Below are positions 1 through 64,000 of a stretch of DNA of 64,000 bases, piece after piece. The notes beneath the pieces are model-generated. The model saw nothing but the letters and a program-made list of their open reading frames with translations, was not told where the DNA came from and did not search any database. How positions within the stretch are numbered: position 1 is the first letter of the stretch; each line of letters begins with the position of its first letter. The stretch is from assembly GCF_003342675.1 (NCBI RefSeq), contig NZ_CP031148.1:1674001-1738000 (forward strand). Reading direction: 5' to 3'. A program made the position numbers and the translations under genes. This DNA is from Haloplanus rubicundus (GTDB lineage Archaea; Halobacteriota; Halobacteria; Halobacteriales; Haloferacaceae).

Positions 1-1152
1 GTGTCGGTCATCGACGAGCGAAAGAGGGATTTGACGGCCGTCCGCAGGGCACCTATGGACTACGACACGCCCCTCTTCTTTCACGTCATGCAGTACGCGG
101 CCGCGGCCGACCGCGACGTGATCGACATGGTGAGCGGCGGGCCGGACTGGGAGCCACCCGAAGCGCTCCGGGACGGCCTCCGGGAGTACGCCGACGCCGA
201 CGCCGACGCGTTCCAGTATCCGCCGAGCGACGGCCTGCGCGAACTCCGCGAGGAGATCGCCGCCCGCCGCGGCGTCGACGTGGATCGCGTCGTCATCACG
301 AACGGCGCGGGCGAGGCGAACTACCTCGCCATGGCGGCGGCGCTCGAACGCGACGCCGGCGACGAGATACTGCTGACCGACCCGGTCTACCCCTACTACC
401 CGGGGAAGGCCCGGATGCTCGGCGCCGACCCCCGTCTCGTCCCCGTCGCCGACGACGGCGGCCTCGACGTGGCGGCGATGCGCGAGGCGGCGTCTCCCGA
501 CACCGCGGCCATCCTCGTCAACTCCCCCAACAATCCCACCGGCGCGGTGTACGACGCCGACACGATGGGTGCGATAGTCGACCTCGCCGAGGCCAACGAC
601 GCCCTCCTCATCTCCGACGAGGTGTACGACCACTACGACTTCTCCCGCCGCTTCGAGAGCGCCTTGGCCGTCGACTCCGACCACACCGTCGTCACCAACT
701 CCTTCTCGAAGTCGATGGCGATCACGGGCTTTCGTGTCGGTTACGCGGTGTTCCCGCCCCACCTCGTCGAGGCCGCGCGAACACGACACATGCTCGTCAA
801 CGTCACCGGCGCCCGGCCCTCGCAGGTCGCCGTCCTCCGCGCGCTGCGGGAGACGGGACCGGGGTACTACGAGGCTTCGCGCGACCTCCTGCGGAAGCGG
901 GTCGACGCCTTCACCGACGCCCTCGACGCGGCGGGGGCGGAGTACATCGTCCCCGACGGCGCCTTCTACGTCTTCGCGCGCTTCGAGGGCTTCCCCGGCA
1001 CTCTGGAGAACGTCGAACGCCTGGTCGACGAGGCGGGCGTCGCCTGCATGCCCGGCGACACCTTCGGCACCTACGACGAGTGGGTGCGCTTTGCCCTCGT
1101 CACGCCGCGGGCCGAGGAGGCGGCGCGGCGACTGGCCGACTACGAGTTCTAA
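1..1152 (+). CDS. PLP-dependent aminotransferase, class I/II
   Basis: Fold-type I aminotransferase that would move an amino group between an amino acid and a 2-oxoacid through pyridoxal phosphate in the cytoplasm. Counting from the GTG at base 1, residues 174-181 read NSPNNPTG, SDEVYDHY follows at about 205-212, and the Schiff-base lysine is K237 in NSFSKSMAITGFR, with the cofactor-phosphate arginine R245 just after. The C-terminal small domain is complete. The frame is open at the window edge, so the true start could lie upstream; ATG at 55 (MDYDTPLFF) is also a credible start because the family usually begins close to this point. Substrate cannot be told from sequence; aspartate- or aromatic-type activity is possible. 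Its stop codon overlaps the stop of the convergent lipoprotein gene. Confidence 0.9.
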   Translation: MSVIDERKRDLTAVRRAPMDYDTPLFFHVMQYAAAADRDVIDMVSGGPDWEPPEALRDGLREYADADADAFQYPPSDGLRELREEIAARRGVDVDRVVITNGAGEANYLAMAAALERDAGDEILLTDPVYPYYPGKARMLGADPRLVPVADDGGLDVAAMREAASPDTAAILVNSPNNPTGAVYDADTMGAIVDLAEANDALLISDEVYDHYDFSRRFESALAVDSDHTVVTNSFSKSMAITGFRVGYAVFPPHLVEAARTRHMLVNVTGARPSQVAVLRALRETGPGYYEASRDLLRKRVDAFTDALDAAGAEYIVPDGAFYVFARFEGFPGTLENVERLVDEAGVACMPGDTFGTYDEWVRFALVTPRAEEAARRLADYEF

Positions 1153-1520
1153 CAGACGAGGATGCCGGTGTTGTAGTATCGGCCCGCGTACTCGACCCGG
1201 TCGATGTCGCGCCACGCGTAGTCGAAGCCCTCGACGGCGGTGCCGTTGCGCGCGCGGTCGAACGTCGCCTGCTGCTCGGCGGTGAGGTTCTCGTAGGCGA
1301 CGGCCGACGACGGATCGACCTGGTCGGCGTCGATCTCGGTGACGGTCAGAGCGGGCGGGCAGTCGGTGTTCGCGGTGGCCGTCGGCGTCGCCGTGGGCGT
1401 CTCCGTCGCCGTCGCGGACGCCCCGGGACCCGCACCGAGACAGCCCGTCCCGACGACGAGCAACGCAAGGGCGAGGGCGACGCGCACCGCTCGACTGACA
1501 GTGGAGGGACTGCCGGTCAT
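1149..1520 (-). CDS. Small predicted lipoprotein, unknown function
   Basis: A 123-residue protein beginning at the ATG that gives MTGSPSTVSRAV. A positively charged N-terminus, a hydrophobic stretch (ALALALLVVG) and a GTGC lipobox-like site with cysteine near residue 27 suggest lipid attachment and display outside the membrane. A Thr/Ala-rich low-complexity spacer follows, typical of haloarchaeal surface proteins, then a compact domain of about 80 residues with two further cysteines (near DCPPAL and the terminal LVC) that could form a disulfide. The open frame extends 30 codons further upstream, but the signal sequence favours the internal ATG. I do not recognise the domain. It is convergent with the aminotransferase and divergent from the Get3-like gene. 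Confidence 0.7.
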   Translation of the reverse strand: MTGSPSTVSRAVRVALALALLVVGTGCLGAGPGASATATETPTATPTATANTDCPPALTVTEIDADQVDPSSAVAYENLTAEQQATFDRARNGTAVEGFDYAWRDIDRVEYAGRYYNTGILVC

Positions 1521-1599
1521 GCGCTTCGCTTCAGCCGCCGCCAGTAAGTGTCTTCCCCGTATCGACGGGTACAGGTGTCCGGCCCGACTCACGTCGCGT

Positions 1600-2748
1600 A
1601 TGAGCGACATCGACGTGGAGCCGGTCGACGAGGTGGACGACGCGGACGCGGACGGAGCGCCGGTCGATCACGGCCCCGCCGACATCGACGTCGAGGCGAC
1701 GACGGACCTGCCCGAGGGCGTCGACGCGCCGGAGTACGTCCTCTACGGCGGCAAGGGTGGCGTGGGCAAGACGACGATGGCGGCGGCGACGGCGCTCTCC
1801 TCCGCCGCCGACGGGACGGCGACGCTCGTCGTCTCGACCGACCCCGCCCACTCCCTCTCGGACACCCTCGACACCGACATCCCGCCACGGCCGACGCGCA
1901 TCCGCGAGGACACGCCGCTGTGGGCGGCCGAAATCGATCCCGAGGCGGCGATGGAGGAGGGGATGTTCGGACAGGGCGGCATCGGCGTCGACGACGACGG
2001 CGAGGCATCGGGGACGACCCCGGGCGACGGCGCCCCCCTCGGCGGCCTCGGCGAACTGGGCGAGATGCTCGGCGACGACGCCGTCGATCCGCTGATGGGC
2101 GGGTCGATGCCCGGCGCCGACGAGGCGGCGGCGATGCGGCAGCTGCTGGAGTATCTCGACGACCCCCGGTTCGAGCGCGTGGTGATCGACACGGCGCCGA
2201 CGGGTCACACCCTCCGACTGCTCGAACTCCCCGAGATGCTCGACTCGATGGTCGGGCGCCTGCTCTCGATGCGCGAGAAGTTCTCGGGGATGATGGACGG
2301 GTTCAAGGGGATGTTCGGCGTCGGCGGCGACGACCCCGAGGCGCCGGACCTCGACGAACTCCGCGACCGGATCGAGCGTCTGCGCGCCGTCCTGCAGGAC
2401 CCGTCCCGGACCGACTTCCGGGTCGTGATGGTGCCCGAGGAGATGAGCGTCGTCGAGTCCGAACGGCTGGTGGCCCGGCTCGACGAGTTCTCGATTCCGG
2501 TCGGGACGGTCGTCGTCAACCGCGTGATGGAGGACCTCGCGGACGTGGCCGACGTGGACCCCGCGTGGGTCGTCTCGCCGAACCTGGCCGACTGCGAGTT
2601 CTGTCAGCGCCGATGGGACGTCCAGCAGCGCGCCCTCCGGCGCGCGAGCGACCTGTTCCGCGGTCACGACGTGAAACGCGTTCCCCTGCTCGCCGACGAG
2701 GTGCGCGGGGAGCGGGCGCTCCGGGTCGTCGCGGCCTGTCTGGCGTAA
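1600..2748 (+). CDS. ArsA/Get3 (TRC40) family P-loop ATPase
   Basis: A 382-residue ATPase of the anion-transporter/tail-anchored-protein targeting family. After an acidic N-terminal tail of about 45 residues, the deviant Walker A motif GGKGGVGKTT lies at residues 50-59, followed by a switch-like STDPAHSLSD and a Walker B region VVIDTAPTGHTLRLL. A Met/Gly-rich middle segment (GMMDGFKGMFG) resembles the hydrophobic groove of Get3. Near the C-terminus a CEFC pair matches the zinc-binding CxxC that bridges the Get3 dimer. Family knowledge suggests membrane-protein targeting rather than arsenite export, since no arsenic genes are nearby. The upstream open frame (from 1339) runs antisense to the lipoprotein gene, so ATG 1600 is chosen. 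Confidence 0.88.
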   Translation: MSDIDVEPVDEVDDADADGAPVDHGPADIDVEATTDLPEGVDAPEYVLYGGKGGVGKTTMAAATALSSAADGTATLVVSTDPAHSLSDTLDTDIPPRPTRIREDTPLWAAEIDPEAAMEEGMFGQGGIGVDDDGEASGTTPGDGAPLGGLGELGEMLGDDAVDPLMGGSMPGADEAAAMRQLLEYLDDPRFERVVIDTAPTGHTLRLLELPEMLDSMVGRLLSMREKFSGMMDGFKGMFGVGGDDPEAPDLDELRDRIERLRAVLQDPSRTDFRVVMVPEEMSVVESERLVARLDEFSIPVGTVVVNRVMEDLADVADVDPAWVVSPNLADCEFCQRRWDVQQRALRRASDLFRGHDVKRVPLLADEVRGERALRVVAACLA

Positions 2749-2750
2749 TC

Positions 2751-3575
2751 CTACCGCAACCGATCCAGCAGTCCGAACGCCCGGTCGCGGAGGCGGTCGG
2801 GGACGAACCGCGCGAGGACGGTCACCCGCGCGAGCGCGCCGACAGGCACCCGGCTGGCGGGCTTGGTCGAACTCGCGGCGTTCAGCACCTCCTCGGCGAC
2901 CCGTTCCGGCGCGACGGCGCCCGGCCCGCCGCCGCCGATGGCCTGCGTGTCCTCGAAGACGCTGTAGAAGGAGTCGTAGGCACCGGAGCGTTCGACGCCC
3001 TCGATTTCGTCCTCCGCGCGGTCGGTAAAGGCCGTGTCGACGGGACCGGGTTCGATCAGCACGGCGTCGATGCCGTACTCGTCCACCTCGGCGCGGAGGG
3101 CGTCGGTCATGGCTTCGAGCGCGAACTTCGAGCCACAGTAGACCCCGCCGCCGGGGAAGGAGACGCGCCCGGCGGCGCTGGAGACGTTGACGATGGTGCC
3201 CTCGCGTCGACGGCGCATGTGGGGGAGGACGGCCCGCGTGAGGCGGTGGGGTCCGTAGACGTTCACGTCGAACTGGCGGGAAACGGCGTCGACCGGCACG
3301 TCCTCTATGGGTCCGAACTGCGCGTAGCCGGCGTTGTTGACGAGGCAGTCGATCCGGCCGTGTTCCTCGACGATCCGGTCGACGACCCGTTCCACGTCGT
3401 CGTCCTCGGTCACGTCGAGGGTGGCGATGGTACAGCCCCGGTCCCCGAGCGTCTCCACGTCGGCGGGGTTGCGGGCCGTGGCGTACACTTCCCACCCCTC
3501 GTCGAGAAAGGCCTCGGCGGTCGCACGACCGATGCCGGACGAACAGCCCGTGATCAGGACGGTCTTCGGTTGCAC
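2751..3575 (-). CDS. Short-chain dehydrogenase/reductase
   Basis: A 274-residue classical SDR oxidoreductase using NAD(P)H. The start is GTG, giving residues QPKTVLITGCSSGIGRATAE with the glycine-rich TGxxxGIG nucleotide site at about residues 8-16. NNAGYAQFG follows near residue 88, then the catalytic serine in VNVSSAAG and the YCGSKFALEAM motif with the Tyr and Lys of the active site. The arginine and asparagine after the second strand (TARNPADV) would suit either cofactor. The C-terminus is basic and Arg-rich. Its substrate is not predictable. It ends two bases past the convergent Get3-like gene and is followed on the same strand by the hypothetical gene at 3606-4097. Confidence 0.88.
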   Translation of the reverse strand: MQPKTVLITGCSSGIGRATAEAFLDEGWEVYATARNPADVETLGDRGCTIATLDVTEDDDVERVVDRIVEEHGRIDCLVNNAGYAQFGPIEDVPVDAVSRQFDVNVYGPHRLTRAVLPHMRRRREGTIVNVSSAAGRVSFPGGGVYCGSKFALEAMTDALRAEVDEYGIDAVLIEPGPVDTAFTDRAEDEIEGVERSGAYDSFYSVFEDTQAIGGGGPGAVAPERVAEEVLNAASSTKPASRVPVGALARVTVLARFVPDRLRDRAFGLLDRLR

Positions 3576-3605
3576 ACGGCTTCCCTCGGTCCGCCGGCAG
3601 TTAAT

Positions 3606-4097
3606 TCATGCTCCATCCACCGCGAAGGGGCTCTCCCCCTCGGTCCACTCCCACCCCGGCAGCCGGGTCTGGAAGCCGGCCGCGAGGGCGGCGTCTAGGT
3701 CGTCCGCGCCCGCGACGCCGTCGGTGTGGGTCATCACGTCCGCGACGTGGAAGGTGGCCTGCGCGAGGAGGGCGAACGGTTGCCCGCCCGCGACCGTCGC
3801 CGCGAGTTCCCGGCCGAGCACCTCGTCGACGACGAAGCCCGGATAGTCCCCGCTCACGTCGAGGTCACGGAGCAAGGCGACGTAGGCGGCGACGTTGACC
3901 GCGCGGGTGCCGTCCGCGAAGACGTGTCCGACCTCGTCGCGATAGGCGTCCGCGGTCACCGACCCCACCTCGACGCCGAAGCAGTCGCCCAGCCGGTCGC
4001 GGGTCTCGTTGATGAGCGGGACGACGACCGGCGCCCTGTCGCGAACCCACTCGTACTCCGTCTCGACCGCCGCCGGGGTGAGTTCCATACCCGCCAT
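3606..4097 (-). CDS. Conserved-looking hypothetical protein
   Basis: A 163-residue acidic soluble protein that I do not recognise. It has no signal peptide or membrane segment; the composition (many Asp, Ala, Val) and G/C-ending codons match neighbouring real genes. Segments such as YEWVRDRAPVVVPLINETRD and FALLAQATFHVADVMTH suggest an all-alpha fold. Two ATGs are possible: 4097 (MAGMELTP) or 4088 (MELTP). The TATA element at 4129-4139 reads as TATA-like on both strands, so this gene and aCPSF1 probably share one control region that contains the inverted repeat at 4111-4128. Confidence 0.6.
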   Translation of the reverse strand: MAGMELTPAAVETEYEWVRDRAPVVVPLINETRDRLGDCFGVEVGSVTADAYRDEVGHVFADGTRAVNVAAYVALLRDLDVSGDYPGFVVDEVLGRELAATVAGGQPFALLAQATFHVADVMTHTDGVAGADDLDAALAAGFQTRLPGWEWTEGESPFAVDGA

Positions 4098-4110
4098 CCG
4101 CCGGCCAGCG

Positions 4111-4128
4111 CCTTCGACTTTGCGAAGG
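4111..4128. repeat. Perfect inverted repeat CCTTCG-N6-CGAAGG beside a TATA element
   Basis: CCTTCG (4111-4116), a six-base spacer and CGAAGG (4123-4128) form a perfect dyad that abuts the TATA-like stretch at 4129-4139. For the aCPSF1 direction it occupies the BRE position; for the minus-strand gene it lies between TATA and the expected start site. This is a typical place for a repressor or activator site, but no regulator can be named. Confidence 0.5.
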
Positions 4129-4139
4129 CTTTTATAATA
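4129..4139 (+). promoter_or_regulatory. TATA element upstream of aCPSF1 (also readable on minus strand)
   Basis: CTTTTATAATA sits in the divergent gap between the hypothetical gene and aCPSF1. A start site about 25 bases downstream would fall near 4160, leaving a leader of about 170 bases before ATG 4330, which is long for a haloarchaeon. The minus-strand reading TATTATAAAAG would serve the gene at 3606-4097. Confidence 0.55.
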
Positions 4140-4329
4140 CTGGACTGATAGGGTGACTCAAGCGGGTTTTCGCTGCCTCTTCCCGCAGTCGAGCACCTCC
4201 CGTACAGGATCGTTCACCGATGCTCCCACACGGCACGACGGACCGTCGGCGGCCGGCGCCGCCGACTACGGCTGCCGCGTCCGGGCGTTACGCGCGAGCG
4301 ACCGTACGGAGGGCTCTCCACCGGTACAC

Positions 4330-6255
4330 ATGAGCTCCGTAGACAAGCAACTCGAGGACCTGAAAGCAGAGATCGAAGACGAACTCCCTCCGGGCATCTC
4401 AGTCTCCGACGTGAAATACGAGGGACCGGAACTGGTCGTGTACACGCGCGATCCGAAGGAGTTCGCCAGCAACGGCGACCTGATCCGCAAGCTGGCGAGC
4501 AAACTCCGCAAGCGCATCACGGTCCGTCCCGACCCCGACGTGTTGATGGACGTGACGGCGGCGCGAGAGAAGATTCGCGAGGTGATCCCCGAGGACGCGG
4601 GCGTCACCGACCTCGACTTCCACGTCGACACCGGCGAAGTCGTCATCGAGGCCGAGAAGCCCGGCATGGTGATCGGCCGCCACGGGTCGACGCTCCGCGA
4701 GATCACGAAGGCCATCGGCTGGACGCCCGAGGTGGTGCGCACGCCACCCATCGAATCCTCCACCGTCTCGAACGTCCGCAACTTCCTGAAACAGGAGCGT
4801 GAGGAACGCCGCGACATCCTCGAACGCGTGGGGCGACAGATCCACCGCGAGGAGATGGCGGACGAACAGTGGGTGCGCATCACCACCCTCGGCTGCTGTC
4901 GCGAGGTCGGCCGCGCGAGCTTCATCCTCTCCACCGCGGAGACGCGCGTCCTCATCGACTGCGGCGACAAGCCCGGCGCCGAGGGCGAGGTGCCCTACCT
5001 CCAGGTGCCCGAGGCGGCACCGCTGAACTCCATCGACGCCGTCGTCCTCACCCACGCCCACCTCGACCACTCCGCGCTCATCCCGCTCCTCTTCAAGTAC
5101 GGCTACGACGGCCCCATCTACTGTACGGAGCCGACGCGTGATCTGATGGGTCTGCTCACGCTGGACTACCTCGACGTGGCCGCCAAGGAGGGTCGCACCC
5201 CGCCATACGAGAGCGAGATGGTCCGCGAGGCGATCAAACACACCGTCCCCCTCGAATACGGCGACGTGACCGACATCGCGCCGGACGTGAAGCTCACCTT
5301 CCACAACGCGGGCCACATCCTCGGCTCCGCCGTCTCCCACTTCCACATCGGCGACGGCCTCTACAACGTCGCGTTCTCGGGCGACATCCACTACGAGGAC
5401 ACCCGCCTCTTCAACGGCGCCGTCAACGACTTCCCGCGGGTCGAGACGCTCGTCCTCGAATCGACCTACGGCGGCCGCAACGACTACCAGACGGACCAGG
5501 AGGACTCCGAGCGCAACCTGCTGGATATCATCAGCGACACCCACGAGAAAGGTGGGAAGGTGGTCATTCCGGCCTTCGCCGTCGGTCGGTCACAGGAGAT
5601 CATGCTCGTCCTCGAGGAGGCGATGCGCTCCGGAAAGATACCCCGCATGCCCGTCCACCTCGACGGCATGATCTGGGAGGCGACGGCCATCCACACGACG
5701 TATCCCGAGTATCTCCGGGACAACCTCAGGGATCGGATCTTCCACGAGGACGAGAACCCCTTCCTCGCCGAGGAGTTCAACCACATCGACGCGGGCGAGG
5801 ACGAACGCCAGGAGGTCACCGACGGCGAGCCGGCGATCATCCTCTCGACGTCCGGGATGGTCACCGGCGGGCCGATCATGTCGTGGCTCCGCCACCTCGG
5901 TCCCGACCCGGACTCGACGCTCGTCTTCGTCGGCTACCAGGCCCAGGGAACCCTCGGCCGCCGCATCCAGAACGGCTGGGACGAAATTCCGATGAACGAC
6001 CGCGGCAACGGCCGCGGCGGGCGCGGCAACACCCTCTCGCTGAAGATGGACGTCGAGACGGTCGACGGCTTCTCCGGCCACGCCGACCGGCAGGGGCTGG
6101 AGAACTTCGTCAAGACGATGAACCCTCGGCCGGAGAAGGTGCTCTGTGTCCACGGCGACGAACGCTCCGTCCAGGACCTCTCCTCCGCGCTCTATCACGA
6201 CTACAACATGCGGACGTTCGCGCCGAAGAACCTCGAGACGTTCCGGTTCAAGTAG
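4330..6255 (+). CDS. fttA: aCPSF1/FttA beta-CASP ribonuclease (transcription termination factor)
   Basis: Archaeal CPSF1, a KH-containing metallo-beta-lactamase/beta-CASP nuclease that cleaves nascent RNA at U-rich sites and drives factor-dependent transcription termination. The 641 residues match the family length. Two KH-type domains cover about residues 1-145 (second with GMVIGRHGSTLREI), the zinc motif THAHLDH lies at residues 241-247, and later motifs include SGDIHYEDTRL, an ESTYG segment and, near the C-terminus, SGHADR and CVHGD. ATG 4330 (MSSVDKQLEDL) is chosen because homologues begin here; the frame stays open for 59 more codons to GTG 4153 without conserved-looking sequence. It stands alone after a long leader. 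Confidence 0.97.
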   Translation: MSSVDKQLEDLKAEIEDELPPGISVSDVKYEGPELVVYTRDPKEFASNGDLIRKLASKLRKRITVRPDPDVLMDVTAAREKIREVIPEDAGVTDLDFHVDTGEVVIEAEKPGMVIGRHGSTLREITKAIGWTPEVVRTPPIESSTVSNVRNFLKQEREERRDILERVGRQIHREEMADEQWVRITTLGCCREVGRASFILSTAETRVLIDCGDKPGAEGEVPYLQVPEAAPLNSIDAVVLTHAHLDHSALIPLLFKYGYDGPIYCTEPTRDLMGLLTLDYLDVAAKEGRTPPYESEMVREAIKHTVPLEYGDVTDIAPDVKLTFHNAGHILGSAVSHFHIGDGLYNVAFSGDIHYEDTRLFNGAVNDFPRVETLVLESTYGGRNDYQTDQEDSERNLLDIISDTHEKGGKVVIPAFAVGRSQEIMLVLEEAMRSGKIPRMPVHLDGMIWEATAIHTTYPEYLRDNLRDRIFHEDENPFLAEEFNHIDAGEDERQEVTDGEPAIILSTSGMVTGGPIMSWLRHLGPDPDSTLVFVGYQAQGTLGRRIQNGWDEIPMNDRGNGRGGRGNTLSLKMDVETVDGFSGHADRQGLENFVKTMNPRPEKVLCVHGDERSVQDLSSALYHDYNMRTFAPKNLETFRFK

Positions 6256-6476
6256 CTTCCAGAGCATTCCCGGTCCGAACGCGGGTGGCGGTCACTGGCT
6301 CCCGGCGACCGACGGCCTCTCGGGTCGAACCACGATACGATGGCGAAAAACCCATGTCGGCCCACTCCGTCCCCTCCCTATGACACTGGACGACGCGGTT
6401 CCCGTTCTCCCTTTTTCAGAGACGCGGGCGCGACGGTTCGGTTCGGTTCGGTCGACGGTCCACGGAGGCGATTCGC

Positions 6477-6791
6477 TTGAGTGAGTTCCCGTCCGACGAC
6501 CCGGTTTCGATATCGTACGACTCCGATTCGGAGACGCACGAGGTGCGATTCGATCCCGACGCCATCGCCCCGAGTATGGCCATCGTCGAGGCGATGGCGG
6601 GTATCCTCGACACCCCGCCGACGGAACTCGAGCCGCTGGTGGAGACGGTCGATCCGATGGCCCTCGACCGTCTGGTCAACGGCGCCGACGAGGGGACCGA
6701 CCGCACCCTCGAATTTCGCTATCTCGCCCGCCGGGTGACCGTCCACAGTCACGGCATCGTCGAAGTCGGGGCCCCGTCGAACGGCGACTGA
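6477..6791 (+). CDS. HalOD1 (halobacterial output domain 1) protein
   Basis: A 104-residue single-domain protein. The pattern of an N-terminal beta hairpin (VSISYDSDSETHEVRF), a helix (AIVEAMAGILDTPPTEL), a PLVETVDPMALDRLV segment and a C-terminal strand pair ending in VTVHSHGIVEV matches HalOD1, a small haloarchaeal domain often attached to response-regulator or sensor proteins but also found alone. Its biochemical role is unknown. The start is an uncommon TTG preceded at eight bases by GGAGG (6464-6468), a good Shine-Dalgarno match that decides it. A 34-codon ORF (6380-6484) ends across this start codon and could be a coupling leader. Confidence 0.75.
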   Translation: MSEFPSDDPVSISYDSDSETHEVRFDPDAIAPSMAIVEAMAGILDTPPTELEPLVETVDPMALDRLVNGADEGTDRTLEFRYLARRVTVHSHGIVEVGAPSNGD

Positions 6792-6813
6792 GGACGGGCC
6801 GCGACGCGGCGTC

Positions 6814-7611
6814 TCAGTCGGCCGCCCCCGTCTCCGCCGGGTCGACTACCTCGCCCGTCTCTGGAACTACACCCACGCGCTCGCACGAATCGTACAGCGG
6901 ACAGGCGTCCGGCCCGTCGAGACACGCGGGTTTCCGAGCCGTGCAGTATTCCCGGCCGAACTGGATCATCGCGGTGTGTCCGAAGCCACATTTCTCCGTC
7001 GGCACCGCCGCCTCCAGCGCCGCCCGAACTCCCTCGTGGTCGGCGTCGGCCGGCGCGAGGCCCATCCGGCGGGCGATGCGGTGGACGTGCGTGTCGACGG
7101 GGAAGACGCCGCCGCGTCCGCCGGCGAAGAGGAGGACGCAGTCGGCGGTTTTCGGCCCGACACCGCGGATCTCGAGGAGGCGGTCGCGCACCGCATCGGG
7201 GTCGCCCTCGCGGACGAAGTCGTCGAACGCGTCGGCGCCGCCGAAGTCGGCGACCACCTCCTCGGCCGCCTCGACGATCACACGCGATTTCTGGTTGTAC
7301 AGCCCCGCCGAGGCGATGGTGTCGGCGAGCGTCTCGCGGTCGGCCGCCGCGAGCGTCGCCGCCAGGTCGCGCCCGTCGTCGTACCGACCCAGCAGGTCGT
7401 CGAACGCCGGTTGGCTGGCAGTGTCGCTCGTGTTCTGACTCAGGATCGTCCGGACGAGACAGGGAAAGGCGTCGCGTCCGCCGTACGCCGTCTGCCAGTA
7501 AATGTCACCGAGGGCGTCGACGACGGCCTCGGCGCGGGTGTCGGGCGTGCCGGTCGCGAACTCGGCTTCGACGCCGCCATCGCCGATGTTCTCCGCGGGT
7601 TCCTCCGCCAT
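6814..7611 (-). CDS. nth: Endonuclease III, DNA glycosylase/AP lyase
   Basis: A 265-residue HhH-GPD DNA glycosylase that removes oxidised pyrimidines and nicks the abasic site during base excision repair. Visible hallmarks are the helix-hairpin-helix LLEIRGVGPKTADCVLLF carrying the catalytic lysine, the downstream VDTHVHRIARRMG with the catalytic aspartate, and a C-terminal four-cysteine cluster (CTARKPACLDGPDACPLYDSC region, written here by its cysteines C-x6-C-x6-C-x5-C) that would bind a [4Fe-4S] centre. The start is the ATG giving MAEEPAENIG; upstream codons in the same frame overlap DUF371 in antisense-like sense and look non-coding. The next gene upstream on this strand, a DUF371 protein, is 49 bases away. 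Confidence 0.93.
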   Translation of the reverse strand: MAEEPAENIGDGGVEAEFATGTPDTRAEAVVDALGDIYWQTAYGGRDAFPCLVRTILSQNTSDTASQPAFDDLLGRYDDGRDLAATLAAADRETLADTIASAGLYNQKSRVIVEAAEEVVADFGGADAFDDFVREGDPDAVRDRLLEIRGVGPKTADCVLLFAGGRGGVFPVDTHVHRIARRMGLAPADADHEGVRAALEAAVPTEKCGFGHTAMIQFGREYCTARKPACLDGPDACPLYDSCERVGVVPETGEVVDPAETGAAD

Positions 7612-7660
7612 GGACGGGCGTGAGGGTGGGATCGGCAAAAGCGCGGCGTCCGGGTGGCCG

Positions 7661-8074
7661 TCACTCGACGGACAGGGAGAGGGTGAGTGCGGCGCCGCCG
7701 GCCAGTGCCGCGACGAGGTCGCGGTCCAGGTCGGCGGCCGCGGCGTCGGCGCCGACGGCGACGGTGCGGTCGTCGACGTACGTGCTCGTGCGGACGACGG
7801 CGCTCCGGTCGCTCCCGAAGGTGAGGTCGGGATGGCCGCGGGCACGGATCTCGTCGCGCGCGTCCGCGGTTTCGAGCGTCAGCGTGATCGTCGCCGCGGG
7901 GTCGCGGCAGGCGACGGCGAAGTCGTCGTCGAAGTCGGCCGGCGAGCGGTCGGCTTCGATCCCGACGATACAGTCGCCGGCCGGCGTCAGCCAGTCGTCG
8001 GTCGTTACCTCGAAGGTGCTCTCGTGGGTCGCGGCGACGTGTTCGTGGCCGCGCGCCCGAATGACCTCTCGCAT
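7661..8074 (-). CDS. DUF371 family protein
   Basis: A 137-residue archaeal protein of unknown function. The N-terminus MREVIRARGHEHVAATHEST followed by LTPAGDCIVGIEAD closely follows the DUF371 pattern (a His-containing segment, then a GDCI motif). DUF371 proteins are small beta-rich cytoplasmic proteins. The chosen ATG at 8074 places the conserved HEHVAATH segment near the start; the open frame extends 24 codons further upstream but those codons look unconserved. It lies just upstream of nth on the same strand, so the two may be co-transcribed, but nothing in the sequence ties it to DNA repair. Confidence 0.8.
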   Translation of the reverse strand: MREVIRARGHEHVAATHESTFEVTTDDWLTPAGDCIVGIEADRSPADFDDDFAVACRDPAATITLTLETADARDEIRARGHPDLTFGSDRSAVVRTSTYVDDRTVAVGADAAAADLDRDLVAALAGGAALTLSLSVE

Positions 8075-8200
8075 GGGCGGAACTCCCCGAGCGCCCCGGA
8101 TAGCGGTGCCGATTCGTGGTCGTGCCGTCGGCCGTAAGTCGATCAAGATATCGGTCAGTTCAGGCTGACGGATAGCTTGAAACAGTCACAGCCGACAGTG

Positions 8201-8356
8201 TCAGGACCGGGCGACCGTCACCGTCACCGCGCCGCAGGCACACTCGTAGGCCCGCCGCTCGCCCGCCTCGGTCCGCAGCGTCAACATGAGGGCGTCGTCG
8301 TCGAGGGACCGCTCGCATCCGGCCGCCTCGCACGTGCTGGTCAGGTTCTCGAGCAT
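8201..8356 (-). CDS. Very small cysteine-rich protein (possible zinc finger)
   Basis: A 51-residue protein starting MLENLTSTCEAAGCERSL and ending CACGAVTVTVARS. Four cysteines in the arrangement C-x4-C near the N-terminus and C-x-C near the C-terminus, separated by a short beta-like segment (LMLTLRTEAGERRAYE), look like a compact zinc ribbon. Haloarchaea encode many such small zinc-finger proteins, mostly uncharacterised. An alternative upstream ATG at 8383 would add MSVRRLSGS. Coding potential is moderate: codon usage matches neighbours, but the gene is short. Confidence 0.55.
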   Translation of the reverse strand: MLENLTSTCEAAGCERSLDDDALMLTLRTEAGERRAYECACGAVTVTVARS

Positions 8357-8682
8357 ACTTCCCGATAGTCGACGGACCGACATGAAGGCGCGCCATCCCC
8401 GGAGTGAAACTGAAAGTGGAGCGCCCCATCCGCCGGACATTTATATACTCACCACGATACGTGTGAATCCTTCACACGGCCGTTACAGCGGCCCTTGATA
8501 CCGTTTCTCAGGGGTTCGGGCACCGAAGTTTTTATATACATGTCGGCTGTACGTGATACTACCAACGCGCCTTCGGCGCTTGGCGGCATCGCACGCAGAA
8601 TGATCGGGAATTCTTATACACGGCCGGTCGCTGTACGGAGAGCCGCCAGTTTCGCCGGAGCGATGGTATCGAGGTTTCAACA
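8357..8682 (+). promoter_or_regulatory. Long intergenic control region with three TATA-like boxes and a palindrome
   Basis: This 326-base gap contains no convincing gene. It holds TATA-like stretches at 8441-8447, 8529-8538 and 8613-8619, spaced about 85 bases apart, and the dyad GTGTGAATCCTTCACAC at 8461-8477. The second and third boxes are followed by similar sequence (GGCTGTACG and TCGCTGTACGG), so they may be duplicated promoters for the coiled-coil gene. A 49-codon frame from 8540 to 8689 overlaps the next gene start and is not called. Confidence 0.5.
8461..8477. repeat. Palindrome GTGTGAA-TCC-TTCACAC
   Basis: A perfect seven-base inverted repeat with a three-base centre, placed 14 bases after the TATA-like box at 8441. 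It would straddle the expected start site of a transcript from that box, so it resembles an operator. Confidence 0.5.
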
Positions 8683-9606
8683 ATGGTAACAACAGAAGAA
8701 GTACTCGACGAATTCGACGTTTCGGCGCTCAAAACCGAGAACAACGTCGACCTCACGGACGATCAGCTCGAAAACGACTCGAAGGGACAGCTCATCAAAC
8801 TCGCCGGTCAGCTCCGTGACCGACGGAACGAGCTCAACCAGATGGCGTCGGAGCGCGCCTCCAAGCGCGACGACCTGAACGCCAAGACGCGGGAGAAAGT
8901 CGACGAGGCTCAGGAACACCGCGAGCAGCGCGACGAGCTCAACGAGCAGGTTCAGGAGCACAAGGAGAGCCGGAACGAGCTCAACGCGAAGGCCAACGAG
9001 CTCTTCGACGAGGTCGAGGAGATGAAACAGGACCTCGAACTCGGCGATGGCAAGGATCTCGAGGAGCTCGAAGAGGAGATCGAGCAGCTCGAATTCCGAC
9101 AGCAGACCGAGGTCCTCTCGGCCGAGGACGAGCGCGAACTCATCGAGAAGATCGAGGACAAGCGCGAGGAGTACCAGCAGCGCAAGGAGAAACTCGACGA
9201 CGCGAGCGAACTCGAGGAACTCGTCGAGGAGGCCGAGGAGGTCCGCTCCGAGGCGTCCCAGCACCACCAGAAGGTGACCGAGCTCGCCGACAAGGCCCAG
9301 GAGCACCACAACCGGATGATCGAGGCCTACCGCGAGGCCGACGAGATCCGTGACAAGGCCGACGAGATGCACGAACTCTTCGTCGAGGCTCAGGAGGCGG
9401 CCGACCGCCACCACGAGGACTTCGTCCGCGTCCAGAAGCGCCTGCGCGAACTCGACAAGGAAGAGGAGCAGGAACAGCAGGACGAGCGCCAGGCCGAGCG
9501 CGAGGCCGCCAAGGAGGAGGCCGAGGAGATCTACCAGAAGTTCAAGGAAGGCGAGACCCTCGACACCGAGGACCTGATGAAGCTCCAGAAGACGGGTCTT
9601 CTGTAG
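8683..9606 (+). CDS. Long coiled-coil protein (COG1340-like)
   Basis: A 307-residue, almost wholly alpha-helical and highly charged protein. From about residue 40 to 285 it shows heptad-type repeats rich in Glu, Lys, Gln and Arg, then a short conserved tail EEIYQKFKEGETLDTEDLMKL. Archaeal members of this family are conserved and often mis-annotated as phosphoserine phosphatase or SMC-like because of the coiled coil; no catalytic or nucleotide-binding motif is present. It probably forms an elongated homodimer with a structural or scaffolding role in the cytoplasm. Base composition dips slightly (more AAG/GAG) only because of the amino-acid content. It follows an unusually complex promoter region and precedes sppA. 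Confidence 0.85.
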   Translation: MVTTEEVLDEFDVSALKTENNVDLTDDQLENDSKGQLIKLAGQLRDRRNELNQMASERASKRDDLNAKTREKVDEAQEHREQRDELNEQVQEHKESRNELNAKANELFDEVEEMKQDLELGDGKDLEELEEEIEQLEFRQQTEVLSAEDERELIEKIEDKREEYQQRKEKLDDASELEELVEEAEEVRSEASQHHQKVTELADKAQEHHNRMIEAYREADEIRDKADEMHELFVEAQEAADRHHEDFVRVQKRLRELDKEEEQEQQDERQAEREAAKEEAEEIYQKFKEGETLDTEDLMKLQKTGLL

Positions 9607-9631
9607 ACCGGTCGCCGCTATCGACGCACGT

Positions 9632-9640
9632 GTTTTTATG
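9632..9640 (+). promoter_or_regulatory. TATA box of sppA
   Basis: GTTTTTATG lies so that transcription should begin near 9662. The first ATG after that (9665) opens a six-codon frame (MVIQCE) that ends at 9685 and overlaps the sppA GTG at 9678 in another frame. Confidence 0.5.
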
Positions 9641-9677
9641 CCGATCCGTCCCCCAGCGACGCGTATGGTGATCCAGT

Positions 9678-10679
9678 GTGAGTGACGGCGATGACCTCTG
9701 GCGACTCGGCATCGTCGTCGGTGGCGGGTTGCTCGCGGCCGTCTTCGGCCTCCTCGTCTTCGTCGTCGTCCCGGGATCGTTCGCGGAACTGCTCGGCGTG
9801 TTGGTGACTATCGGCGTCGTGATCCTCGGCACGCGCGCCGCGGGTGACTTCGCGGACTCGGCCTTTCCGGACTACAACGTCGCGCAGGTGGCCGTCGAGG
9901 GACCGATCACCCGCGACGGATCGACGCCGGGACCGATCCCCGGCGGTGCCCTCGGCGCCACCGCCGACGACGTGGTGGAACAGATCGAACGGGCCGACGA
10001 GGACGACGCCGTCGACGCCCTCCTGGTGAAACTCGACACGCCGGGCGGACAGGTCGTCCCCAGCGACGACATCCGCCGGGCCGCGGCCGACTTCGACGGC
10101 CCGACCGTCGCCTACGCCACCGACGTGTGCGCCAGCGGCGGCTACTGGATCGCGAGCGGCTGTGACGAACTCTGGGCGCGGCGGGGGAGCATCGTCGGCA
10201 GCATCGGCGTCATCGGCTCCCGCGTGAACGTCTCGGAGTTGGCCGAGGACCTCGGCGTCTCTTACGAGCGCTTCGCCGCCGGCAAGTACAAGGACGCAGG
10301 CATGCCGTTGAAGGACCTCTCCGAGGACGAACGGGAGTATCTACAGGGGATCATCGACGGCTTCTACGACGACTTCGTCGAACGGGTCGCCGAGGGTCGT
10401 GGGATGGAGCCCGATGCCGTCCGCGAGACGGAGGCACGGGTCTACCTCGGCGACGAGGCCAACGAACTCGGCCTGGTCGATTCGATCGGCACCCGCGACG
10501 ACATCGAGGACCACGTCGAGGGCCTGCTCGACGCCGAGGTGTCGGTCCGCGAGTTCGAACCGGAGAAGGGACTGGCCGCCCGCCTCCGCGGCGGCGCGAC
10601 GGCCGTCGCCTACGCCGCCGGCGCGGGCGTCGCGGGCGCCGTCGTCGGTGACGACCACGACTTCCGTCTGCGGTTCTGA
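9678..10679 (+). CDS. sppA: Signal peptide peptidase SppA, S49 family
   Basis: A 333-residue membrane serine protease with a Ser-Lys dyad that degrades signal peptides and other membrane fragments. Two N-terminal membrane segments (about residues 8-31 and 34-52) anchor the catalytic domain. The nucleophile is S153 in CASGGYW and the general base K205 in GKYKDAG; the 52-residue spacing agrees with other archaeal SppA enzymes. A third short hydrophobic stretch near the C-terminus (YAAGAGVAGAVVG) is unusual and may be a second anchor. GTG 9678 is chosen because it precedes the membrane segment; the mini-ORF overlap is discussed as a finding. DUF373 follows 57 bases downstream with its own promoter. 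Confidence 0.92.
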   Translation: MSDGDDLWRLGIVVGGGLLAAVFGLLVFVVVPGSFAELLGVLVTIGVVILGTRAAGDFADSAFPDYNVAQVAVEGPITRDGSTPGPIPGGALGATADDVVEQIERADEDDAVDALLVKLDTPGGQVVPSDDIRRAAADFDGPTVAYATDVCASGGYWIASGCDELWARRGSIVGSIGVIGSRVNVSELAEDLGVSYERFAAGKYKDAGMPLKDLSEDEREYLQGIIDGFYDDFVERVAEGRGMEPDAVRETEARVYLGDEANELGLVDSIGTRDDIEDHVEGLLDAEVSVREFEPEKGLAARLRGGATAVAYAAGAGVAGAVVGDDHDFRLRF

Positions 10680-10704
10680 GCCCGTCACCCCCAGCGCAGC
10701 GGGG

Positions 10705-10714
10705 ATTATTTATT
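10705..10714 (+). promoter_or_regulatory. TATA box for a leaderless DUF373 transcript
   Basis: GATTATTTAT is centred 27 bases before the GTG at 10737, the spacing expected if transcription begins at the start codon itself. Confidence 0.6.
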
Positions 10715-10736
10715 CCCGTGGATAGTTCTCACGAGC

Positions 10737-11864
10737 GTGACCACGCTGGTGCTGTGTGTCGACCGCGCCGACGACATCGGCCGGACCGTCGGCGTGTCGA
10801 TGCCGGTCGACGGGTGGGACGCGGTGCGGTCGCTGGTGACGGAGGTTGGTCTCGCCGATCCGGAGGATTCGACGGTCAACTGCCTGCTCGAGGCGCTCCG
10901 GGTCACCCGTGACCTCCGGAGCGACGACGAGGAGGCCATCGTCGCCGTCGTCTCCGGCGCCGGCGACTCCGCCGTCAACGCCGACCGCTCGGTCGCCGCT
11001 CAGATCGACGACTTGCTCGACCGCTACACCCCCGACTCGGCGATCATCGTCACCGACAGCGCCGACGACGAACGGCTCGTCCCCATTGTCGAGAGCCGCC
11101 TCCCCGTCGACTCCGTGGATCGCGTGGTCGTCCGACAGGCCCGCGACATCGAATCGACCTACTACCTGCTCAAGCAGTTTCTCGCCGACGAGGAGCTTCG
11201 CTCGACCGTCCTCGTACCGCTCGGTATCGGACTGCTCCTCCTGCCCGTCCTGCTCGTGCGCTTCTCGCTCGGCGTGGCGCTCGCCGGCCTCGCTTCCCTG
11301 CTCGGTGCCGCGGTGCTTTACAAGGGGCTCGCGATCGACGACCACCTCGCACGCCTGCCCGACCAGATTCGGGACGCCCTCTACTCCGGACAGGTGTCGG
11401 TCGTCACGTACGCCGTCGCGGGCGGCCTGGCGCTCGTCGGCCTCTTTCTCGGCGGCCTCGCCGTCTCGCCCGTGGCCGACGGCGTCGTCCTCGTCCCGAT
11501 CATGCAGTTTTTCTACAGCAGCATCCCGTGGCTCGCGCTGGCGGCCCTCACCGCGAGCGCCGGGCGCCTGCTCGACGAACTCATCGACGCGGATCGCATC
11601 CCGCGACCCTACCTCAACCTCCCCTTCGGCGTCGTCGCCCTGGGCCTCGTCGTTCGCGGCTTCGCGGGCTACTTCCTCGAACGCGAGAACGTCCTCCCGC
11701 ACCTCCAGGTGGCCGGGGTCACGGTGCAGCCGACCGAGCGCCTCGCGCTGTTCGTCGTCACCGCCATCGTGATCTCGCTGGTCGGCGTTCGGGTGGCGGC
11801 GAAAGTCGCCCACGACCACCCGAGCGAAGAGGACACCGACGCCGAGGCGGTCGACCGCTCGTAG
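10737..11864 (+). CDS. DUF373 family membrane protein
   Basis: A 375-residue archaeal membrane protein of unknown function. The N-terminal soluble half (about residues 1-150) begins with TTLVLCVDRADDIG and contains an alternating alpha/beta region with VTDSADDERLVPIV, typical of DUF373. It is followed by about seven hydrophobic segments between residues 158 and 355, with an acidic tail (EEDTDAEAVDRS). The GTG start is supported by the TATA box at leaderless distance. The family is widespread in Euryarchaeota; the DxD-type loops suggest ligand or nucleotide binding, but this is inference. It is convergent with the aldo/keto reductase, only one base separating them. Confidence 0.88.
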   Translation: MTTLVLCVDRADDIGRTVGVSMPVDGWDAVRSLVTEVGLADPEDSTVNCLLEALRVTRDLRSDDEEAIVAVVSGAGDSAVNADRSVAAQIDDLLDRYTPDSAIIVTDSADDERLVPIVESRLPVDSVDRVVVRQARDIESTYYLLKQFLADEELRSTVLVPLGIGLLLLPVLLVRFSLGVALAGLASLLGAAVLYKGLAIDDHLARLPDQIRDALYSGQVSVVTYAVAGGLALVGLFLGGLAVSPVADGVVLVPIMQFFYSSIPWLALAALTASAGRLLDELIDADRIPRPYLNLPFGVVALGLVVRGFAGYFLERENVLPHLQVAGVTVQPTERLALFVVTAIVISLVGVRVAAKVAHDHPSEEDTDAEAVDRS

Positions 11865-12671
11865 CTACCAGGGCGCGAAGCCCGGATCGACCTGCCGTTC
11901 CCGGCGGTCGATGCCGTCGATTGTCGCCACGTCTTCCGCGTCCAGTTCGAGCGTCCGCGACGCCCAGTTGTCCCGGACGTGGGCCTCGCTCGTCGCCTTC
12001 GGGATGGCGGTCACACCTTTCTCGCGGAGCCACGCGAGCGACACCTGCGCCTCGCTGACGCCGTGTTTCTCCGCGACCTGCTGGATCTCGGGCACGTCGA
12101 ACACCTCGCCGCGGGCCAGCGGCGAGTACGCCACCACTTCCACGTCGTGGTCGGCGCAGTGGGCGCGGAGCGTCTCCTGTGGAAGGAGCGGGTGGCATTC
12201 GATCTGGTTGGCGAAGATGGGCGCGTCGGCCGTCTCGACCGCCTCCGTCACCTGCCCGGGTTCGAAGTTGCTGATGCCGATTCGCTCGATCAGTCCCTCG
12301 TCGTACAGGTCGTCGAAGGCGGTGAGGGTGTCCGCGGGGTCGTATTCGCCCGCCGGCCAGTGGATGTAGAGCAGGTCGACGTAGTCGACGCCGAGCTCGT
12401 CGAGGCTCTCCTCCGTCGACGCCAGCACGTCGTCGTGGGCGAGCTGGTCGATCCACACCTTCGTCGCGAGGAAGACGTCCTCCCGGGGCACGTCCGCCCG
12501 CGCGAGGCCCTCGCCGACCGACGCCTCGTTGTCGTACGCCTGGGCGGTGTCGACGTGACGGTAGCCCGTCTCGAGGGCCGTCGCCACCGCGTTCGCACAC
12601 TCCTCGGGATCGGTGTTCTGCCACGTGCCGAGGCCGAGGCTCGGCATGTCGTCGATGGGTGAGTGAGACAC
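11865..12671 (-). CDS. Aldo/keto reductase
   Basis: A 268-residue TIM-barrel NADPH-dependent oxidoreductase acting on aldehydes or ketones. The catalytic tetrad is complete: D41 and Y46 in DTAQAYDNE, K71 in LATKVW and H104 in LYIHWP. The AKR signatures GISNFEP and the C-terminal AIPKATSEAHVRDN cofactor loop (Lys/Ser/Arg contacts to the NADP phosphate) are both present. Length is normal for short AKRs of the prostaglandin-F-synthase/2,5-diketogluconate-reductase type. Physiological substrate cannot be told. It runs in the same direction as the geranylgeranyl-reductase homologue 56 bases upstream. Confidence 0.92.
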   Translation of the reverse strand: MSHSPIDDMPSLGLGTWQNTDPEECANAVATALETGYRHVDTAQAYDNEASVGEGLARADVPREDVFLATKVWIDQLAHDDVLASTEESLDELGVDYVDLLYIHWPAGEYDPADTLTAFDDLYDEGLIERIGISNFEPGQVTEAVETADAPIFANQIECHPLLPQETLRAHCADHDVEVVAYSPLARGEVFDVPEIQQVAEKHGVSEAQVSLAWLREKGVTAIPKATSEAHVRDNWASRTLELDAEDVATIDGIDRRERQVDPGFAPW

Positions 12672-12727
12672 GTTTCGAGGGTGGTTCGAGACGACAAAAG
12701 GCGTTGTGGAACCGGCGGACGTGACGG

Positions 12728-13972
12728 TTACGACGACCGCTCGCGAAGGCGTTCCCGCGCGAACTTCGTGAGGAGCCCAACGTCGCCGACGTGGATCAGG
12801 TTTATCATCGCCCGGATGTTGCCCGCGTTCGCCTTCGCCAACACGTCGCTATCGGCCGCCCGGAGGTCGCCCATTAGCGTGTCGTAGCGGTCGTTGGGGG
12901 CGAGATAGAGCAGTTCCGTCATCAGCAAGCGCTCGCGCATCCGGGGGGCGACCTTGCTGTGCCAGAGCTTTCCGTAGACGGACATCGCCTCCGCGGAGGT
13001 GTCGGCGTCGCCGTTCGTGAAACACCGATCGGCCGTGATCGCAGCCATCCGCCCCGACTTCATCCCCTTGTGGATGCCTTCGCCCCACAGCGGGTCGATG
13101 GTCGGCACCGTGTCGCCGACGGCCATGAATCCGTCCGTGTACAGGTCGCCGGGCATCTGGATGTGTGCCGATCCGCGGTGTTGCTGTTTGTCCGCGATTC
13201 GCTCGGCGTTCTCGAACCGGGGATCGGTGTCCAGCCAGTGATGGAGGTAGTCGTCGATGCTCGCACCCTCGCGGCCGTAGCGCTCGTGACTGTCGTTCTG
13301 GATGTAACAGAGACCGACCTTCGCGGTGTCGCCGCCGGTGTGGAAGATCCACGAGTAGCCACCGGGGGCGTACTCGTGATCGAGGCGGAGCATCATCGAG
13401 TCGGTGAGGTCGGCGTAGTCCGGATGATCGACTACGACGCCGTCCATCTCCCACTCGACGCCGATGGCCTGGTTGGTCCGCTTGAGATCACTCACGCCGA
13501 GTTTCTTCGCCAGCGGCGCCGCCGGCCCCGTGGCGTCGACGACGATGTCGGCGTACACCTCCTCGTCGCCCGCGTAGCGGACTCCCGAAATCGTGCCGTC
13601 CTCCACGATCGGGGCGTTGACGCGGGCGTCGAAGCGGTAGGTTGCGCCCTCCTCGCGCCCGTCCCGAACCAGCCACCGCTTGAAGTCGGCGAACTCCAAC
13701 ACGGCACCGGGTTGGCGCTGGACGTAGTGGTCGTTCGGCGACTCCAGCACCACGTCGTCGGTGTAGTTCATGACTACCTCGTCCGGCACGCCGAAGGAGG
13801 CCATCATGGAGTAGAACGTGCCGGCGGTAGATTTGTCGCTCTGGCGGGGGAAGTCGGCCTCCGGTTCGGCCTCGAGGACGACCACGTCGTACCCCCGTTG
13901 AGCGAGGTCGCGGGCGCACTGGGCCCCGGCGGGCCCCGCGCCGGCGACGATCACGTCGAAACGGTCGGGCAT
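12728..13972 (-). CDS. Geranylgeranyl reductase family flavoprotein
   Basis: A 414-residue FAD-dependent oxidoreductase of the geranylgeranyl-reductase family; members saturate isoprenoid chains of archaeal ether lipids or quinones. The N-terminal FAD motif is DVIVAGAGPAGAQCARD and the second flavin motif is GDTVPTIDPLWGEGIHKGM near residue 295. The middle domain contains the substrate cavity. It could be the digeranylgeranylglycerophospholipid reductase or a paralogue acting on menaquinone or carotenoids; haloarchaea have several. The start MPDRFDVIV is chosen because the flavin motif must sit at the N-terminus; 29 upstream codons are non-conserved in look. The C-terminus carries basic residues and could associate with the membrane. 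Confidence 0.85.
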   Translation of the reverse strand: MPDRFDVIVAGAGPAGAQCARDLAQRGYDVVVLEAEPEADFPRQSDKSTAGTFYSMMASFGVPDEVVMNYTDDVVLESPNDHYVQRQPGAVLEFADFKRWLVRDGREEGATYRFDARVNAPIVEDGTISGVRYAGDEEVYADIVVDATGPAAPLAKKLGVSDLKRTNQAIGVEWEMDGVVVDHPDYADLTDSMMLRLDHEYAPGGYSWIFHTGGDTAKVGLCYIQNDSHERYGREGASIDDYLHHWLDTDPRFENAERIADKQQHRGSAHIQMPGDLYTDGFMAVGDTVPTIDPLWGEGIHKGMKSGRMAAITADRCFTNGDADTSAEAMSVYGKLWHSKVAPRMRERLLMTELLYLAPNDRYDTLMGDLRAADSDVLAKANAGNIRAMINLIHVGDVGLLTKFARERLRERSS

Positions 13973-14095
13973 ATCTTTCCCTACCGGGTGAGCGTAATCA
14001 GTCTTTCCGAACCGGGACGGCACGGGGATAGACTCTTGTCCGCGGCCCCCGCCACCCAATCCGATGGACGGACGGGACCGACGGGGGGACGGGGC

Positions 14096-15655
14096 GTGAC
14101 CGGCGCTCGTGACGCCGCCATCCTCGGCCTCGCCGTGGCGAGCGCCCTCGCCGTCGGCGCCGCCGCCGGTCCCGTCGCCGCCCTCTCGCCCGCCGCGGGC
14201 TACGCCCTCGGCGTGACGGTCTTCGCCGCCCTCCTCTGGCTCACGGGCGCCATCCCCCTCTCACTGACCGCGCTCGCGATTCCCGTCCTCCTCGCCGCCT
14301 TCGGCGTCGTCCCGACCTTCGGCGACGCCGTCACCGGCTTCGCCGACCCCGTGATCTTCCTGTTGCTCGCGGGATTCGTGCTCGCCGAGGCGCTCCAGCT
14401 CCACGGCGTCGACCGCCGGGTCGCCTACCACGTCCTCCTTCGCGTCGGCACCTCGCCCCGACGGCTCGTCCTCGCGCTCATGGTCGCCACCGCCCTGCTC
14501 TCGATGATCGTCTCGAACACCGCGACGACGGCGATGATGGTGCCCATCGCCGTCGGCCTCGTGGGCGAGGTGACGGAAGTGGTGAGCGCCGACGCCGACG
14601 CGCCCGCCACCGCTCGGACGGAGTCCCCCTCGAACTTCCAGCTCGCGGCCCTGTTGGGCGTCGCCTACGCCGCCAGCCTCGGGGGCGTCGGCACCATCGT
14701 CGGCACGCCGCCGAACGCCATCGTCGTCGGGCAACTGCGCGAACTCCTCGACTACCACGTCTCCTTCGCGGACTGGCTCCTCGTCGGCCTGCCGATGGTC
14801 GTCGTGACCCTCCCCGTCGCCTGGGTGCTGCTCACGTTCGTCGTCTACCCGCCACGAGTGGGGGACGTGAGCGACGCACGGGAGAGCGCCCGCCGGAGCC
14901 TCGCGGCGGCCGGCGAGCTGGGGCCGCGAGCGCGCCGAACCGTCGGCATCTTCGCCCTCACGGCGGGCCTCTGGGTGCTCGGCGGCCTCGGCTTCCTCGT
15001 CCGGCCGGTCCTCCCGCCCGCCGTCTACACGACGCTGTTCGGCGGCGACACCGTCTCCGTCTTCGGCACGACGGGACACCAGGGCCTCCTCTACTACGTC
15101 GTGGTCGGCCTCGTCGCCGTCGTCGCCCTCGTCGTGACCGGCGCCGCCGAGTGGGACGAGGTACTCGACATCGACTGGGCGACGCTCGTCCTCCTCGGGG
15201 GCGGTATCTCGCTGGCGGACGCGCTGGTCGCCACGGGGGCGACCGAGTGGCTGGCGTCGGTGACGCTCGGCGCACTCGGTCCCGTCCCCCTGCCCGTCCT
15301 CGTCCTCGTCGTCGTCACGCTGGTCGTCGTCGTGGGTGAACTCGCCTCCAACACGGCCATGGCGGCCATCCTCGCGCCCCTCCTGGTGGGGATCGGTCCC
15401 GCGTACGCCGACGTCCTCGGCACGTCCGCGCCGACGGCCGCGGCCTTCCTCGCCATCGTCGGCGCCGTCGCCGCGAGCTACGGCTTCGCGCTCCCCGTGG
15501 CGACGCCGCCGAACGCCATCGCCTACGGCGCGGGCTACATGGACCGCGAGGACATGCTCCGGGCCGGCCTGCCGCTGGACGCCGTGGTGATCCTGCTCGC
15601 GACTGGCGTGCTCACGCTCCTCCTTCGATTCGTCTGGCCGGTGGTGTTGTCGTAG
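14096..15655 (+). CDS. SLC13/DASS-type anion:sodium symporter
   Basis: A 519-residue integral membrane carrier with about eleven hydrophobic segments and two inverted halves. The first half contains SNTATTAMMVPIA and GGVGTIVGTPPNAIVVG; the second repeats the pattern as ASNTAMAAILAPL and LPVATPPNAIAYG. These paired SNT-type signatures bind sodium and carboxylate in the divalent anion:Na+ symporter family, so a dicarboxylate, sulfate or similar anion is the likely cargo. Start is GTG 14096; the frame remains open far upstream through sequence antisense to the reductase gene, so longer starts are rejected. Hydrophilic loop near residues 160-180 is rich in acidic residues. Confidence 0.88.
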   Translation: MTGARDAAILGLAVASALAVGAAAGPVAALSPAAGYALGVTVFAALLWLTGAIPLSLTALAIPVLLAAFGVVPTFGDAVTGFADPVIFLLLAGFVLAEALQLHGVDRRVAYHVLLRVGTSPRRLVLALMVATALLSMIVSNTATTAMMVPIAVGLVGEVTEVVSADADAPATARTESPSNFQLAALLGVAYAASLGGVGTIVGTPPNAIVVGQLRELLDYHVSFADWLLVGLPMVVVTLPVAWVLLTFVVYPPRVGDVSDARESARRSLAAAGELGPRARRTVGIFALTAGLWVLGGLGFLVRPVLPPAVYTTLFGGDTVSVFGTTGHQGLLYYVVVGLVAVVALVVTGAAEWDEVLDIDWATLVLLGGGISLADALVATGATEWLASVTLGALGPVPLPVLVLVVVTLVVVVGELASNTAMAAILAPLLVGIGPAYADVLGTSAPTAAAFLAIVGAVAASYGFALPVATPPNAIAYGAGYMDREDMLRAGLPLDAVVILLATGVLTLLLRFVWPVVLS

Positions 15656-15656
15656 C

Positions 15657-17078
15657 TCACTCGGGGTCGCTCTCGCTCGCCTCCGCTCCTGCTCCTGCCC
15701 CCGTCTGCCGCCCGAACACTCCCGTCGGGTCGTACGTCTCCTCCACTTCGACCAGTCGCTCGTACGCCGGTCCGAAGGTGGTTCGACGCATCGCTTCGCC
15801 CTCCTCGAAGAAGCCGGGGAAGTTGAGGTAGACCGACCCGTCGGAGAACTGGCGCATGTCGTCGAGGCAGTCCCGGACCCACGCGACGTTCTCGTCGTCG
15901 GCCGTGGGGTCCTTCCAGTTCGCCTCGACGCCGAGGAGGAAGGGCGCGTGACGACCGGCGAAGGCACTCTCCGCGGCGCCGATCCGCCCGATTGCGCCAC
16001 CGAGATGCCACACGTCGACCGTCGAGAGCCGCGACGGGGCCGCCTCGGCCCAGTACGCGATGCGGTCGATGGCCGAGTCGGGAAGTCCGTCCAGATAGAG
16101 CGACTTCCAGTAGTAGCGCATCCCCTCCGGGTAGTCCGCGTCGAGGAGTTGCTGGAAATCGACGTACTGCCGAACCGCGCTGTAGTCGGCGATGGGGTCG
16201 GCCAACTCCCGAAGCGGGGCCAGCGCCCGTTCGCCAGTCTCGGGGTCGCCCGCGTAACAGCCCATGACTGCGAACTTCGTCTCGTCTACCACGCCCGGCG
16301 GAAACAGGTCGGGGTCGTACATCACGCCCGTCGAGGTGAGGGTGCTCACTTCGTCCGGCGCCGTCGCGGTGAACTCGCGGTAGGCCTGCAGGCACTCCGT
16401 CGCCCGGTCGCCCGGATAGAACGTGAAACAGGTCGCCACCTCCGGCCCGACCGGGTGGCAGTCGAACTCGAACGCGGTGACGACGCCGACTCCGCCGCCG
16501 CTACCCCGGAGGGCCCAGAACAGGTCGGCGTGACTCGTCGCGCTCGCGGTCACGAACTCGCCATCGGCCGTGACCACCTCGGCCGAGCGGAGGTTGTCAC
16601 AGCTCAGACCGTGCTTTCGCCGGAGGTGGCCGATGCCGCCGCCGAGGGTCAGCCCCGCGACGCCGGTGTCGGAGACGACGCCACCGGGCGTCGCGAGGCC
16701 GAACGCCCCCGTCTCGTGGTCCACGTCGGCCCACCGGGCGCCCGCTTGCACCCACACCGTCCGCGCCGCCGGGTCGACGCCGACGGCGGTCATCTCCGAG
16801 CAGTCGATCACGAGGCCGTCGTTGCAGACGGCGCTCCCGGAGACGTTGTGGCCGCCGCCGCGAACCGAGACCGGACAGTCCGCCTCGCGGGCGAGTGTCA
16901 CCGCTTCGATCACGTCTGCGACGCCTGCACACCGGGCGATCAGCGCCGGGTGTCTGTCGATCATGCCGTTCCAGACCGCACGGGCGTCGTCGTACCCGTC
17001 GTCGTCGGGGCGGATCAGGTCGCCGTGGAGCGCCGCCTCGAACCGGTCGAGTCGGTCGTCGGTCAGTGGTGGGACCAT
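15657..17078 (-). CDS. FAD-linked oxidase, berberine-bridge-enzyme type
   Basis: A 473-residue flavoprotein of the PCMH/BBE class. The FAD-binding half contains VRGGGHNVSG, whose histidine is the usual covalent flavin attachment site, and TGVAGLTLGGGIGHLRRK; the DLFWALRGSGGGVGVVTAFE motif closes the domain. The C-terminal BBE segment ends with PTGVFGRQ in place of the common NPDNLF. By my alignment the second covalent (cysteinyl) site of BBE is absent, suggesting single attachment. ATG 17078 (MVPPLTDDR) is preferred over GTG 17123 because it lines up with the paralogue at 49191-50579. It is divergent from a FilR1-type regulator across two tandem palindromes, so that regulator may control it. 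Confidence 0.9.
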   Translation of the reverse strand: MVPPLTDDRLDRFEAALHGDLIRPDDDGYDDARAVWNGMIDRHPALIARCAGVADVIEAVTLAREADCPVSVRGGGHNVSGSAVCNDGLVIDCSEMTAVGVDPAARTVWVQAGARWADVDHETGAFGLATPGGVVSDTGVAGLTLGGGIGHLRRKHGLSCDNLRSAEVVTADGEFVTASATSHADLFWALRGSGGGVGVVTAFEFDCHPVGPEVATCFTFYPGDRATECLQAYREFTATAPDEVSTLTSTGVMYDPDLFPPGVVDETKFAVMGCYAGDPETGERALAPLRELADPIADYSAVRQYVDFQQLLDADYPEGMRYYWKSLYLDGLPDSAIDRIAYWAEAAPSRLSTVDVWHLGGAIGRIGAAESAFAGRHAPFLLGVEANWKDPTADDENVAWVRDCLDDMRQFSDGSVYLNFPGFFEEGEAMRRTTFGPAYERLVEVEETYDPTGVFGRQTGAGAGAEASESDPE

Positions 17079-17136
17079 ACCGAATCGAACGGCGCCGCGT
17101 CCCTTGGCCTCATTCGTCGACACGCGTTCGGACGCG

Positions 17137-17169
17137 TGAACGGCGTTTCACGGCGTGAGACGCGTTTCA
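17137..17169. promoter_or_regulatory. Two tandem TGA(A/G)-N-CGTTTCA palindromes, candidate operators
   Basis: TGAACGGCGTTTCA (17137-17150) and TGAGACGCGTTTCA (17156-17169) are nearly identical imperfect dyads with the apparent consensus TGAAACGCGTTTCA. Their centres are 19 bases apart, close to two helix turns. They lie between the divergent FAD oxidase and HTH genes, the classical location for an autoregulating factor. Confidence 0.6.
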
Positions 17170-17217
17170 GGGACAGAGTTAGTATCCACGACATCGACTC
17201 TCTAGAGGGTAATTCAC

Positions 17218-18105
17218 ATGGGTGACCGAGACGAGGACGCCGACGCCGCAGACGTCTCGCCAGGGTCGCCGGTGCTGGAGGCGCTTCTGGAGAACGAACG
17301 GCGCCGCCGCCACCTGGGGAAGCGACTGGACGCCGCGGGCGACCGGGTCGAGACGACGCTCCTCGGGGACATCGTTCGCCATGGTCCGGTGCTGGAGGCG
17401 CTCCGGGAGGGGCCGCTGGACCGTCGGGAGATAGAGGCGCGTCTCGACGTCTCCCGCGCCACGAGCCACCGGCTGACGCAGTGGCTCGACCAGCGAGGGT
17501 ACGTGGAGAAAGTCGACGGGCGCTTCCGGCTGACCGGGCGCGGCGAGGCAGTCGCCGACGAAGTGCTTCGGTTCGAGGCGAACGTCCGCACTGTCGAGCG
17601 CCTCGCGCCGCTCTTGGACCGCATCTGCGACGACCATCTGGAGTTCGTCGTCGAACCGTTCGTTGGCGCGACGGTGACCGTCGCGGAGCCGGACGACCCG
17701 TACCGACCGGTCGAACGGTTCCTCTCGTTGCTCCGGGAGTCGGGAACGTTCCGCGGTTTCAACACGACGCCGATGGTCCCGCCGGTCCTCGGCGAGTTCC
17801 ACCGGCGTCTATTCGAGGGCGTCGACGCCGAACTCGTCTACCTCCCGCGGACCGTCGAGAAACTCGTCGAGACGTATCCCGAGCGCGCGACGGCGGCCGT
17901 CGAGCGTGGGCATCTGACTCTGCGGACGCGGGGAGCGTTCCCCTACGGTCTCGCCATCTTCGACGGCCGGGTCGGTATCGGCGGCTACGACGAGGAGACG
18001 GGGCTGTTGACGGTGTTCGTGGATACGGATTCGCCCATCGCACGGGAGTGGGCAGAACGGGTCTTCGCGTCGGTGCGTGCGGATTCGAAGCCGATAGATC
18101 AGTAG
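17218..18105 (+). CDS. Winged-helix transcriptional regulator with FilR1-type domain
   Basis: A 295-residue regulator. After a disordered acidic start, residues about 55-105 form a winged helix (LDRREIEARLDVSRATSHRL recognition region, followed by LDQRGYVEKVDGRFRLT). The C-terminal two thirds, with FRGFNTTPMVPPVLGEFHRR and YGLAIFDGRVGIGGYDEETG, resemble the FilR1/DUF1724 sensory domain of haloarchaeal and methanogen regulators. A ligand is unknown. ATG 17218 follows the tandem palindromes by 49 bases, which suggests that it binds there and controls itself and the FAD oxidase. Its last seven bases overlap the convergent korB gene. Confidence 0.87.
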   Translation: MGDRDEDADAADVSPGSPVLEALLENERRRRHLGKRLDAAGDRVETTLLGDIVRHGPVLEALREGPLDRREIEARLDVSRATSHRLTQWLDQRGYVEKVDGRFRLTGRGEAVADEVLRFEANVRTVERLAPLLDRICDDHLEFVVEPFVGATVTVAEPDDPYRPVERFLSLLRESGTFRGFNTTPMVPPVLGEFHRRLFEGVDAELVYLPRTVEKLVETYPERATAAVERGHLTLRTRGAFPYGLAIFDGRVGIGGYDEETGLLTVFVDTDSPIAREWAERVFASVRADSKPIDQ

Positions 18106-18962
18106 AACTCGCGCACCAGATCCATCGCGTCCTCGGGTGCGCCGTCGGGGATGTCCGACATGTCGGCGTCGACGCCGTGGCTCTCCTCGTAGGGCACCGA
18201 GTCCTCGTCCCGGTAGAGGACGCCCTGATACTCCGATCCGGGGTCGAGGATGCGCGACCGGGCGTCCTCGTAGTCCGTCGGGTCGTGGTCCGTGTCCTGC
18301 AGGTCGACGATGTGGTCGCGGAAGTAGTCGTAGGTGTCCACGTCGTTGAACGTCACGCAGGGGGAGAACACGTTGACGAAGCCGAAGCCGTCGTGTTCGA
18401 CCGCCTGCTTGACGATTTCGGCGTGGCGCTGGGCGTCCGTCGAGAACGACTGCGCGATGAAGGTGCCGCTGGCGGCGAAGGCGAGGGCGAGGGGGTTGAC
18501 CGGGGGCTGTTGTGGCCCCTCGGGCGTCGTCGACGTCTCGAAGTCCTCGCGGCTGGTCGGCGAGGCCTGGCCCTTCGTCAGCCCGTAGATGCGGTTGTCC
18601 ATGACGACGTAGGTCATGTCGACGTTGCGGCGGACGGCGTGGACGAAGTGGCCGGCGCCGATGGAGTAGCCGTCACCGTCGCCACCCGCGACCATCACCT
18701 CGATGTCGGGGTTGGCGAGTTTGACGCCGGCGCCGACCGGAAGCGCGCGCCCGTGGACGCCGTGGATGGCGTAGGAACGCATGTACGTCCCGATCTTGCC
18801 GGAACAGCCGATACCGGCGACGACGAACGTCTCGTCGGGGCTGTTGCCGGTTTCGGCGAGGGCTTTCATCATCCCGTTCATGGTGCCGAAGTCGCCGCAT
18901 CCGGGGCACCACGTCGGCTGTGCGTCGGACTTGAAGTCGGTGAATCGAACGTCTGAGCTCAT
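18099..18962 (-). CDS. korB: 2-oxoacid:ferredoxin oxidoreductase, beta subunit (2-oxoglutarate type)
   Basis: A 287-residue thiamine-pyrophosphate subunit. The iron-sulfur ligands C19 and C22 (TWCPGCGDFG), C53 (GIGCSG) and a late cysteine in FSPCVTFN are present, with the TPP/Mg motif GGDGDGYS at about 93-100 and its partner asparagine in VMDNRIYGLTKGQ. With KorA it converts a 2-oxoacid plus CoA to acyl-CoA and CO2, reducing ferredoxin; haloarchaea use this in place of the 2-oxoglutarate dehydrogenase complex. Its ATG overlaps the korA stop by four bases, so the two are translationally coupled. The choice of 2-oxoglutarate over pyruvate rests on resemblance to haloarchaeal KorAB and is not proven here. 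Confidence 0.93.
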   Translation of the reverse strand: MSSDVRFTDFKSDAQPTWCPGCGDFGTMNGMMKALAETGNSPDETFVVAGIGCSGKIGTYMRSYAIHGVHGRALPVGAGVKLANPDIEVMVAGGDGDGYSIGAGHFVHAVRRNVDMTYVVMDNRIYGLTKGQASPTSREDFETSTTPEGPQQPPVNPLALAFAASGTFIAQSFSTDAQRHAEIVKQAVEHDGFGFVNVFSPCVTFNDVDTYDYFRDHIVDLQDTDHDPTDYEDARSRILDPGSEYQGVLYRDEDSVPYEESHGVDADMSDIPDGAPEDAMDLVREFY

Positions 18963-20734
18963 GTCGTGGCCTCCTCCGTTTCGCCGCCGTCGTCCGCCAG
19001 GGTCGCGGCGATCCGCTCGGCGAGTTCGTCCGCCTTGTAGCGGACGCCGTCGTACTTGTTCAGCCGTTTCACGCGCGTCAGCGCGTCGTGTTCGATCAGG
19101 TCGGCGAACTGTCCCGTCGCGTTACACTCGACGACGACCGTCTCCTCGGCGTCCTCGATGACTTCGGTCAGGTCCGGCCGGGGGAAGACGTAGGGCACCG
19201 AGAGGAAACGCACGTCGATGCCCTCCTCCTTGAGAAAGTCCATGGCCTCGACCATGGCGCCCTCGTTCGACCCCCACGAGATCACGAGCGTCTCGGCGTC
19301 GGGGTCGCCGAACTCTCGGGCTTCGAACGGCTCGCGCTCCTTCGCCGTCTCGACCTTTCGGGACCGCTTGTCGACCTGCTTGATCCGCATCCCGGTCTCC
19401 TCGGTCCGGCGCCCGAGTTCGTCGTGTTCGAGGCCGGTGGACATGTGAACGCCGCCCTCGGTCCCCGGGAAGGTGCGCGGACTGACGCCGTCGTCGGTGA
19501 TGGCGTGGGGCTTGAACCGGCCCTGCTCGTCCTGCCACTCGCCCACCGTCTCCTCGTCGACGACCTTGCCGCGGTCGATTTCGACCGCGTCCATGTCGAA
19601 CTCCTCGGGCGGGTAGGTCTGTTCGGTGACCGCGAGCGAGAGATCCGCAGTGAGGTAGACCGGAAGCTGGTACTTCTCGGCGAGGTTGAACGCCTCGACG
19701 GTCTTGTGGAAACACTCGGCGATGGTCGTCGGCGCGAGGACGAACCGCGGCACCTCGCCGTGCCCGCCGTAGAGCATGGCGTTCAGGTCGCCCTGCTCCT
19801 GTTTGGTTGGCATCCCCGTCGAGGGGCCGGAGCGCATCACGTTACAGATGACCAGCGGCGTCTCGCTGGTGGCGACGAGGCCGAACGTCTCGGCCATGAG
19901 GTCGATCCCCGGACCGGACGTGGCGGTCATCGAGCGCGCGCCGGCGCGGGCGGCCCCGAGCGCGAGGTTGATGGCGGCGAGTTCGTCTTCCGCCTGGACG
20001 ACGTGGCCGCCGTAGCGTTCGATCCGGCCGGTGAGATACTCCATCACGTCCGTCGCGGGCGTGATGGGGTAGCCGGCGTAGAACCGACAGCCGCCGGCGA
20101 TGGCGCCCATGCCGATGGCCTCGTCGCCGTTCAGGAGGACGTAGTTCTCGTCGGTACATTCGAGGTCGTAGCCGAACTCGTAGTCGTACTCGTCGCGAAC
20201 GTAGTCCCGGCCCTTCCGGGCGGCGGCCATGTTGTTCTCGACGATGGCCGCCCCCTTGTCGCCGAAGCGTTTCTCGAGCGCGCTGTTGAGGTTCTCGATG
20301 GGGAAGTCGCTCACGGCGCAGGCGGCGCCGAGGGCGACGACGTTGCGCATGATGGCGCCGCCGGCGTCCTCGGCGAGGCTCTTCAGCGGCACGTCGAGGC
20401 CGATCATCTCCTCGGGAATCTCGACGTCCTGCATCGTGGTTCGCTCCCCGTCGTAGATGATGACGCTCCCCTCGTGAAGTTCGTCGAGGTTCTCGTCGAT
20501 GGTCCGCTGGGTGAGTGCGATGAGCACGTCCAGTCGGTCGACGACGCTCTGTACCTGTTCTACTGACGTGCGGACCTTGTAGGCCGTGTAACCGCCGCGA
20601 ATCCGTGACGCGAAGTCCTTGGAGGTGAACACGTGCCGACCGGCCCTCGAAAGCGCCTGGGCGAAGATTTTTCCCGTGGAGTCGATGCCGTCTCCGGCTT
20701 CCCCACCGATCGCCCAGTTGAAGTCCGCAGGCAT
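18959..20734 (-). CDS. korA: 2-oxoacid:ferredoxin oxidoreductase, alpha subunit (2-oxoglutarate type)
   Basis: A 591-residue fused gamma-alpha subunit. Residues 1 to about 180 are the CoA-binding gamma domain (AIGGEAGDGIDSTGKIFAQA, then SRIRGGYTAYKVR), and the remainder is the pyrimidine-binding alpha domain with GMGAIAGGCRFYAGYPITPAT and TATSGPGIDLMAETFG. The C-terminus ends with a transketolase-like domain (EETVVVECNATGQFADLI). Together with KorB it forms an alpha2beta2 enzyme in the citric-acid cycle using ferredoxin. A TATA-like CTTTTGAG on the minus strand near 20762-20770 sits at leaderless distance from ATG 20734. It is divergent from acetyl-CoA synthetase. Confidence 0.93.
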   Translation of the reverse strand: MPADFNWAIGGEAGDGIDSTGKIFAQALSRAGRHVFTSKDFASRIRGGYTAYKVRTSVEQVQSVVDRLDVLIALTQRTIDENLDELHEGSVIIYDGERTTMQDVEIPEEMIGLDVPLKSLAEDAGGAIMRNVVALGAACAVSDFPIENLNSALEKRFGDKGAAIVENNMAAARKGRDYVRDEYDYEFGYDLECTDENYVLLNGDEAIGMGAIAGGCRFYAGYPITPATDVMEYLTGRIERYGGHVVQAEDELAAINLALGAARAGARSMTATSGPGIDLMAETFGLVATSETPLVICNVMRSGPSTGMPTKQEQGDLNAMLYGGHGEVPRFVLAPTTIAECFHKTVEAFNLAEKYQLPVYLTADLSLAVTEQTYPPEEFDMDAVEIDRGKVVDEETVGEWQDEQGRFKPHAITDDGVSPRTFPGTEGGVHMSTGLEHDELGRRTEETGMRIKQVDKRSRKVETAKEREPFEAREFGDPDAETLVISWGSNEGAMVEAMDFLKEEGIDVRFLSVPYVFPRPDLTEVIEDAEETVVVECNATGQFADLIEHDALTRVKRLNKYDGVRYKADELAERIAATLADDGGETEEATT

Positions 20735-20875
20735 ACTGTGTGGGAGGTATCGCCGGACCGCTCAAAAGCCTTCTGAATGGTTCGGGTTCCCGCAAATACG
20801 GACGGTCTCGCCGTCGATCCCCGCGTCGACCGACCACGCGGCGATCAATCGGGGCGCTGTCGTCAGATGGCGTAG

Positions 20876-20883
20876 GTTTATCA
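20876..20883 (+). promoter_or_regulatory. TATA box of acs
   Basis: GTTTATCA predicts a start near 20905, giving an eight-base leader before ATG 20913. The 178-base gap to korA contains promoters for both divergent genes. Confidence 0.5.
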
Positions 20884-20912
20884 CGAATGATTGGGAATCC
20901 CTACGATGAGAC

Positions 20913-22903
<1,991 letters not shown>

Positions 22904-22907
<4 letters not shown>

Positions 22908-23032
22908 GTCGACTCGCCACCCGTTTTTTGCCGGTCGCGCCACACCGTCAGCAGTTCGTACAGGAAGACGACGGCGACGAGCGCGAGCGACCCCCAGACG
23001 AGGACGGCGAAGCCGAGCGCCGAGAGGGTCAC
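22904..23032 (-). CDS. 42-residue membrane protein, symporter small accessory subunit
   Basis: A short gene read directly from the minus strand: GTG start at 23032, stop TAG at 22904. The product is one hydrophobic helix, VTLSALGFAVLVWGSLALV continuing to VVFLYELL, followed by a positively charged tail (TVWRDRQKTGG), so an N-out, C-in single-pass protein is expected. The GTG overlaps the symporter stop codon by four bases (GTGA), a sign of translational coupling. Similar tiny proteins accompany sodium:solute symporters in archaea and bacteria. Its 3' end overlaps the last bases of acs on the other strand. Confidence 0.75.
22918..22929 (+). terminator. T6 tract after acs
   Basis: CACCCGTTTTTT begins 11 bases after the acs stop. 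Haloarchaeal terminators commonly consist of a short T run without a required hairpin. It lies inside the antisense small gene, where it encodes the Gln-Lys pair. Confidence 0.45.
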
Positions 23033-24531
23033 CGGCGGTCACCTCCGCGACCGTCGGCCAGTACGCCGTCGTCCAGCCGACGCACGTCGCGGTCCAGCTG
23101 GTCGAGGTCGTACCGCCGGTTCCCGAGCCGAGCGGTCACGACGGCCAGCCCCGTCGAGACGGCGGCCGCGCCGACGAAGGAGACGAAGTAGGAGGCAGCG
23201 GGCAGCGCCGAGAGCGGGAGGACGGCCCGCGCCGGCGGGAAGAAGGCGAGACCGACGACGAGACCGGCCGCGCTGGCCGCGGCGACGCCCCCGGACCACG
23301 CCCGCGGCGAGTAGAGGCCGTACAGGAGGGGGACGAAGGTCGCGGCGGCCAGCAGGTCCGCGAGCAGAAACAGGGTGAGGACGGAGTAGCCCTGCGCGCC
23401 GACGACGGTGGCGGCGGCGGCGACGACGACGGTCACCGCGCGCGCGGCGGCCGTGAGCCCCGCATCGGAGAGGTCGACCACCCGCGGCAGGTCGACGGTG
23501 ACGACGCTCGCGATGGCGTTGAAGAGCGTGTCGGCGCTGGAGACGACGAGGAGGACGGCGAGGACGGCGACGGCAATCACGGCCGGATCGGGCAGGACCT
23601 CGGTCACGACGAGGAAAAAGGAGACAGAGGCGTCGCCGGGCGCCTCGACGAGGCCGAGGCCGACGGCGACGGGGCCGAAGATACCGGCGAGAAAGACCAT
23701 GGGCACCACCGCCACGGCGGCGACGAGGAAGGAACGCCGGAGCGTCCCCTCGTCGCTCGCGGCGTACACCCGCTGCCACCACGCCTGATTCAGCATCTCG
23801 GCGCCGACGATGGCGACGACGACGTACGCGCCGAACTCGAGGCCGCTCGGCGCGCCAAGCGTCAGCAGTTCGGGCGCGGCGTCGACGACGGTGGCGTGGA
23901 CGGCGTCCGTCCCGCCGAGCGCGAGCAGGGTGACGACGACGCTCACGATCAGGAGCGGAAGAATGAGCGCCGTCTGGACGGTGTCGGTCACCATGCTCGC
24001 GCGCAGGCCGCCGTAGCCCGTGTAGGCGAGGACGGTGGCGCCGACGACGGCCGCCGTCTGCCAGCCGGGGACGCCAGCGATCAGGGAGAGCGCGCTCGCG
24101 ATGCCCGTGAACTCGGCGGCGAGGAAGACGAACATGTAGGCGACGCTCACGAGGAGGACGTAGCCGTACATGACCGGGCCGTAGCGGGCGTAGGCGTACT
24201 CGGTGAGGCTGTGGCCCTCGGGGAGGAGGCGTCGGATGCGCGGCCCGACGACGGCGAAGGCGGCGAGGGCGAGCGCCGACCCGGCGGCGTAGCCCGCGAC
24301 GGCCGTGATGCCGCCGAAGGCCGCCCCCGCTTCCGCGGGGCTGAACAGGATCCACGCCCCCATGCTGGAGGCGACGACCGTCGCGGTCAGCGTCCCCCCG
24401 CCCGTCGAGTTGCGGGCGGTGATGTAGTCTTCGACCGTCTCGATCCGTCCCCGCGCGTACCACGCGCCGAACGCCGCGAAGACGACGAGGACGGCGACGA
24501 GGAGGCCGAGCAACGTCGTCGTCGTCACCAC
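23029..24531 (-). CDS. Sodium:solute symporter, SSS family
   Basis: A 500-residue carrier with about thirteen membrane segments (LeuT fold). The N-terminal ARGRIETVEDYITARNSTGG loop, the TVQTALILPLL segment after MVTD, and the SSADTLFNAIASVVTVDL signature of helix nine identify the solute:sodium symporter family. The cytoplasmic tail is acidic and Arg/Asp-rich. Its cargo may be an organic acid, sugar or amino acid. The start is one of two adjacent GTG codons at 24531. A TATA-like TTATAAC on the minus strand near 24598 would give a 40-base leader; a run of 14 guanines lies further upstream. The small accessory gene overlaps its stop. Confidence 0.9.
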   Translation of the reverse strand: MVTTTTLLGLLVAVLVVFAAFGAWYARGRIETVEDYITARNSTGGGTLTATVVASSMGAWILFSPAEAGAAFGGITAVAGYAAGSALALAAFAVVGPRIRRLLPEGHSLTEYAYARYGPVMYGYVLLVSVAYMFVFLAAEFTGIASALSLIAGVPGWQTAAVVGATVLAYTGYGGLRASMVTDTVQTALILPLLIVSVVVTLLALGGTDAVHATVVDAAPELLTLGAPSGLEFGAYVVVAIVGAEMLNQAWWQRVYAASDEGTLRRSFLVAAVAVVPMVFLAGIFGPVAVGLGLVEAPGDASVSFFLVVTEVLPDPAVIAVAVLAVLLVVSSADTLFNAIASVVTVDLPRVVDLSDAGLTAAARAVTVVVAAAATVVGAQGYSVLTLFLLADLLAAATFVPLLYGLYSPRAWSGGVAAASAAGLVVGLAFFPPARAVLPLSALPAASYFVSFVGAAAVSTGLAVVTARLGNRRYDLDQLDRDVRRLDDGVLADGRGGDRR

Positions 24532-24655
24532 GACACCGCACCTCCGGTTCGTTCGTGCATGGCTGTCGGCACGCGGTCGACGGTGTAATAGTTTGTGTTA
24601 TAACTGGGTAATCGCCGGGGTGCCACGGGAGGGTATCGACTCGCGACGCGGAGAA

Positions 24656-24669
24656 GGGGGGGGGGGGGG
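24656..24669. repeat. Homopolymer of 14 G
   Basis: An uninterrupted G14 tract between the end of the GNAT gene and the symporter promoter (C14 on the coding strand of both). Nothing similar occurs elsewhere in the window. It may be slippage-prone or a length error in the assembly. Confidence 0.9.
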
Positions 24670-24678
24670 TAACGCCGA

Positions 24679-25434
24679 CTACAGGTAGCTCGCGTCCCAG
24701 CGGGTGGGCTTGCGGCGGTTCTCGCAGTCCTTGCAGACGACGCGGCCCATGGTGTCCATCGAGATGCCGAAGCCGTCGCAGTTGCCACAGAGGTAGCCGT
24801 AGCGTTCCGAGCGGTCGCGGTCGAGGTAGACGGCGTAGAACGGGCCGCTGGAGCCGCGGACGCTCTCGTCGAGGGCGACGAACACCTGTCGGCCGTCGGG
24901 GAGGGTCGCGGCCTCGGTGAGTACCTGCCGGCCGCCGGTCTCGGGGAACTTGGAGTAGAGCTTCTCGACGAACGGCTCGCCGCCGATTTCGACGGTGCGG
25001 TCGCCGATGCCTTCGAACTCCTCGCGCTCGTAGAAGCCGGCTCCGGCCTCGTTGGCTTCGAGGACGCGCCCCTCGATGCGGCCGACGCCGTGGTCCATGA
25101 GGCGGGCTTCGAGCGCGGCCAGGAGTTCGTCCCCGATGCCGCTCCCGCGGCTCCCGGGTTCGACGTGGAGCCAGTCGATTTCGCCGACCACCTCGCGCCG
25201 GTCGACGACGTAGCTCTGTGCGAACCCGACGATGTCTCCGTCGTCGTCGGCGACGAGGAACTCCGTGCTCCGGTCGTCCAAGTCGTCGGCGAGCGTCTCC
25301 TCGTCGTACCACCGCTCGACGGCCTGCGCGATGATGTCGTCCTCAAGTACGTGTCCGTACGACGCGGCGAGGGAGTCGTGGGCCACGGTCCGAATCCCGT
25401 CGATGTCCGCTGCGGTTGCCTCGCGGATGTCCAT
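24679..25434 (-). CDS. GNAT acetyltransferase with C-terminal zinc-ribbon domain
   Basis: A 251-residue two-domain protein. Residues 1 to about 160 are a GNAT fold beginning MDIREATAADIDGIRTVA, with the acetyl-CoA pyrophosphate loop VEPGSRGSGIGDELLAALE and the later EANEAGAGFYEREEF. The remaining part (about residues 165-251) has a beta-rich region (GRQVFVALDESVRGSSGPFYA) ending in CGNC and CKDC pairs, a zinc ribbon that resembles DUF5816 of haloarchaea. Such fusion may direct acetylation to a particular protein or small molecule, but no substrate can be named. ATG 25434 is chosen because it precedes the GNAT beta strand; 18 codons before it look non-coding. Faces away from the HAD gene. Confidence 0.85.
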   Translation of the reverse strand: MDIREATAADIDGIRTVAHDSLAASYGHVLEDDIIAQAVERWYDEETLADDLDDRSTEFLVADDDGDIVGFAQSYVVDRREVVGEIDWLHVEPGSRGSGIGDELLAALEARLMDHGVGRIEGRVLEANEAGAGFYEREEFEGIGDRTVEIGGEPFVEKLYSKFPETGGRQVLTEAATLPDGRQVFVALDESVRGSSGPFYAVYLDRDRSERYGYLCGNCDGFGISMDTMGRVVCKDCENRRKPTRWDASYL

Positions 25435-25519
25435 GGTGGGGAGTGTGCGGTGCCGCTCCTTAAATGGTCCCGGTGGGGATTGGCACAACTACAAGAGGCT
25501 GTCACGTGTGCCCCCGTGC

Positions 25520-26191
25520 ATGGCCGGACTCTGCTTCGACATGTACGGGACGCTCTGTGACACGAGTAGCGTGCGGACGCGCCTCGGCGAGGTGCTCGGG
25601 GTGCCCGACCGGCTCGTCGCCGCCGTCGACGAGACGTGGCGACGCAAACAGCTCCAGTACTCCTACCAGAGCGCACAGATGGACGACTACGAACCGTTCT
25701 GGGCCATCACGTCCCACGCGCTCGACTACGCGCTCGCGGCGTACGACCTCGCCCCGGACGCCGAGGCGCGTGACCGCATCCGCGACGCGTACAACCATCT
25801 GGAGCCGTTCCCGGGCGCTGTCGAGGCGCTCACCCGACTCTCCGAGGCCGGCCACGACGTGGTCGTCCTCTCGAACGGCAACCCCGCCATGCTCGAACGC
25901 CTCGCGGACAACGCGGGGCTCGCGCCCCACCTCGACGACGTGCTGAGCGCGGACGCGGTGCGGACGTTCAAACCCGACCCGGCGGTGTACGAACACGCCG
26001 CGGAGACCCTCGACCGCCCCATCGGCGACTGCCGGTTGATCTCCTCGAACGCGTGGGACGTCGCCGGCGCCGGCAACGCGGGCATGGCGACGACGTGGGT
26101 GAACCGCGCGCGTGACCCGCCCGAAGCCATCGGTGCCCGTCCGGACCGGGAAGTGACGACCCTGCCGGCCGTCGCCGACGACCTGTGCTGA
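25520..26191 (+). CDS. Haloacid dehalogenase-like hydrolase (type II)
   Basis: A 223-residue HAD phosphatase/dehalogenase. The nucleophile is the Asp in LCFDMYGTLCDTSS; note Tyr in place of the second Asp of the DxDxT phosphatase motif, which points to an L-2-haloacid dehalogenase-like chemistry over phosphatase. Motif II VVLSNGNP, motif III lysine in TFKPDPAVYEHA and motif IV SSNAWDVAGAGNAGM are all present and SSNAWD-type motif IV is characteristic of type II dehalogenases. A helical cap occupies about residues 15-90. Halogenated substrate use is unproven. It is monocistronic, divergent from the GNAT gene. Confidence 0.88.
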   Translation: MAGLCFDMYGTLCDTSSVRTRLGEVLGVPDRLVAAVDETWRRKQLQYSYQSAQMDDYEPFWAITSHALDYALAAYDLAPDAEARDRIRDAYNHLEPFPGAVEALTRLSEAGHDVVVLSNGNPAMLERLADNAGLAPHLDDVLSADAVRTFKPDPAVYEHAAETLDRPIGDCRLISSNAWDVAGAGNAGMATTWVNRARDPPEAIGARPDREVTTLPAVADDLC

Positions 26192-26238
26192 CCGCTTCCA
26201 GCCGGATTTTACACGAAAGTTACCGCAAAAACAGAAAC

Positions 26239-26250
26239 TATTATTAATAT
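26239..26250 (+). promoter_or_regulatory. TATA region of the livJ-like gene
   Basis: TATTATTAATAT is centred about 25 bases before ATG 26270, predicting a nearly leaderless transcript. It is the most AT-rich stretch in this part of the window. Confidence 0.6.
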
Positions 26251-26269
26251 TCTACCCACCCCTTTGTGC

Positions 26270-27640
26270 ATGGATAGCACTGATGGCTATTTGGATCGGC
26301 GTGACGTGATCAAGGCCGCCGGCGCTGCTGGCACCGCGGGGCTGGTCGGACTGGCCGGCTGCTCGGGTGGCGGTGGTGGCGGCGGTGGCGGCGGTGGCGG
26401 CGACTCCGACTACCCCGAACTCGGCAACTACCCCATCGAGGGCGATACGGCGACGCTCGGGTTCAACGTCCCGCAGTCCGGGCCGTACGCCTCCGAAGGG
26501 GAAGACGAACTCCGCGCGTACGAACTCGCGGTCGATCACCTGAACAACGGCGGCGGCTGGGTCGACTCCCAGTTCGACGACCTCTCCGGCGACGGCGTCC
26601 TCGGCTACCAGATCGACTCGGTGAGCGGCGACACGGCGACCGACGCCGACACCGCGCGCCAGTCCGCGTCGCGGATGATCCAGCGTGACGACGCGATCAT
26701 GGTGACCGGCGGGTCCTCTTCCGCCGTCGCCATCGCGGTGCAGGAGCTGTGCCAGCGCGAGCGGGTCATGTTCATGGCCTGTCTGACCCACTCCAACGAG
26801 ACGACCGGCGCGAACTGCGTGCGCTACGGCTTCCGGGAGATGTTCAACGCGTACATGACCGGGCAGGCGCTCGCGCCAGTCCTCCGTGAGGAGTACGGGA
26901 GCGACCTGCAGTTCTATCAGCTCTACGCCGACTACAGCTGGGGGCAGACCGTTCAGGAGTCGATGAACCAGTTCCTGACCGAGACGGCCGGCTGGGAGCA
27001 GGTCGACTCCGTCGCGACGCCGCTCGGCACCAGCGACTACTCGTCCTATCTCTCGGAGGCGGCGAACTCCGGGGCCGACGTCCTCCTGCTCGACCACTAC
27101 GGACTGGACGGGGCAACGTCGGTGAGCCAGGCGGTCGACGCCGGTCTCGACGAGGACATGGAGCTCGTCGTCCCGCTGTACAACCGCCCGATGGCCGAGG
27201 CAGCCGGCGCCGCCATCGAGGGCGTGTTCGGCACCGTCGCCTGGGACTCACAGATCGACAACACGCCGTCCCAGGAGTTCCTGCAGGTGTTCCAGGACGA
27301 GTACGACCGCATCCCATCCGGGCCGGCACAGCTCGCGTACTCCCAGACGCTCATGTACGCGGCGGCCGTCGAACGCGCCGGGACGTTCTACCCGCCCGAG
27401 GTCATCCGGCAACTGGAGGACTACGAGTACGACAACATCGGCATGGGTGCCGAGACGATGCGTGGCTGTGACCACCAGGCCCAGCGCGACGTGCCCGTCG
27501 TCCGTGGCCTCCCCGAGTCCGAACAGGCCGAAGGCCAGTACTTCGAGATCATCAACGTCACGAGTCGCGACGAACTCGGATACGCCTGCGACGCCGGTCC
27601 TGCCGCCGAATGTGAGCTCGGCGAGTACGGCGACGAGTAG
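26270..27640 (+). CDS. livJ: Branched-chain amino-acid ABC transporter, substrate-binding lipoprotein
   Basis: A 456-residue periplasmic-binding type I protein. The N-terminus has a twin-arginine signal (LDRRDVIKAAGAAG) and a lipobox ending LAGC at about residue 32, then a Gly-rich spacer of around 13 glycines, so it is exported folded and lipid-anchored. The mature domain starts with TATLGFNVPQSGPYASEGED, matching Leu/Ile/Val-binding proteins, and continues with a ligand pocket segment MVTGGSSSAVAIAVQE. Two late cysteines may pair. It has its own promoter; the permease operon begins 133 bases downstream. Ligands in this family also include urea, amides and aromatic acids, so leucine is only one possibility. 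Confidence 0.92.
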   Translation: MDSTDGYLDRRDVIKAAGAAGTAGLVGLAGCSGGGGGGGGGGGGDSDYPELGNYPIEGDTATLGFNVPQSGPYASEGEDELRAYELAVDHLNNGGGWVDSQFDDLSGDGVLGYQIDSVSGDTATDADTARQSASRMIQRDDAIMVTGGSSSAVAIAVQELCQRERVMFMACLTHSNETTGANCVRYGFREMFNAYMTGQALAPVLREEYGSDLQFYQLYADYSWGQTVQESMNQFLTETAGWEQVDSVATPLGTSDYSSYLSEAANSGADVLLLDHYGLDGATSVSQAVDAGLDEDMELVVPLYNRPMAEAAGAAIEGVFGTVAWDSQIDNTPSQEFLQVFQDEYDRIPSGPAQLAYSQTLMYAAAVERAGTFYPPEVIRQLEDYEYDNIGMGAETMRGCDHQAQRDVPVVRGLPESEQAEGQYFEIINVTSRDELGYACDAGPAAECELGEYGDE

Positions 27641-27680
27641 CGACGACCGCCCGGCGCGAGTCGGCCTCGCGCCGTAGCAC

Positions 27681-27690
27681 AAAATTATAG
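27681..27690 (+). promoter_or_regulatory. TATA box for the permease/ATPase operon
   Basis: AAAATTATAG is centred 29 bases before an ATG at 27715 that opens a 20-codon leader frame, and is 88 bases before livH. It suggests an internal promoter separate from that of livJ. Confidence 0.55.
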
Positions 27691-27714
27691 TCAATAATGC
27701 TCAACTACACGTGT

Positions 27715-27777
27715 ATGACACTACCAACCGGCGCTCCTCGTCGACCCCTTCGAGGTGCCCGTGAGGTGAGACGATGA
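27715..27777 (+). CDS. Possible 20-residue leader peptide overlapping livH
   Basis: An ATG at leaderless distance from the TATA box opens a 20-codon frame reading MTLPTGAPRRPLRGAREVRR. Its TGA overlaps the livH ATG as ATGA (27774-27777), so ribosomes leaving the leader could restart at livH. The product is Arg/Pro-rich and resembles no family. Coding status is an inference from position, not from conservation; if the leader is not translated, livH would have a 60-base untranslated leader. Confidence 0.4.
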   Translation: MTLPTGAPRRPLRGAREVRR

Positions 27778-28715
27778 GCTTTCACATCGAGGCGATTACC
27801 GTCCTGCTCAACGGCCTCCAGCAGGGCGCCATCTACATCCTGCTGGCGGTGGGCCTGTCGATCATCCTCGGCACACTGAAGTTCGTCAACTTCGCCCACG
27901 GGGCGCTGTATCTCATCGGCACCTACGCGGGGTTGCTGTTGGCCCTCGAAATCAACCTGACGAGCGGCCTGCTTCAAGAGTGGGGGTTCTCCGAGCTCGG
28001 CCTCGGCCTGGGCTACATCCCGGCGCTGCTCATCGTTCCCTTCGTCGTCTTCGTCGTCGGGTTGGCGATGGAGCGTTTCGTCGTCGAACCGTTCAAGGAC
28101 CGTCCGGACACCGACCAGATTCTCGTCACCTTCGGGCTGGCGATCATCGTTCAGGAACTGTTCCGAGCCTTCTTCGGATCGAGCAGCCTGCCGTTCAGCC
28201 AGCCCGCGTGGGCACAGGGGCCGCCCCAGGTGCCCTTCCTCGCGGCCATCCCCATCTCCTCGTGGCGGTACTACGTCATCGGCATCACAGCCGTTCTGGT
28301 GCTCATCGTCTACCTCCTCGTGGAGTTCACGGACTTCGGGCTGATCGTCCGTGCCGGCACCCGTGATCCCGAGATGGTCGAACTGCTCGGCATCCGGCTG
28401 AGTCGGCCGTACATCGTCGTCTTCGGCATCGGCGCGGCGCTCGCCGGCGTCGCGGGCGTCGTCGGTGGCCCGCTCAACCCCGTCAACCCCACCATCGGCA
28501 ACGAGATTCTCGTGCCCGCGTTCCTGACCGTCGTCATCGGCGGCGTCGGCTCCATCGCCGGCGCCGTCCTCGGGGGCGTCCTGTTCGGACTCACACAGGC
28601 CATCCTCGTGGCGACGTACTCCGCGTGGGCGCAGGTGGGACTCTACGCCATCGCCGCGCTCGTCCTGCTCGTGCGGCCACAGGGCCTGCTCGGTGAGGCG
28701 GAGGTGGCCCCATGA
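27774..28715 (+). CDS. livH: Branched-chain amino-acid ABC transporter, permease LivH
   Basis: A 313-residue membrane permease with about eight hydrophobic segments. The start MSFHIEAITVLLNGLQQGAIY followed by LVAVGLSIILGT-like sequence (LLAVGLSIILGTLKFVNFAHG) is the signature of LivH. The coupling helix region RAGTRDPEMVELLGI contacts the ATPases, and GPLNPVNPTIGNEIL lies in the C-terminal half. It overlaps livM by four bases. Together with LivM it forms the heterodimeric channel receiving substrate from the lipoprotein at 26270. Confidence 0.94.
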   Translation: MSFHIEAITVLLNGLQQGAIYILLAVGLSIILGTLKFVNFAHGALYLIGTYAGLLLALEINLTSGLLQEWGFSELGLGLGYIPALLIVPFVVFVVGLAMERFVVEPFKDRPDTDQILVTFGLAIIVQELFRAFFGSSSLPFSQPAWAQGPPQVPFLAAIPISSWRYYVIGITAVLVLIVYLLVEFTDFGLIVRAGTRDPEMVELLGIRLSRPYIVVFGIGAALAGVAGVVGGPLNPVNPTIGNEILVPAFLTVVIGGVGSIAGAVLGGVLFGLTQAILVATYSAWAQVGLYAIAALVLLVRPQGLLGEAEVAP

Positions 28716-29815
28716 GCGACGAACCCGCACCGGCGAGCGAACCGGAAACGGAAGCGGGTGCCCTCACCGACGCCATCGGCGTCTGGGCGCCCCGCGGCAA
28801 CGAGGTTCGCGTCGTCGCCGGCACCGCCGTCGTCCTCGCGCTCTTTCCGTTCGTCTTCTCGCGGATGCCCGTCGTGAGCGACCTGCTGCAGGGGTATCAG
28901 AGCCTCGCGACGCTCATCCTGATCTGGGGCATCTTCGCGCTCGGCTTCGACCTCCTGCTCGGCTACACCGGACTGCTGTCGTTCGGTCACGCCGCCTTCT
29001 GGGGCGGCGCGGCCTACGCGGCCGGCGTGTTTAGCCAGCAGGTCTCCGGCTCCCCCGTCCTGATGGTGGCCGCGGGGACGGCCTTCGCCGTCCTCCTCGC
29101 GTGGGTACTCGGCTTCCTCTCGCTTCGTCGGGGCGGTATCTACTTCGCCATCCTCACGCTCGCGTTCGCCCAGATGATGTTCTACATGTCCTCGTCGCCG
29201 CTCGCGTTCATCACCGGCGGCGAGAACGGGTTCACGGGCGTCGAGACGGGAGAACTGCTCGGCACTTTCGCGCTCGAAGCCGAACTTCCGTCCGTGGTCG
29301 GACTGCTCCTCGGCACGTGGCTGTACCTCTTCGTAGGGATCATCACGCTGCTCTGTGTGGCTCTCGCCTACCGCATCCTCCACTCGCCGTACGGCATGGT
29401 GTTCCGAGCCATCCGGGAGAACGAACAGCGCGCCGAATTCGTCGGCCTGAACGTCTGGCGCTACCGGCTGATGTCCTTTATCCTCTCCGGGCTCTTCGCC
29501 GGTATCGCCGGGAGCCTCTTTACCATCCACGGGTCGTACGTCCCGCTGTCGTCGCTCTACTGGACCGAAAGCGGCGAGATCGTCATCATGACGGTCCTCG
29601 GCGGCACGGGATCGCTGTTCGGCCCCATGGTCGGCGCCGGCGTCTACCTCTACGTCGAGAACATCGTCAGCGGCGGCCACCCGGTCGACTTCATCGCCCC
29701 GTTCTGGCATCTCATCCTCGGCCTGGTGTTCGTCGTCGTCATCTGGATCTTCCCCCGCGGCATCTGGGGGTTCGTCCGCGACGTTCGCGACTTCGTCACC
29801 GGAGGTGAGGACTGA
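28712..29815 (+). CDS. livM: Branched-chain amino-acid ABC transporter, permease LivM
   Basis: A 367-residue permease with about nine membrane segments after an acidic cytoplasmic N-terminus of some 25 residues (SDEPAPASEPETEAG). LivM hallmarks are LLGYTGLLSFGHAAFWGGAAY, the coupling helix FRAIRENEQRAEFVGLNVW and GTGSLFGPMVGAGVY. The end, after FPRGIWGFVRDV, is short. The ATGA overlap with livH and the shared last base with livG show tight operon packing and likely coupled translation. Confidence 0.94.
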   Translation: MSDEPAPASEPETEAGALTDAIGVWAPRGNEVRVVAGTAVVLALFPFVFSRMPVVSDLLQGYQSLATLILIWGIFALGFDLLLGYTGLLSFGHAAFWGGAAYAAGVFSQQVSGSPVLMVAAGTAFAVLLAWVLGFLSLRRGGIYFAILTLAFAQMMFYMSSSPLAFITGGENGFTGVETGELLGTFALEAELPSVVGLLLGTWLYLFVGIITLLCVALAYRILHSPYGMVFRAIRENEQRAEFVGLNVWRYRLMSFILSGLFAGIAGSLFTIHGSYVPLSSLYWTESGEIVIMTVLGGTGSLFGPMVGAGVYLYVENIVSGGHPVDFIAPFWHLILGLVFVVVIWIFPRGIWGFVRDVRDFVTGGED

Positions 29816-30573
29816 TGGCGCTGCTGGAAACGGAGAACCTCGTCAAGGAGTTCGGCGGTCTCGTCGCCACCGACGACGTGAACCTCGAGGTTGAAGAAGA
29901 CGAACGCGTCTCGATCATCGGCCCGAACGGCGCGGGCAAGTCGACGCTCATCAACCTCATCACGCGCCGCCTCGACCCCACGTCGGGCGATATCCGGTTC
30001 AAAGGCGAGTCCATCGTGAACCGTGATCCACACGAGGTGGTTCAGATGGGCGTCAGCAAGTCCTTCCAGACCGCCTCCATCTTCTCGAACCTCACCGTGC
30101 GGGAGAACGCCGAAATCGCTGCTCTCGCCGCCGAACACGGCTCGTTCGGGTTCAAGTTCCTCGAACACCGGGACAGCCTCACCGACGTCCACGAGGTGGC
30201 ACGGGACACCCTCGACGCCGTCGGCCTCCTCGATCAGGCAGACCGCACGGCCTCCGAACTCCCCTACGGCGACAAGCGGCGCCTCGAAATCGGCATCGCG
30301 CTCGCGGCCGAACCCGACCTCCTCCTGATGGACGAGCCGACAGCGGGGATGTCGCCCGAGGAGACCGAGGCGACGGTCGACCTCGTCGAGGAAGTCAAAC
30401 GCGAAATGGGGCTCACCTTCGTCCTCATCGAACACGACATGGAGATCGTCTTCAGCGTCTCCGATCGCATCGTCGTCCTCAACCGCGGTCGGGTCATCGC
30501 CGAGGGAACGCCCGACGAAATCAGGGGCGATCCCGAAGTGCAGGAGGCGTACCTCGGGGGGGTGGACCTGTGA
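29815..30573 (+). CDS. livG: Branched-chain amino-acid ABC transporter, ATP-binding protein LivG
   Basis: A 252-residue ABC ATPase. Walker A is IIGPNGAGKSTLINLI at about residue 38, the Q-loop lies in VSKSFQTASIF, the signature is degenerate (ELPYGDKRRLEIGIAL), Walker B is LLLMDEPTAGMSPEE, and the switch histidine is in FVLIEHDMEIVF. The C-terminal tail EGTPDEIRGDPEVQEAYLG is typical of LivG. The altered signature (YGDKR for LSGGQ) is normal in this family. It follows livM without a gap and overlaps livF by four bases. Confidence 0.94.
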   Translation: MALLETENLVKEFGGLVATDDVNLEVEEDERVSIIGPNGAGKSTLINLITRRLDPTSGDIRFKGESIVNRDPHEVVQMGVSKSFQTASIFSNLTVRENAEIAALAAEHGSFGFKFLEHRDSLTDVHEVARDTLDAVGLLDQADRTASELPYGDKRRLEIGIALAAEPDLLLMDEPTAGMSPEETEATVDLVEEVKREMGLTFVLIEHDMEIVFSVSDRIVVLNRGRVIAEGTPDEIRGDPEVQEAYLGGVDL

Positions 30574-31313
30574 CGCTTCTCGACGTCGACGCCGTCGACG
30601 CCTACTACGGCGAGAGCCACATCCTGCGTGACCTCTCGCTCACCGTCGAGGAGGGCGAAATCTGTGCGCTCCTCGGCCGCAACGGCGCGGGCAAGACGAC
30701 GACCTTGCGCTCCATCGCCGGCGCGAAACCGCCGGAGGTCCGCGACGGGTCGATCACGTTCAACGGCGACGACATCACGTCGCTGCCCGCCGACGACGTG
30801 GCGATGCAGGGCATCTCGCTGGTGCCAGAGGAACGCCGCGTCTTTCCGAACCTCACCGTCGAGGAGAACCTCCGGATCGCGGAGGTGTCGCGCAACCGCT
30901 CGAACACGTGGCGCCGGCCGCTCACCGCGACCGGCACGTCGATGTCGACCGAGCAGGTGTACGACGACTTCCCCCGCCTCCGCGAGCGCAAGACCCAGAA
31001 GGCCGGCACGCTCTCCGGTGGCGAACAGCAGATGCTCGCCATCGCCCGCGCGCTCAAACAGAGCACCGACCTCCTCCTGCTGGACGAACCCTACGAGGGA
31101 CTCGCCCCCAAAATCGTCGAGGACGTGGAGGCGGCCGTCGAGCGCATCAGCGATCAGGGCGTGACGATCCTGCTCGTCGAGCAGAACGCCGCGGCGGCGA
31201 TCAAAATCGCCGACCGGGCGTACGTCGTCGACCAGGGAGGAATCGTCTTCGACGGCACGGCCGACGAACTCCGCGAGGACGAACGGACCCGCGAGCGCTA
31301 TCTGGGTGTCTGA
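30570..31313 (+). CDS. livF: Branched-chain amino-acid ABC transporter, ATP-binding protein LivF
   Basis: A 247-residue ABC ATPase beginning at a GTG that overlaps the livG stop. Walker A is LLGRNGAGKTTTLRSI, the signature LSGGEQQMLAIARAL, Walker B LLLLDEPYEGLAPKIV and the switch region ILLVEQNAAAAIKIADRAYV, all typical of LivF. A short insertion around residues 108-130 (NRSNTWRRPLTATGTSMSTE) between the Q-loop region and signature is longer than in E. coli. It pairs with LivG to energise the importer. Confidence 0.94.
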   Translation: MTLLDVDAVDAYYGESHILRDLSLTVEEGEICALLGRNGAGKTTTLRSIAGAKPPEVRDGSITFNGDDITSLPADDVAMQGISLVPEERRVFPNLTVEENLRIAEVSRNRSNTWRRPLTATGTSMSTEQVYDDFPRLRERKTQKAGTLSGGEQQMLAIARALKQSTDLLLLDEPYEGLAPKIVEDVEAAVERISDQGVTILLVEQNAAAAIKIADRAYVVDQGGIVFDGTADELREDERTRERYLGV

Positions 31314-31314
31314 G

Positions 31315-32091
31315 ATGTCTGGCCCCTCGAACGCGGCGCTCGAAGACGCGCTCGACGCCCTGATCGACGCCGGTCTCGTCGCCGAACGCGACGACGGGGG
31401 CCTCGTGACGACCGACGCCTTCGAGTCGACGCGCCGCGTCTATCGCGACTCCTACGCCGGCGTCGACGACGCCGTCTTCCGGTCCACCGTCGCCGACGCC
31501 TTCGGCGTGAGCGAGTCGACCGCAGCCGAGCGAATCGACGCCGGATCGATCACCCGTGCGGACCTGATCGCCTACCTCTCGCTTCGGGCTGCATTCGACA
31601 ACGAGGGATCGAAGATCCCTCGGGCAGACGGCGAAGCCGTCGACAGCGAGGCGTCGGAGACGCCTCGGGAAGGCGGTGACGGTGCGGGTGAGGCGACGTT
31701 GCCAGACGACGAGCGACTGGCGACGATGGCGACGCTCGTCGCCGAAATTTCGCCCGGGTCGCCGGTGCCCGACGCGGTGCCGGAACTCGACGACGAGTCG
31801 TGGCCGGCCTTTCTCGCCGATCATCCCGACGCCGTCGTGACGGTGTGGCGCCACGACTGCGCGCCCTGCGAGGCGTTAAAAGACGACCTCGACGCCGTGC
31901 TGTCGGCGCTTCCGGACGCCGTGGCGGTGGCGGGCGTCGACGGCGAGTCGGTGGCCGACTTCCGCCGGACGTTCGACGTCGACGCGGCGCCCGCGGTCTG
32001 TTCGTTCCGCGACGGCGCTCTCGAAGACGTGACGACGGGGCGCCAGTCGCCCGACACCTACGCCGACCGGTTCGTGGCCGTGTACGAGTAG
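31315..32091 (+). CDS. Two-part protein with thioredoxin-like C-terminal domain
   Basis: A 258-residue protein following livF by one base (or overlapping it if the GTG at 31306 is used). Residues 1 to about 90 are helical, with SESTAAERIDAGSITRADLIA resembling a small DNA- or helix-bundle domain. A low-complexity linker (about 96-120) is encoded by three perfect hairpins (31602-31667). The C-terminal 115 residues form a thioredoxin fold with the redox motif WRHDCAPCEALK and the cis-proline segment DAAPAVCSF. It could reduce or assemble disulfides, or sense redox in the cytoplasm; the place in the transporter operon suggests co-expression only. The N-terminal domain is not recognised. Confidence 0.8.
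   Translation: MSGPSNAALEDALDALIDAGLVAERDDGGLVTTDAFESTRRVYRDSYAGVDDAVFRSTVADAFGVSESTAAERIDAGSITRADLIAYLSLRAAFDNEGSKIPRADGEAVDSEASETPREGGDGAGEATLPDDERLATMATLVAEISPGSPVPDAVPELDDESWPAFLADHPDAVVTVWRHDCAPCEALKDDLDAVLSALPDAVAVAGVDGESVADFRRTFDVDAAPAVCSFRDGALEDVTTGRQSPDTYADRFVAVYE
31602..31667. repeat. Three tandem perfect stem-loops in a coding linker
   Basis: Hairpin 1: CGAGGGATC-GAA-GATCCCTCG (31602-31622, nine pairs). Hairpin 2: GACGGC-GAA-GCCGTC (31627-31641, six pairs). Hairpin 3: CGAGGCGTC-GGA-GACGCCTCG (31647-31667, nine pairs). All three have GRA triloops, and hairpins 1 and 3 share the CGAGG/CCTCG ends. They lie in frame in the linker of the thioredoxin-like gene and look inserted or duplicated. 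Confidence 0.9.
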
Positions 32092-32490
32092 CTACTCGCG
32101 CGCCTCGCCGGCGACCATCACCGGCCGCTCCGCGTTCAAGATAACCGACTGCGTGACGCTTCCGAACAGCGCCTTGCCCGTCGGCGAGCGCTTCCGGCCG
32201 GCCACGACGATGAGGTCCGCATCCTCTTCCTGTGCGACTTCGAGAAGCTGATCGGCGGGGTCGCCGCTCGATTCGGTCACCTCGATCTCGATGCCCCGCT
32301 CCTCCAGGAAGTCGGTCACGTCACGGACGGACGCGAGCTGGGACGCGGAGGCACCGCTCGGGTTGTCGGTGAAGCTGTGGATCACCGTCACCCGTTTCTC
32401 CGACGCGTCGCCGGGCAGGTCGGCCACCGCCCGTGCACATGCCATCGCTCGCTCCTCGTTGTCGTCGACGCCGATCACGACGTGGTACAT
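32092..32490 (-). CDS. Universal stress protein (UspA family)
   Basis: A 132-residue single Usp domain with the alpha/beta Rossmann-like fold. It begins MYHVVIGVDDNEERAMACARA and contains DADLIVVAGRKRSPTGKALFGSV, where G-x2-G-x9-G(S/T) in ATP-binding members is matched approximately by GRKRSPTGKALFGSVTQS. Binding of ATP is therefore plausible. Small Usp proteins in haloarchaea respond to stress but have ill-defined roles. It is convergent with the thioredoxin-like gene and probably begins a minus-strand series continuing from the membrane protein at 32514. Confidence 0.88.
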   Translation of the reverse strand: MYHVVIGVDDNEERAMACARAVADLPGDASEKRVTVIHSFTDNPSGASASQLASVRDVTDFLEERGIEIEVTESSGDPADQLLEVAQEEDADLIVVAGRKRSPTGKALFGSVTQSVILNAERPVMVAGEARE

Positions 32491-32513
32491 ACAGAAGGGT
32501 CCGCCAGCCAGGG

Positions 32514-32780
32514 CTAAGTGTCTTTATCCACGCCGTCCAGCCCGCGGGAGACGTAGACGACGAGTGCGAGCGGAATCCCGAGTCCGACGGCGACGGTCAC
32601 CACGCCGAACGTCGCGTAGCCGAGCGCCGTCGCCGGGAGGTCGATCAGGAAGAACAGCTCCGGTCCCTCGCCGGCGAAGATGAACCCGCCGAGGACCAGA
32701 CCGAGGACGCCCGCGATACCAACGATGACGAAATAGAGGAGTATCATCAGCCGCTGGCCGTCACGCCGTGTTGCGGTCAC
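32514..32780 (-). CDS. Small two-TM membrane protein of the cox cluster (DUF7520-like)
   Basis: An 88-residue protein with two hydrophobic helices (LLYFVIVGIAGVLGLVLGG and ATFGVVTVAVGLGIPLALVV) joined by a loop (GEGPELFFLIDLPATALG) and ending in a charged tail. It resembles, from memory, a haloarchaeal family found next to cytochrome oxidase subunit I. GTG 32780 (TATRRDGQRLM) is chosen because it supplies a basic N-terminal segment before the helix; ATG 32747 is a shorter alternative. A role in oxidase assembly or as a minor subunit is inferred only from position. Confidence 0.65.
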   Translation of the reverse strand: MTATRRDGQRLMILLYFVIVGIAGVLGLVLGGFIFAGEGPELFFLIDLPATALGYATFGVVTVAVGLGIPLALVVYVSRGLDGVDKDT

Positions 32781-32862
32781 ATACGACGGTAGGGCTGCGC
32801 ACCGATTAGCGCTTTCCCTTCGGACCGATGGGCCTTTGACCGCGCCGCTCGTCAGAGCGGGT

Positions 32863-32946
32863 ATGACCAACAAGGATATCCTCGGGATCATCCTCGGGAG
32901 CGTCGCGCTCCTGATGTTCGTTACCGGAATTCTGCTCGCGACGTAA
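32863..32946 (+). CDS. 27-residue hydrophobic microprotein
   Basis: ATG 32863 opens a 27-codon frame: MTNKDILGIILGSVALLMFV followed by TGILLAT, a single membrane helix with a charged first turn. It lies on the plus strand in the gap between two minus-strand genes, and its TAA falls in the seven-A run that is the coxA terminator on the other strand. Similar one-helix peptides are common near haloarchaeal respiratory genes. No clear TATA box is seen, so expression is uncertain, but the composition (Ile/Leu/Val with a clean start and stop) is unlike random high-GC sequence. Confidence 0.5.
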   Translation: MTNKDILGIILGSVALLMFVTGILLAT

Positions 32947-32972
32947 AAAAACGGGCCGACGTTACTCGTCGG
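32945..32972 (-). terminator. Hairpin plus T7 terminator of coxA
   Basis: On the minus strand, CCGAC and GTCGG around the coxA stop codon can pair, followed by CCCG and seven T (32951-32945). This is the clearest terminator in the window and also holds the stop codon of the opposite 27-codon ORF. Confidence 0.6.
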
Positions 32973-34725
32973 TCGGCTCGCCGCCGTCCGCGACGAGACC
33001 GTCCTCTTCGTCACCGCCGTCGGCGAGGGCGGTTTCCTGCTTGTCCGCGAACCACTGCCACTCGTTGGTGTACATGCCGTCCTCGCGGAGGTTCCACGGG
33101 TCGCCGTCCTGCACCTTCGGGCCTTCCAGCCACGAGACGACGAAGTTGTACGTCCAGATGAGGCCGCCGACGAACATCAGCACGGCGCCGAGCGTCGCCA
33201 GCTGGTGGAACGTGGCGAACTGGGGCAGGTACGTGGCGTAACGCCGGGGCATACCGCCGTAGCCGAGGACGAGCATGGCGAGGAACGTGATGTTCGAGCC
33301 GATCATCCACAGCCAGAAGTGCGCCTTGCCGAGGCGGCGCTGGTACATCCGTCCGGCGAACATCGGGAACCAGTAGTAGAGCCCGGCGAAGCCGGCGAAG
33401 GCGATGGCGCCCATGACGACGTAGTGGAAGTGCCCGACGACGTAGTAGGTGTCGTGGAGCACCAGGTCGACGGGGATGGAGGCGTTGAAGACGCCGGTGA
33501 CGCCGCCGATGATGAAGTTGGAGACGAAGCCGATACAGAACAGCATCGGCGTCGTCAGGCGGAGCTTTCCGTTCCACATCGTCGTGATCCAGTTGAACGT
33601 CTTCACGGCCGAGGGAATCGCGATGGCGAGCGACACCGCCATGAACGAGGCGCGCAGGCGCGGGTCCATGCCGGTGGCGAACATGTGGTGGGCCCAGACG
33701 CCGAACGAGAGCACGCCGATGGCGAGCGTGGAGTAGACGACGAACTTGAACCCGAACAGCCGCCGTCCGGAGAACCGCGGGATGACGTAGCTGACGATGC
33801 CCATCGGGGGCAGGACGAGGATGTACACTTCGGGGTGGCCGAAGAACCAGAACAGGTGTTGCCAGAGCATCGTCCCGCCGGCTTCGATGGCGAAGAAGGT
33901 GGTGCCGAGGTTGCGGTCCAGCAGGAGCATGATCAGCGCGCTTCCCAGGAGGGGGAAGGCAAAGAGGATCAGTCCCGACTGGGTGAGGATGGTCCACGAG
34001 AAGATGTCGAGGTTGGCCCACGTCACTTCCTCCGCGCGTTCGGTGAGGATGGTCGCGATGAAGTTGATCGACCCCATCGTCGCCGAGACGCCGGTGAGGT
34101 GGAGACCGAGGATCATCAGGTCGACGCCGGCGTTGGCCTGATTGCCGCCGCCGACGCCCGCCGAGAGCGGCGTGTAGAGCGTCCACGCCGTCTGCGCGGG
34201 GATGATGTCACCGAGCGGGAAAAAGCCTGCCCAGATGAGCAGGGCGCCCGGCGGCAGGAGCCAGAAGGCGATGGCGTTGATCCGGGGGAACGCCATGTCG
34301 TCCGCGCCGATGAGCAGGGGGACGAGGTAGTTCGCGAACGCCGCGATGATGGGCGTCCCGAACAGGAACAGCATGGTGATGCCGTGACTCGTCAGCAACG
34401 AGTTGTAGAACGTGTTCGACAGGAGCGTCATCCCCGGATCGAGCAGTTCGATCCGCATGAGCATGATCATCAGGCCGCCGACGACGAAGGCGATGACGCC
34501 GTAGAGGCCGTACAGCATGCCGATGTCCTTGTGGTCGACCGTCGTCAGCCAGCGACTGATGCCGGCCGGCTTCTCCTGTGAGACGTATCCCGACTCGCCG
34601 GCCGCCCCGCCACTCCCCAGTGGCGTATACGACCGCCAGTCTTCGATCCGCGCAAGCCACGCGGCGATGATCACGAGGAAGAGCCCCATGAGCACCGTCA
34701 ACGCTAACTGTCCGGTGATCTGCAT
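32962..34725 (-). CDS. coxA: Cytochrome c oxidase subunit I (heme-copper oxidase)
   Basis: A 587-residue integral membrane oxidase core subunit that reduces oxygen to water and pumps protons. An extra N-terminal helix (about residues 5-24) precedes the twelve usual helices, which start at HKDIGMLYGLYG. Ligands are visible: H114 (SHGITM) and H434 for low-spin heme, H432 for the oxygen-binding heme (VVGHFHYVV), and CuB ligands H297, H346 and H347 with the cross-linked Y301 in GHPEVYILVLPP. E299 marks the A-type D channel. The protein stops after subunit I; it has no fused subunit III. A minus-strand TATA (CGAATATTT, near 34758) precedes it. Subunit II is not in this window. Confidence 0.96.
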   Translation of the reverse strand: MQITGQLALTVLMGLFLVIIAAWLARIEDWRSYTPLGSGGAAGESGYVSQEKPAGISRWLTTVDHKDIGMLYGLYGVIAFVVGGLMIMLMRIELLDPGMTLLSNTFYNSLLTSHGITMLFLFGTPIIAAFANYLVPLLIGADDMAFPRINAIAFWLLPPGALLIWAGFFPLGDIIPAQTAWTLYTPLSAGVGGGNQANAGVDLMILGLHLTGVSATMGSINFIATILTERAEEVTWANLDIFSWTILTQSGLILFAFPLLGSALIMLLLDRNLGTTFFAIEAGGTMLWQHLFWFFGHPEVYILVLPPMGIVSYVIPRFSGRRLFGFKFVVYSTLAIGVLSFGVWAHHMFATGMDPRLRASFMAVSLAIAIPSAVKTFNWITTMWNGKLRLTTPMLFCIGFVSNFIIGGVTGVFNASIPVDLVLHDTYYVVGHFHYVVMGAIAFAGFAGLYYWFPMFAGRMYQRRLGKAHFWLWMIGSNITFLAMLVLGYGGMPRRYATYLPQFATFHQLATLGAVLMFVGGLIWTYNFVVSWLEGPKVQDGDPWNLREDGMYTNEWQWFADKQETALADGGDEEDGLVADGGEPTDE

Positions 34726-34832
34726 GGACGTTGCTCAGGAAGCCAGGGTTAAGAAATATTCGGGTGCGCGTCGGGCGGTCACGGCGGATGCGCGCGGCTC
34801 CGCGCGCCGCTGTCACTGCCCGCCGCGAGCGC

Positions 34833-35129
34833 TCACTCCTCCTCGTGTTCCTCGATCGGTTCGGCGTCGTCGACCGTCGCGCCTCCCGGCAGGTACATCG
34901 TCGACGTCTTCTCCGCCGTTGCGATGGCTTTCCCCGACAGATACGTCAGGATAGCCAGCAGGACGAAGGGCGCGACCAGCAGCACGTACTGCAGGATGCG
35001 CGACACCGAGTCGAGACCGAACGGGTCGTACACGGCGTAGCCGACGATGAAAAAGAGGATGATGAACAGCGGAATGAAGTTCACCGTCAGATCGAGGAGT
35101 GTGTCCCGGTCGAACACTTTCGTCGCCAT
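34833..35129 (-). CDS. Small membrane protein of the cox cluster (DUF6684-like)
   Basis: A 98-residue protein with two membrane helices (FIPLFIILFFIVGYAVY and LQYVLLVAPFVLLAILTYL) after the charged start MATKVFDRDTLLDLTVN, and a soluble tail with KAIATAEKTS and an acidic end (EEHEEE). The start and helix pattern match haloarchaeal DUF6684, repeatedly found beside cytochrome oxidase subunit I. It may be an accessory oxidase subunit; nothing catalytic is visible. It lies 107 bases upstream of coxA on the same strand, separated by an independent coxA promoter. Confidence 0.75.
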   Translation of the reverse strand: MATKVFDRDTLLDLTVNFIPLFIILFFIVGYAVYDPFGLDSVSRILQYVLLVAPFVLLAILTYLSGKAIATAEKTSTMYLPGGATVDDAEPIEEHEEE

Positions 35130-35254
35130 GGGTGATCAAAAACACAGCCCGAACAAATAGGTTTCCATCGGCCCCCCAGACCGTCGCCGCTCGGACGGAC
35201 GGGATCGCCGGTTCCGCGAGTGCGACGACGGCTAGCCGGTGACGACGACCTGCC

Positions 35255-35617
35255 TCAGACGGGTTCGCGTTTCGGCACGAACAGTTCGCCCCCGATCCCC
35301 GCCGCCGCGAGGAGGGCGCCGGCAGTGATGATGGCGTAGCCCCGCGTCACCAGGTTCACGTCGGTGAACACGAGCCCGCCGCCGATGGCGAAGAGGAGGA
35401 CGGCGAAGACGGCGAGCGGTCGCCACGCCGTCTTCGCGTAGCCGGCTTCGCGGATCATGCCGGTCAGGCTCCCACAGAACAGGAGGAGACCGCCGACCGC
35501 GACCACGAACACGTCGAACAGGATGCCGAGTTCCGCGATGGGGATGCCGAACGCGACGAATATCGGCCAGGGGCTCGCCATCCGATACTGGTCGCTCAGT
35601 CCCGGTTGTTCGTCCAT
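35255..35617 (-). CDS. Cox-cluster membrane protein (DUF7541-like)
   Basis: A 120-residue protein beginning MDEQPGLSDQYRMASPWPIF with about four hydrophobic segments and a short basic end (FVPKREPV). The N-terminal DEQPGLSDQYR signature resembles haloarchaeal cox-cluster proteins (DUF7541). No cofactor ligands are evident. It runs in the same direction as DUF6684 and coxA with a 125-base gap, so it may be co-regulated with the oxidase. The frame is open further upstream through the VNG_1110C-type gene in another frame; those codons are not used. Confidence 0.7.
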   Translation of the reverse strand: MDEQPGLSDQYRMASPWPIFVAFGIPIAELGILFDVFVVAVGGLLLFCGSLTGMIREAGYAKTAWRPLAVFAVLLFAIGGGLVFTDVNLVTRGYAIITAGALLAAAGIGGELFVPKREPV

Positions 35618-35684
35618 ACCCGCCGTAGCGGCCGGATCGTAGAAAACGCTTCGACCCGTTCGTGACACGTCGCCCCACCCCGAG

Positions 35685-35888
35685 TCAGGCGACGTTGACG
35701 CCGTGACGGGCGAGAAACCGGCTGACTGCCTTGATCTCGACCGGGCTGCCGACGATCCGACATGTCGCCTCCTCGATGGAGAAGACGCTGACGGCGAAGT
35801 CGGATTCGAGGTCGTCCCGCAGCCCGACCAGCGACTCGCACGGCACGACGATCTGCGTGCTGTCTCGCAACCGCTCGGGGCTCGGCAT
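35685..35888 (-). CDS. Small conserved haloarchaeal protein (VNG_1110C-like)
   Basis: A 67-residue soluble protein: MPSPERLRDSTQIVVPCESL at the start and IVGSPVEIKAVSRFLARHGV at the end. The second segment looks like a small beta-alpha-beta module with a helix that could bind nucleic acid. From memory it resembles the VNG_1110C family, which has no known function. Clean start and stop, acidic middle, and codon use like neighbours support it as a real gene. It is 67 bases upstream of the cox-cluster gene on the same strand and divergent from the DRG GTPase. Confidence 0.7.
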   Translation of the reverse strand: MPSPERLRDSTQIVVPCESLVGLRDDLESDFAVSVFSIEEATCRIVGSPVEIKAVSRFLARHGVNVA

Positions 35889-36022
35889 CGGTATCGTACA
35901 GTCCCAGTACCCCGGTATAACCGTGTCGAAATTCTATCACTATCCCGGCTACGTCCGAGCCGTCGGTCGCCGGCGACTCTGAAGGAACAGGTTTTTCGAC
36001 GCCGCCGGCCGAGAGTCGGGTG

Positions 36023-37135
36023 ATGGGTCTTGAGGAGGAGATCGAGGACCTCCGCGAGGAGATATCCAACACGCCGTACAACAAGTCGACCGAACAGCAC
36101 ATCGGCCGGCTGAAGGCGAAGCTCGCGGAAAAAAAGGAGAAGCTCGAACGCCAATCCTCCTCGGGCGGCGGGCACGGCTACGCCGTCGAGAAGACGGGCG
36201 ACGCCACCGTCGGTCTCGTCGGCTTCCCCAGCGTCGGCAAGTCGACGCTACTCAACGCCCTCACGAACGCGGAGAGCGAAGTCGGTGAGTACGAGTTCAC
36301 CACCCTCGACGTGAACCCGGGCATGCTCAAGTACAACGGCGCGAACATCCAGATGCTCGACGTACCGGGACTGATCGAGGGCGCCGCCGGCGGCCGCGGC
36401 GGCGGGCAGGAGGTGCTGTCGGTCGTCCGGACGACCGACCTCGTCGTCTTCCTCCTCTCGGTGTTCGAGATTCAGCACTACGACCGCCTCTGCGAGGAAC
36501 TCTACGCCAACAAGGTTCGCCTAGACACCTCGCCGCCGAGCCTCTCCATCTCGAAGACCGGCAAGGGCGGCCTGCGCGTGACGACCACCGACGACGTGGC
36601 GCTGGACGAGGGGACGATCAAGAGCGTCCTGCGCGAACACGGCTACGTCAACGCCGACGTGACGATCCGCGGCGACTGCACCATCGACGAACTCATCGAC
36701 GGCATCCAGGACAACCGGGTCTACCTTCCCTCCATCGTCGCCGTCAACAAGGCCGACCTGATCGACAAGGACTACCTCCCGACGGTGGAGGAGAACCTCC
36801 GCGAACACGGTCTCGACCCCGAGGAGGTGGTGTTCATCAGCGCCGAGGAGGAACGCGGCCTCGACGCCCTCAAGGAGAAGATCTGGGAGGCGCTCGGGAT
36901 GATTCGCGTCTACATGGACAAGCCGGGCCGCGGCGTCGACTACGAGGAACCCCTCGTCCTGCGCGAGGGGGAAAACACCGTCGACGACGCGCTCCGGAAA
37001 CTCGGCGGCTCGCTCGACGAGCGCTTCCGCTTCGCCCGCGTCACCGGCCCGAGCGCGAAACACGACGAACAGCAGGTGGGTCGCGACCACGAACTCCAGG
37101 ACGAGGACGTGATGCGCGTCGTCGCCAGACGATAG
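36023..37135 (+). CDS. drg: DRG/Obg-family GTPase
   Basis: A 370-residue developmentally-regulated-GTP-binding-like protein, a translational GTPase conserved in archaea and eukaryotes. N-terminal helices (LEEEIEDLREEISNTPYNKS) precede the G domain: G1 VGFPSVGKSTLLN near residue 62, G3 DVPGLIEGAAGGRGGGQE, G4 NKADL and G5 SAEE. An S5D2L-type insertion sits inside the G domain, and the C-terminal 75 residues form a TGS domain (MIRVYMDKPGRGVDYEEPLV). It is thought to bind ribosomes and regulate translation. ATG 36023 is favoured over the GTG immediately before it. Its stop shares a base with the next start. Confidence 0.95.
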   Translation: MGLEEEIEDLREEISNTPYNKSTEQHIGRLKAKLAEKKEKLERQSSSGGGHGYAVEKTGDATVGLVGFPSVGKSTLLNALTNAESEVGEYEFTTLDVNPGMLKYNGANIQMLDVPGLIEGAAGGRGGGQEVLSVVRTTDLVVFLLSVFEIQHYDRLCEELYANKVRLDTSPPSLSISKTGKGGLRVTTTDDVALDEGTIKSVLREHGYVNADVTIRGDCTIDELIDGIQDNRVYLPSIVAVNKADLIDKDYLPTVEENLREHGLDPEEVVFISAEEERGLDALKEKIWEALGMIRVYMDKPGRGVDYEEPLVLREGENTVDDALRKLGGSLDERFRFARVTGPSAKHDEQQVGRDHELQDEDVMRVVARR

Positions 37136-37566
37136 TGCCCGAGCGCTCGCCGATCCGTCCCGCCGTCGTCTTCGCGCTCCTCGCCGTCCCGTGGTCCGTC
37201 CAGACCTTCGTGGGCGCTCGGCCGCCGGGGTTCGTCTTCGCGTGGGGACTGCTCAACTTCGATCCGTTCTCGGTCACCTTCCTCTGGGACTTCCTCTTTC
37301 GGTACACGATGGGGCTCCCCGACTACATCCTCGCCTGGCCGCTCTCGGTCGCCTGTTACCTCCTCGCGTTCGCGAGCGCGCTCGGCGGCTACCTGTTCGG
37401 CCGCGAGGACCCGCGGGTGACCGCCGGCCTCCTCGCGGCCGCCGGCGTCGCACAACTGACGCTGGCACGGGGATTCTCGTTCCAGCCCGGCCGGGCCGGG
37501 TGGCCGCTCGGCACGGCCGCGTGCTGGCTCGTCGCGTGGTGGGTGTACCGCGAGTGTGACGCGTAG
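37135..37566 (+). CDS. TIGR04206-like membrane protein
   Basis: A 143-residue protein with about four hydrophobic segments. The start is a GTG overlapping the GTPase stop by one base, giving PERSPIRPAVVFALLAVPWS; later FAWGLLNFDPFSVTFLWDFL and RAGWPLGTAACWLVAWWVYR match, from memory, the haloarchaeal TIGR04206 group of small membrane proteins of unknown function. The overlap suggests coupled translation with the DRG GTPase. No catalytic motif is seen. Confidence 0.75.
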   Translation: MPERSPIRPAVVFALLAVPWSVQTFVGARPPGFVFAWGLLNFDPFSVTFLWDFLFRYTMGLPDYILAWPLSVACYLLAFASALGGYLFGREDPRVTAGLLAAAGVAQLTLARGFSFQPGRAGWPLGTAACWLVAWWVYRECDA

Positions 37567-37604
37567 GCCGTGACGCGTTGCCAAGTAATCTTAGAAAGCT
37601 AACA

Positions 37605-37633
37605 TTAATTATCTATAGTGTCAAATATCTATA
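37605..37633 (+). promoter_or_regulatory. AT-rich promoter of the Pro-Trp protein gene
   Basis: TTAATTATCTATA (37605-37617) is followed by a second ATCTATA at 37627-37633, a direct repeat of seven bases offset by 16. One is likely the TATA box. GGAGGGG (37635-37641) lies seven bases before ATG 37649 as a Shine-Dalgarno match. Confidence 0.5.
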
Positions 37634-37648
37634 CGGAGGGGATACTCG

Positions 37649-38470
37649 ATGGGAGACGACATCGACGACCTGATCGAACGGCTGGGAGAACTCGATCCGG
37701 ACGAGCGTCGGGAGCTCTCGCGCCGAATGCAGGCCGACTGGGCCCGACGCGTCGGCGACGCACAGCGGGCGTACGTCGAGCGGCTCGAAGAGGAGAACCT
37801 GGTCGGCGGTGGCGGCAAGGTGTTCCAGCCGATTCCCGGTGAGGAGGAGAAGTGGACCGAGTACTGCCGAGAGCATCCGAACGATCCGATCTGTCTGGCA
37901 GGCTCACCGCCCGCGGTCGGTGACCGGCTCGGCGACTTCCTCGACATTCGGGAGGAGTACCTCTCGCATCTGGAAGAGGAGGGCCTCCTCGACGTCGAGA
38001 CGGCGTCGCCGGGCGGGGGGTTCCGACCGGTCGCGCGCACCTGGGGCGATCCGAGCCCACAGCCGAGCCGCGGTGCCGAATCGCCCGTGGGTCTCACGCC
38101 GCCGCCGGACCCGTGGCCGTGGCCGCCGCAGTGGCCACCGTGGCCGTGGCCGTGGCCCTGGCCGGGGCCGGGACCACGTCCGGGTCCGTGGGGGTACGCC
38201 GACAACGGTGATCCGGTCCCGCTGCCGACGGTCCGTGACAGTCCGTCCGACACGCTCCAGCGCACGCCACTCGGCGGACGCCGGCCGACGAACGCGGTCG
38301 ATCCGCGACGGCTCACCCCCGGGAGCGGGGCCGCGATGTCCCGGGAAGGGCTCACCTTCCCGCCCGACGAGTGGCCGCCGTGGCCGTGGCCGTGGCCCTG
38401 GCCGGGCCCGCGTCCCGACCCGTTCCCGTTCGGAGGCGATCCGATCCCGTTCCCCGCGAGTCGGTGGTAG
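37649..38470 (+). CDS. Proline-tryptophan repeat protein, unknown function
   Basis: A 273-residue protein with no recognised family. Residues 1-125 are charged and helical (DDIDDLIERLGELDPDERRE, then a segment with two cysteines in YCREHPNDPIC). The second half is low complexity: two tracts alternate Pro and Trp (PWPWPPQWPPWPWPWPWPG near residue 152 and WPPWPWPWPWPGPRP near 240), separated by 60 ordinary residues. The sequence ends FPFGGDPIPFPASRW. Neither a signal peptide nor membrane helix is present. The Pro-Trp tracts could form stiff aromatic rods for binding or membrane surface contact; this is inference. Good start signals and promoter support a real gene. The two tracts arose from a near-identical 36-base unit repeated 240 bases apart. 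Confidence 0.75.
   Translation: MGDDIDDLIERLGELDPDERRELSRRMQADWARRVGDAQRAYVERLEEENLVGGGGKVFQPIPGEEEKWTEYCREHPNDPICLAGSPPAVGDRLGDFLDIREEYLSHLEEEGLLDVETASPGGGFRPVARTWGDPSPQPSRGAESPVGLTPPPDPWPWPPQWPPWPWPWPWPGPGPRPGPWGYADNGDPVPLPTVRDSPSDTLQRTPLGGRRPTNAVDPRRLTPGSGAAMSREGLTFPPDEWPPWPWPWPWPGPRPDPFPFGGDPIPFPASRW
38131..38166 (+). repeat. First copy of 36-base Pro-Trp coding repeat
   Basis: This segment, made of GTGGCC/CCGTGG units, matches 38371-38406 at 35 of 36 positions (A against G at the seventh base). The copies are exactly 240 bases (80 codons) apart and in the same frame. Confidence 0.85.
38371..38406 (+). repeat. Second copy of 36-base Pro-Trp coding repeat
   Basis: Near-identical partner of 38131-38166 inside the same gene. 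Sequence diverges immediately after the shared CTGGCCGGG, so the exact match is confined to the repetitive tract. Confidence 0.85.
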
Positions 38471-38544
38471 TCGACGGGGCGGTTCGGCGGCGCGAAACCA
38501 CCGGTTGCGGTACGTTTTTCGGCGTCGCCGCCCTCCCGTCGCGC

Positions 38545-39330
38545 ATGGACGGAACGCTCGATCACGTCATGATGCGGGTCGCCGACCTCGACGACTCGCT
38601 TTCGTGGTACCGGTCGCATCTCGACTACGAGGAGAAGGATCGCTGGGAGGCCGACACGTTCACCATCGTCTACCTCGGCCCCGAGGACATGCACGAGGCG
38701 GGCGCGATGCTCGAACTCACCCACAACCACGACGGCGCCCCCGAGGAGATGGGCGACGCGTGGGGCCACATCGCCGTCCGCGTCGAGGACGTCTACGACG
38801 CCTACGAGGAACTGATGGCCGAGGGCGTCGAGGACTACCGCGACCCCGACTCCTGTGGTGGACGGTACGCGTTCGTGAAAGACCCCGACGGCCACGAGGT
38901 GGAAATCGTCCAGCGCGACCACGGTGCCCGCTGGAGCCTCGATCACACCATGATCCGCGTCGAGGACGCCGACGAGGCGCTCGGCTTCTGGACCCGGAAG
39001 TTCGAACACGTTCCCACCCGTCGCTGGGAGTCGGACACCTTCGCGAACTACTTCACCGAACCGCGGAACGCCCCCGTGGAGGCGATGTCCGTCGAACTGA
39101 CCTACAACTACGACGGCCGGTCGTACACCATGGGCGACGCGTGGGGCCACCTCTGCGTCCGCGTCGACGACCTGCACGAGGACTGGGAGCGTCTGATGGA
39201 ACGCGAGGCCGACGACTACCGCGACCCCGCCTCCTGTGACGACATGTACGCGTTCACGAAGGATGGGGACGGCCACGAAATCGAACTCATCGAGCGCGAC
39301 AGTCTGGAACCGCCGCTGTTCCCCGAATAA
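38545..39330 (+). CDS. Tandem VOC-domain protein, glyoxalase I-like
   Basis: A 261-residue protein composed of two homologous glyoxalase-fold halves. Half one: LDHVMMRVADLDDSLSWYRS, LELTHNHDG, GDAWGHIAVRVEDV and DPDGHEVEIVQR. Half two: LDHTMIRVEDADEALGFWTR, VELTYNYDG, GDAWGHLCVRVDDL and DGDGHEIELIER. The His/Glu/His/Glu metal ligands expected for lactoylglutathione lyase are present in both halves, so detoxification of methylglyoxal or a related dicarbonyl thiol adduct is possible; haloarchaea use gamma-glutamylcysteine, not glutathione. A dioxygenase role is the alternative. It follows the Pro-Trp gene by 74 bases. Confidence 0.85.
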   Translation: MDGTLDHVMMRVADLDDSLSWYRSHLDYEEKDRWEADTFTIVYLGPEDMHEAGAMLELTHNHDGAPEEMGDAWGHIAVRVEDVYDAYEELMAEGVEDYRDPDSCGGRYAFVKDPDGHEVEIVQRDHGARWSLDHTMIRVEDADEALGFWTRKFEHVPTRRWESDTFANYFTEPRNAPVEAMSVELTYNYDGRSYTMGDAWGHLCVRVDDLHEDWERLMEREADDYRDPASCDDMYAFTKDGDGHEIELIERDSLEPPLFPE

Positions 39331-40329
39331 TCACTCCGCGACGCGCACTACCTGTTTGCCGACGTTCTCCCCCGAGAAGAGCCCGAGGAACGCGTCGGGG
39401 GCGTGCTCCAGTCCCTCCACGACCGTCTCGCGATGGCTGATATCGCCGGCCCGAACCCACCCTCCGAGGCGCTCGCGTGCCGCGTCGGCCCGCGTCGCGT
39501 AGTCGGTGACGAGGAACCCCCGGACCGTCGCCCGCGACGCGATGAGCTGGGGGAGCTTTCGCGGTCCCGTCGGCACCGCCTCGGCGTTGTAGTGAGCGAT
39601 CTGTCCGCAGACGGCGACGCGGGCGTCGACGTTCAGTTTCGTAAACACTGCGTCGGTGATCGGCCCGCCGACGTTGTCGAAGTAGACGTCGACACCGTCG
39701 GGCGCGGCGTCGTCGAGCGCCGCGCGGTAGTCGTCGGTCGTCGCGTAGTTGATCGCCGCGTCGAAGCCCAGGTCGTCGGTGAGCCACGCCGTCTTCTCGT
39801 CCGTGCCGGCGACGCCGACGACCCGACAGCCGTTCAGCCCCGCTAGCTGTCCGACCGTCGAGCCGACGGCGCCCGCCGCGCCCGAGACGACGACGGTGTC
39901 GCCGGGTCGCGGCTCGGCCACGTCGAGCAAGCCGAAGTACGCCGTCCGCCCCGGCATGCCGAGGACGCCGAGGTAGGCCGGGAGGTCGGCCACCTCGGGG
40001 TCGACGGGCGTGGCGTCGTCGGCGTCCAGCACGCTGTATTCGGCCCAGGTGCCGCGCCCGGCCACGAGGTCACCGGCCGCGTATCGGTCGCTCCCGCTCT
40101 CGACGACTTCGCCGACCACGCCGCCCCGGAGTACGTCCCCGACCGCCCAAGGCTCGGCGTAGGAGTCGGCGTCCCGCATCCGCCCCCGCATGTAGGGGTC
40201 GACGGAGAGATAGCGGACGCGCACGAGGAGTTCGCCGTGTCGCGGCGTCGGCCGCTCGTACTCCCGTAGTTCGAAACTGTCGAGGGTCGGTTCCCCGTCG
40301 GGTCGCTCGGCGAAGTGCCAGGCTCGCAT
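39331..40329 (-). CDS. Zinc-free MDR oxidoreductase (NADP-dependent, leukotriene B4 dehydrogenase-like)
   Basis: A 332-residue medium-chain dehydrogenase/reductase of the alkenal reductase group. It starts MRAWHFAERPDGEPTLDSFE and has the sequence LSVDPYMRGRMRDADSY typical of the zinc-independent subgroup, with no structural or catalytic cysteine set. The Rossmann motif is VSGAAGAVGSTVGQLAGLNG, and DVYFDNVGGPITDAV follows. It would reduce double bonds conjugated to carbonyl groups using NADPH. The stop TGA/TAA region meets the convergent glyoxalase gene with no gap. Upstream codons in the same frame before ATG 40329 run antisense to the MBF1 gene and are excluded. Confidence 0.92.
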   Translation of the reverse strand: MRAWHFAERPDGEPTLDSFELREYERPTPRHGELLVRVRYLSVDPYMRGRMRDADSYAEPWAVGDVLRGGVVGEVVESGSDRYAAGDLVAGRGTWAEYSVLDADDATPVDPEVADLPAYLGVLGMPGRTAYFGLLDVAEPRPGDTVVVSGAAGAVGSTVGQLAGLNGCRVVGVAGTDEKTAWLTDDLGFDAAINYATTDDYRAALDDAAPDGVDVYFDNVGGPITDAVFTKLNVDARVAVCGQIAHYNAEAVPTGPRKLPQLIASRATVRGFLVTDYATRADAARERLGGWVRAGDISHRETVVEGLEHAPDAFLGLFSGENVGKQVVRVAE

Positions 40330-40421
40330 ACGCGCCGTTCGGGGCGGGCGCGTAGATGCCTTGTCCTTCGGTCGCGCGTCGTGGACCGGACGTTGAAATA
40401 GGTCGGCCGGGTAGACGAGGT

Positions 40422-40958
40422 ATGACGAAATACTCGACCGGCTCGGACCGGGGTGGCGGCGACGGCGACGCCTGCGAACTCTGTGGCCGCGAGACGGCCA
40501 ACCTTCAGCGCGCCACCGTCGCGGGCGCGAAGCTACTCGTCTGTTCGGACTGCGCGCCACACGGCGATTCCGGAGGGCGCGGCGGGACGGGATCCGGGTC
40601 CTCGTCCGGTGCCAGTTCCGGATCGCGCGGCGACGACGAACCCAGCCGGAAGAAGCGCGCCGCCCAGAACACGGCGCGCATCTACGACGCCTCGCGGGGG
40701 AACACGAAACGCTGGGAGCAGGAGGGGACCGACTACGAGGAGGACCGCCTCCCCTACCTCGTCTCGGGCTACGGCGACCACGTCGAGGCCGCACGGCAGG
40801 AGGCGGGTCTCACCGTCGAGGAACTCGCGGCCGAACTGGACGCCGACGAGGACGACGTGCTCGCGCTCGAACAGGGCCGGGCCACCCGCGCCGGCGTCGG
40901 CGGGTCGCTCGTCCGCGCCGTCGAGGAGCGACTCGGGATCGATCTCGTCGACGAGTAG
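40422..40958 (+). CDS. Multiprotein-bridging factor 1 (MBF1)-type regulator
   Basis: A 178-residue archaeal MBF1-like protein. A zinc ribbon at residues about 17-46 (CELCGRETANLQ ... LLVCSDC) is followed by a Gly/Ser-rich linker, a basic helix (PSRKKRAAQNTARIYDA) and a C-terminal Cro/XRE helix-turn-helix (VEAARQEAGLTVEELAAELD). In eukaryotes MBF1 bridges TBP and activators; in archaea it binds ribosomes and affects translation. The ATG gives MTKYSTGSDR. Five T residues after the stop may act both as terminator and as the TATA box of the next gene. Confidence 0.9.
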   Translation: MTKYSTGSDRGGGDGDACELCGRETANLQRATVAGAKLLVCSDCAPHGDSGGRGGTGSGSSSGASSGSRGDDEPSRKKRAAQNTARIYDASRGNTKRWEQEGTDYEEDRLPYLVSGYGDHVEAARQEAGLTVEELAAELDADEDDVLALEQGRATRAGVGGSLVRAVEERLGIDLVDE

Positions 40959-40963
40959 GGAGT

Positions 40964-40972
40964 TTTTACCCG
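40964..40972 (+). promoter_or_regulatory. TATA box for leaderless alanyl-tRNA editing gene
   Basis: GTTTTTACC is centred about 26 bases before ATG 40994, so the transcript probably begins at the start codon. Confidence 0.5.
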
Positions 40973-40993
40973 TCCCGCCCACGACTGGCGGGC

Positions 40994-42196
40994 ATGCAGA
41001 CACGAGCCCCCGCCGAACCCGAGGTTCGGGAGTTCGAGGCGACGGTCGAGGACGTGGAGCGTGGCTCCACGAACGCCGCCATCGTCCTCGACGAGACGTA
41101 CTTCTACGCCGAGAGCGGCGGCCAGCCGGCGGACCGCGGCACCCTCGCCGGCGTGCCCGTCACCGACGTACAGGCCGCGGACGACGCCGTCGTCCACCAC
41201 CTCGACGACGACCCGGGCGTCGCCGCCGGCGACACCGTCGTCGGCGTGATCGACGACGACTTCCGCACCTACTGTATGCGCGCCCACACCGCGAGTCACT
41301 TGCTCTACGGCGCCGGCCGACGCCTGCTTGACGACCTGGGGTACGGCGGATTCGACATCGACGCCGAGAAGGTCCGCGTCGACTTCGCCACCTCGACCGA
41401 CATCGACGACGACGTGCTGGTCGAACTCGAACGCCTGACCAACCGGGCGGTGTGGGACTCCCGGTCCGTCTCGTGGGGCGAGGTACCCGTCGACGAGGCG
41501 CGCGCCCGCGACGACGTAGCGTTCAACACGAAGACCGAGGAGGGCGTGATGGACGACGCCGACACCGTCCGCCTCGTCGACATCGAGGGCTGGGACGTGG
41601 CGGCCTGTGGGGGCACGCACGTCTCGAACACCCGGGAGGTCGGGCCGGTCGAGGTGGTCGACCGCTCGAACCCCGGCGAGGGGCTGACGCGCGTCGAGTT
41701 CGCGGTCGGACCGCCGGCGATCGATCGCCGGGCGTCGGTCCGACGCGCCGCCCTCGGTGCCGCCCGTGCCCTCGGGACGAGCGTCGACTCTCTCGACGAC
41801 GCGGTGGCCGACCTGCGAGCGGAGCGCGACGAACTCGAACGCGAGGTGCGCGAATACAAAGCCGACGTCCTCGGCGCGCGCCTCGCCGCCCTCCCCACGA
41901 CGGAGCGTGACGGCGCAGTCTGGCGGGTCGGCACCGTCGCGGACTTCGGCCCGAACGAGGTGGGCGAGGCGGCACAGGAACGCGTCGGCGACGGCGACGC
42001 GGACGTGATCGCGGCGGTCGGCGAGGGGTCGGCGCCGTACGTCGTCGTCGCGACGACCGGCGACGTCGACGCCGGTGACCTCGTGGCCGACCTGACCGAC
42101 GAGTTCGGGGGTGGCGGCGGTGGCGGCCCGACGTTCGCACAGGGTGGCGGCCTCGACGCCGCCCCCGAGACGGTCGTCGCAGCCCTACGCGACTAG
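40994..42196 (+). CDS. Alanyl-tRNA editing protein (AlaX-type) with DHHA1 domain
   Basis: A 400-residue trans-editing protein that hydrolyses mischarged Ser- or Gly-tRNA(Ala). An N-terminal beta barrel (TYFYAESGGQPADRG) leads to the catalytic editing core with zinc ligands in MRAHTASHLLYG (HxxxH) and DVAACGGTHVSNT (CxxxH). Residues 260 to 310 form a coiled coil and the last 90 residues a DHHA1 domain with a Gly-rich GGGGGGGPTFAQGGG loop, the pattern of AlaX-L. It lacks the aminoacylation domain, so it acts after AlaRS. The last bases overlap the convergent surface-protein gene by four. Confidence 0.9.
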   Translation: MQTRAPAEPEVREFEATVEDVERGSTNAAIVLDETYFYAESGGQPADRGTLAGVPVTDVQAADDAVVHHLDDDPGVAAGDTVVGVIDDDFRTYCMRAHTASHLLYGAGRRLLDDLGYGGFDIDAEKVRVDFATSTDIDDDVLVELERLTNRAVWDSRSVSWGEVPVDEARARDDVAFNTKTEEGVMDDADTVRLVDIEGWDVAACGGTHVSNTREVGPVEVVDRSNPGEGLTRVEFAVGPPAIDRRASVRRAALGAARALGTSVDSLDDAVADLRAERDELEREVREYKADVLGARLAALPTTERDGAVWRVGTVADFGPNEVGEAAQERVGDGDADVIAAVGEGSAPYVVVATTGDVDAGDLVADLTDEFGGGGGGGPTFAQGGGLDAAPETVVAALRD

Positions 42197-43425
42197 CGAC
42201 GCGCGAACCGGGCGGCGACGAGGAGAATCGCCAGCAGTGCGAGGATCGGGGTGAAGCCCGGGCTACTGTCGCTCGTCGTCGTCGCCGTCGGCGTCGGTTC
42301 GTCCGTCGGCGACGCCGTCGCAGTCGCGTCGGCGGTGTCCGTCCCGCCGTCGGCGTTGATGGCCTCGATTCCGACCTCGTTCGACCGCACGCCGTTTTTC
42401 GTCACGTAGAGTGTATGCTCGCCGGGGTCGTCGATCCGCACCCGCGCCTCGCCCTCGCCGTCGGTGGTGCCGACCCGCTCGCCGTCGAGATAGACCGTCG
42501 CGACGCTCGCCGGCTCGCCGTACGCGTTCGTCGCGGTGAGGACGACCCGCTCGCCCGCCACGACGCGTTCGTTGGCGGATTCGAGCGTGACCGACGGGGT
42601 TCGCGAGATGCCGACCGAGACGTTGGTCGCCTCCTCCCCGACCGTCAGGTCGCGTTCGGCGGTCCGGTAGCCGTCGCGGGTCACGCGCAGGGTCGTCTCG
42701 GTGTTGACCGGGGCGGTCACGCTGACGTTCCCGCTGCGGCCCGTCCGCTCGGTCGCCACGTCCGTGAGGGTCACCGTCGCGCCCGAAACGGCCTGTGGCG
42801 GGTCGAAGTGGGGGTCGATCACCCGTACGCCGACGGTCACCGATCCGCGACGGAGCGCGACGCGGTTCGTGATGTCGCCGTCGATTTCGAGCGGTTTCTC
42901 CCGCGTGTAGTAGCCGGGTTTACTGACGACGACCGTGTATCGACCCGCCTCGACGGTGTCCGACTCGAAGACCCCGTTCGGGCCGGTTCGCCCCGTCTCG
43001 ATGTCCAGCCCGCCGCGCTGAATCCGCACCCGCGCGTCGGCGACCGAGCCGTCGTCGTCGCTCACTTCGAGGCGGACCGTGCTCTTGCGGTACACCTGCA
43101 CGTCGACCTCGCGTTCGGCCGCCGAGTCGATGACGTAGGGGTTGTTCCGGACGTACCGCGGGTGGGTCACCCTGATCGTCACCTCGGCGCCCGCGGGCAC
43201 GTCCACGAACGCCTTGCCGTTGCCGGCCGTCGTCGCCGTCGTCGACCCGCCGTCCCACTCCACGTCGAGGTCGGCGTTCGAGATGGTGTTGCCCGCGCGG
43301 TCACGCACGGCGACGGTGACGGTCACCGTCTCGCCGCCCCCCTGCGCGACGGTGACGCCGGCGCTGGCGCCGGCGACGAGGGACAACACGAGAAGTGCAC
43401 CTAGTACTTCGGGAACCCGTAACAT
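42193..43425 (-). CDS. PGF-CTERM surface protein with carboxypeptidase-regulatory-like repeats
   Basis: A 410-residue secreted protein. A Sec signal peptide (MLRVPEVLGALLVLSLVAGAS) is followed by about four beta-sandwich repeats with the pattern VRDRAGNTISNADLDVEWDGG, DGSVADARVRIQ and VSGATVTLTDV, like CarboxypepD-regulatory or Big domains, each ending with an extension such as GYYTREKPLEIDGD. A Thr/Ser/Ala-rich spacer precedes the C-terminal PGF tripartite signal SPGFTPILALLAILLVAARF plus Arg, the recognised target of archaeosortase A, giving lipid anchoring to the membrane. Function is likely adhesion or cell envelope. Minus-strand TATA at 43451-43460 places the transcript start at the ATG. 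Confidence 0.85.
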   Translation of the reverse strand: MLRVPEVLGALLVLSLVAGASAGVTVAQGGGETVTVTVAVRDRAGNTISNADLDVEWDGGSTTATTAGNGKAFVDVPAGAEVTIRVTHPRYVRNNPYVIDSAAEREVDVQVYRKSTVRLEVSDDDGSVADARVRIQRGGLDIETGRTGPNGVFESDTVEAGRYTVVVSKPGYYTREKPLEIDGDITNRVALRRGSVTVGVRVIDPHFDPPQAVSGATVTLTDVATERTGRSGNVSVTAPVNTETTLRVTRDGYRTAERDLTVGEEATNVSVGISRTPSVTLESANERVVAGERVVLTATNAYGEPASVATVYLDGERVGTTDGEGEARVRIDDPGEHTLYVTKNGVRSNEVGIEAINADGGTDTADATATASPTDEPTPTATTTSDSSPGFTPILALLAILLVAARFARR

Positions 43426-43450
43426 GGACGCACGTACGGCGGCAACCTGT

Positions 43451-43460
43451 AAAATACCTT
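43451..43460 (-). promoter_or_regulatory. TATA box of the PGF-CTERM gene
   Basis: On the minus strand AAGGTATTTT is centred about 29 bases before ATG 43425, consistent with a leaderless transcript. Confidence 0.55.
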
Positions 43461-43563
43461 GTCGCGCGGTGACACGGTCGTCGTCGTCCGAGTTCGGCCC
43501 CGTCGTCCACCCGCGATCCACCGGACCGAAGGCGCCTTCATCCACGCGACCCTACGGACCGGT

Positions 43564-44094
43564 GTGAGTTCGAGTACCGACTACGAGGCGGTGGTGTACG
43601 ACCTCGACGGGACGCTCGTCCGACTCGCGGTCAACTGGAAGGCCGCCGCCAGCGACGCGACGACGGCGTTCGCCGAGGCGGGCGTCGACGCCGCCGACGC
43701 CGACCTCTGGTCGCTGTTCGAGACGGCGCCGGAGTACGGCCTGGCCGAGGACCTAGAGTCGATCCTCGCGGGCCACGAACGTCGCGGCGCCGAGCGTGCG
43801 ATCCGGCTCCCGCACGCCGACCGCATTCCGGAGTGGGGGGTTCCGGTCGGCGTCTGCTCGCTCAACGCCGAGGCGGCGTGTCGGCTGGCACTCGACCGAC
43901 ACGACCTGCTGGATCACGTCGACGTCGTCGTCGGCCGGGACTCGGTGGCGACGTACAAACCCGACCCCGAACCCCTGTTGACGACCATCGACCGCCTCGG
44001 CGCCGAGCCGTCTTCGGCGCTGTTCGTCGGCGACTCCGAACGCGACGCCGTGACCGCGGAGCGGGCGGGCGTCGCGTTCGAGTGGGTGGACTGA
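43564..44094 (+). CDS. HAD-superfamily hydrolase
   Basis: A 176-residue phosphatase-like protein starting at GTG. Motif I is VVYDLDGTLVRLAV (both Asp present, unlike the HAD at 25520), motif II VCSLN replaces the usual S/T-N with a Ser, motif III lysine lies in ATYKPDPEPLL and motif IV is LFVGDSERDAVTAE. Its cap is short (about residues 18-75). It is probably a small-molecule phosphatase of the phosphoglycolate or beta-phosphoglucomutase group. The start is only 138 bases from the surface-protein ATG, divergent from it. Confidence 0.87.
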   Translation: MSSSTDYEAVVYDLDGTLVRLAVNWKAAASDATTAFAEAGVDAADADLWSLFETAPEYGLAEDLESILAGHERRGAERAIRLPHADRIPEWGVPVGVCSLNAEAACRLALDRHDLLDHVDVVVGRDSVATYKPDPEPLLTTIDRLGAEPSSALFVGDSERDAVTAERAGVAFEWVD

Positions 44095-44098
44095 TCGC

Positions 44099-44518
44099 TC
44101 AACACTCGCGCTGAAGGAACTCGACGGACCGGTCGGCCGTGACCCGAACGATCAGCCGCTGGTGGTAACAGCCGGCGGGTGCCCACGTCGTCGACTCGGG
44201 GCCGGCGAGCACGCCGCCGTCCCGTGACGTTACCTCGACCGACACCTCGTACCGTCCGGTCTCGACGACGTTCGTGTCGCCGCCGCGAGTGTGTTCGGTC
44301 GGAAACATCCGGTACTCGCTCTCGTAGACGACGGCCGGATCGGCGAGGACGCCGCCGGTCGAGCGGACGACCGTCCGGACGCGAACCTCGCGGTCGAGTT
44401 CGTTCGCCCACTGGATCGAGCCGTAGCCGGTGTCGGTCGCTTCGAGGCCGGCGTAGGTGCCGAGGCTCCCGGCGAGGGCGCCACCGGCCGCCGCGAGCGC
44501 CGTTCGTCGCGTCGGCAT
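44099..44518 (-). CDS. Tat-exported small protein, unknown function
   Basis: A 139-residue protein with a twin-arginine signal MPTRRTALAAAGGALAGSLG; no lipobox cysteine follows, so it may be secreted or held by its signal. The mature part has beta-rich segments (REVRVRTVVRSTGGVLADP, then GRYEVSVEVTSRDGGVLAGP) and two cysteines, in PAGCYH and at the last residue (QREC), which probably pair outside the cell. I do not recognise the family. The frame extends 93 codons upstream to 44797, but the Tat start is preferred. It ends five bases after the convergent HAD gene. Confidence 0.7.
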   Translation of the reverse strand: MPTRRTALAAAGGALAGSLGTYAGLEATDTGYGSIQWANELDREVRVRTVVRSTGGVLADPAVVYESEYRMFPTEHTRGGDTNVVETGRYEVSVEVTSRDGGVLAGPESTTWAPAGCYHQRLIVRVTADRSVEFLQREC

Positions 44519-44594
44519 TCGTTCGGGCGATGCGCCTCGCCGCGCATAACCCTGTCCGTGCCACCCCGTGGCTCGGCGCCGGCCGACCCACGCA

Positions 44595-44603
44595 CTTTTT
44601 ATC
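44595..44603 (+). promoter_or_regulatory. TATA box of RNase J
   Basis: CTTTTTATC predicts a start site near 44625, which leaves a leader of about 150 bases before ATG 44776. Confidence 0.5.
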
Positions 44604-44633
44604 ACCCGGGTGTGTAGACCAGTGTACCAACGA

Positions 44634-44754
44634 CCCGCGGGCAAATGCGGCCGATGGCCGCATGCGGGGACCAGCGACCGACGTGCTGTAAGACGCCGGG
44701 GCCGGTGGCCCCCAGAGACGGGATTTGCGTGAGCACCCTTGCCACACTTGTGGC
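44634..44754 (+). promoter_or_regulatory. Highly structured 5' leader of RNase J mRNA
   Basis: Four consecutive hairpins can form: ATGCGGCC-GAT-GGCCGCAT (44645-44663) extended by CCCGC/GCGGG (44634-44638 with 44664-44668); GGGGCC-GGT-GGCCCC (44698-44712); a GGG...CCC pair enclosing GCGTGAGC near 44721-44738; and GCCAC-ACTT-GTGGC (44741-44754). No tRNA or other known RNA fold is recognised. Structure this dense between promoter and start is unusual in a group where most mRNAs lack leaders, so a regulatory RNA element or an independent small RNA is plausible. Confidence 0.5.
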
Positions 44755-44775
44755 GTTTCAATGCTCGGACAAACC

Positions 44776-46128
44776 ATGGAAATCGAAATCGCAACAATCG
44801 GCGGCTACGAGGAAGTCGGGCGGCAGATGACTGCCGTCCGCGCCGGTAACGACGTCGTCATCTTCGACATGGGTCTGAACCTGTCGCAGGTACTGATCCA
44901 CGACAACGTCGAAACCGAACAGATGCACAGTCTCGACCTGATCGACATGGGCGCCATCCCCGACGACCGGGTGATGAGCGACCTCGAAGGCGACGTACAG
45001 GCGATCGTCCCGACCCACGGTCACCTCGACCACATCGGCGCCATCTCGAAACTCGCCCACCGCTACGACGCCCCCGTCGTCGCGACGCCCTTTACCATCG
45101 AACTGGTGAAACAGCAGGTCCAGGGCGAGGACAAGTTCAACGTCGGCAACGACCTCGTGAAGATGGAGGCGGGGTCGACCATGTCCATCGGCGACTCCGG
45201 CAACGTCGAACTCGAGTTCGTCAACGTGACCCACTCGATCATCGACGCGATCAACCCCGTCATCCACACGCCGGAGGGCGCCATCGTCTACGGGCTGGAC
45301 AAGCGGATGGACCACACGCCGGTCATCGGCGACCCCATCGACATGGACCGCTTCCGCGAGATCGGTCGCGAAGGCGCGGGCGTCCTCGCGTACATCGAGG
45401 ACTGCACCAACGCGGGCCGGAAGGGCCGCACCCCTAGCGAGTCCGTCGCGCGCAAGCACCTGCGCGACGTGATGTACTCCGTCGAGGACTACGACGGCGG
45501 CATCGTCGCCACCACGTTCAGTTCCCACATCGCCCGCGTCACGAGCCTCGTCGAGTTCGCGGAGGACATCGGGCGCCAGCCCGTCCTCCTCGGTCGTTCG
45601 ATGGAAAAGTACTCGGGCACCGCCGAACGCCTCGACTTCGTCGACTTCCCGGACGACCTGGGGATGTACGGCCACCGCAAGTCCGTCGACCGCACGTTCA
45701 AGCGGATCATGAAGGAGGGCAAGGAGAACTACCTGCCCATCGTCACGGGCCACCAGGGCGAACCGCGCGCGATGCTGACGCGGATGGGTCGCGGCGAGAC
45801 GCCGTACGAACTGGAAGACGGTGACAAGGTGATGTTCTCGGCCCGCGTCATCCCGGAGCCGACGAACGAGGGCCAGCGCTACCAGTCCGAGCGCCTCCTC
45901 CGGATGCAGGGCGCGCGCATCTACGACGACATCCACGTCTCCGGCCACCTCCGCGAGGAGGGCCACTACGAGATGCTGGACGCGCTGCAGCCCCAGCACG
46001 TCATCCCGGCCCACCAGGACCTCGAAGGGTTCGCGCCCTACGTCGACCTGGCGGAGGGCATGGGCTACGCGCTCGGCCGTGACTTGCACGTCACGCGCAA
46101 CGGCAACATGATCCAGCTGGTGGAATGA
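44776..46128 (+). CDS. rnj: Ribonuclease J
   Basis: A 450-residue metallo-beta-lactamase/beta-CASP exoribonuclease of archaeal RNase J type, degrading RNA from the 5' end. The zinc motif THGHLDH is at residues 80-86; further hallmarks are [23 protein letters not shown] and, in the beta-CASP part, [14 protein letters not shown] and [15 protein letters not shown]; the end carries [15 protein letters not shown] and IPAHQD. ATG 44776 ([15 protein letters not shown]) matches the usual start of homologues; ATG 44761 would add five residues. It overlaps the prenyl synthase by four bases. It shares the fold of aCPSF1 at 4330 but has no KH domains. Confidence 0.95.
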
Positions 46129-47171
46129 CGACCGATTCGACGGAAGAGCGGGTGCTCGCCGCGGTTCGTGAGCGCCGGGAGCGGGTCAACGCGGCCATCG
46201 ACGAGGACCTCCCCCTCGTGGCGCCCGAACGGCTCTGGGAGGCGTCGCGCTACCTGCTGAAGGCGGGTGGCAAGCGTCTCCGGCCGACCGTCTCCCTGCT
46301 GGCCGCCGAGGCCATCGCGGACGTGCCCCCGCTCTCCGTCGACTACCGTCAGTTTCCCGCCCTCGACGGCGGCGAGGTGGACGTGATGGCCGGGGCGCTG
46401 AGCCTCGAAGTCATCCAGTCCTTTACCCTCATCCACGACGACATCATGGACGACGACGCGCTCCGTCGGGGCGTGCCCGCCGTCCACAAGGCCTACGACG
46501 TGGACACCGCCATCCTCGCGGGCGACACGCTCTACTCCACCGCCTTCGAGATCATGGCCGACACGGGTGCCGCGCCCGAGAACGGCTTGGAGGCGATGCG
46601 GATGCTCGCGGAGACCTGCACCCGCATCTGTGAGGGGCAGGCCCTCGACGTGGAGTTCGAGCGTCGACGCGACGTCCTCCCCGACGAGTACCTGGAGATG
46701 GTGGAGTCGAAGACCGCCGTCCTCTACGGCGACGCCGCGGCGACGCCGGCGATTCTCCTCGACGCCGACGACGAGGTGGTCGACGCGCTCTACGCCTACG
46801 GCATCAACTCCGGATCGGCGTTCCAGATTCAGGACGACGTGCTCGACCTGACCGTTCCCTCGGAGAAGCTCGGCAAACAGCGCGGCTCGGATCTCGTCGA
46901 GAACAAGGAGACGCTCATCACGCTCCACGCCCGCCAGCAGGGCGTCGACGTGGACGGCCTCGTCGACGCCGAGGACGCCGAGTCGCTGACCGACGCCGAA
47001 GTCGAGGAGGCCGTGGCGACGCTGAACGAAGCGGGCAGCATCGAGTACGCCCGCGAGAAGGCGCGCTCGCTCGTCGACGAGAGCAAGCGAAATCTCGAAG
47101 CCCTCCCCGACAACGAGGCTCGGTCGCTACTGGAAGCCATCGCGGAGTACCTCATCTCCCGGGGCTACTGA
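46125..47171 (+). CDS. idsA: Polyprenyl (geranylgeranyl) diphosphate synthase
   Basis: A 348-residue all-alpha trans-prenyltransferase making C20 (or C25) diphosphates from IPP for archaeal membrane lipids. The first aspartate-rich motif is DDIMD at residues 105-109 (in [15 protein letters not shown]), with the second at [24 protein letters not shown] marks the substrate-binding region. Phe and Thr at positions 4-5 before the first motif (SFTLIHDD) agree with chain length control of the short-chain type. It overlaps RNase J by four bases, a linkage seen in other haloarchaea; coupling RNA decay to isoprenoid synthesis has no evident reason. Confidence 0.93.
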
Positions 47172-47183
47172 CGGCGGCTCTCT

Positions 47184-48137
47184 TTATCCTACAACCACGT
47201 ACGCAGCCGCGTACGCCAGCCACGCGACCGTGATCGCGCTCAGCCCGGTCAGGGTCGCCCCGAGCCAGTCGGGGGGGTCGACCGTCGGCCCACGGGGATC
47301 GCCGACGAGGCGGGCCCGCGGGAAGATTCCGAGGAGGCCGACGGCGAGGACCGAGAACACGAACGGGTAGGAGAGATCGAGCGTCGGCGCGGGGATGAGG
47401 AGGACGCTGGCGGCGTAGCCGGCGCCGAGGGTCGCCCGCGGGCTGACGGCCGTCGTCGGCCGCAGGCCGGTGGCGAGACAGACGACGGCCACCGCGGCCC
47501 AAACCGTCGCGAGTTCGACGCCGAACGCGGCGAGCAAGTGAAGCGTCGGGTCGGCCGCGAGGGCGACCCGGTCGGTCACGAGCGCCGCGTCGGCGGGGTA
47601 GAGCATCACCGGCGGTTCGCCGGTGAAGAGGTCGCCGAATGGGTGCGTGACGAGGCCGACGAGGGCGGCGCCGAGTATCTGCGGCGCCGTCAGCGCGGCG
47701 TGCCGGCCGGCGACCGTGCCGACGACGGCGGCGCCGAGGACGAACAGGAGCGTGATCAGCGCCGCGAGTGCCCCGCCGATGGTTCCGACTACTGCGATCA
47801 AGAGGCCACCGAGCACGACCGAGAGCGCTCCGGCGGACCGGGAATCGGTCGCCCGGAGCGCGGCCAGCAGGGCCACCGGGACCGCGAGGACGAGCGAGTG
47901 GGTGACCGCACGGTGGACGACGTTTCCGGTCGACCAGAACGCGCCGGCGACGGCGAGGGCGTCGCCGCCGGCGGCGCCGGCGACGCCGACCAGGGCGTAG
48001 GCCATATCCACGTCGGGGAGGGCGGCGAACGCGCCGGCGACGACACCGAGCGCGAGCGCGCGTTCCGTGCGCCAGCCGCGGGCGACGGCGACGCCACCGA
48101 CGAGGGCGAAGGCGAGTGCGGCGTGGCCGACGAACAT
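47184..48137 (-). CDS. Membrane-bound metal-dependent hydrolase (DUF457/YdjM family)
   Basis: A 317-residue protein with about eight membrane segments. Conserved His/Asp positions of the LexA-binding/metal-dependent hydrolase group are present: MFVGHAALAFALVGG at the N-terminus, ALPDVDMAY, HRAVTHSLVLAVPVA and THPFGDLFTGEPPVM. These suggest a metal site at the membrane surface and a lipid or phosphoester substrate, but the chemistry is unknown. The start at ATG 48137 lies 27 bases from a minus-strand TATA, and a perfect inverted repeat (48145-48161) lies between them. It ends close to the prenyl synthase end. Confidence 0.85.
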   Translation of the reverse strand: MFVGHAALAFALVGGVAVARGWRTERALALGVVAGAFAALPDVDMAYALVGVAGAAGGDALAVAGAFWSTGNVVHRAVTHSLVLAVPVALLAALRATDSRSAGALSVVLGGLLIAVVGTIGGALAALITLLFVLGAAVVGTVAGRHAALTAPQILGAALVGLVTHPFGDLFTGEPPVMLYPADAALVTDRVALAADPTLHLLAAFGVELATVWAAVAVVCLATGLRPTTAVSPRATLGAGYAASVLLIPAPTLDLSYPFVFSVLAVGLLGIFPRARLVGDPRGPTVDPPDWLGATLTGLSAITVAWLAYAAAYVVVG

Positions 48138-48144
48138 GCATTAC

Positions 48145-48161
48145 GTTCTCGCGGCGAGAAC
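48145..48161. promoter_or_regulatory. Palindrome GTTCTCG-CGG-CGAGAAC at a transcript start
   Basis: A perfect seven-base inverted repeat with a three-base centre sits between the minus-strand TATA (CCATTTATG, 48169-48161) and ATG 48137. Binding here would block initiation of the hydrolase gene, so it fits a repressor site. Confidence 0.5.
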
Positions 48162-48192
48162 ATAAATGGCGTGGGCGTCGTGCGAACAGGAG

Positions 48193-48744
48193 TCACCCCT
48201 CGTCGGCGGCGACCTTGGTCCACCGGGCCTCGATGTCGGCGTTCCCGCGGACGACGGTGTCGTCGTCGACGGCGAAGCGCGTCTTGCGGAGTTCGATGGA
48301 TCGGACGACGCCCTCCATGTCGCCGACGCGGACGGTGTCGCCGGCCTCGAAGTCGGGGTCCCGGAGGAGGTAGACGCCGGCGACGGCGTCGGCGATCATG
48401 TCGCTCGTCGCGTAGGAGACGCCGAGGGCGACGAAACCGGCGGCGGTGCCGAGCGACGCCGCGATGCCCTCCAGTCCGACCACGGAGAGCGTCGAGAGAC
48501 CGACGCCGAACCAGAGGAAGACGGCGACGACGGTGGTGAGAAACTGGCGGTAGACCGGCGACTCCCCGCCCATCGTTCGCGCGAGGACGGCCTTCAGGAC
48601 GGCGAGGACGAGTTTGACGAACAGCGCCGCCAACACCAGAAAGACGACGCCGCCGACGACGGTGGGGACGGCTTCGATCAGGCGGCGAAGGAACTCGTCG
48701 AGTGCACGCACGAGAACGTTCGACTGCAGTACGGCGCCGCGCAT
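48193..48744 (-). CDS. Minimal MscS-type mechanosensitive channel
   Basis: A 183-residue protein, short for MscS. Three hydrophobic segments (about residues 22-45, 68-88 and 93-115) are followed by the pore helix region LGTAAGFVALGVSYATSDMI with alternating Gly/Ala, then the beta domain (FEAGDTVRVGDMEGVVRSIEL). The C-terminal alpha/beta vestibule domain is absent; the sequence ends after NADIEARWTKVAADEG. Such short MscS-like proteins exist in archaea and could release ions on osmotic down-shock. It lies 55 bases upstream of the hydrolase gene in the same direction. Confidence 0.85.
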   Translation of the reverse strand: MRGAVLQSNVLVRALDEFLRRLIEAVPTVVGGVVFLVLAALFVKLVLAVLKAVLARTMGGESPVYRQFLTTVVAVFLWFGVGLSTLSVVGLEGIAASLGTAAGFVALGVSYATSDMIADAVAGVYLLRDPDFEAGDTVRVGDMEGVVRSIELRKTRFAVDDDTVVRGNADIEARWTKVAADEG

Positions 48745-48775
48745 ACGGTCCGTGGCGGGCGCCCGCCACTAAAGG

Positions 48776-49111
48776 TTACGCGCCGACCGCCCGATCGACG
48801 ACTTCGTAGTCGTCGCCGTCGACGCCGATGACCGCCCACTCGTAGTCCGGATCGAGTCCGGCGAGTCGATCACGGAGGTCCCCTGCGGCCTCCATCCACG
48901 TTACGAAACAGCGCAGACGATAGTCCGTCGTCCCGCCGTCCGCTCGGAGTTCGGGGGGCGAAGACGCCTCGTCGGCGTCGAGTGCGGTCACGTGGACGGT
49001 GCGCCACTTGCGTTCGGCCCTGAGATCGACCCCGTCGCCGTCGACGGAGTATCCGAGGCGGCGGAACACGTCCCGCGCCTCTTCGACAGGTGGCATGGTA
49101 ACAGGGGCCAT
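48776..49111 (-). CDS. Small conserved haloarchaeal protein (DUF7116-like)
   Basis: A 111-residue soluble protein: MAPVTMPPVEEARDVFRRLG, then KWRTVHVTALDADEASSP and RLRCFVTWMEAAGDLRDRL, ending with YEWAVIGVDGDDYEVV. From memory this resembles DUF7116, with no known role. Two ATGs are possible; 49111 is chosen because a minus-strand TATA (ATTTATCAT at about 49136-49144) lies at leaderless distance. Likely alpha/beta fold. Its neighbour is the mechanosensitive channel 31 bases downstream. Confidence 0.7.
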   Translation of the reverse strand: MAPVTMPPVEEARDVFRRLGYSVDGDGVDLRAERKWRTVHVTALDADEASSPPELRADGGTTDYRLRCFVTWMEAAGDLRDRLAGLDPDYEWAVIGVDGDDYEVVDRAVGA

Positions 49112-49190
49112 GTAAGCGTGGATACGGCGGCTCGGATGATAAATGTTACCACGATAATACGTGTGGCCGGCCGAACGCCGGTGAGCGTGT

Positions 49191-50579
49191 TCAGACGGTC
49201 GGTTCGACGTTCTGGTTCGTGCTGAACAGGTTGTCGGGGTCCCACTCGTCTTTCAGTTCGACTAGCCGGTCGTACGTATCACCGTAAGCGGCGCGAACCC
49301 GGTCGTCCTCGTCGTCGTCCATGTAGTTCACGTAGACCCCGTCGGCGGCGTACGGTTTGAGGGCCTCGTGGAACTCCCGGGCCCACGTGAGGTGTTCCTC
49401 GTCCCGCTCCGAATCCGTCCACTTCGGGGCGACGGTGAAGGAGAACGTCCGGTCGCGGTGTGGGAAGGCAGTTGCGTCGGCCTCGGCGATTGCCCCCTCC
49501 ATCCACTCGAAGAACATCGAGGAGTACGGCGACGGAATCGACTCGACGTGGTTCATCAGCGTCTCGACGAAACCTTCGGAAATTTCGTCGTAAAAGTTAG
49601 ATTTCCAGTAGTTGCGGTGCCCCTCGCAGTAGAGTTCGTCGGCCTGCGCTTGATAGACCGTGTACGGCATCGTCTCGGTCAGGTCCGCGATGGGGTCCCC
49701 GAAGTCGCGAAGCGGCTGGAACGCCGCCCTCGCCTCCGCCACGTCGCCGGCGTAGAGTCCCCGAAACGCCAACAGCGTCTCGCCGTGTAGGGGCTCCGGT
49801 AGGCCGTACTCGGGGCTGCCCCGCAGAATCGCCGCGTAACACCCCACCTCGTTCGGCGCGTCGCTCATGAACTCCTCGTAGAACTGTAGGGTCTCGGGGA
49901 CAGCCTCGTACGGGTAGAGGAGCCTGACGCTGAGTATCTCCGGCCCCAGCTCGTGGAGGTCGAACTCGAACGCCGTCGCGACGCCGAAGTTGCCGCCGCC
50001 CCCACGCATCGCCCAGAAGAGGTCCGGACGCTCGTCCGCACTGGCGTGGACGAGTTCACCCGCCGCGGTCACGACGTCCACCGACCGGAGGTTGTCGTGG
50101 GCGAGGCCGAACTTCCGGGCGAGATAGCCGAGGCCGCCGCCGAGCGTGAGTCCGGCGACGCCCGTCGACGTGACGATACCACCCGTCGTGGCGAGGCCGA
50201 ACGCCTGGGTCTCGTGGTCCACGTCACCCCACGTTGCGCCGGCACCGACGCGGGCAGTCCGGGCCGCCGGATCTACCCGGATCCAGTCCATCGGTGCGAG
50301 GTCGATCACCAGCCCCTCACACAGCGCGGTGCCGGCGACGTTGTGGCCTCCACCCTTGACTGCCAGCGGAACGTCGTGTTCCCGCGCTACGTCGACAGCA
50401 GTCATCACGTCGGCTGCCCCCGTACACCGGGCGACGACTGCGGGCTTCGTGTCGATCATAGCGTTCCACACCGACCGGGCCTCGTCGTAGCCGTCGTCAT
50501 CGGGTTGGAGGACCGCCCCGTGCAGTCGTTCGCGTAACGATTCGACTGTCGCGTCGTCGAGCTGACTTGCTGTCCCCAT
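49191..50579 (-). CDS. FAD-linked oxidase, second berberine-bridge-enzyme type paralogue
   Basis: A 462-residue paralogue of the protein at 15657-17078. The shared order is GAVLQPDDDGYDEARSVWN, AVKGGGHNVAG (histidyl flavin site), TGVAGLTLGGGLGYLARKF, DLFWAMRGGGGNFGVATAFE and the C-terminal DEWDPDNLFSTNQN, so the BBE region keeps the NPDNLF-like end lost in the first copy. Substrates of such enzymes are sugars, alcohols or secondary metabolites. No regulator gene is next to it, unlike the first copy. The 157-base gap upstream contains an AT-rich minus-strand TAACATTTAACATGG stretch near 50668-50682, the probable promoter. Confidence 0.9.
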   Translation of the reverse strand: MGTASQLDDATVESLRERLHGAVLQPDDDGYDEARSVWNAMIDTKPAVVARCTGAADVMTAVDVAREHDVPLAVKGGGHNVAGTALCEGLVIDLAPMDWIRVDPAARTARVGAGATWGDVDHETQAFGLATTGGIVTSTGVAGLTLGGGLGYLARKFGLAHDNLRSVDVVTAAGELVHASADERPDLFWAMRGGGGNFGVATAFEFDLHELGPEILSVRLLYPYEAVPETLQFYEEFMSDAPNEVGCYAAILRGSPEYGLPEPLHGETLLAFRGLYAGDVAEARAAFQPLRDFGDPIADLTETMPYTVYQAQADELYCEGHRNYWKSNFYDEISEGFVETLMNHVESIPSPYSSMFFEWMEGAIAEADATAFPHRDRTFSFTVAPKWTDSERDEEHLTWAREFHEALKPYAADGVYVNYMDDDEDDRVRAAYGDTYDRLVELKDEWDPDNLFSTNQNVEPTV

Positions 50580-50736
50580 CCTGTTGCCCCCTTCGGCCGT
50601 TCCGCGTCGGCCACTCGCGACTCCCCACGTCCGACGCGAAACCCCCCTTGCACTTCGGCGACATCCATGTTAAATGTTAGCAGAAAACACGGTCGGCGAT
50701 CTGCCGCGACCGTACCGCAGCCAGTCCGCTCTCCGG

Positions 50737-52674
50737 TTACAGCGGCGCCGCGTTCGCCCCGTCGGCTTGGGCCTCCGCGTCGCTCACGTCGAACGCCGAC
50801 AGGAGCGACCGGAGTCGTTCGGCGCGATCGCTGAGCGACGTGACGTTGGCGCTCACCTGCGACATCGAGGCGGCCTGTTCCTCGGCGGCGGCGGACGCGT
50901 TCTCGCTCTCGTCGGCCGTCGTCCGGCTGATGTCGGCCACCTGTTCGACCATCGACACCGCCTCCTCGGTGCTCGCGGCCTGATCGTCGGCCGTCTCGCT
51001 GATGTCCTGAATCCCGCTATCGGTCGCTTCGGCGTTCTCGGTCACCTGCGTGAAGGCGTCGACGACTTCCTGGAACGCCTCGACGCCCTCTTCCATGTCC
51101 CGTTCGGCCGCCCGCGCCTTCTCGACTGCCGTCTCCGTCTGTGACTGTGTCGTCTGGATGAGGTCTTCGATCTCGTTCGCCGAGCCCTGCGTCTTCTCGG
51201 CCAACTGCTTCACCTCGTTCGCGACGACGGCGAACCCGCTTCCGTCGGCCGATCCATCGCCGTTTCCGGCGCGGGCGGCTTCGATGTTGGCGTTCAGCGC
51301 CAGCATGTTCGTCTGCTCGGCGATGTCGCCGATGAGGCCGATGATCTCCTCGATTTCGGCCATCCGCTCGTCGAGTTTCTCGACGTTTTCCACCGTGGAA
51401 TCGATCGCCGTCTGCACGTCGCGGGCGTCCTCGATCGCCCCCTGTGCCGTCCGCTCGCCGGCCTCGGCGATTTCGGCCGTCTCGTGGGAGCGCTCGGCGA
51501 CCGTCTCGGCGGAGGCGGCCACTTCCTCGACCGTCGCCGACAGGTCCGTCATCTCGGTCGAGACGGTTTCCAGCATCTCCCGCTGTTCGTAGGCGCCGTC
51601 GGCGATTTCTTGGATCGTCTCGCTCACCTCCTCGCTCGCCTGCTTGGCCTCGTCGGCGCCGGCGTTCGCCTCCTCGCTCGCCGCCGACACCTCCTCCGCG
51701 AACGACTGGATGTCCCGCATCGCCGACTCCGTCTCCGCCATCATCTCGTTGAACGCCTCGGCGATCCGTTCCATCGCCTCGCTCTCGCTGTCCGCCTCCA
51801 GTCGGACGCTCAAATCCCCGTCCGCGGCCCGTGCCATCGCGGTGCTGTAGGCGTCCGCCTTCGCTTCGAGGTGGTCGTTCAACCCCTCGACCTCCCGCTG
51901 TTTGGCCTCGGCTTCGGCTTTCGCCTCCTCCGCCTCGGCTTTCATGCGTTCGATTTCGGCCTTCTTCGCTTCCAAGTTCTCGACCTCTTCGGTCTTCGCC
52001 TCGGCCTCACGGAGTCGCTGTTGTGCCTCCTCTCGCGATTTCTCCGTCGAGTACCAGTGTGCCATCAGGGCGGCCGCGAGCATCAAGACGAACACGCCGT
52101 GGATGAGCCCCCACACCCACGGGTTGTTGATCGCGGCGGTGTGGTTGTACACCCGCTCGGGGTTGATCATCCCGAAGACGCCGTGGGTAAGGACGACGTA
52201 GCCGATGCCGAGGGCGAACGGCACCCAGTCCTCGTAGACGGCGACGACGGCCATCCCGACGAAAAAGAGGAAGTGGGCTTCGATGAACCCACCCGAGAAG
52301 TGGACGAGCACGACCGAGGTAGACAGGACGCCGAGCGTCCCGAGGGCCGTCCGCACTCGCCGGGGGAGTTGCGGGAGCCCCGCCACGAGGGCCACCCCCG
52401 CCAGGAGTCCGAGTTCGAAGAGGACGTGTGAGAGGGGAATCGCAGGGAGCGTCGCCCCCGTCACCAGCGACTCCGCTCCCTCGTACGTCCCGATGAGAAA
52501 CAGGGCGGGGATCGCCGCCAGTATCAGAATGCGAATATTTCGGTGTCGACTCCGCCACGTCTCCGTCGGAATGGAGTGCCCGTCGGGAATGTACGCCACG
52601 AACTCCCGGATAGCGCCCGGCCCGTGCGTCGCCCCGGAGTCCGCCGGCCCGGCATCGCGTGATATCTCCGCCAT
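50737..52674 (-). CDS. Methyl-accepting chemotaxis transducer with multi-TM sensor
   Basis: A 645-residue transducer. The N-terminal 40 residues are soluble, then about six membrane helices (from [19 protein letters not shown] to [19 protein letters not shown]), with the sequence [20 protein letters not shown] and [20 protein letters not shown] recalling the His-rich membrane sensor found in bacterial MCPs and cyclases. A long coiled coil, a HAMP-like region ([15 protein letters not shown]) and the signalling hairpin (ANIEAARAG, then [19 protein letters not shown]) follow. It would modulate CheA and thereby the archaellum. No che genes are in the window. ATG 52674 gives [14 protein letters not shown]. 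Confidence 0.9.
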
Positions 52675-52790
52675 ACAGCTGTAGATCCTCACAGCGGAAA
52701 AAAGGGCTTCCCACCCAGTATCACGCCTGATACTTCTACTTCCTACTCCGCCGAGCGTGGCGATACCGGCGTCGGACGCGACGGTGACAG

Positions 52791-53156
52791 TTACGTCCGG
52801 AACGACTCGCCACAGCCACACTCGGAGACGACGTTCGGGTTCTCGACGTGGAATCCCTCGGCCTGGAGGCCGGATTCGTAGTCGAGCACCGAGCCGCCGA
52901 TGTAGTCGACGCTCGCGGGGTCGACGAACACGCGCAGGTCGTGGCGCTCGACGACGGTGTCGTCCTCCTCCGGTTCGTCGTCGAAGCGCATGCCGTACGA
53001 GAGGCCGGCACAGCCTCCCTGTTGGACGAACAGGCGGAGGCCACCCACGTCGACGTCCATCCCCTCGCGGTCCATCAGCGCGAGCGCTTCCGAGGCGGCC
53101 TCCGGAGTCACTTCCACCACCCGGTCGCTCGTCCCTTCGACTGATTCGGTACTCAT
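52791..53156 (-). CDS. A-type iron-sulfur carrier (IscA/HesB/ErpA family)
   Basis: A 121-residue iron-sulfur cluster carrier. The three ligand cysteines occur in [12 protein letters not shown] and in the C-terminal [18 protein letters not shown] and [16 protein letters not shown] are the usual connecting segments. It receives clusters from the SUF machinery and passes them to apo-enzymes, possibly including KorB, nth and other cluster proteins of this window. ATG 53156 gives [12 protein letters not shown], a short acidic extension as usual in haloarchaea. Confidence 0.93.
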
Positions 53157-53320
53157 GGACGTGGATACACCGCGAAGCCTGTTAACCCTGACGGGGAGAT
53201 GTAATCGGTCGTCGTTACTTCCGCCGACGGTCCCGAGCGACGGGGGCGACACGTCCGCGCCGACGATCCGTCCGGCCCGCGGCACCGGCCCCGTCCTCGA
53301 TGGCGTCTCGGGATCGCGGT

Positions 53321-54589
53321 CTACTCGAACCGTCGCCGCACGCTCTCGGCGTGGCCGGTCAGGCCCTCCGCCTCCGCGAGTGTCGTGATCGTCCCCGACA
53401 GATCGTCGAGGGCGTCGCGGTCGAGGCGCTGGACGGTCGTCGACCGGAGGAACGTCTCCACCGACAGGCCGCCGAACCGCCTGGCGCCGCCGCCCGTCGG
53501 CAGGACGTGGTTCGTCCCCGAGGCGTAGTCGCCGGCGGCGACGGGGGTGTAGGGACCGAGGAAGACGCTCCCGGCGCTCTCGATACGGTCCAGCAACGCC
53601 TCGTCGTCGTCGGCCTGGATCGACAGGTGTTCCGCGGCGTACTCCTCGGCGAAGAGGACGGCCTCGGACATCGAGCGTGCGAGGAAGACACCGCTCGCGT
53701 CGTTGTCGAGCGCCGCCTCGACCGTCTCCCGGCGGTCGCACTCCGGCAGTCGCTCGTCGATTTCCTCTGCTACCGCCTCGGCCAATTCGGCGTCGGCCGT
53801 CACCGCGACGACGGACGCGTGGTCGTCGTGTTCGGCCTGTGCGAGGAGGTCGGCGGCGACGAACGACGGATCGGCCGTTTCGTCCGCGAGGACGAGCACC
53901 TCGCTCGGTCCGGCGAGGAAGTCGATCTCCACGTCGCCCCGGACCTCGGCCTTGGCCGCCGTCACCCAGCGGTTGCCGGGGCCGACGATTTTCTCGACGG
54001 CCGTGACCGTCTCGGTGCCGTAGGCCATCGCCGCGACGGCTTGGGCGCCCCCGACGCTGTAGACGGCGTCCGCGCCCGCCTCGTGGATCGCCGCGAGCGT
54101 CGCCGGGTTCAGCTCCTCGGCCGGCGGCGTCGTCACGACGACGTGGTCGACGCCCGCAACCGTCGCGGGAACGATTCCCATGAGCGCGCTGGAGGGATAG
54201 GCCGCGGCGCCGCCGGGGACGTAGACGCCGACGCGGGAGAGCGGGCGGAACCGGCGGCCGAGTTCCCGGCCGCCGAAGTCGTCGCGCCAGTCCTCGGGCA
54301 CCTGCCGCTCGTGGAACTCGCGGACGTTGTCGGCCGCGGTCCGGATGGCGGCCAACAGGTCGTCGTCCAGTTCTTCGTGGGCGCGTTCGGCCGCGTCCGT
54401 CACGTCCAGATTGCCGACTTCGACGCCGTCGAACTCGCGGGAGAAGTCCCGGATCGCCACGTCACCCTCGTCGCGGACGCGCTCGACGATGTCGCGCACG
54501 TCGTCGCGGACGGCGTCGACGCCCGCGTCGCGCTCGAACAGCGCCCGCCGGTCGGCGGGACCGAGCGCCTCGATGTCGCGTACTTCCAT
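53321..54589 (-). CDS. hisD: Histidinol dehydrogenase
   Basis: A 422-residue zinc enzyme that makes the last two oxidations of histidine synthesis (histidinol to histidine, NAD-dependent). Recognisable segments are GVYVPGGAAAYPSSALM, KIVGPGNRWVTAAKAEV, DFLAGPSEVLVLAD, AQAEHDDHASV, the catalytic pair in AEHLSIQ and the zinc ligand in SGTNHVLPTGG. Length is normal. Other his genes are not adjacent, so the histidine pathway is scattered as in other haloarchaea. ATG 54589 gives MEVRDIEALGPAD. It lies downstream of the small membrane protein gene on the same strand. Confidence 0.96.
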   Translation of the reverse strand: MEVRDIEALGPADRRALFERDAGVDAVRDDVRDIVERVRDEGDVAIRDFSREFDGVEVGNLDVTDAAERAHEELDDDLLAAIRTAADNVREFHERQVPEDWRDDFGGRELGRRFRPLSRVGVYVPGGAAAYPSSALMGIVPATVAGVDHVVVTTPPAEELNPATLAAIHEAGADAVYSVGGAQAVAAMAYGTETVTAVEKIVGPGNRWVTAAKAEVRGDVEIDFLAGPSEVLVLADETADPSFVAADLLAQAEHDDHASVVAVTADAELAEAVAEEIDERLPECDRRETVEAALDNDASGVFLARSMSEAVLFAEEYAAEHLSIQADDDEALLDRIESAGSVFLGPYTPVAAGDYASGTNHVLPTGGGARRFGGLSVETFLRSTTVQRLDRDALDDLSGTITTLAEAEGLTGHAESVRRRFE

Positions 54590-54685
54590 ACCCCTCGGTA
54601 CTGTGGGCGGGCGAAAAGGGGTTCCGGTCCGACCGTCGGCGGGGACGCCGGGCCAGTCGGCGGCGTCCATCCCTCGGCCGCCCCG

Positions 54686-54949
54686 CTACTCGGGGCGCTT
54701 GTAACCGTGGCCGGCGACGAACGCCACGGCGTTCAGGCAGACGAGGGCCGCGAAGGCCACGCGGTGGGTCGTGACCACGCCGGTCGCCAGCAGGGGGAGG
54801 TACGTGAACGGCAACAGCGTCGCCACCCAGAAGGCGAGAAAGCGGACGGGGCGGAACGCGAGTTCGACGGCTCGCTGGAGGGCCGGGAGCGATTCGGTCG
54901 CGGTGCGTGCGAGGGACGTGGATCGGACGGACATGGTGACTGGCTCCAT
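54686..54949 (-). CDS. Small two-TM membrane protein
   Basis: An 87-residue protein with two hydrophobic helices (FLAFWVATLLPFTYLPLLAT and VAFAALVCLNAVAFVAGHG) after a basic amphipathic segment (LQRAVELAFRPVR). I do not recognise the family. ATG 54949 (MEPVTM) is selected because the minus-strand TATA (CCTATATGA at 54979-54971) lies 26 bases before it; 54934 (MSVRSTS) is the alternative. It is divergent from the molybdate/sulfate transporter across a 283-base gap and is followed by hisD 96 bases downstream. Confidence 0.65.
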   Translation of the reverse strand: MEPVTMSVRSTSLARTATESLPALQRAVELAFRPVRFLAFWVATLLPFTYLPLLATGVVTTHRVAFAALVCLNAVAFVAGHGYKRPE

Positions 54950-55232
54950 CTACCCCATGTCCCTCCGCGATCATATAGGGGGTAAATCGTTGCCCCGTGT
55001 TCAACTCGTTTTGCACCGTTAACGGGGCGGTCTCTGGGCGAACGTTCGTTTTACGACCACCTCTAATCGTTCGAAAGATTTTATAACTCTTCGAGAATCG
55101 GTTTTGGTCCGATTTGCGTCCTGCTCGGGAGTTCCCGTCGGATGTAACCGATACCAGTAACATCTGCTTCGTATCGTGACATATATAAGTTTCTCGACAG
55201 TTGTTTAGGTCCCGAGACGGTACCGGTAGTCG
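54950..55232. promoter_or_regulatory. Divergent promoter region with several TATA-like boxes
   Basis: This 283-base gap holds no gene. It contains the minus-strand TATA at 54971-54979, another TATA-like stretch (GATTTTATAAC, 55077-55087) and the plus-strand TATA at 55180-55189 (CATATATAAG), about 31 bases before the expected start of a 22-base leader of the transporter. A perfect palindrome CGAACGTTCG lies at 55039-55048. The amount of AT-rich sequence suggests several regulators, possibly metal- or anion-responsive. Confidence 0.5.
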
Positions 55233-56330
55233 ATGCGCGCGTCGCTCGCCAGTTGGACGGACTCCCGATTCGACGTGGCGTGGGGCGAGGTGACAGGGGC
55301 GGTGGGCGACACCGTGACCGTCCTCCCCATCGTCGTCGCCGTCGCGGCGCTGACGGGGCTCTCCCTCCCACATCTCCTCGTCGGCTTCGCCGTCTTTCAG
55401 GTGGTCTGGGGGCTCCGGTACGGCCACCCGATGTCCGTCGAGCCGATGAAGGCGCTCGCGGCGCTGGTCATCGCCGGCGGCCTCTCCACCGGCGAGTACG
55501 TCGCTGCCGGGTTGCTCGCCGGCGCCGTCCTCCTCGTCGTCGGCCGGACCGGCACGCTGGCACGACTCGCACCCTACGTCGGCGAACCCGTTGTCCGCGG
55601 CATCCAGGTCGGCGTCGCGCTGATCCTCCTCCGGACCGGCGTGACGACCGGGCTGGAGGCGCCGTCGCTCGCGGCGCTCGCCGTGGTCGTCGCCCTCGGC
55701 ACCGTCGTGACCGGTCACCGCGAGGTGGCGGCGCTCGCCGTCCTCGGCCTCGGCGCGGCGCTCGCCCTCGGCGCCGCCGGACCGATCACGCCCCGGCTCC
55801 CCGCCCTGACCGTACTCGACCCCGCCTCGCTCACCCTCTCGCGGAACGCCGTCGGCGCGACGGTCGGCCAACTGGCGATGACCGTCGGCAACGCCGCCGT
55901 CGCCACCTCACTCTTGGTCGAGGAGTACTTCGACGCCGACGCGTCGCCCGACGACCTCTCGACCAGCATGGGCGTCATGAACCTCCTCGCCGTGCCCTTC
56001 GGCGCGATGCCCATGTGCCACGGGAGCGGCGGCGTCGCCGGCAAGTACGCCTTCGGTGCCCGAACCGCCACCTCCAACCTGATTCTCGGTGGCCTCTATC
56101 TCCTCCTCGCCGTCGTCGCCGTCGACGCCGTCGCGGCGTTCCCGATGGCCGTCCTCGGCGTCGTCCTCGTTCTCGTGGCCCTGCAACTCGGTCGCTCCGG
56201 CCTCGACACCGAGGACCCGTGGCTGACCGGTACCGTCGGCGTCACTGCCCTTCTCGTCAACGTCGGCGCCGCCTTCGGCGTCGGCATCGTCGGCTATCAC
56301 GCCCTGAAACGAGTGCGCGGCGAGGACTAG
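55233..56330 (+). CDS. MOT1-type molybdate/sulfate transporter
   Basis: A 365-residue membrane carrier with about ten hydrophobic segments, of the SLC26-related putative sulfate/molybdate transporter group. The paired motifs GHPMSVEPMKALAALVIAGG and PFGAMPMCHGSGGVAGKYAF, with the Pro-x-x-Ala/Met signature, are typical of MOT1. It lacks a STAS domain. Molybdate uptake would serve tungsten/molybdenum enzymes; sulfate is the alternative. ATG 55233 follows a well-placed TATA box. Its stop overlaps the convergent gamma-glutamyltransferase gene by four bases. Confidence 0.85.
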   Translation: MRASLASWTDSRFDVAWGEVTGAVGDTVTVLPIVVAVAALTGLSLPHLLVGFAVFQVVWGLRYGHPMSVEPMKALAALVIAGGLSTGEYVAAGLLAGAVLLVVGRTGTLARLAPYVGEPVVRGIQVGVALILLRTGVTTGLEAPSLAALAVVVALGTVVTGHREVAALAVLGLGAALALGAAGPITPRLPALTVLDPASLTLSRNAVGATVGQLAMTVGNAAVATSLLVEEYFDADASPDDLSTSMGVMNLLAVPFGAMPMCHGSGGVAGKYAFGARTATSNLILGGLYLLLAVVAVDAVAAFPMAVLGVVLVLVALQLGRSGLDTEDPWLTGTVGVTALLVNVGAAFGVGIVGYHALKRVRGED

Positions 56331-57949
56331 AAGCCGCTCGCGGTGCCGTCCTTCCGTGGCTCCGTCGCACCCGACATCACGTCGCCGTCGAGCCGCGTGA
56401 TCTGCCCGCCGCCGAAGTCGCCGGGCGGCCGGACGACCACCTCGTGGCCCCGCCGAGCGAGTTTCGGCAGGAGGCCGTCCGGGAACCGGTCCTCGACGGC
56501 GAGGCTCCCGTCCTCGCGGTAGCGCCAGCGCGGCGCGTCCAGCGCCGCCTGGAGCGGCATGCCGTAGTCGAGCAGGTTCGACAACACCTGCAGGTGTCCC
56601 TGGGGCTGCATGTAGCCGCCCATGACCCCGAAGGCCGCCCAGTCGTCGGCGGCGAAGCGGCAAAGTCCCGGGATGAGCGTGTGGAACGGACGCTTGCCGG
56701 GTTCGATCCGGTTCGGGTGGTCGGGGTCGAGCGAGAACGAACTCCCGCGGTTCTGGAGCGTGATGCCCGTCCCCGGAACCACCACGCCGCTCCCGAAGTT
56801 CCCGAAGATGGAGTTGATGAAGGAGACGACGTTTCCCGCCTCGTCCGCGACGGTCAGGAGGACGGTATCGCTGTCCTCCGGTGGCGCCCCCGGCCCGCCG
56901 ATAGAGACCGAGCCGGCGCGCTCGCCGACCGTCGCCGCCCGCTCCGCGGCGTAGGCCTTCGATCCCAGCGCCGGCACGTCCTCGAACTCGGGGTCGGTGA
57001 TGTAGTGGTGGCCGTCGTGGAAGGCGCGCTTGAGCGCCTCCGCGAAGTAGTGGACCCGCTCCGGGGAGTCGTAGTCGTAGCCCCCGGCGTCGAGTTCCTC
57101 CGCGACGTTCAGCGCCTCCAGCGCGATCAGTCCCTGGTTGTTCGGCGGGAGTTCGTACACCTCGGCACCGCGGTAGGTGGTCGAGACGGGGTCGACGTAC
57201 TCCGGTTCGAAGTCGGCGAGGTCGTCGGCCGCGAGCAGTCCGCCCCGGTCCTGCACCGTCCCGGCGATGCGGTCGGCCAGCGGCCCCTCGTAGAAGGCGT
57301 CGGCGCCCTCCGCCGCGACCGTCGCGAGGGTCTCCCCGAGGTCCGGGAGCGTCACCACCTCGCCGGGCTCGGGCGATCGGCCGTCGAGCAGGTACTCCTC
57401 GCGGGCGTCGTCCTCGGTGAACAGCGCCTCGCCGGTCGTCCACATGTCGGCGATCACTTCGCTGACCGGGAACCCCTCCCGCGCGTACTCGACGGCGGGG
57501 TCGAGTGCGGCTGCGAGCGACCGGTTCCCGTGATCCTCGACGAGGCGCTCCCACCCGCGCGCGCTGCCGGGGACGGTCACCGCGAGCGGCCCGGCACCCG
57601 GCATCGACGCCGCGGACGGATCGACGCCCGAGCGCTCGGCCACCCGCTCGCGCACCGTCTCGACCGTCGCCTCGGCGGGCGCGCCGCCGCAACTCCGAAA
57701 CGCGCCCACGTCGCCGTCGGCGGTGCGATAGAGGGCGAACGCGTCGCCCCCGATGCCGGTGCTCATGGGTTCGACGACGTTCAGGGCGGCCGCCGTCGTC
57801 ACCGCCGCGTCGAAGGCGTTGCCGCCCTCGCGAAGGGCTTCCACGCCCGCCTGTGCCGCGAGCGGCTGGCTCGTCGCCACCATCCCGTTCCGCGCGTAGG
57901 CCGTCGACCGCCGCGAGTCGAAGCGGTCGAGGTCCGGATTCGGATCCAT
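56327..57949 (-). CDS. ggt: Gamma-glutamyltransferase
   Basis: A 540-residue N-terminal-nucleophile amidohydrolase that cleaves gamma-glutamyl bonds. The large-subunit part (ARNGMVATSQPLAAQAGVEAL, GGNAFDAAVTTAAAL, EPMSTGIGGDAFALY) is followed by the autocleavage site with Thr in EDSDTVLLTVADEAGNVVSF. FGSGVVVPGTGITLQNRGSS and PGKRPFHTLIPGL complete the family pattern. No signal peptide is visible, so it is likely cytoplasmic; haloarchaea contain gamma-glutamylcysteine, a possible substrate. Start ATG 57949 (MDPNPDLDRFD). Just upstream, CCGTAAATATACGG (58003-58016) includes a TATA-like stretch. Confidence 0.93.
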   Translation of the reverse strand: MDPNPDLDRFDSRRSTAYARNGMVATSQPLAAQAGVEALREGGNAFDAAVTTAAALNVVEPMSTGIGGDAFALYRTADGDVGAFRSCGGAPAEATVETVRERVAERSGVDPSAASMPGAGPLAVTVPGSARGWERLVEDHGNRSLAAALDPAVEYAREGFPVSEVIADMWTTGEALFTEDDAREEYLLDGRSPEPGEVVTLPDLGETLATVAAEGADAFYEGPLADRIAGTVQDRGGLLAADDLADFEPEYVDPVSTTYRGAEVYELPPNNQGLIALEALNVAEELDAGGYDYDSPERVHYFAEALKRAFHDGHHYITDPEFEDVPALGSKAYAAERAATVGERAGSVSIGGPGAPPEDSDTVLLTVADEAGNVVSFINSIFGNFGSGVVVPGTGITLQNRGSSFSLDPDHPNRIEPGKRPFHTLIPGLCRFAADDWAAFGVMGGYMQPQGHLQVLSNLLDYGMPLQAALDAPRWRYREDGSLAVEDRFPDGLLPKLARRGHEVVVRPPGDFGGGQITRLDGDVMSGATEPRKDGTASGF

Positions 57950-58165
57950 GTCCCACACAACCCGACAACTACACAAAGTCGTTGGGTATCGGGCCAATCT
58001 AACCGTAAATATACGGCATGATATCAGAAGTAATGTTATGTTTGTATTTTATTGGGCGAGAAAACTGACTGTTGGTGTTCAGCAAGGCATTTCTCGAAAC
58101 ACGTTCGGTCACCGGCAGGTGTGCCTCTCGGCCGTCGAACGGGTGTCTCCAAGAAGTCGGCGAGG
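57950..58165 (-). promoter_or_regulatory. AT-rich ggt promoter region
   Basis: This 216-base gap, downstream of eIF-1A and upstream of ggt, is AT-rich for the window. It carries CCGTA-TATT-TACGG as an imperfect dyad around the likely TATA (58003-58016), with a second AT stretch at about 58045-58055. I see no gene or RNA in it. Confidence 0.45.
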
Positions 58166-58450
58166 TTAGTCGATGTGGCCTTCGCGGCGCAGCTGGTCGG
58201 CGTCCTGTCCCGAGTAGCGCCACTCGATGTTGGCCTTCTCGTCCTGCCAGGACCACGGTTCCACGAGGACCACGTCGCCCTCGTTGATCCACGTTCGGTA
58301 CTTCATGCGGCCGGGGATGCGGCCCATTCGCTCCTCGCCGTCCTCACAGCGGACGCGGACGTGGTTCCCACCGTTGTGCTGGGTTACGACCGCGAACAGC
58401 TCGTCGTCGTCGGGCATCCGGAGATTCCGGCGCCCCGTTTCTTCGCTCAT
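58166..58450 (-). CDS. eif1a: Translation initiation factor 1A
   Basis: A 94-residue OB-fold factor that binds the A site of the small ribosomal subunit and promotes initiation-codon scanning or selection. It reads [20 protein letters not shown], then [40 protein letters not shown] and the C-terminal Arg/Asp tail, all matching archaeal aIF1A. It lacks the eukaryotic C-terminal extension, as expected. Divergent from the alcohol dehydrogenase by 132 bases. Confidence 0.96.
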
Positions 58451-58582
58451 AGTTGGATTAGGTGGCCTACACGGATAAATAATCGGAGATGCTCGGTAAC
58501 GTTTCGCACGGAGCCGTACGCTTCGTGGGGCGTCCTGCCGGCGCCCCCGAACCTTTCACCTCCCCGGTCGAACGGGCAGTCG

Positions 58583-59599
58583 ATGCGTGCCGCAGCTTTC
58601 ACCGACCTGATCGGACCGGACGGCGTCGACGTGATCGAACTGGACCGCCCCGACCCCGGCCCCGGCGAGGCCGTCGTCGACGTCGAGGCCTGTTCGATCA
58701 ACCACCACGACCTCTGGATTCTGGAGGGGGCGTCGGCGATGGTCGACCCCACCGACCTCCCCTTCGTCAGCGGCCTCGACGTCGCGGGCGTCGTCCGAGC
58801 TGTCGGCGAGGGCGTCACCGGCGTCGAGGCTGGTGACCGGGTCCTCCTCTGTCCCAACGAGACGTGTGGCACCTGCCAGTTCTGCCGTGAAGGTCCGGAG
58901 AACCTCTGTGCGTCCTACTCGCTGTACCACGGCGGCCTCGCGGAGGCGGCCCGCGTCGCGGCCGACCGACTCGTTCCCCTCCCCGACGGCGTGGACACGA
59001 CGACGGCCGCGGCGCTCCCCACGGCGTATCTCACCGCCTACCACATGCTCCGGCGGGCCGCGGTCGAACCCGGTGACCGCCTCTTCGTCCCCGGCGCGAC
59101 CGGCGGCGTCGGCGTCGCGGCGATCCAGCTCGCCGACCTCCGCGGCGTCCGCACCATCGGCACCTCGTCGTCGGCGTCGAAACTCGACGCCGTCGCCGAC
59201 CTCGGCGCCGATCACACGGTCCAGGGGACCGATCCCGACGCCCTCCGGGAGGCCGTCGACGACATCGGCACGCCCGACGCCGTGATCAACCACCTCGGCG
59301 GCGACTACACCGGCCTCGGACTCGACGTCATGCGCCGCGGCGGCCGGATGGTCGTCTGCGGGCGCACCGCCGGCCCGACCTCCGAAATCGACATCGCGAA
59401 CCTGTTCCGGGGGCACAAGCGTGTCATCGGGAGCACGATGGGCACCCAGACCGACCTCGAACGACTCGTCGACCTCGTCGCCGCCGGCGACCTCGACCCC
59501 CTGATCGACCGAACCTTCCCGCTCTCGGAGACGGGCGCGGCGTTCGAGCGGATGGCCGACCGGGAGACGCTCGGGAAACTCGTCGTGACGATGGAGTAA
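58583..59599 (+). CDS. Zinc-type alcohol dehydrogenase-like MDR
   Basis: A 338-residue medium-chain dehydrogenase. Catalytic-zinc ligands fit the pattern in EACSINHHDLWILEG (a Cys then His) and the structural-zinc cysteines are present in CPNETCGTCQFCREGPENLC. The cofactor motif is PGATGGVGVAAIQLADLRGV, followed by acidic-residue-poor GTSSSASKLD, consistent with NADP(H) preference. It would interconvert an alcohol and a ketone or aldehyde. Start ATG 58583 gives MRAAAFTDLIG. The gene is followed by a short gap to the convergent channel gene. Confidence 0.92.
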   Translation: MRAAAFTDLIGPDGVDVIELDRPDPGPGEAVVDVEACSINHHDLWILEGASAMVDPTDLPFVSGLDVAGVVRAVGEGVTGVEAGDRVLLCPNETCGTCQFCREGPENLCASYSLYHGGLAEAARVAADRLVPLPDGVDTTTAAALPTAYLTAYHMLRRAAVEPGDRLFVPGATGGVGVAAIQLADLRGVRTIGTSSSASKLDAVADLGADHTVQGTDPDALREAVDDIGTPDAVINHLGGDYTGLGLDVMRRGGRMVVCGRTAGPTSEIDIANLFRGHKRVIGSTMGTQTDLERLVDLVAAGDLDPLIDRTFPLSETGAAFERMADRETLGKLVVTME

Positions 59600-59657
59600 T
59601 ACGGTTTCGTGTAGCCGTTACCAGTACGGTCCGGCGAACCACCGGTAACCAGTGACA

Positions 59658-61301
59658 CTAATCCGTATAAGCCAGCGTCTCCATGAACCGGTTGGTCCCC
59701 TCGTCGGTGCCGGCGATGACGAGTTCGTCCCCCTCCCGGATGCGGAAGTCGGCGCCGAGGTCGGTGATCACCGCGCCGTCGCGTTCGACGCCGACGACGG
59801 TACAGCCCGTCCGCGCCCGCACGTCCGCCTCGCCGAGCGTCCGGCCGACGAGTCCCGGCGCGTGGGTGCGGATCACCTCCACCTGCTTGTCGAGCGAGAT
59901 GACCTCCTCGTCTTCGAGGATCGTCGAGGCGAGCATCCGCCCGCTGACCGTCGCGAGCGAGAGCACGTAGTCCGCGCCCGCACGGTACATCTTCTGGACG
60001 TTCTCGGTCTCCTCCGCCCTCGCGATCAGTTCGATGCCGGGGTTCAGGTCGCGGATGACGAGGATGGCGAACTCGGTCAGGGTGTCGTCCGGGATGGCGA
60101 GGATGACGCTTCGCGCGTCCTCGATGCCGGCCCGCGAGAGCGCGTCGGGATCGGTCGCGTCGCCGACCACGTCGACCGCGGGGTCGTCGGCCAGATCCAT
60201 CACGGTGTTCGAGACGCCGGCCGCCGAGAGCGCCCCCGAGACGGTGGTGCCGACCTCGCCGTGGCCGACGACGACGGTCCGGCCCCGGCGGAACCGACGC
60301 ACGTCCGACATCGTGAGTTCCTTGAGCCGTTCCAGCTGTGCCTCCCGCCCCGTGACCAGCAGGACGGTGCCGTTGTCGAGCGTGGCGTCCGGCGAGGGTG
60401 GGCTCTCGAACTGCCCCCGGAACCACGCGCCCACGATGTTCACGCCGGCGCGCTCGCGCACCCCGCTCTCCGCAATGGTCCGGCCGACGAGGTCGCTGTT
60501 CCGCTGAATCGGCAGCTCCGCCACCTCGAAGTCCTCGCCGATTTCGATGGCCTCGCCCAACTCGGTCGAGATACCGGTCGTCACCTTCGACGCCAGCCCC
60601 TCGCCGAGGAGCGCCCGCGGCGAGAGCACGTCGTCGGCGCCGGCGAGACGGTGGTAGCGCTCCCGGGCCGGGTCGTCGACGACGCTCACCGTCCGCACGT
60701 CCTCGGCGACTTCCTTCGCGGTGAGGATCGTACTCGTGTTGACGGGGTCGGAGTCGTCGGCGACGAGACAGCGGGCCTCGGAGAGGCGGGCAGCCTCCAG
60801 CCCGTCGACCGACTGGGGGTCGGCGTGGATGACGTCGTACCCCTCCTCGTAGCGGTCCTTCGCCCGGTCGCGGTCCGGTTCGAGGATCAGGTGCTCGACG
60901 CCCCACGAGTCGAGTTCGTCCACCAGCGTCTCGCCCCGCGGCGTCAGCGTACAGACGACCACGTGGTTCTCCAGGTCCTCCCGGGCCGCCGTCGGCACCG
61001 TCGTGGAGATGGCCTCCTCGAACAGCGGGAAGACGAGCACCGGGAGCGCGAGGAAGATGAGGACGACGCCCGTCAGGTCCATCACGATGACGAGGACGTT
61101 CATCTCGGCGGTCGTCCACGGCGCGTCGGAGCCGAAGCCGGTCGTCGTGAACGTCTCCACGACGACCTGGAGCGCGTGGAGGAAGCTGACCGGCGACCCC
61201 TCGAAGGCGCTCATCCCGGCGTCGTACACCGCCGCGTAGCCGAACATCACGCCGACGAGGACGACGACGTACTGGGACGTTCGACGCTGCCAGGTGTCCA
61301 T
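59658..61301 (-). CDS. Two-TM potassium channel with double RCK units
   Basis: A 547-residue protein with two N-terminal membrane segments (VVVLVGVMFGYAAVY and VLVIVMDLTGVVLIFLALP) around a pore loop TTTGFGSDAPWTT, where TGFG replaces the TVGYG filter of K+ channels, as in archaeal channels. The cytoplasmic part repeats: NAD-binding TrkA-N fold (VVVCTLTPRGETLVDELDSWG), TrkA-C (ADLPIQRN region), then a second TrkA-N (VVVGHGEVGTTVSGALSAAG) and TrkA-C (VVGVERDGAVITDLG). Ca2+, NAD(H) or ATP gating is possible. The first nucleotide motif lacks the classic GxGxxG, suggesting only the second unit binds. It uses ATG 61301. Confidence 0.9.
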   Translation of the reverse strand: MDTWQRRTSQYVVVLVGVMFGYAAVYDAGMSAFEGSPVSFLHALQVVVETFTTTGFGSDAPWTTAEMNVLVIVMDLTGVVLIFLALPVLVFPLFEEAISTTVPTAAREDLENHVVVCTLTPRGETLVDELDSWGVEHLILEPDRDRAKDRYEEGYDVIHADPQSVDGLEAARLSEARCLVADDSDPVNTSTILTAKEVAEDVRTVSVVDDPARERYHRLAGADDVLSPRALLGEGLASKVTTGISTELGEAIEIGEDFEVAELPIQRNSDLVGRTIAESGVRERAGVNIVGAWFRGQFESPPSPDATLDNGTVLLVTGREAQLERLKELTMSDVRRFRRGRTVVVGHGEVGTTVSGALSAAGVSNTVMDLADDPAVDVVGDATDPDALSRAGIEDARSVILAIPDDTLTEFAILVIRDLNPGIELIARAEETENVQKMYRAGADYVLSLATVSGRMLASTILEDEEVISLDKQVEVIRTHAPGLVGRTLGEADVRARTGCTVVGVERDGAVITDLGADFRIREGDELVIAGTDEGTNRFMETLAYTD

Positions 61302-61304
61302 ACG

Positions 61305-62621
61305 TCACTCTGTACTGTCGGTCGAATAAACGGACCGCTCCGCACCCGACGCGGCCCCGTCGGCGACGCGCCACCGGAGCACCACCACGATGCCGGCGCC
61401 CACGAGGACCAACCCCCCGGCGACGCCGAACGCCCGGGCGTAGCCCGACGCCGCGAGCCACCCACCGACGACGCTCCCCACGCCGCTCGCCACCGTCGAG
61501 AGCGCGCCGTAGACGCCGAGTGCCTCGCCGCGGACGATGGCCGGCGACAGGCGCGTCACGAGCGTAGCCGCCGAGACGGCGATGACCGCCCACGTGACGC
61601 CGACGAGGACGAACAGCGGGAGCGTAGCCGCGAGCGTTCCGCTCACCACCACGACGGCGGGGAGCGCAACGGCCCGGACGGCGAGGCTCCCGGCGTGGAC
61701 CAGCGCCACCTCGTATCGCTCGACCAGCCACCCGGCGCTCCCGAAGAAGGCGGCCGCGCCGACGTTGAGGGCGAGATAGATGCCGAAGACGGCGTCGTCG
61801 CCGAAACCGACGCCCCCGAGGTAGGCCGGCAACGGGGCGAAGAAGGCGCCAAAGCCCGCGAAGACGAGGACGACGGCGGCGAAGTAGAGCGCGAGGCCGG
61901 GCGTGAACCGGCGGACGAACCGGCGCGGGTGGAGGCCACGGAAGTCCATCCGAGTGGGCGTGAACGGGAAGCCGGCGCCCCGGACGCCGAAGCGGGTGGC
62001 ACCGCGGAGCGCCCGCCTGAGCCGTCGCGGCGCCGGCCCCGCTTCCGGGCCGGGACCGGCCGGGAGCGCCCGCGCCGTGACGAGCCAGCCGGCGGCCGCG
62101 CTGGTGCCACAGACGAGACAGACGGCCCGGAGCGCCGTCCGTGCGTCCAGCCCGACCAGTCGCTCGCCGCCGACGAGGACGCAGAAGCCGACGAGCAGGC
62201 CGAGCGCCCAGCCGACTCCCTGCCACTCGTTGAGGCGGGTGATCCGGTCGCTCCACTCGGCTTCCGGCGCACCGACGACGGCGAGGAGCGTGAGCACGGG
62301 CGTGGCCGCGGCGAAGGCGAACCAGATGGCGGCGTTGGCGGCGACGACGACGGGAACGGACTCGACGCCCGCGACGACCGCGAGCCCCCCGGCGACGACG
62401 GCGACGGAACCGAGGACGTATCCACGTCGATGCCCCGTGCGGTCGGCGAGGCGACCGACGACGAGCGCACCGGGCGCGCCCGCGGCCGCCGCGGCGGCGG
62501 CGAGTAGCCCCAGCGTCACCGGGCCGCCACCGAGTTCGACGACGTACAGCGGGACGACGAGCGACGCCCCCCCGAGGCCGATGGCGGCGAGGCCCCAGCC
62601 GTAGAGCCAGCGGTCGGACAC
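61305..62621 (-). CDS. Major facilitator superfamily transporter
   Basis: A 438-residue carrier with about twelve hydrophobic segments. The loop motif LADRTGHRRGYVLGSVAVV between helices 2 and 3 is the MFS signature, and an Arg-rich central loop (LRRALRGATRFGVRGAGFPF) separates the halves. The C-terminus is short and acidic. Specificity may be drugs, sugars or organic acids; nothing decides it. It lies three bases upstream of the channel gene in the same direction, so the two could be co-transcribed. Confidence 0.85.
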   Translation of the reverse strand: MSDRWLYGWGLAAIGLGGASLVVPLYVVELGGGPVTLGLLAAAAAAAGAPGALVVGRLADRTGHRRGYVLGSVAVVAGGLAVVAGVESVPVVVAANAAIWFAFAAATPVLTLLAVVGAPEAEWSDRITRLNEWQGVGWALGLLVGFCVLVGGERLVGLDARTALRAVCLVCGTSAAAGWLVTARALPAGPGPEAGPAPRRLRRALRGATRFGVRGAGFPFTPTRMDFRGLHPRRFVRRFTPGLALYFAAVVLVFAGFGAFFAPLPAYLGGVGFGDDAVFGIYLALNVGAAAFFGSAGWLVERYEVALVHAGSLAVRAVALPAVVVVSGTLAATLPLFVLVGVTWAVIAVSAATLVTRLSPAIVRGEALGVYGALSTVASGVGSVVGGWLAASGYARAFGVAGGLVLVGAGIVVVLRWRVADGAASGAERSVYSTDSTE

Positions 62622-62741
62622 GCCCTGTTCCTCTCGTCCCCGACACTTATGTCATTGCTTCGGCGGGGTGGCGTCGTTCGGTGCGGTCGAGTGTCAGTTC
62701 GAAGGAACACGCCTTTGTCGCCGCCCGTCGATGGGCCACCA

Positions 62742-63755
62742 GTGATCCCGTTCGGTCTCGTGGGCTGGGTCGTCGTCGCCATCGTCTCGACGGGCGTCAT
62801 CTGGGTCGGCAGCGACCGACTCGAACGCGCCGCCGCCAAACTCAGCCGGTACTACGGCCTGCCCGTCGCCGTCCACGGCGCCGTCGTCGTCGCCGTCGGC
62901 TCCAGTTTCCCCGAACTCAGCTCCGTCGTCATCAGCACGCTCCTCCACGGCGAGTTCTCGCTGGGCGTCGGCGCCATCGTCGGCAGCGCCATCTTCAACC
63001 TGCTGGTGATCCCCGCGGCCTCCGCGCTCGCCAGCGAGGAACTCGAAGCCACGCGCGACGTGGTCCACAAGGACGCCCAGTTCTACATCATCAGCGTCCT
63101 CGTCCTCTTCATCACCTTCGCCCTCGGCGCGACGTACGTCCCCGGCGGGACGAACGAGGCGGCGATACTCACGCCGACGCTCGCGCTCCTCCCCCTCCTC
63201 ACCTACGGCGTCTACGTCTTCCTCCAGTATCAGGACACCCGCGACCACGCCGCCAAGCCCGCTGACGGGGTCGACCCACGCCGGGAGTGGGGGCTGCTCG
63301 CCGTCGCCCTCGTCCTCATCGCCGTCGGCGTCGAGGGCGTCGTCAGTGCCGCCCTCGCGTTCGGCGACGCCTTCGACACGCCCCCGTTCCTCTGGGGGTT
63401 GACCGTCATCGCCGCCGCCACGAGCCTGCCGGACACCATCGTCAGCGTCCGCGCCGCCGCGGACGACGACGACGTGACCAGCCTCACGAACGTCCTCGGG
63501 AGCAACACGTTCAACCTCCTCGTCGCCATCCCCGTCGGCGTCATCCTCGCGGGGTCGGCGACCATCGACTTCCTCGTCGCCATCCCCATGATGGGCTTTC
63601 TCGCGTTCGCGACGCTCGTGTTCATCGTCGCCACCCGGACCCATCTCGAACTCACGAATCTCGAAGCCTACGCCCTCCTCGGGCTGTACGGCGTGTTCCT
63701 GCTGTGGATGGTGCTCGAAACGGCCGGGGTCGTCGACGGGGTGCAGGGCATCTGA
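62742..63755 (+). CDS. CaCA-family cation:sodium or cation:proton exchanger
   Basis: A 337-residue exchanger with about ten membrane segments in two inverted halves. The alpha-1 motif is VVAVGSSFPELSSVVIST and the alpha-2 motif is VIAAATSLPDTIVSVRAA with VLGSNTFNLLV, the alpha repeats of Na+/Ca2+ exchangers. Glu in SSFPEL and Asp in SLPDT are the usual ion ligands. Exchange may be Ca2+ for Na+ or H+. The start is GTG 62742 (IPFGLVGWVVVAIVS); the frame is open upstream but lacks conserved sequence. Followed four bases later by the convergent partial gene. Confidence 0.87.
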   Translation: MIPFGLVGWVVVAIVSTGVIWVGSDRLERAAAKLSRYYGLPVAVHGAVVVAVGSSFPELSSVVISTLLHGEFSLGVGAIVGSAIFNLLVIPAASALASEELEATRDVVHKDAQFYIISVLVLFITFALGATYVPGGTNEAAILTPTLALLPLLTYGVYVFLQYQDTRDHAAKPADGVDPRREWGLLAVALVLIAVGVEGVVSAALAFGDAFDTPPFLWGLTVIAAATSLPDTIVSVRAAADDDDVTSLTNVLGSNTFNLLVAIPVGVILAGSATIDFLVAIPMMGFLAFATLVFIVATRTHLELTNLEAYALLGLYGVFLLWMVLETAGVVDGVQGI

Positions 63756-63758
63756 TCC

Positions 63759-64000
63759 TCACAGCGACCCGGTGATGAACAGTTCGAACAGGATGAAGAG
63801 GACGGGGAGCAGGATCGAACTGACCAGCCGGGTGATGATCCCGATCGAGAGCGGGTAGAGCTGGACGTTCTGGTAGTCGTCGAACTCCCGTCTGGCCCGG
63901 CGAATCTCCAGTTCGAGGAGTTCGTCGTTCGTCTCGGCCAGGTCGTCGTCCGGGAGCTCCGTCTCGCCGTCCGTCGCCAGCAGGGCGAGACGGTCCTCCA
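63759..64000 (-). CDS. C-terminal part of an unrecognised membrane protein
   Basis: The last 242 bases hold the 3' end of a minus-strand gene whose start lies beyond the window. The visible 80 residues include an acidic helical region (EDRLALLATDGETELPDDDL), a charged segment (LELEIRRARREFDDYQN) and one hydrophobic helix near the end (IITRLVSSILLPVLFILFEL), closing with FITGSL and a TGA at 63759. This suggests a membrane-bound enzyme or channel with a cytoplasmic regulatory part. The family is not recognised from so little sequence. Confidence 0.6.
   Translation of the reverse strand, partial: EDRLALLATDGETELPDDDLAETNDELLELEIRRARREFDDYQNVQLYPLSIGIITRLVSSILLPVLFILFELFITGSL

Follow-up and report, generated by a model that had tools for sequence, protein, structure and literature searches.

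A gene at positions 37649..38470 (+ strand, stop codon included) codes for a 273-amino acid protein of a genuine, selected, lineage-restricted and very rare haloarchaeal family, which is without known relatives and carries a duplicated Trp-Pro arm of an unusual type. The gene lies in the window, the stretch of 64,000 nucleotides of Haloplanus rubicundus that was analysed (genome G000, 3.77 Mb; contig 2, positions 1674001-1738000), and is supported by intact orthologues and dN/dS ratios. Its two-part product (30.5 kDa at full length, pI 4.52, GRAVY -0.93) combines an acidic, helical amino terminal domain (N-domain) with a carboxyl terminal half rich in Trp and Pro. Tracts of strictly alternating Trp and Pro that are maintained by selection do not seem to have been described in the open papers or libraries searched. 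The interpretation given in an earlier note on this DNA holds for the reality of the gene, the lack of a described family and the conservation of the tracts, but not for the aromatic ladder as it was stated. The note did not foresee that both halves are duplicated, that distant homologues are free of tracts and that the gene is being lost in one congener.

Expression signals and reading frame

The intergenic DNA upstream of the gene has a GC content of 40% versus 68% for the window. It includes an AT-rich promoter-like block, TAACATTAATTATCTATAG (37600..37618, + strand), a probable archaeal TATA region whose promoter role is suggested by the upstream GC content and by its conservation in four congeners (G000, G009, G007 and G005). 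The Shine-Dalgarno sequence GGAGG (37635..37639, + strand), positioned 9 nt 5' of the ATG, and the start context show no change across the same four genomes, which bears out the good promoter and Shine-Dalgarno signals reported in the earlier note. No match to Rfam RNA families was found.

Two long open frames, of 551 aa (37621-39276, - strand) and 476 aa (37809-39239, + strand), overlap the gene and the neighbouring glyoxalase gene; such long overlapping frames are a typical feature of DNA with a high GC content. The frame starting at 37649 (+1) is favoured over the long antisense and +2 ORFs by the codon-position counts. The whole-gene dN/dS among the G000, G009 and G007 orthologues is 0.11-0.27. 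Low dN/dS in the tracts, together with changes almost exclusively at third codon positions, argues that the frame is translated and that the tracts are selected. On this codon evidence, the comparison of orthologues shows the 273-aa frame to be translated and under purifying selection.

Trp-Pro tracts and internal duplications

The two tracts in which Pro and Trp alternate, pointed out previously in the second half of the protein, were found at P155-P172 (tract 1, PWPWPPQWPPWPWPWPWP; 38111..38164, + strand) and W242-P252 (tract 2, WPPWPWPWPWP; 38372..38404, + strand), both supported by dN/dS and codon-position counts. Trp accounts for 6.0% of the open frame, the top value among the window's 208 stop-to-stop ORFs with a length of 150 aa or more, against a window background of 0.90% (greedy longest-ORF set). 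The tracts had been considered striking given the rarity of Trp, and these values agree that they are more than chance. The carboxyl terminal half (pI 5.26) holds 15 of the 17 Trp residues. A PWPWPWP-coding pattern occurs in the G000 genome only inside the 273-aa gene and is found in 16 of 391 genomes of the class. Outside the three orthologue carriers, the pattern sites examined in these genomes are short or overlapped ORFs, with no in-frame tract in an apparent main gene.

Regional dN/dS was estimated at dS 0.3-0.9 (0.4-0.6 for tract 1) and, as the intact copies are three, is based on few sites: it amounts to 0-0.03 in tract 1 (aa 153-181), 0.06-0.25 in the segment with tract 2 (aa 239-273), 0.10-0.25 in the N-domain and 0.19-0.54 in the linker. 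Variable sites at codon positions 1/2/3 number 17/16/63 in the N-domain, 1/0/10 in tract 1 and 1/2/7 in tract 2 (aa 239-259). The Pro codons of the tracts have diverged between species (CCG/CCC/CCT/CCA) while the amino acids are unchanged. By these counts the Trp-Pro tracts are the most constrained part of the protein, and neither slippage nor compositional chance would explain them. Tract 1 of G000 has one WP unit more than its orthologues; its exact length is therefore not fixed.

Self-alignment indicates that both tracts are copies of one duplicated module of ~55-63 aa. Copy 1 (aa 134-196; 38048..38236, + strand) and copy 2 (aa 218-272; 38300..38464, + strand) align with a score of 191, while the maximum in 500 composition-preserving shuffles was 129.5. 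Each module reads approximately DP..., GLTxPPD, (Q/E)WPPWPWPWPWPGPxPxP and GDPxPxP.

The N-domain (aa 1-127; 37649..38029, + strand; pI 4.35) was delimited by alignments and AlphaFold2. Its model, obtained with an input of five sequences, is all helical with a mean pLDDT of 70 (moderate confidence), in keeping with the folded appearance attributed earlier to this half. By the same type of alignment the helical half is likewise an internal duplication, with copies at aa 34-62 (RVGDAQRAYVERLEEENLVGGGGKVFQPI; 37748..37834, + strand) and aa 93-128 (RLGDFLDIREEYLSHLEEEGLLDVETASPGGGFRPV; 37925..38032, + strand), scoring 55 versus a maximum of 42 in 500 shuffles. The most conserved stretch, the invariant core FQPxPGxExxWxxxCRxHPxDPxCLxG, is located between the two repeats. 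Residues C73, H76 and C82 are invariant in five aligned N-domains.

Distribution, decay and distant homologues

The gene is intact in G000, G009 (86% identical) and G007 (80% identical). The gene order in the genus is DRG GTPase, TIGR04206 membrane protein, 273-aa protein and glyoxalase-fold protein; the names TIGR04206 and glyoxalase come from searches, while the first neighbour is presumably a DRG GTPase as recognized from its sequence. The G009 and G007 copies are found between the TIGR04206 and glyoxalase genes. The earlier note had proposed to inspect whether homologues keep the tracts: both tracts and the same start are kept in G009 and G007, but the tracts are missing from the distant homologues of genus g27 described below.

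G005 carries a decayed copy, frameshifted by gaps of 4 bp and 1 bp and with a further gap of ~330 bp that deletes both tracts; the second conserved Cys (C82) is also missing. The promoter and start region of this pseudogene (locus L046, G005:C1:366000-382000, at about 7882-8360) are kept. In G001, G003, G004, G006, G008 and G010 the site is empty and the flanking genes adjoin with a short gap. G002 was left out of the site comparison, its closest glyoxalase homologue sitting elsewhere. The TIGR04206 (near_ArtA) gene is syntenic across most of the genus; in G011 (L066, G011:C1:756500-760500) neither it nor the 273-aa gene lies between the genes for the DRG GTPase and the glyoxalase. Most members of the genus have either no copy of the 273-aa gene or a decayed one, so the gene is dispensable.

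In a tree of the DRG and glyoxalase genes the four carriers do not form one clade and two changes are needed, a single clade not being rejected (AU p=0.08). For the 273-aa gene, dS does not fall below the values of the adjacent genes. Recent horizontal transfer is not shown by these data; gain and loss within the genus cannot be told apart.

The N-domain alone, without tracts, is found in two of the four genomes of genus g27, G037 (C1:3963955-3964422) and G057 (C2:63124-63591; loci L006/L007), as proteins of ~155 aa. They are homologous to the N-domain, with 37-42% identity over the aligned part, and share the core FQPxPGGEAEWEKHCREHPxDPxCLLGA and the same internal repeat, which is weaker in the g27 homologue examined (score 49 versus a shuffle maximum of 45.5). 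In contrast to the 273-aa protein they are devoid of the first ~22 residues and of the entire Trp-Pro half, have at their end an unrelated tail of ~50 aa and are encoded at another locus, between what we take from their sequences to be a DUF460-like gene and a tyrosyl-tRNA synthetase gene. The model of the g27 protein is poor (mean pLDDT 60). The occurrence of the N-domain alone in these genomes implies that it is a separable module.

Profile searches in genomes of the class (391), the family (170) and the phylum (393), sets that partly overlap, gave only the six known places, and the matches at E 0.01-1 are unrelated genes or wrong frames. Neither the full protein nor the N-domain matched Pfam-A at E<=5, and a Pfam-A match of the g27 homologues was discarded as a chance match. 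NCBIfam gave no match over the curated cut-off, PADLOC defence families gave none, and the best PHROGs match (E=0.18, a family of unknown function) is not significant. In these four libraries the claim of the earlier note that no described family has such a layout is thus upheld. There was no sequence match in the PDB, and fold searches with the moderate-confidence model gave no significant hit (Foldseek best E=3.2; best VIA Z 3.9), nor was there a convincing match among viral structures. Plasmid and phage collections contained no relative, nor did viral contigs searched by profile. Scans of a collection of genome contigs, in which close records may be lacking, gave no relative either. The open papers searched for WPWPWP or Trp-Pro repeats gave nothing relevant. 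Two tract-pattern matches in viral contigs were rejected as GC-rich low-complexity DNA or a minor frame. Contig IMGVR_UViG_3300010354_000263 (L086) has at about 4740-6095 a low-complexity stretch open in several frames (LALALA, PGPGPG, WPWPWP, QGQGQG) that looks like a simple-repeat array or a misassembly rather than a gene.

Possible roles of the Trp-Pro arm

The earlier note proposed that the tracts form PPII-like aromatic ladders. Read as one aromatic face, this does not fit the PPII period: a PPII face recurs every three residues, and Trp side chains placed at alternate residues would therefore wind around all of its faces. A two-residue face is that of a beta strand, which alternate Pro disfavours, and Trp-Pro and other aromatic-Pro bonds have a raised cis propensity.

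The best explanation, put forward tentatively, is a cytosolic adaptor that presents two flexible Trp-Pro arms on its helical domain to a hydrophobic or aromatic-accepting surface. This soluble acidic protein would stay in the cytosol, as suggested by the lack of a signal peptide or membrane helix apparent by eye. The N-domain would fold as two helix-plus-GGGxFxP units around the invariant CREHPNDPIC loop and would probably bind to itself or to some component of the cell. The carboxyl terminal half, expected to be extended and flexible because it is Pro-rich, would be a duplicated arm presenting two like Trp-Pro ligands. The module flanks GLTxPPD and GDPxPxP are kept with the tracts, and the linker between modules is poorly conserved; binding sites strung along a linker usually show such a pattern. 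The two copies of a conserved motif, separated by variable sequence, point to a bivalent ligand, and the arms might bind a surface (partner protein, membrane or storage granule) two or more times, with avidity. Multivalent proline-rich scaffold tails similarly attach to a folded domain a low-complexity region with several copies of a Pro-rich ligand motif. They differ from the present protein, in which Trp alternates with Pro and a PxxP or PPxY-type signature is not expected. We know of no cognate domain for Trp-Pro ligands in archaea. It is possible, though doubtful, that in the duplicated (WP)n module archaea have a novel type of aromatic-proline ligand arm, with its own receptor surface and set on a new small helical domain. 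If the tracts are ligands, they provide a minimal system for aromatic-proline surface recognition at molar salt, and a tool tag; otherwise the protein is one more lineage-restricted protein without assigned role. A natural series of intact, N-domain only, decayed and absent states is at hand.

A phasin-like role is unlikely, in which the Trp-Pro arms, being neutral, would anchor the protein by insertion at the surface of the archaeal membrane or on polyhydroxyalkanoate (PHA) granules and the N-domain would be the working end. Trp tends to sit at membrane interfaces. Membrane activity is known for indolicidin (ILPWKWPWWPWRR; PMC6017362), the closest Trp-Pro sequence on record; the arms, however, are not cationic like indolicidin. 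Indolicidin and tritrpticin (PMC6017362) are short Pro/Trp-rich sequences with PW/WP repeats and an extended structure, but they are 13-residue cationic products of mammalian cathelicidins without homology to this acidic 273-aa archaeal protein with its folded N-domain. Class III PHA synthase is encoded in 16 of 16 genomes tested, yet it is equally present in non-carriers of the 273-aa gene, and gas-vesicle genes show no association with the gene. About as unlikely is that the N-domain holds the key activity, such as a metal or redox site at C73/H76/C82, and that the arm is no more than a solubility, spacing or translation-slowing element (Pro-rich stretches need aIF5A). The invariance of these residues, the loss of C82 in the decayed G005 copy and the sharing of the N-domain with the g27 proteins speak for it; a mere spacer, though, would not require Trp at every second position, and the linker varies freely between modules while the tracts do not.

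It is very unlikely that the protein is a precursor, its N-domain a leader or immunity part and its Trp-Pro modules released as secreted indolicidin-like antimicrobial peptides. Antagonism genes commonly show what is seen here, two near-identical modules, a patchy occurrence across the genus and decay in one of its species; the resemblance to indolicidin is limited to composition. Against this reading, indolicidin-type peptides are short, cationic and secreted while the protein has 273 aa and is acidic in whole and in its carboxyl terminal half, with neither signal peptide nor processing site evident; the adjoining genes code for no transporter or protease, and the N-domain stands alone in g27. 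Even less probable, and disfavoured, is that the tracts are 6-bp (CCGTGG) slippage arrays expanded without role in a dispensable orphan gene. Tandem Repeats Finder does report two arrays of period 6 (38111-38170 and 38377-38408), the length of tract 1 varies by one unit among species and G005 lost both tracts. However, Pro codons diverged under unchanged amino acids, the dN/dS of tract 1 is below that of its flanks, and the tract loss in G005 came with two frameshifts, in a dead gene. An adaptor with two Trp-Pro arms remains the preferred reading.

A connection of the gene with PHA or gas vesicles was considered and is not supported, as gain and loss of these genes do not track the 273-aa gene. 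Two copies of PHA synthase are encoded by G000, G005, G009 and all g27 genomes and one copy by the other congeners, including the carrier G007; the copy number follows the tree, not the 273-aa gene. The two G000 copies (C2:1344290 and 1813385) are located outside the window, at least 100 kb from the 273-aa gene.
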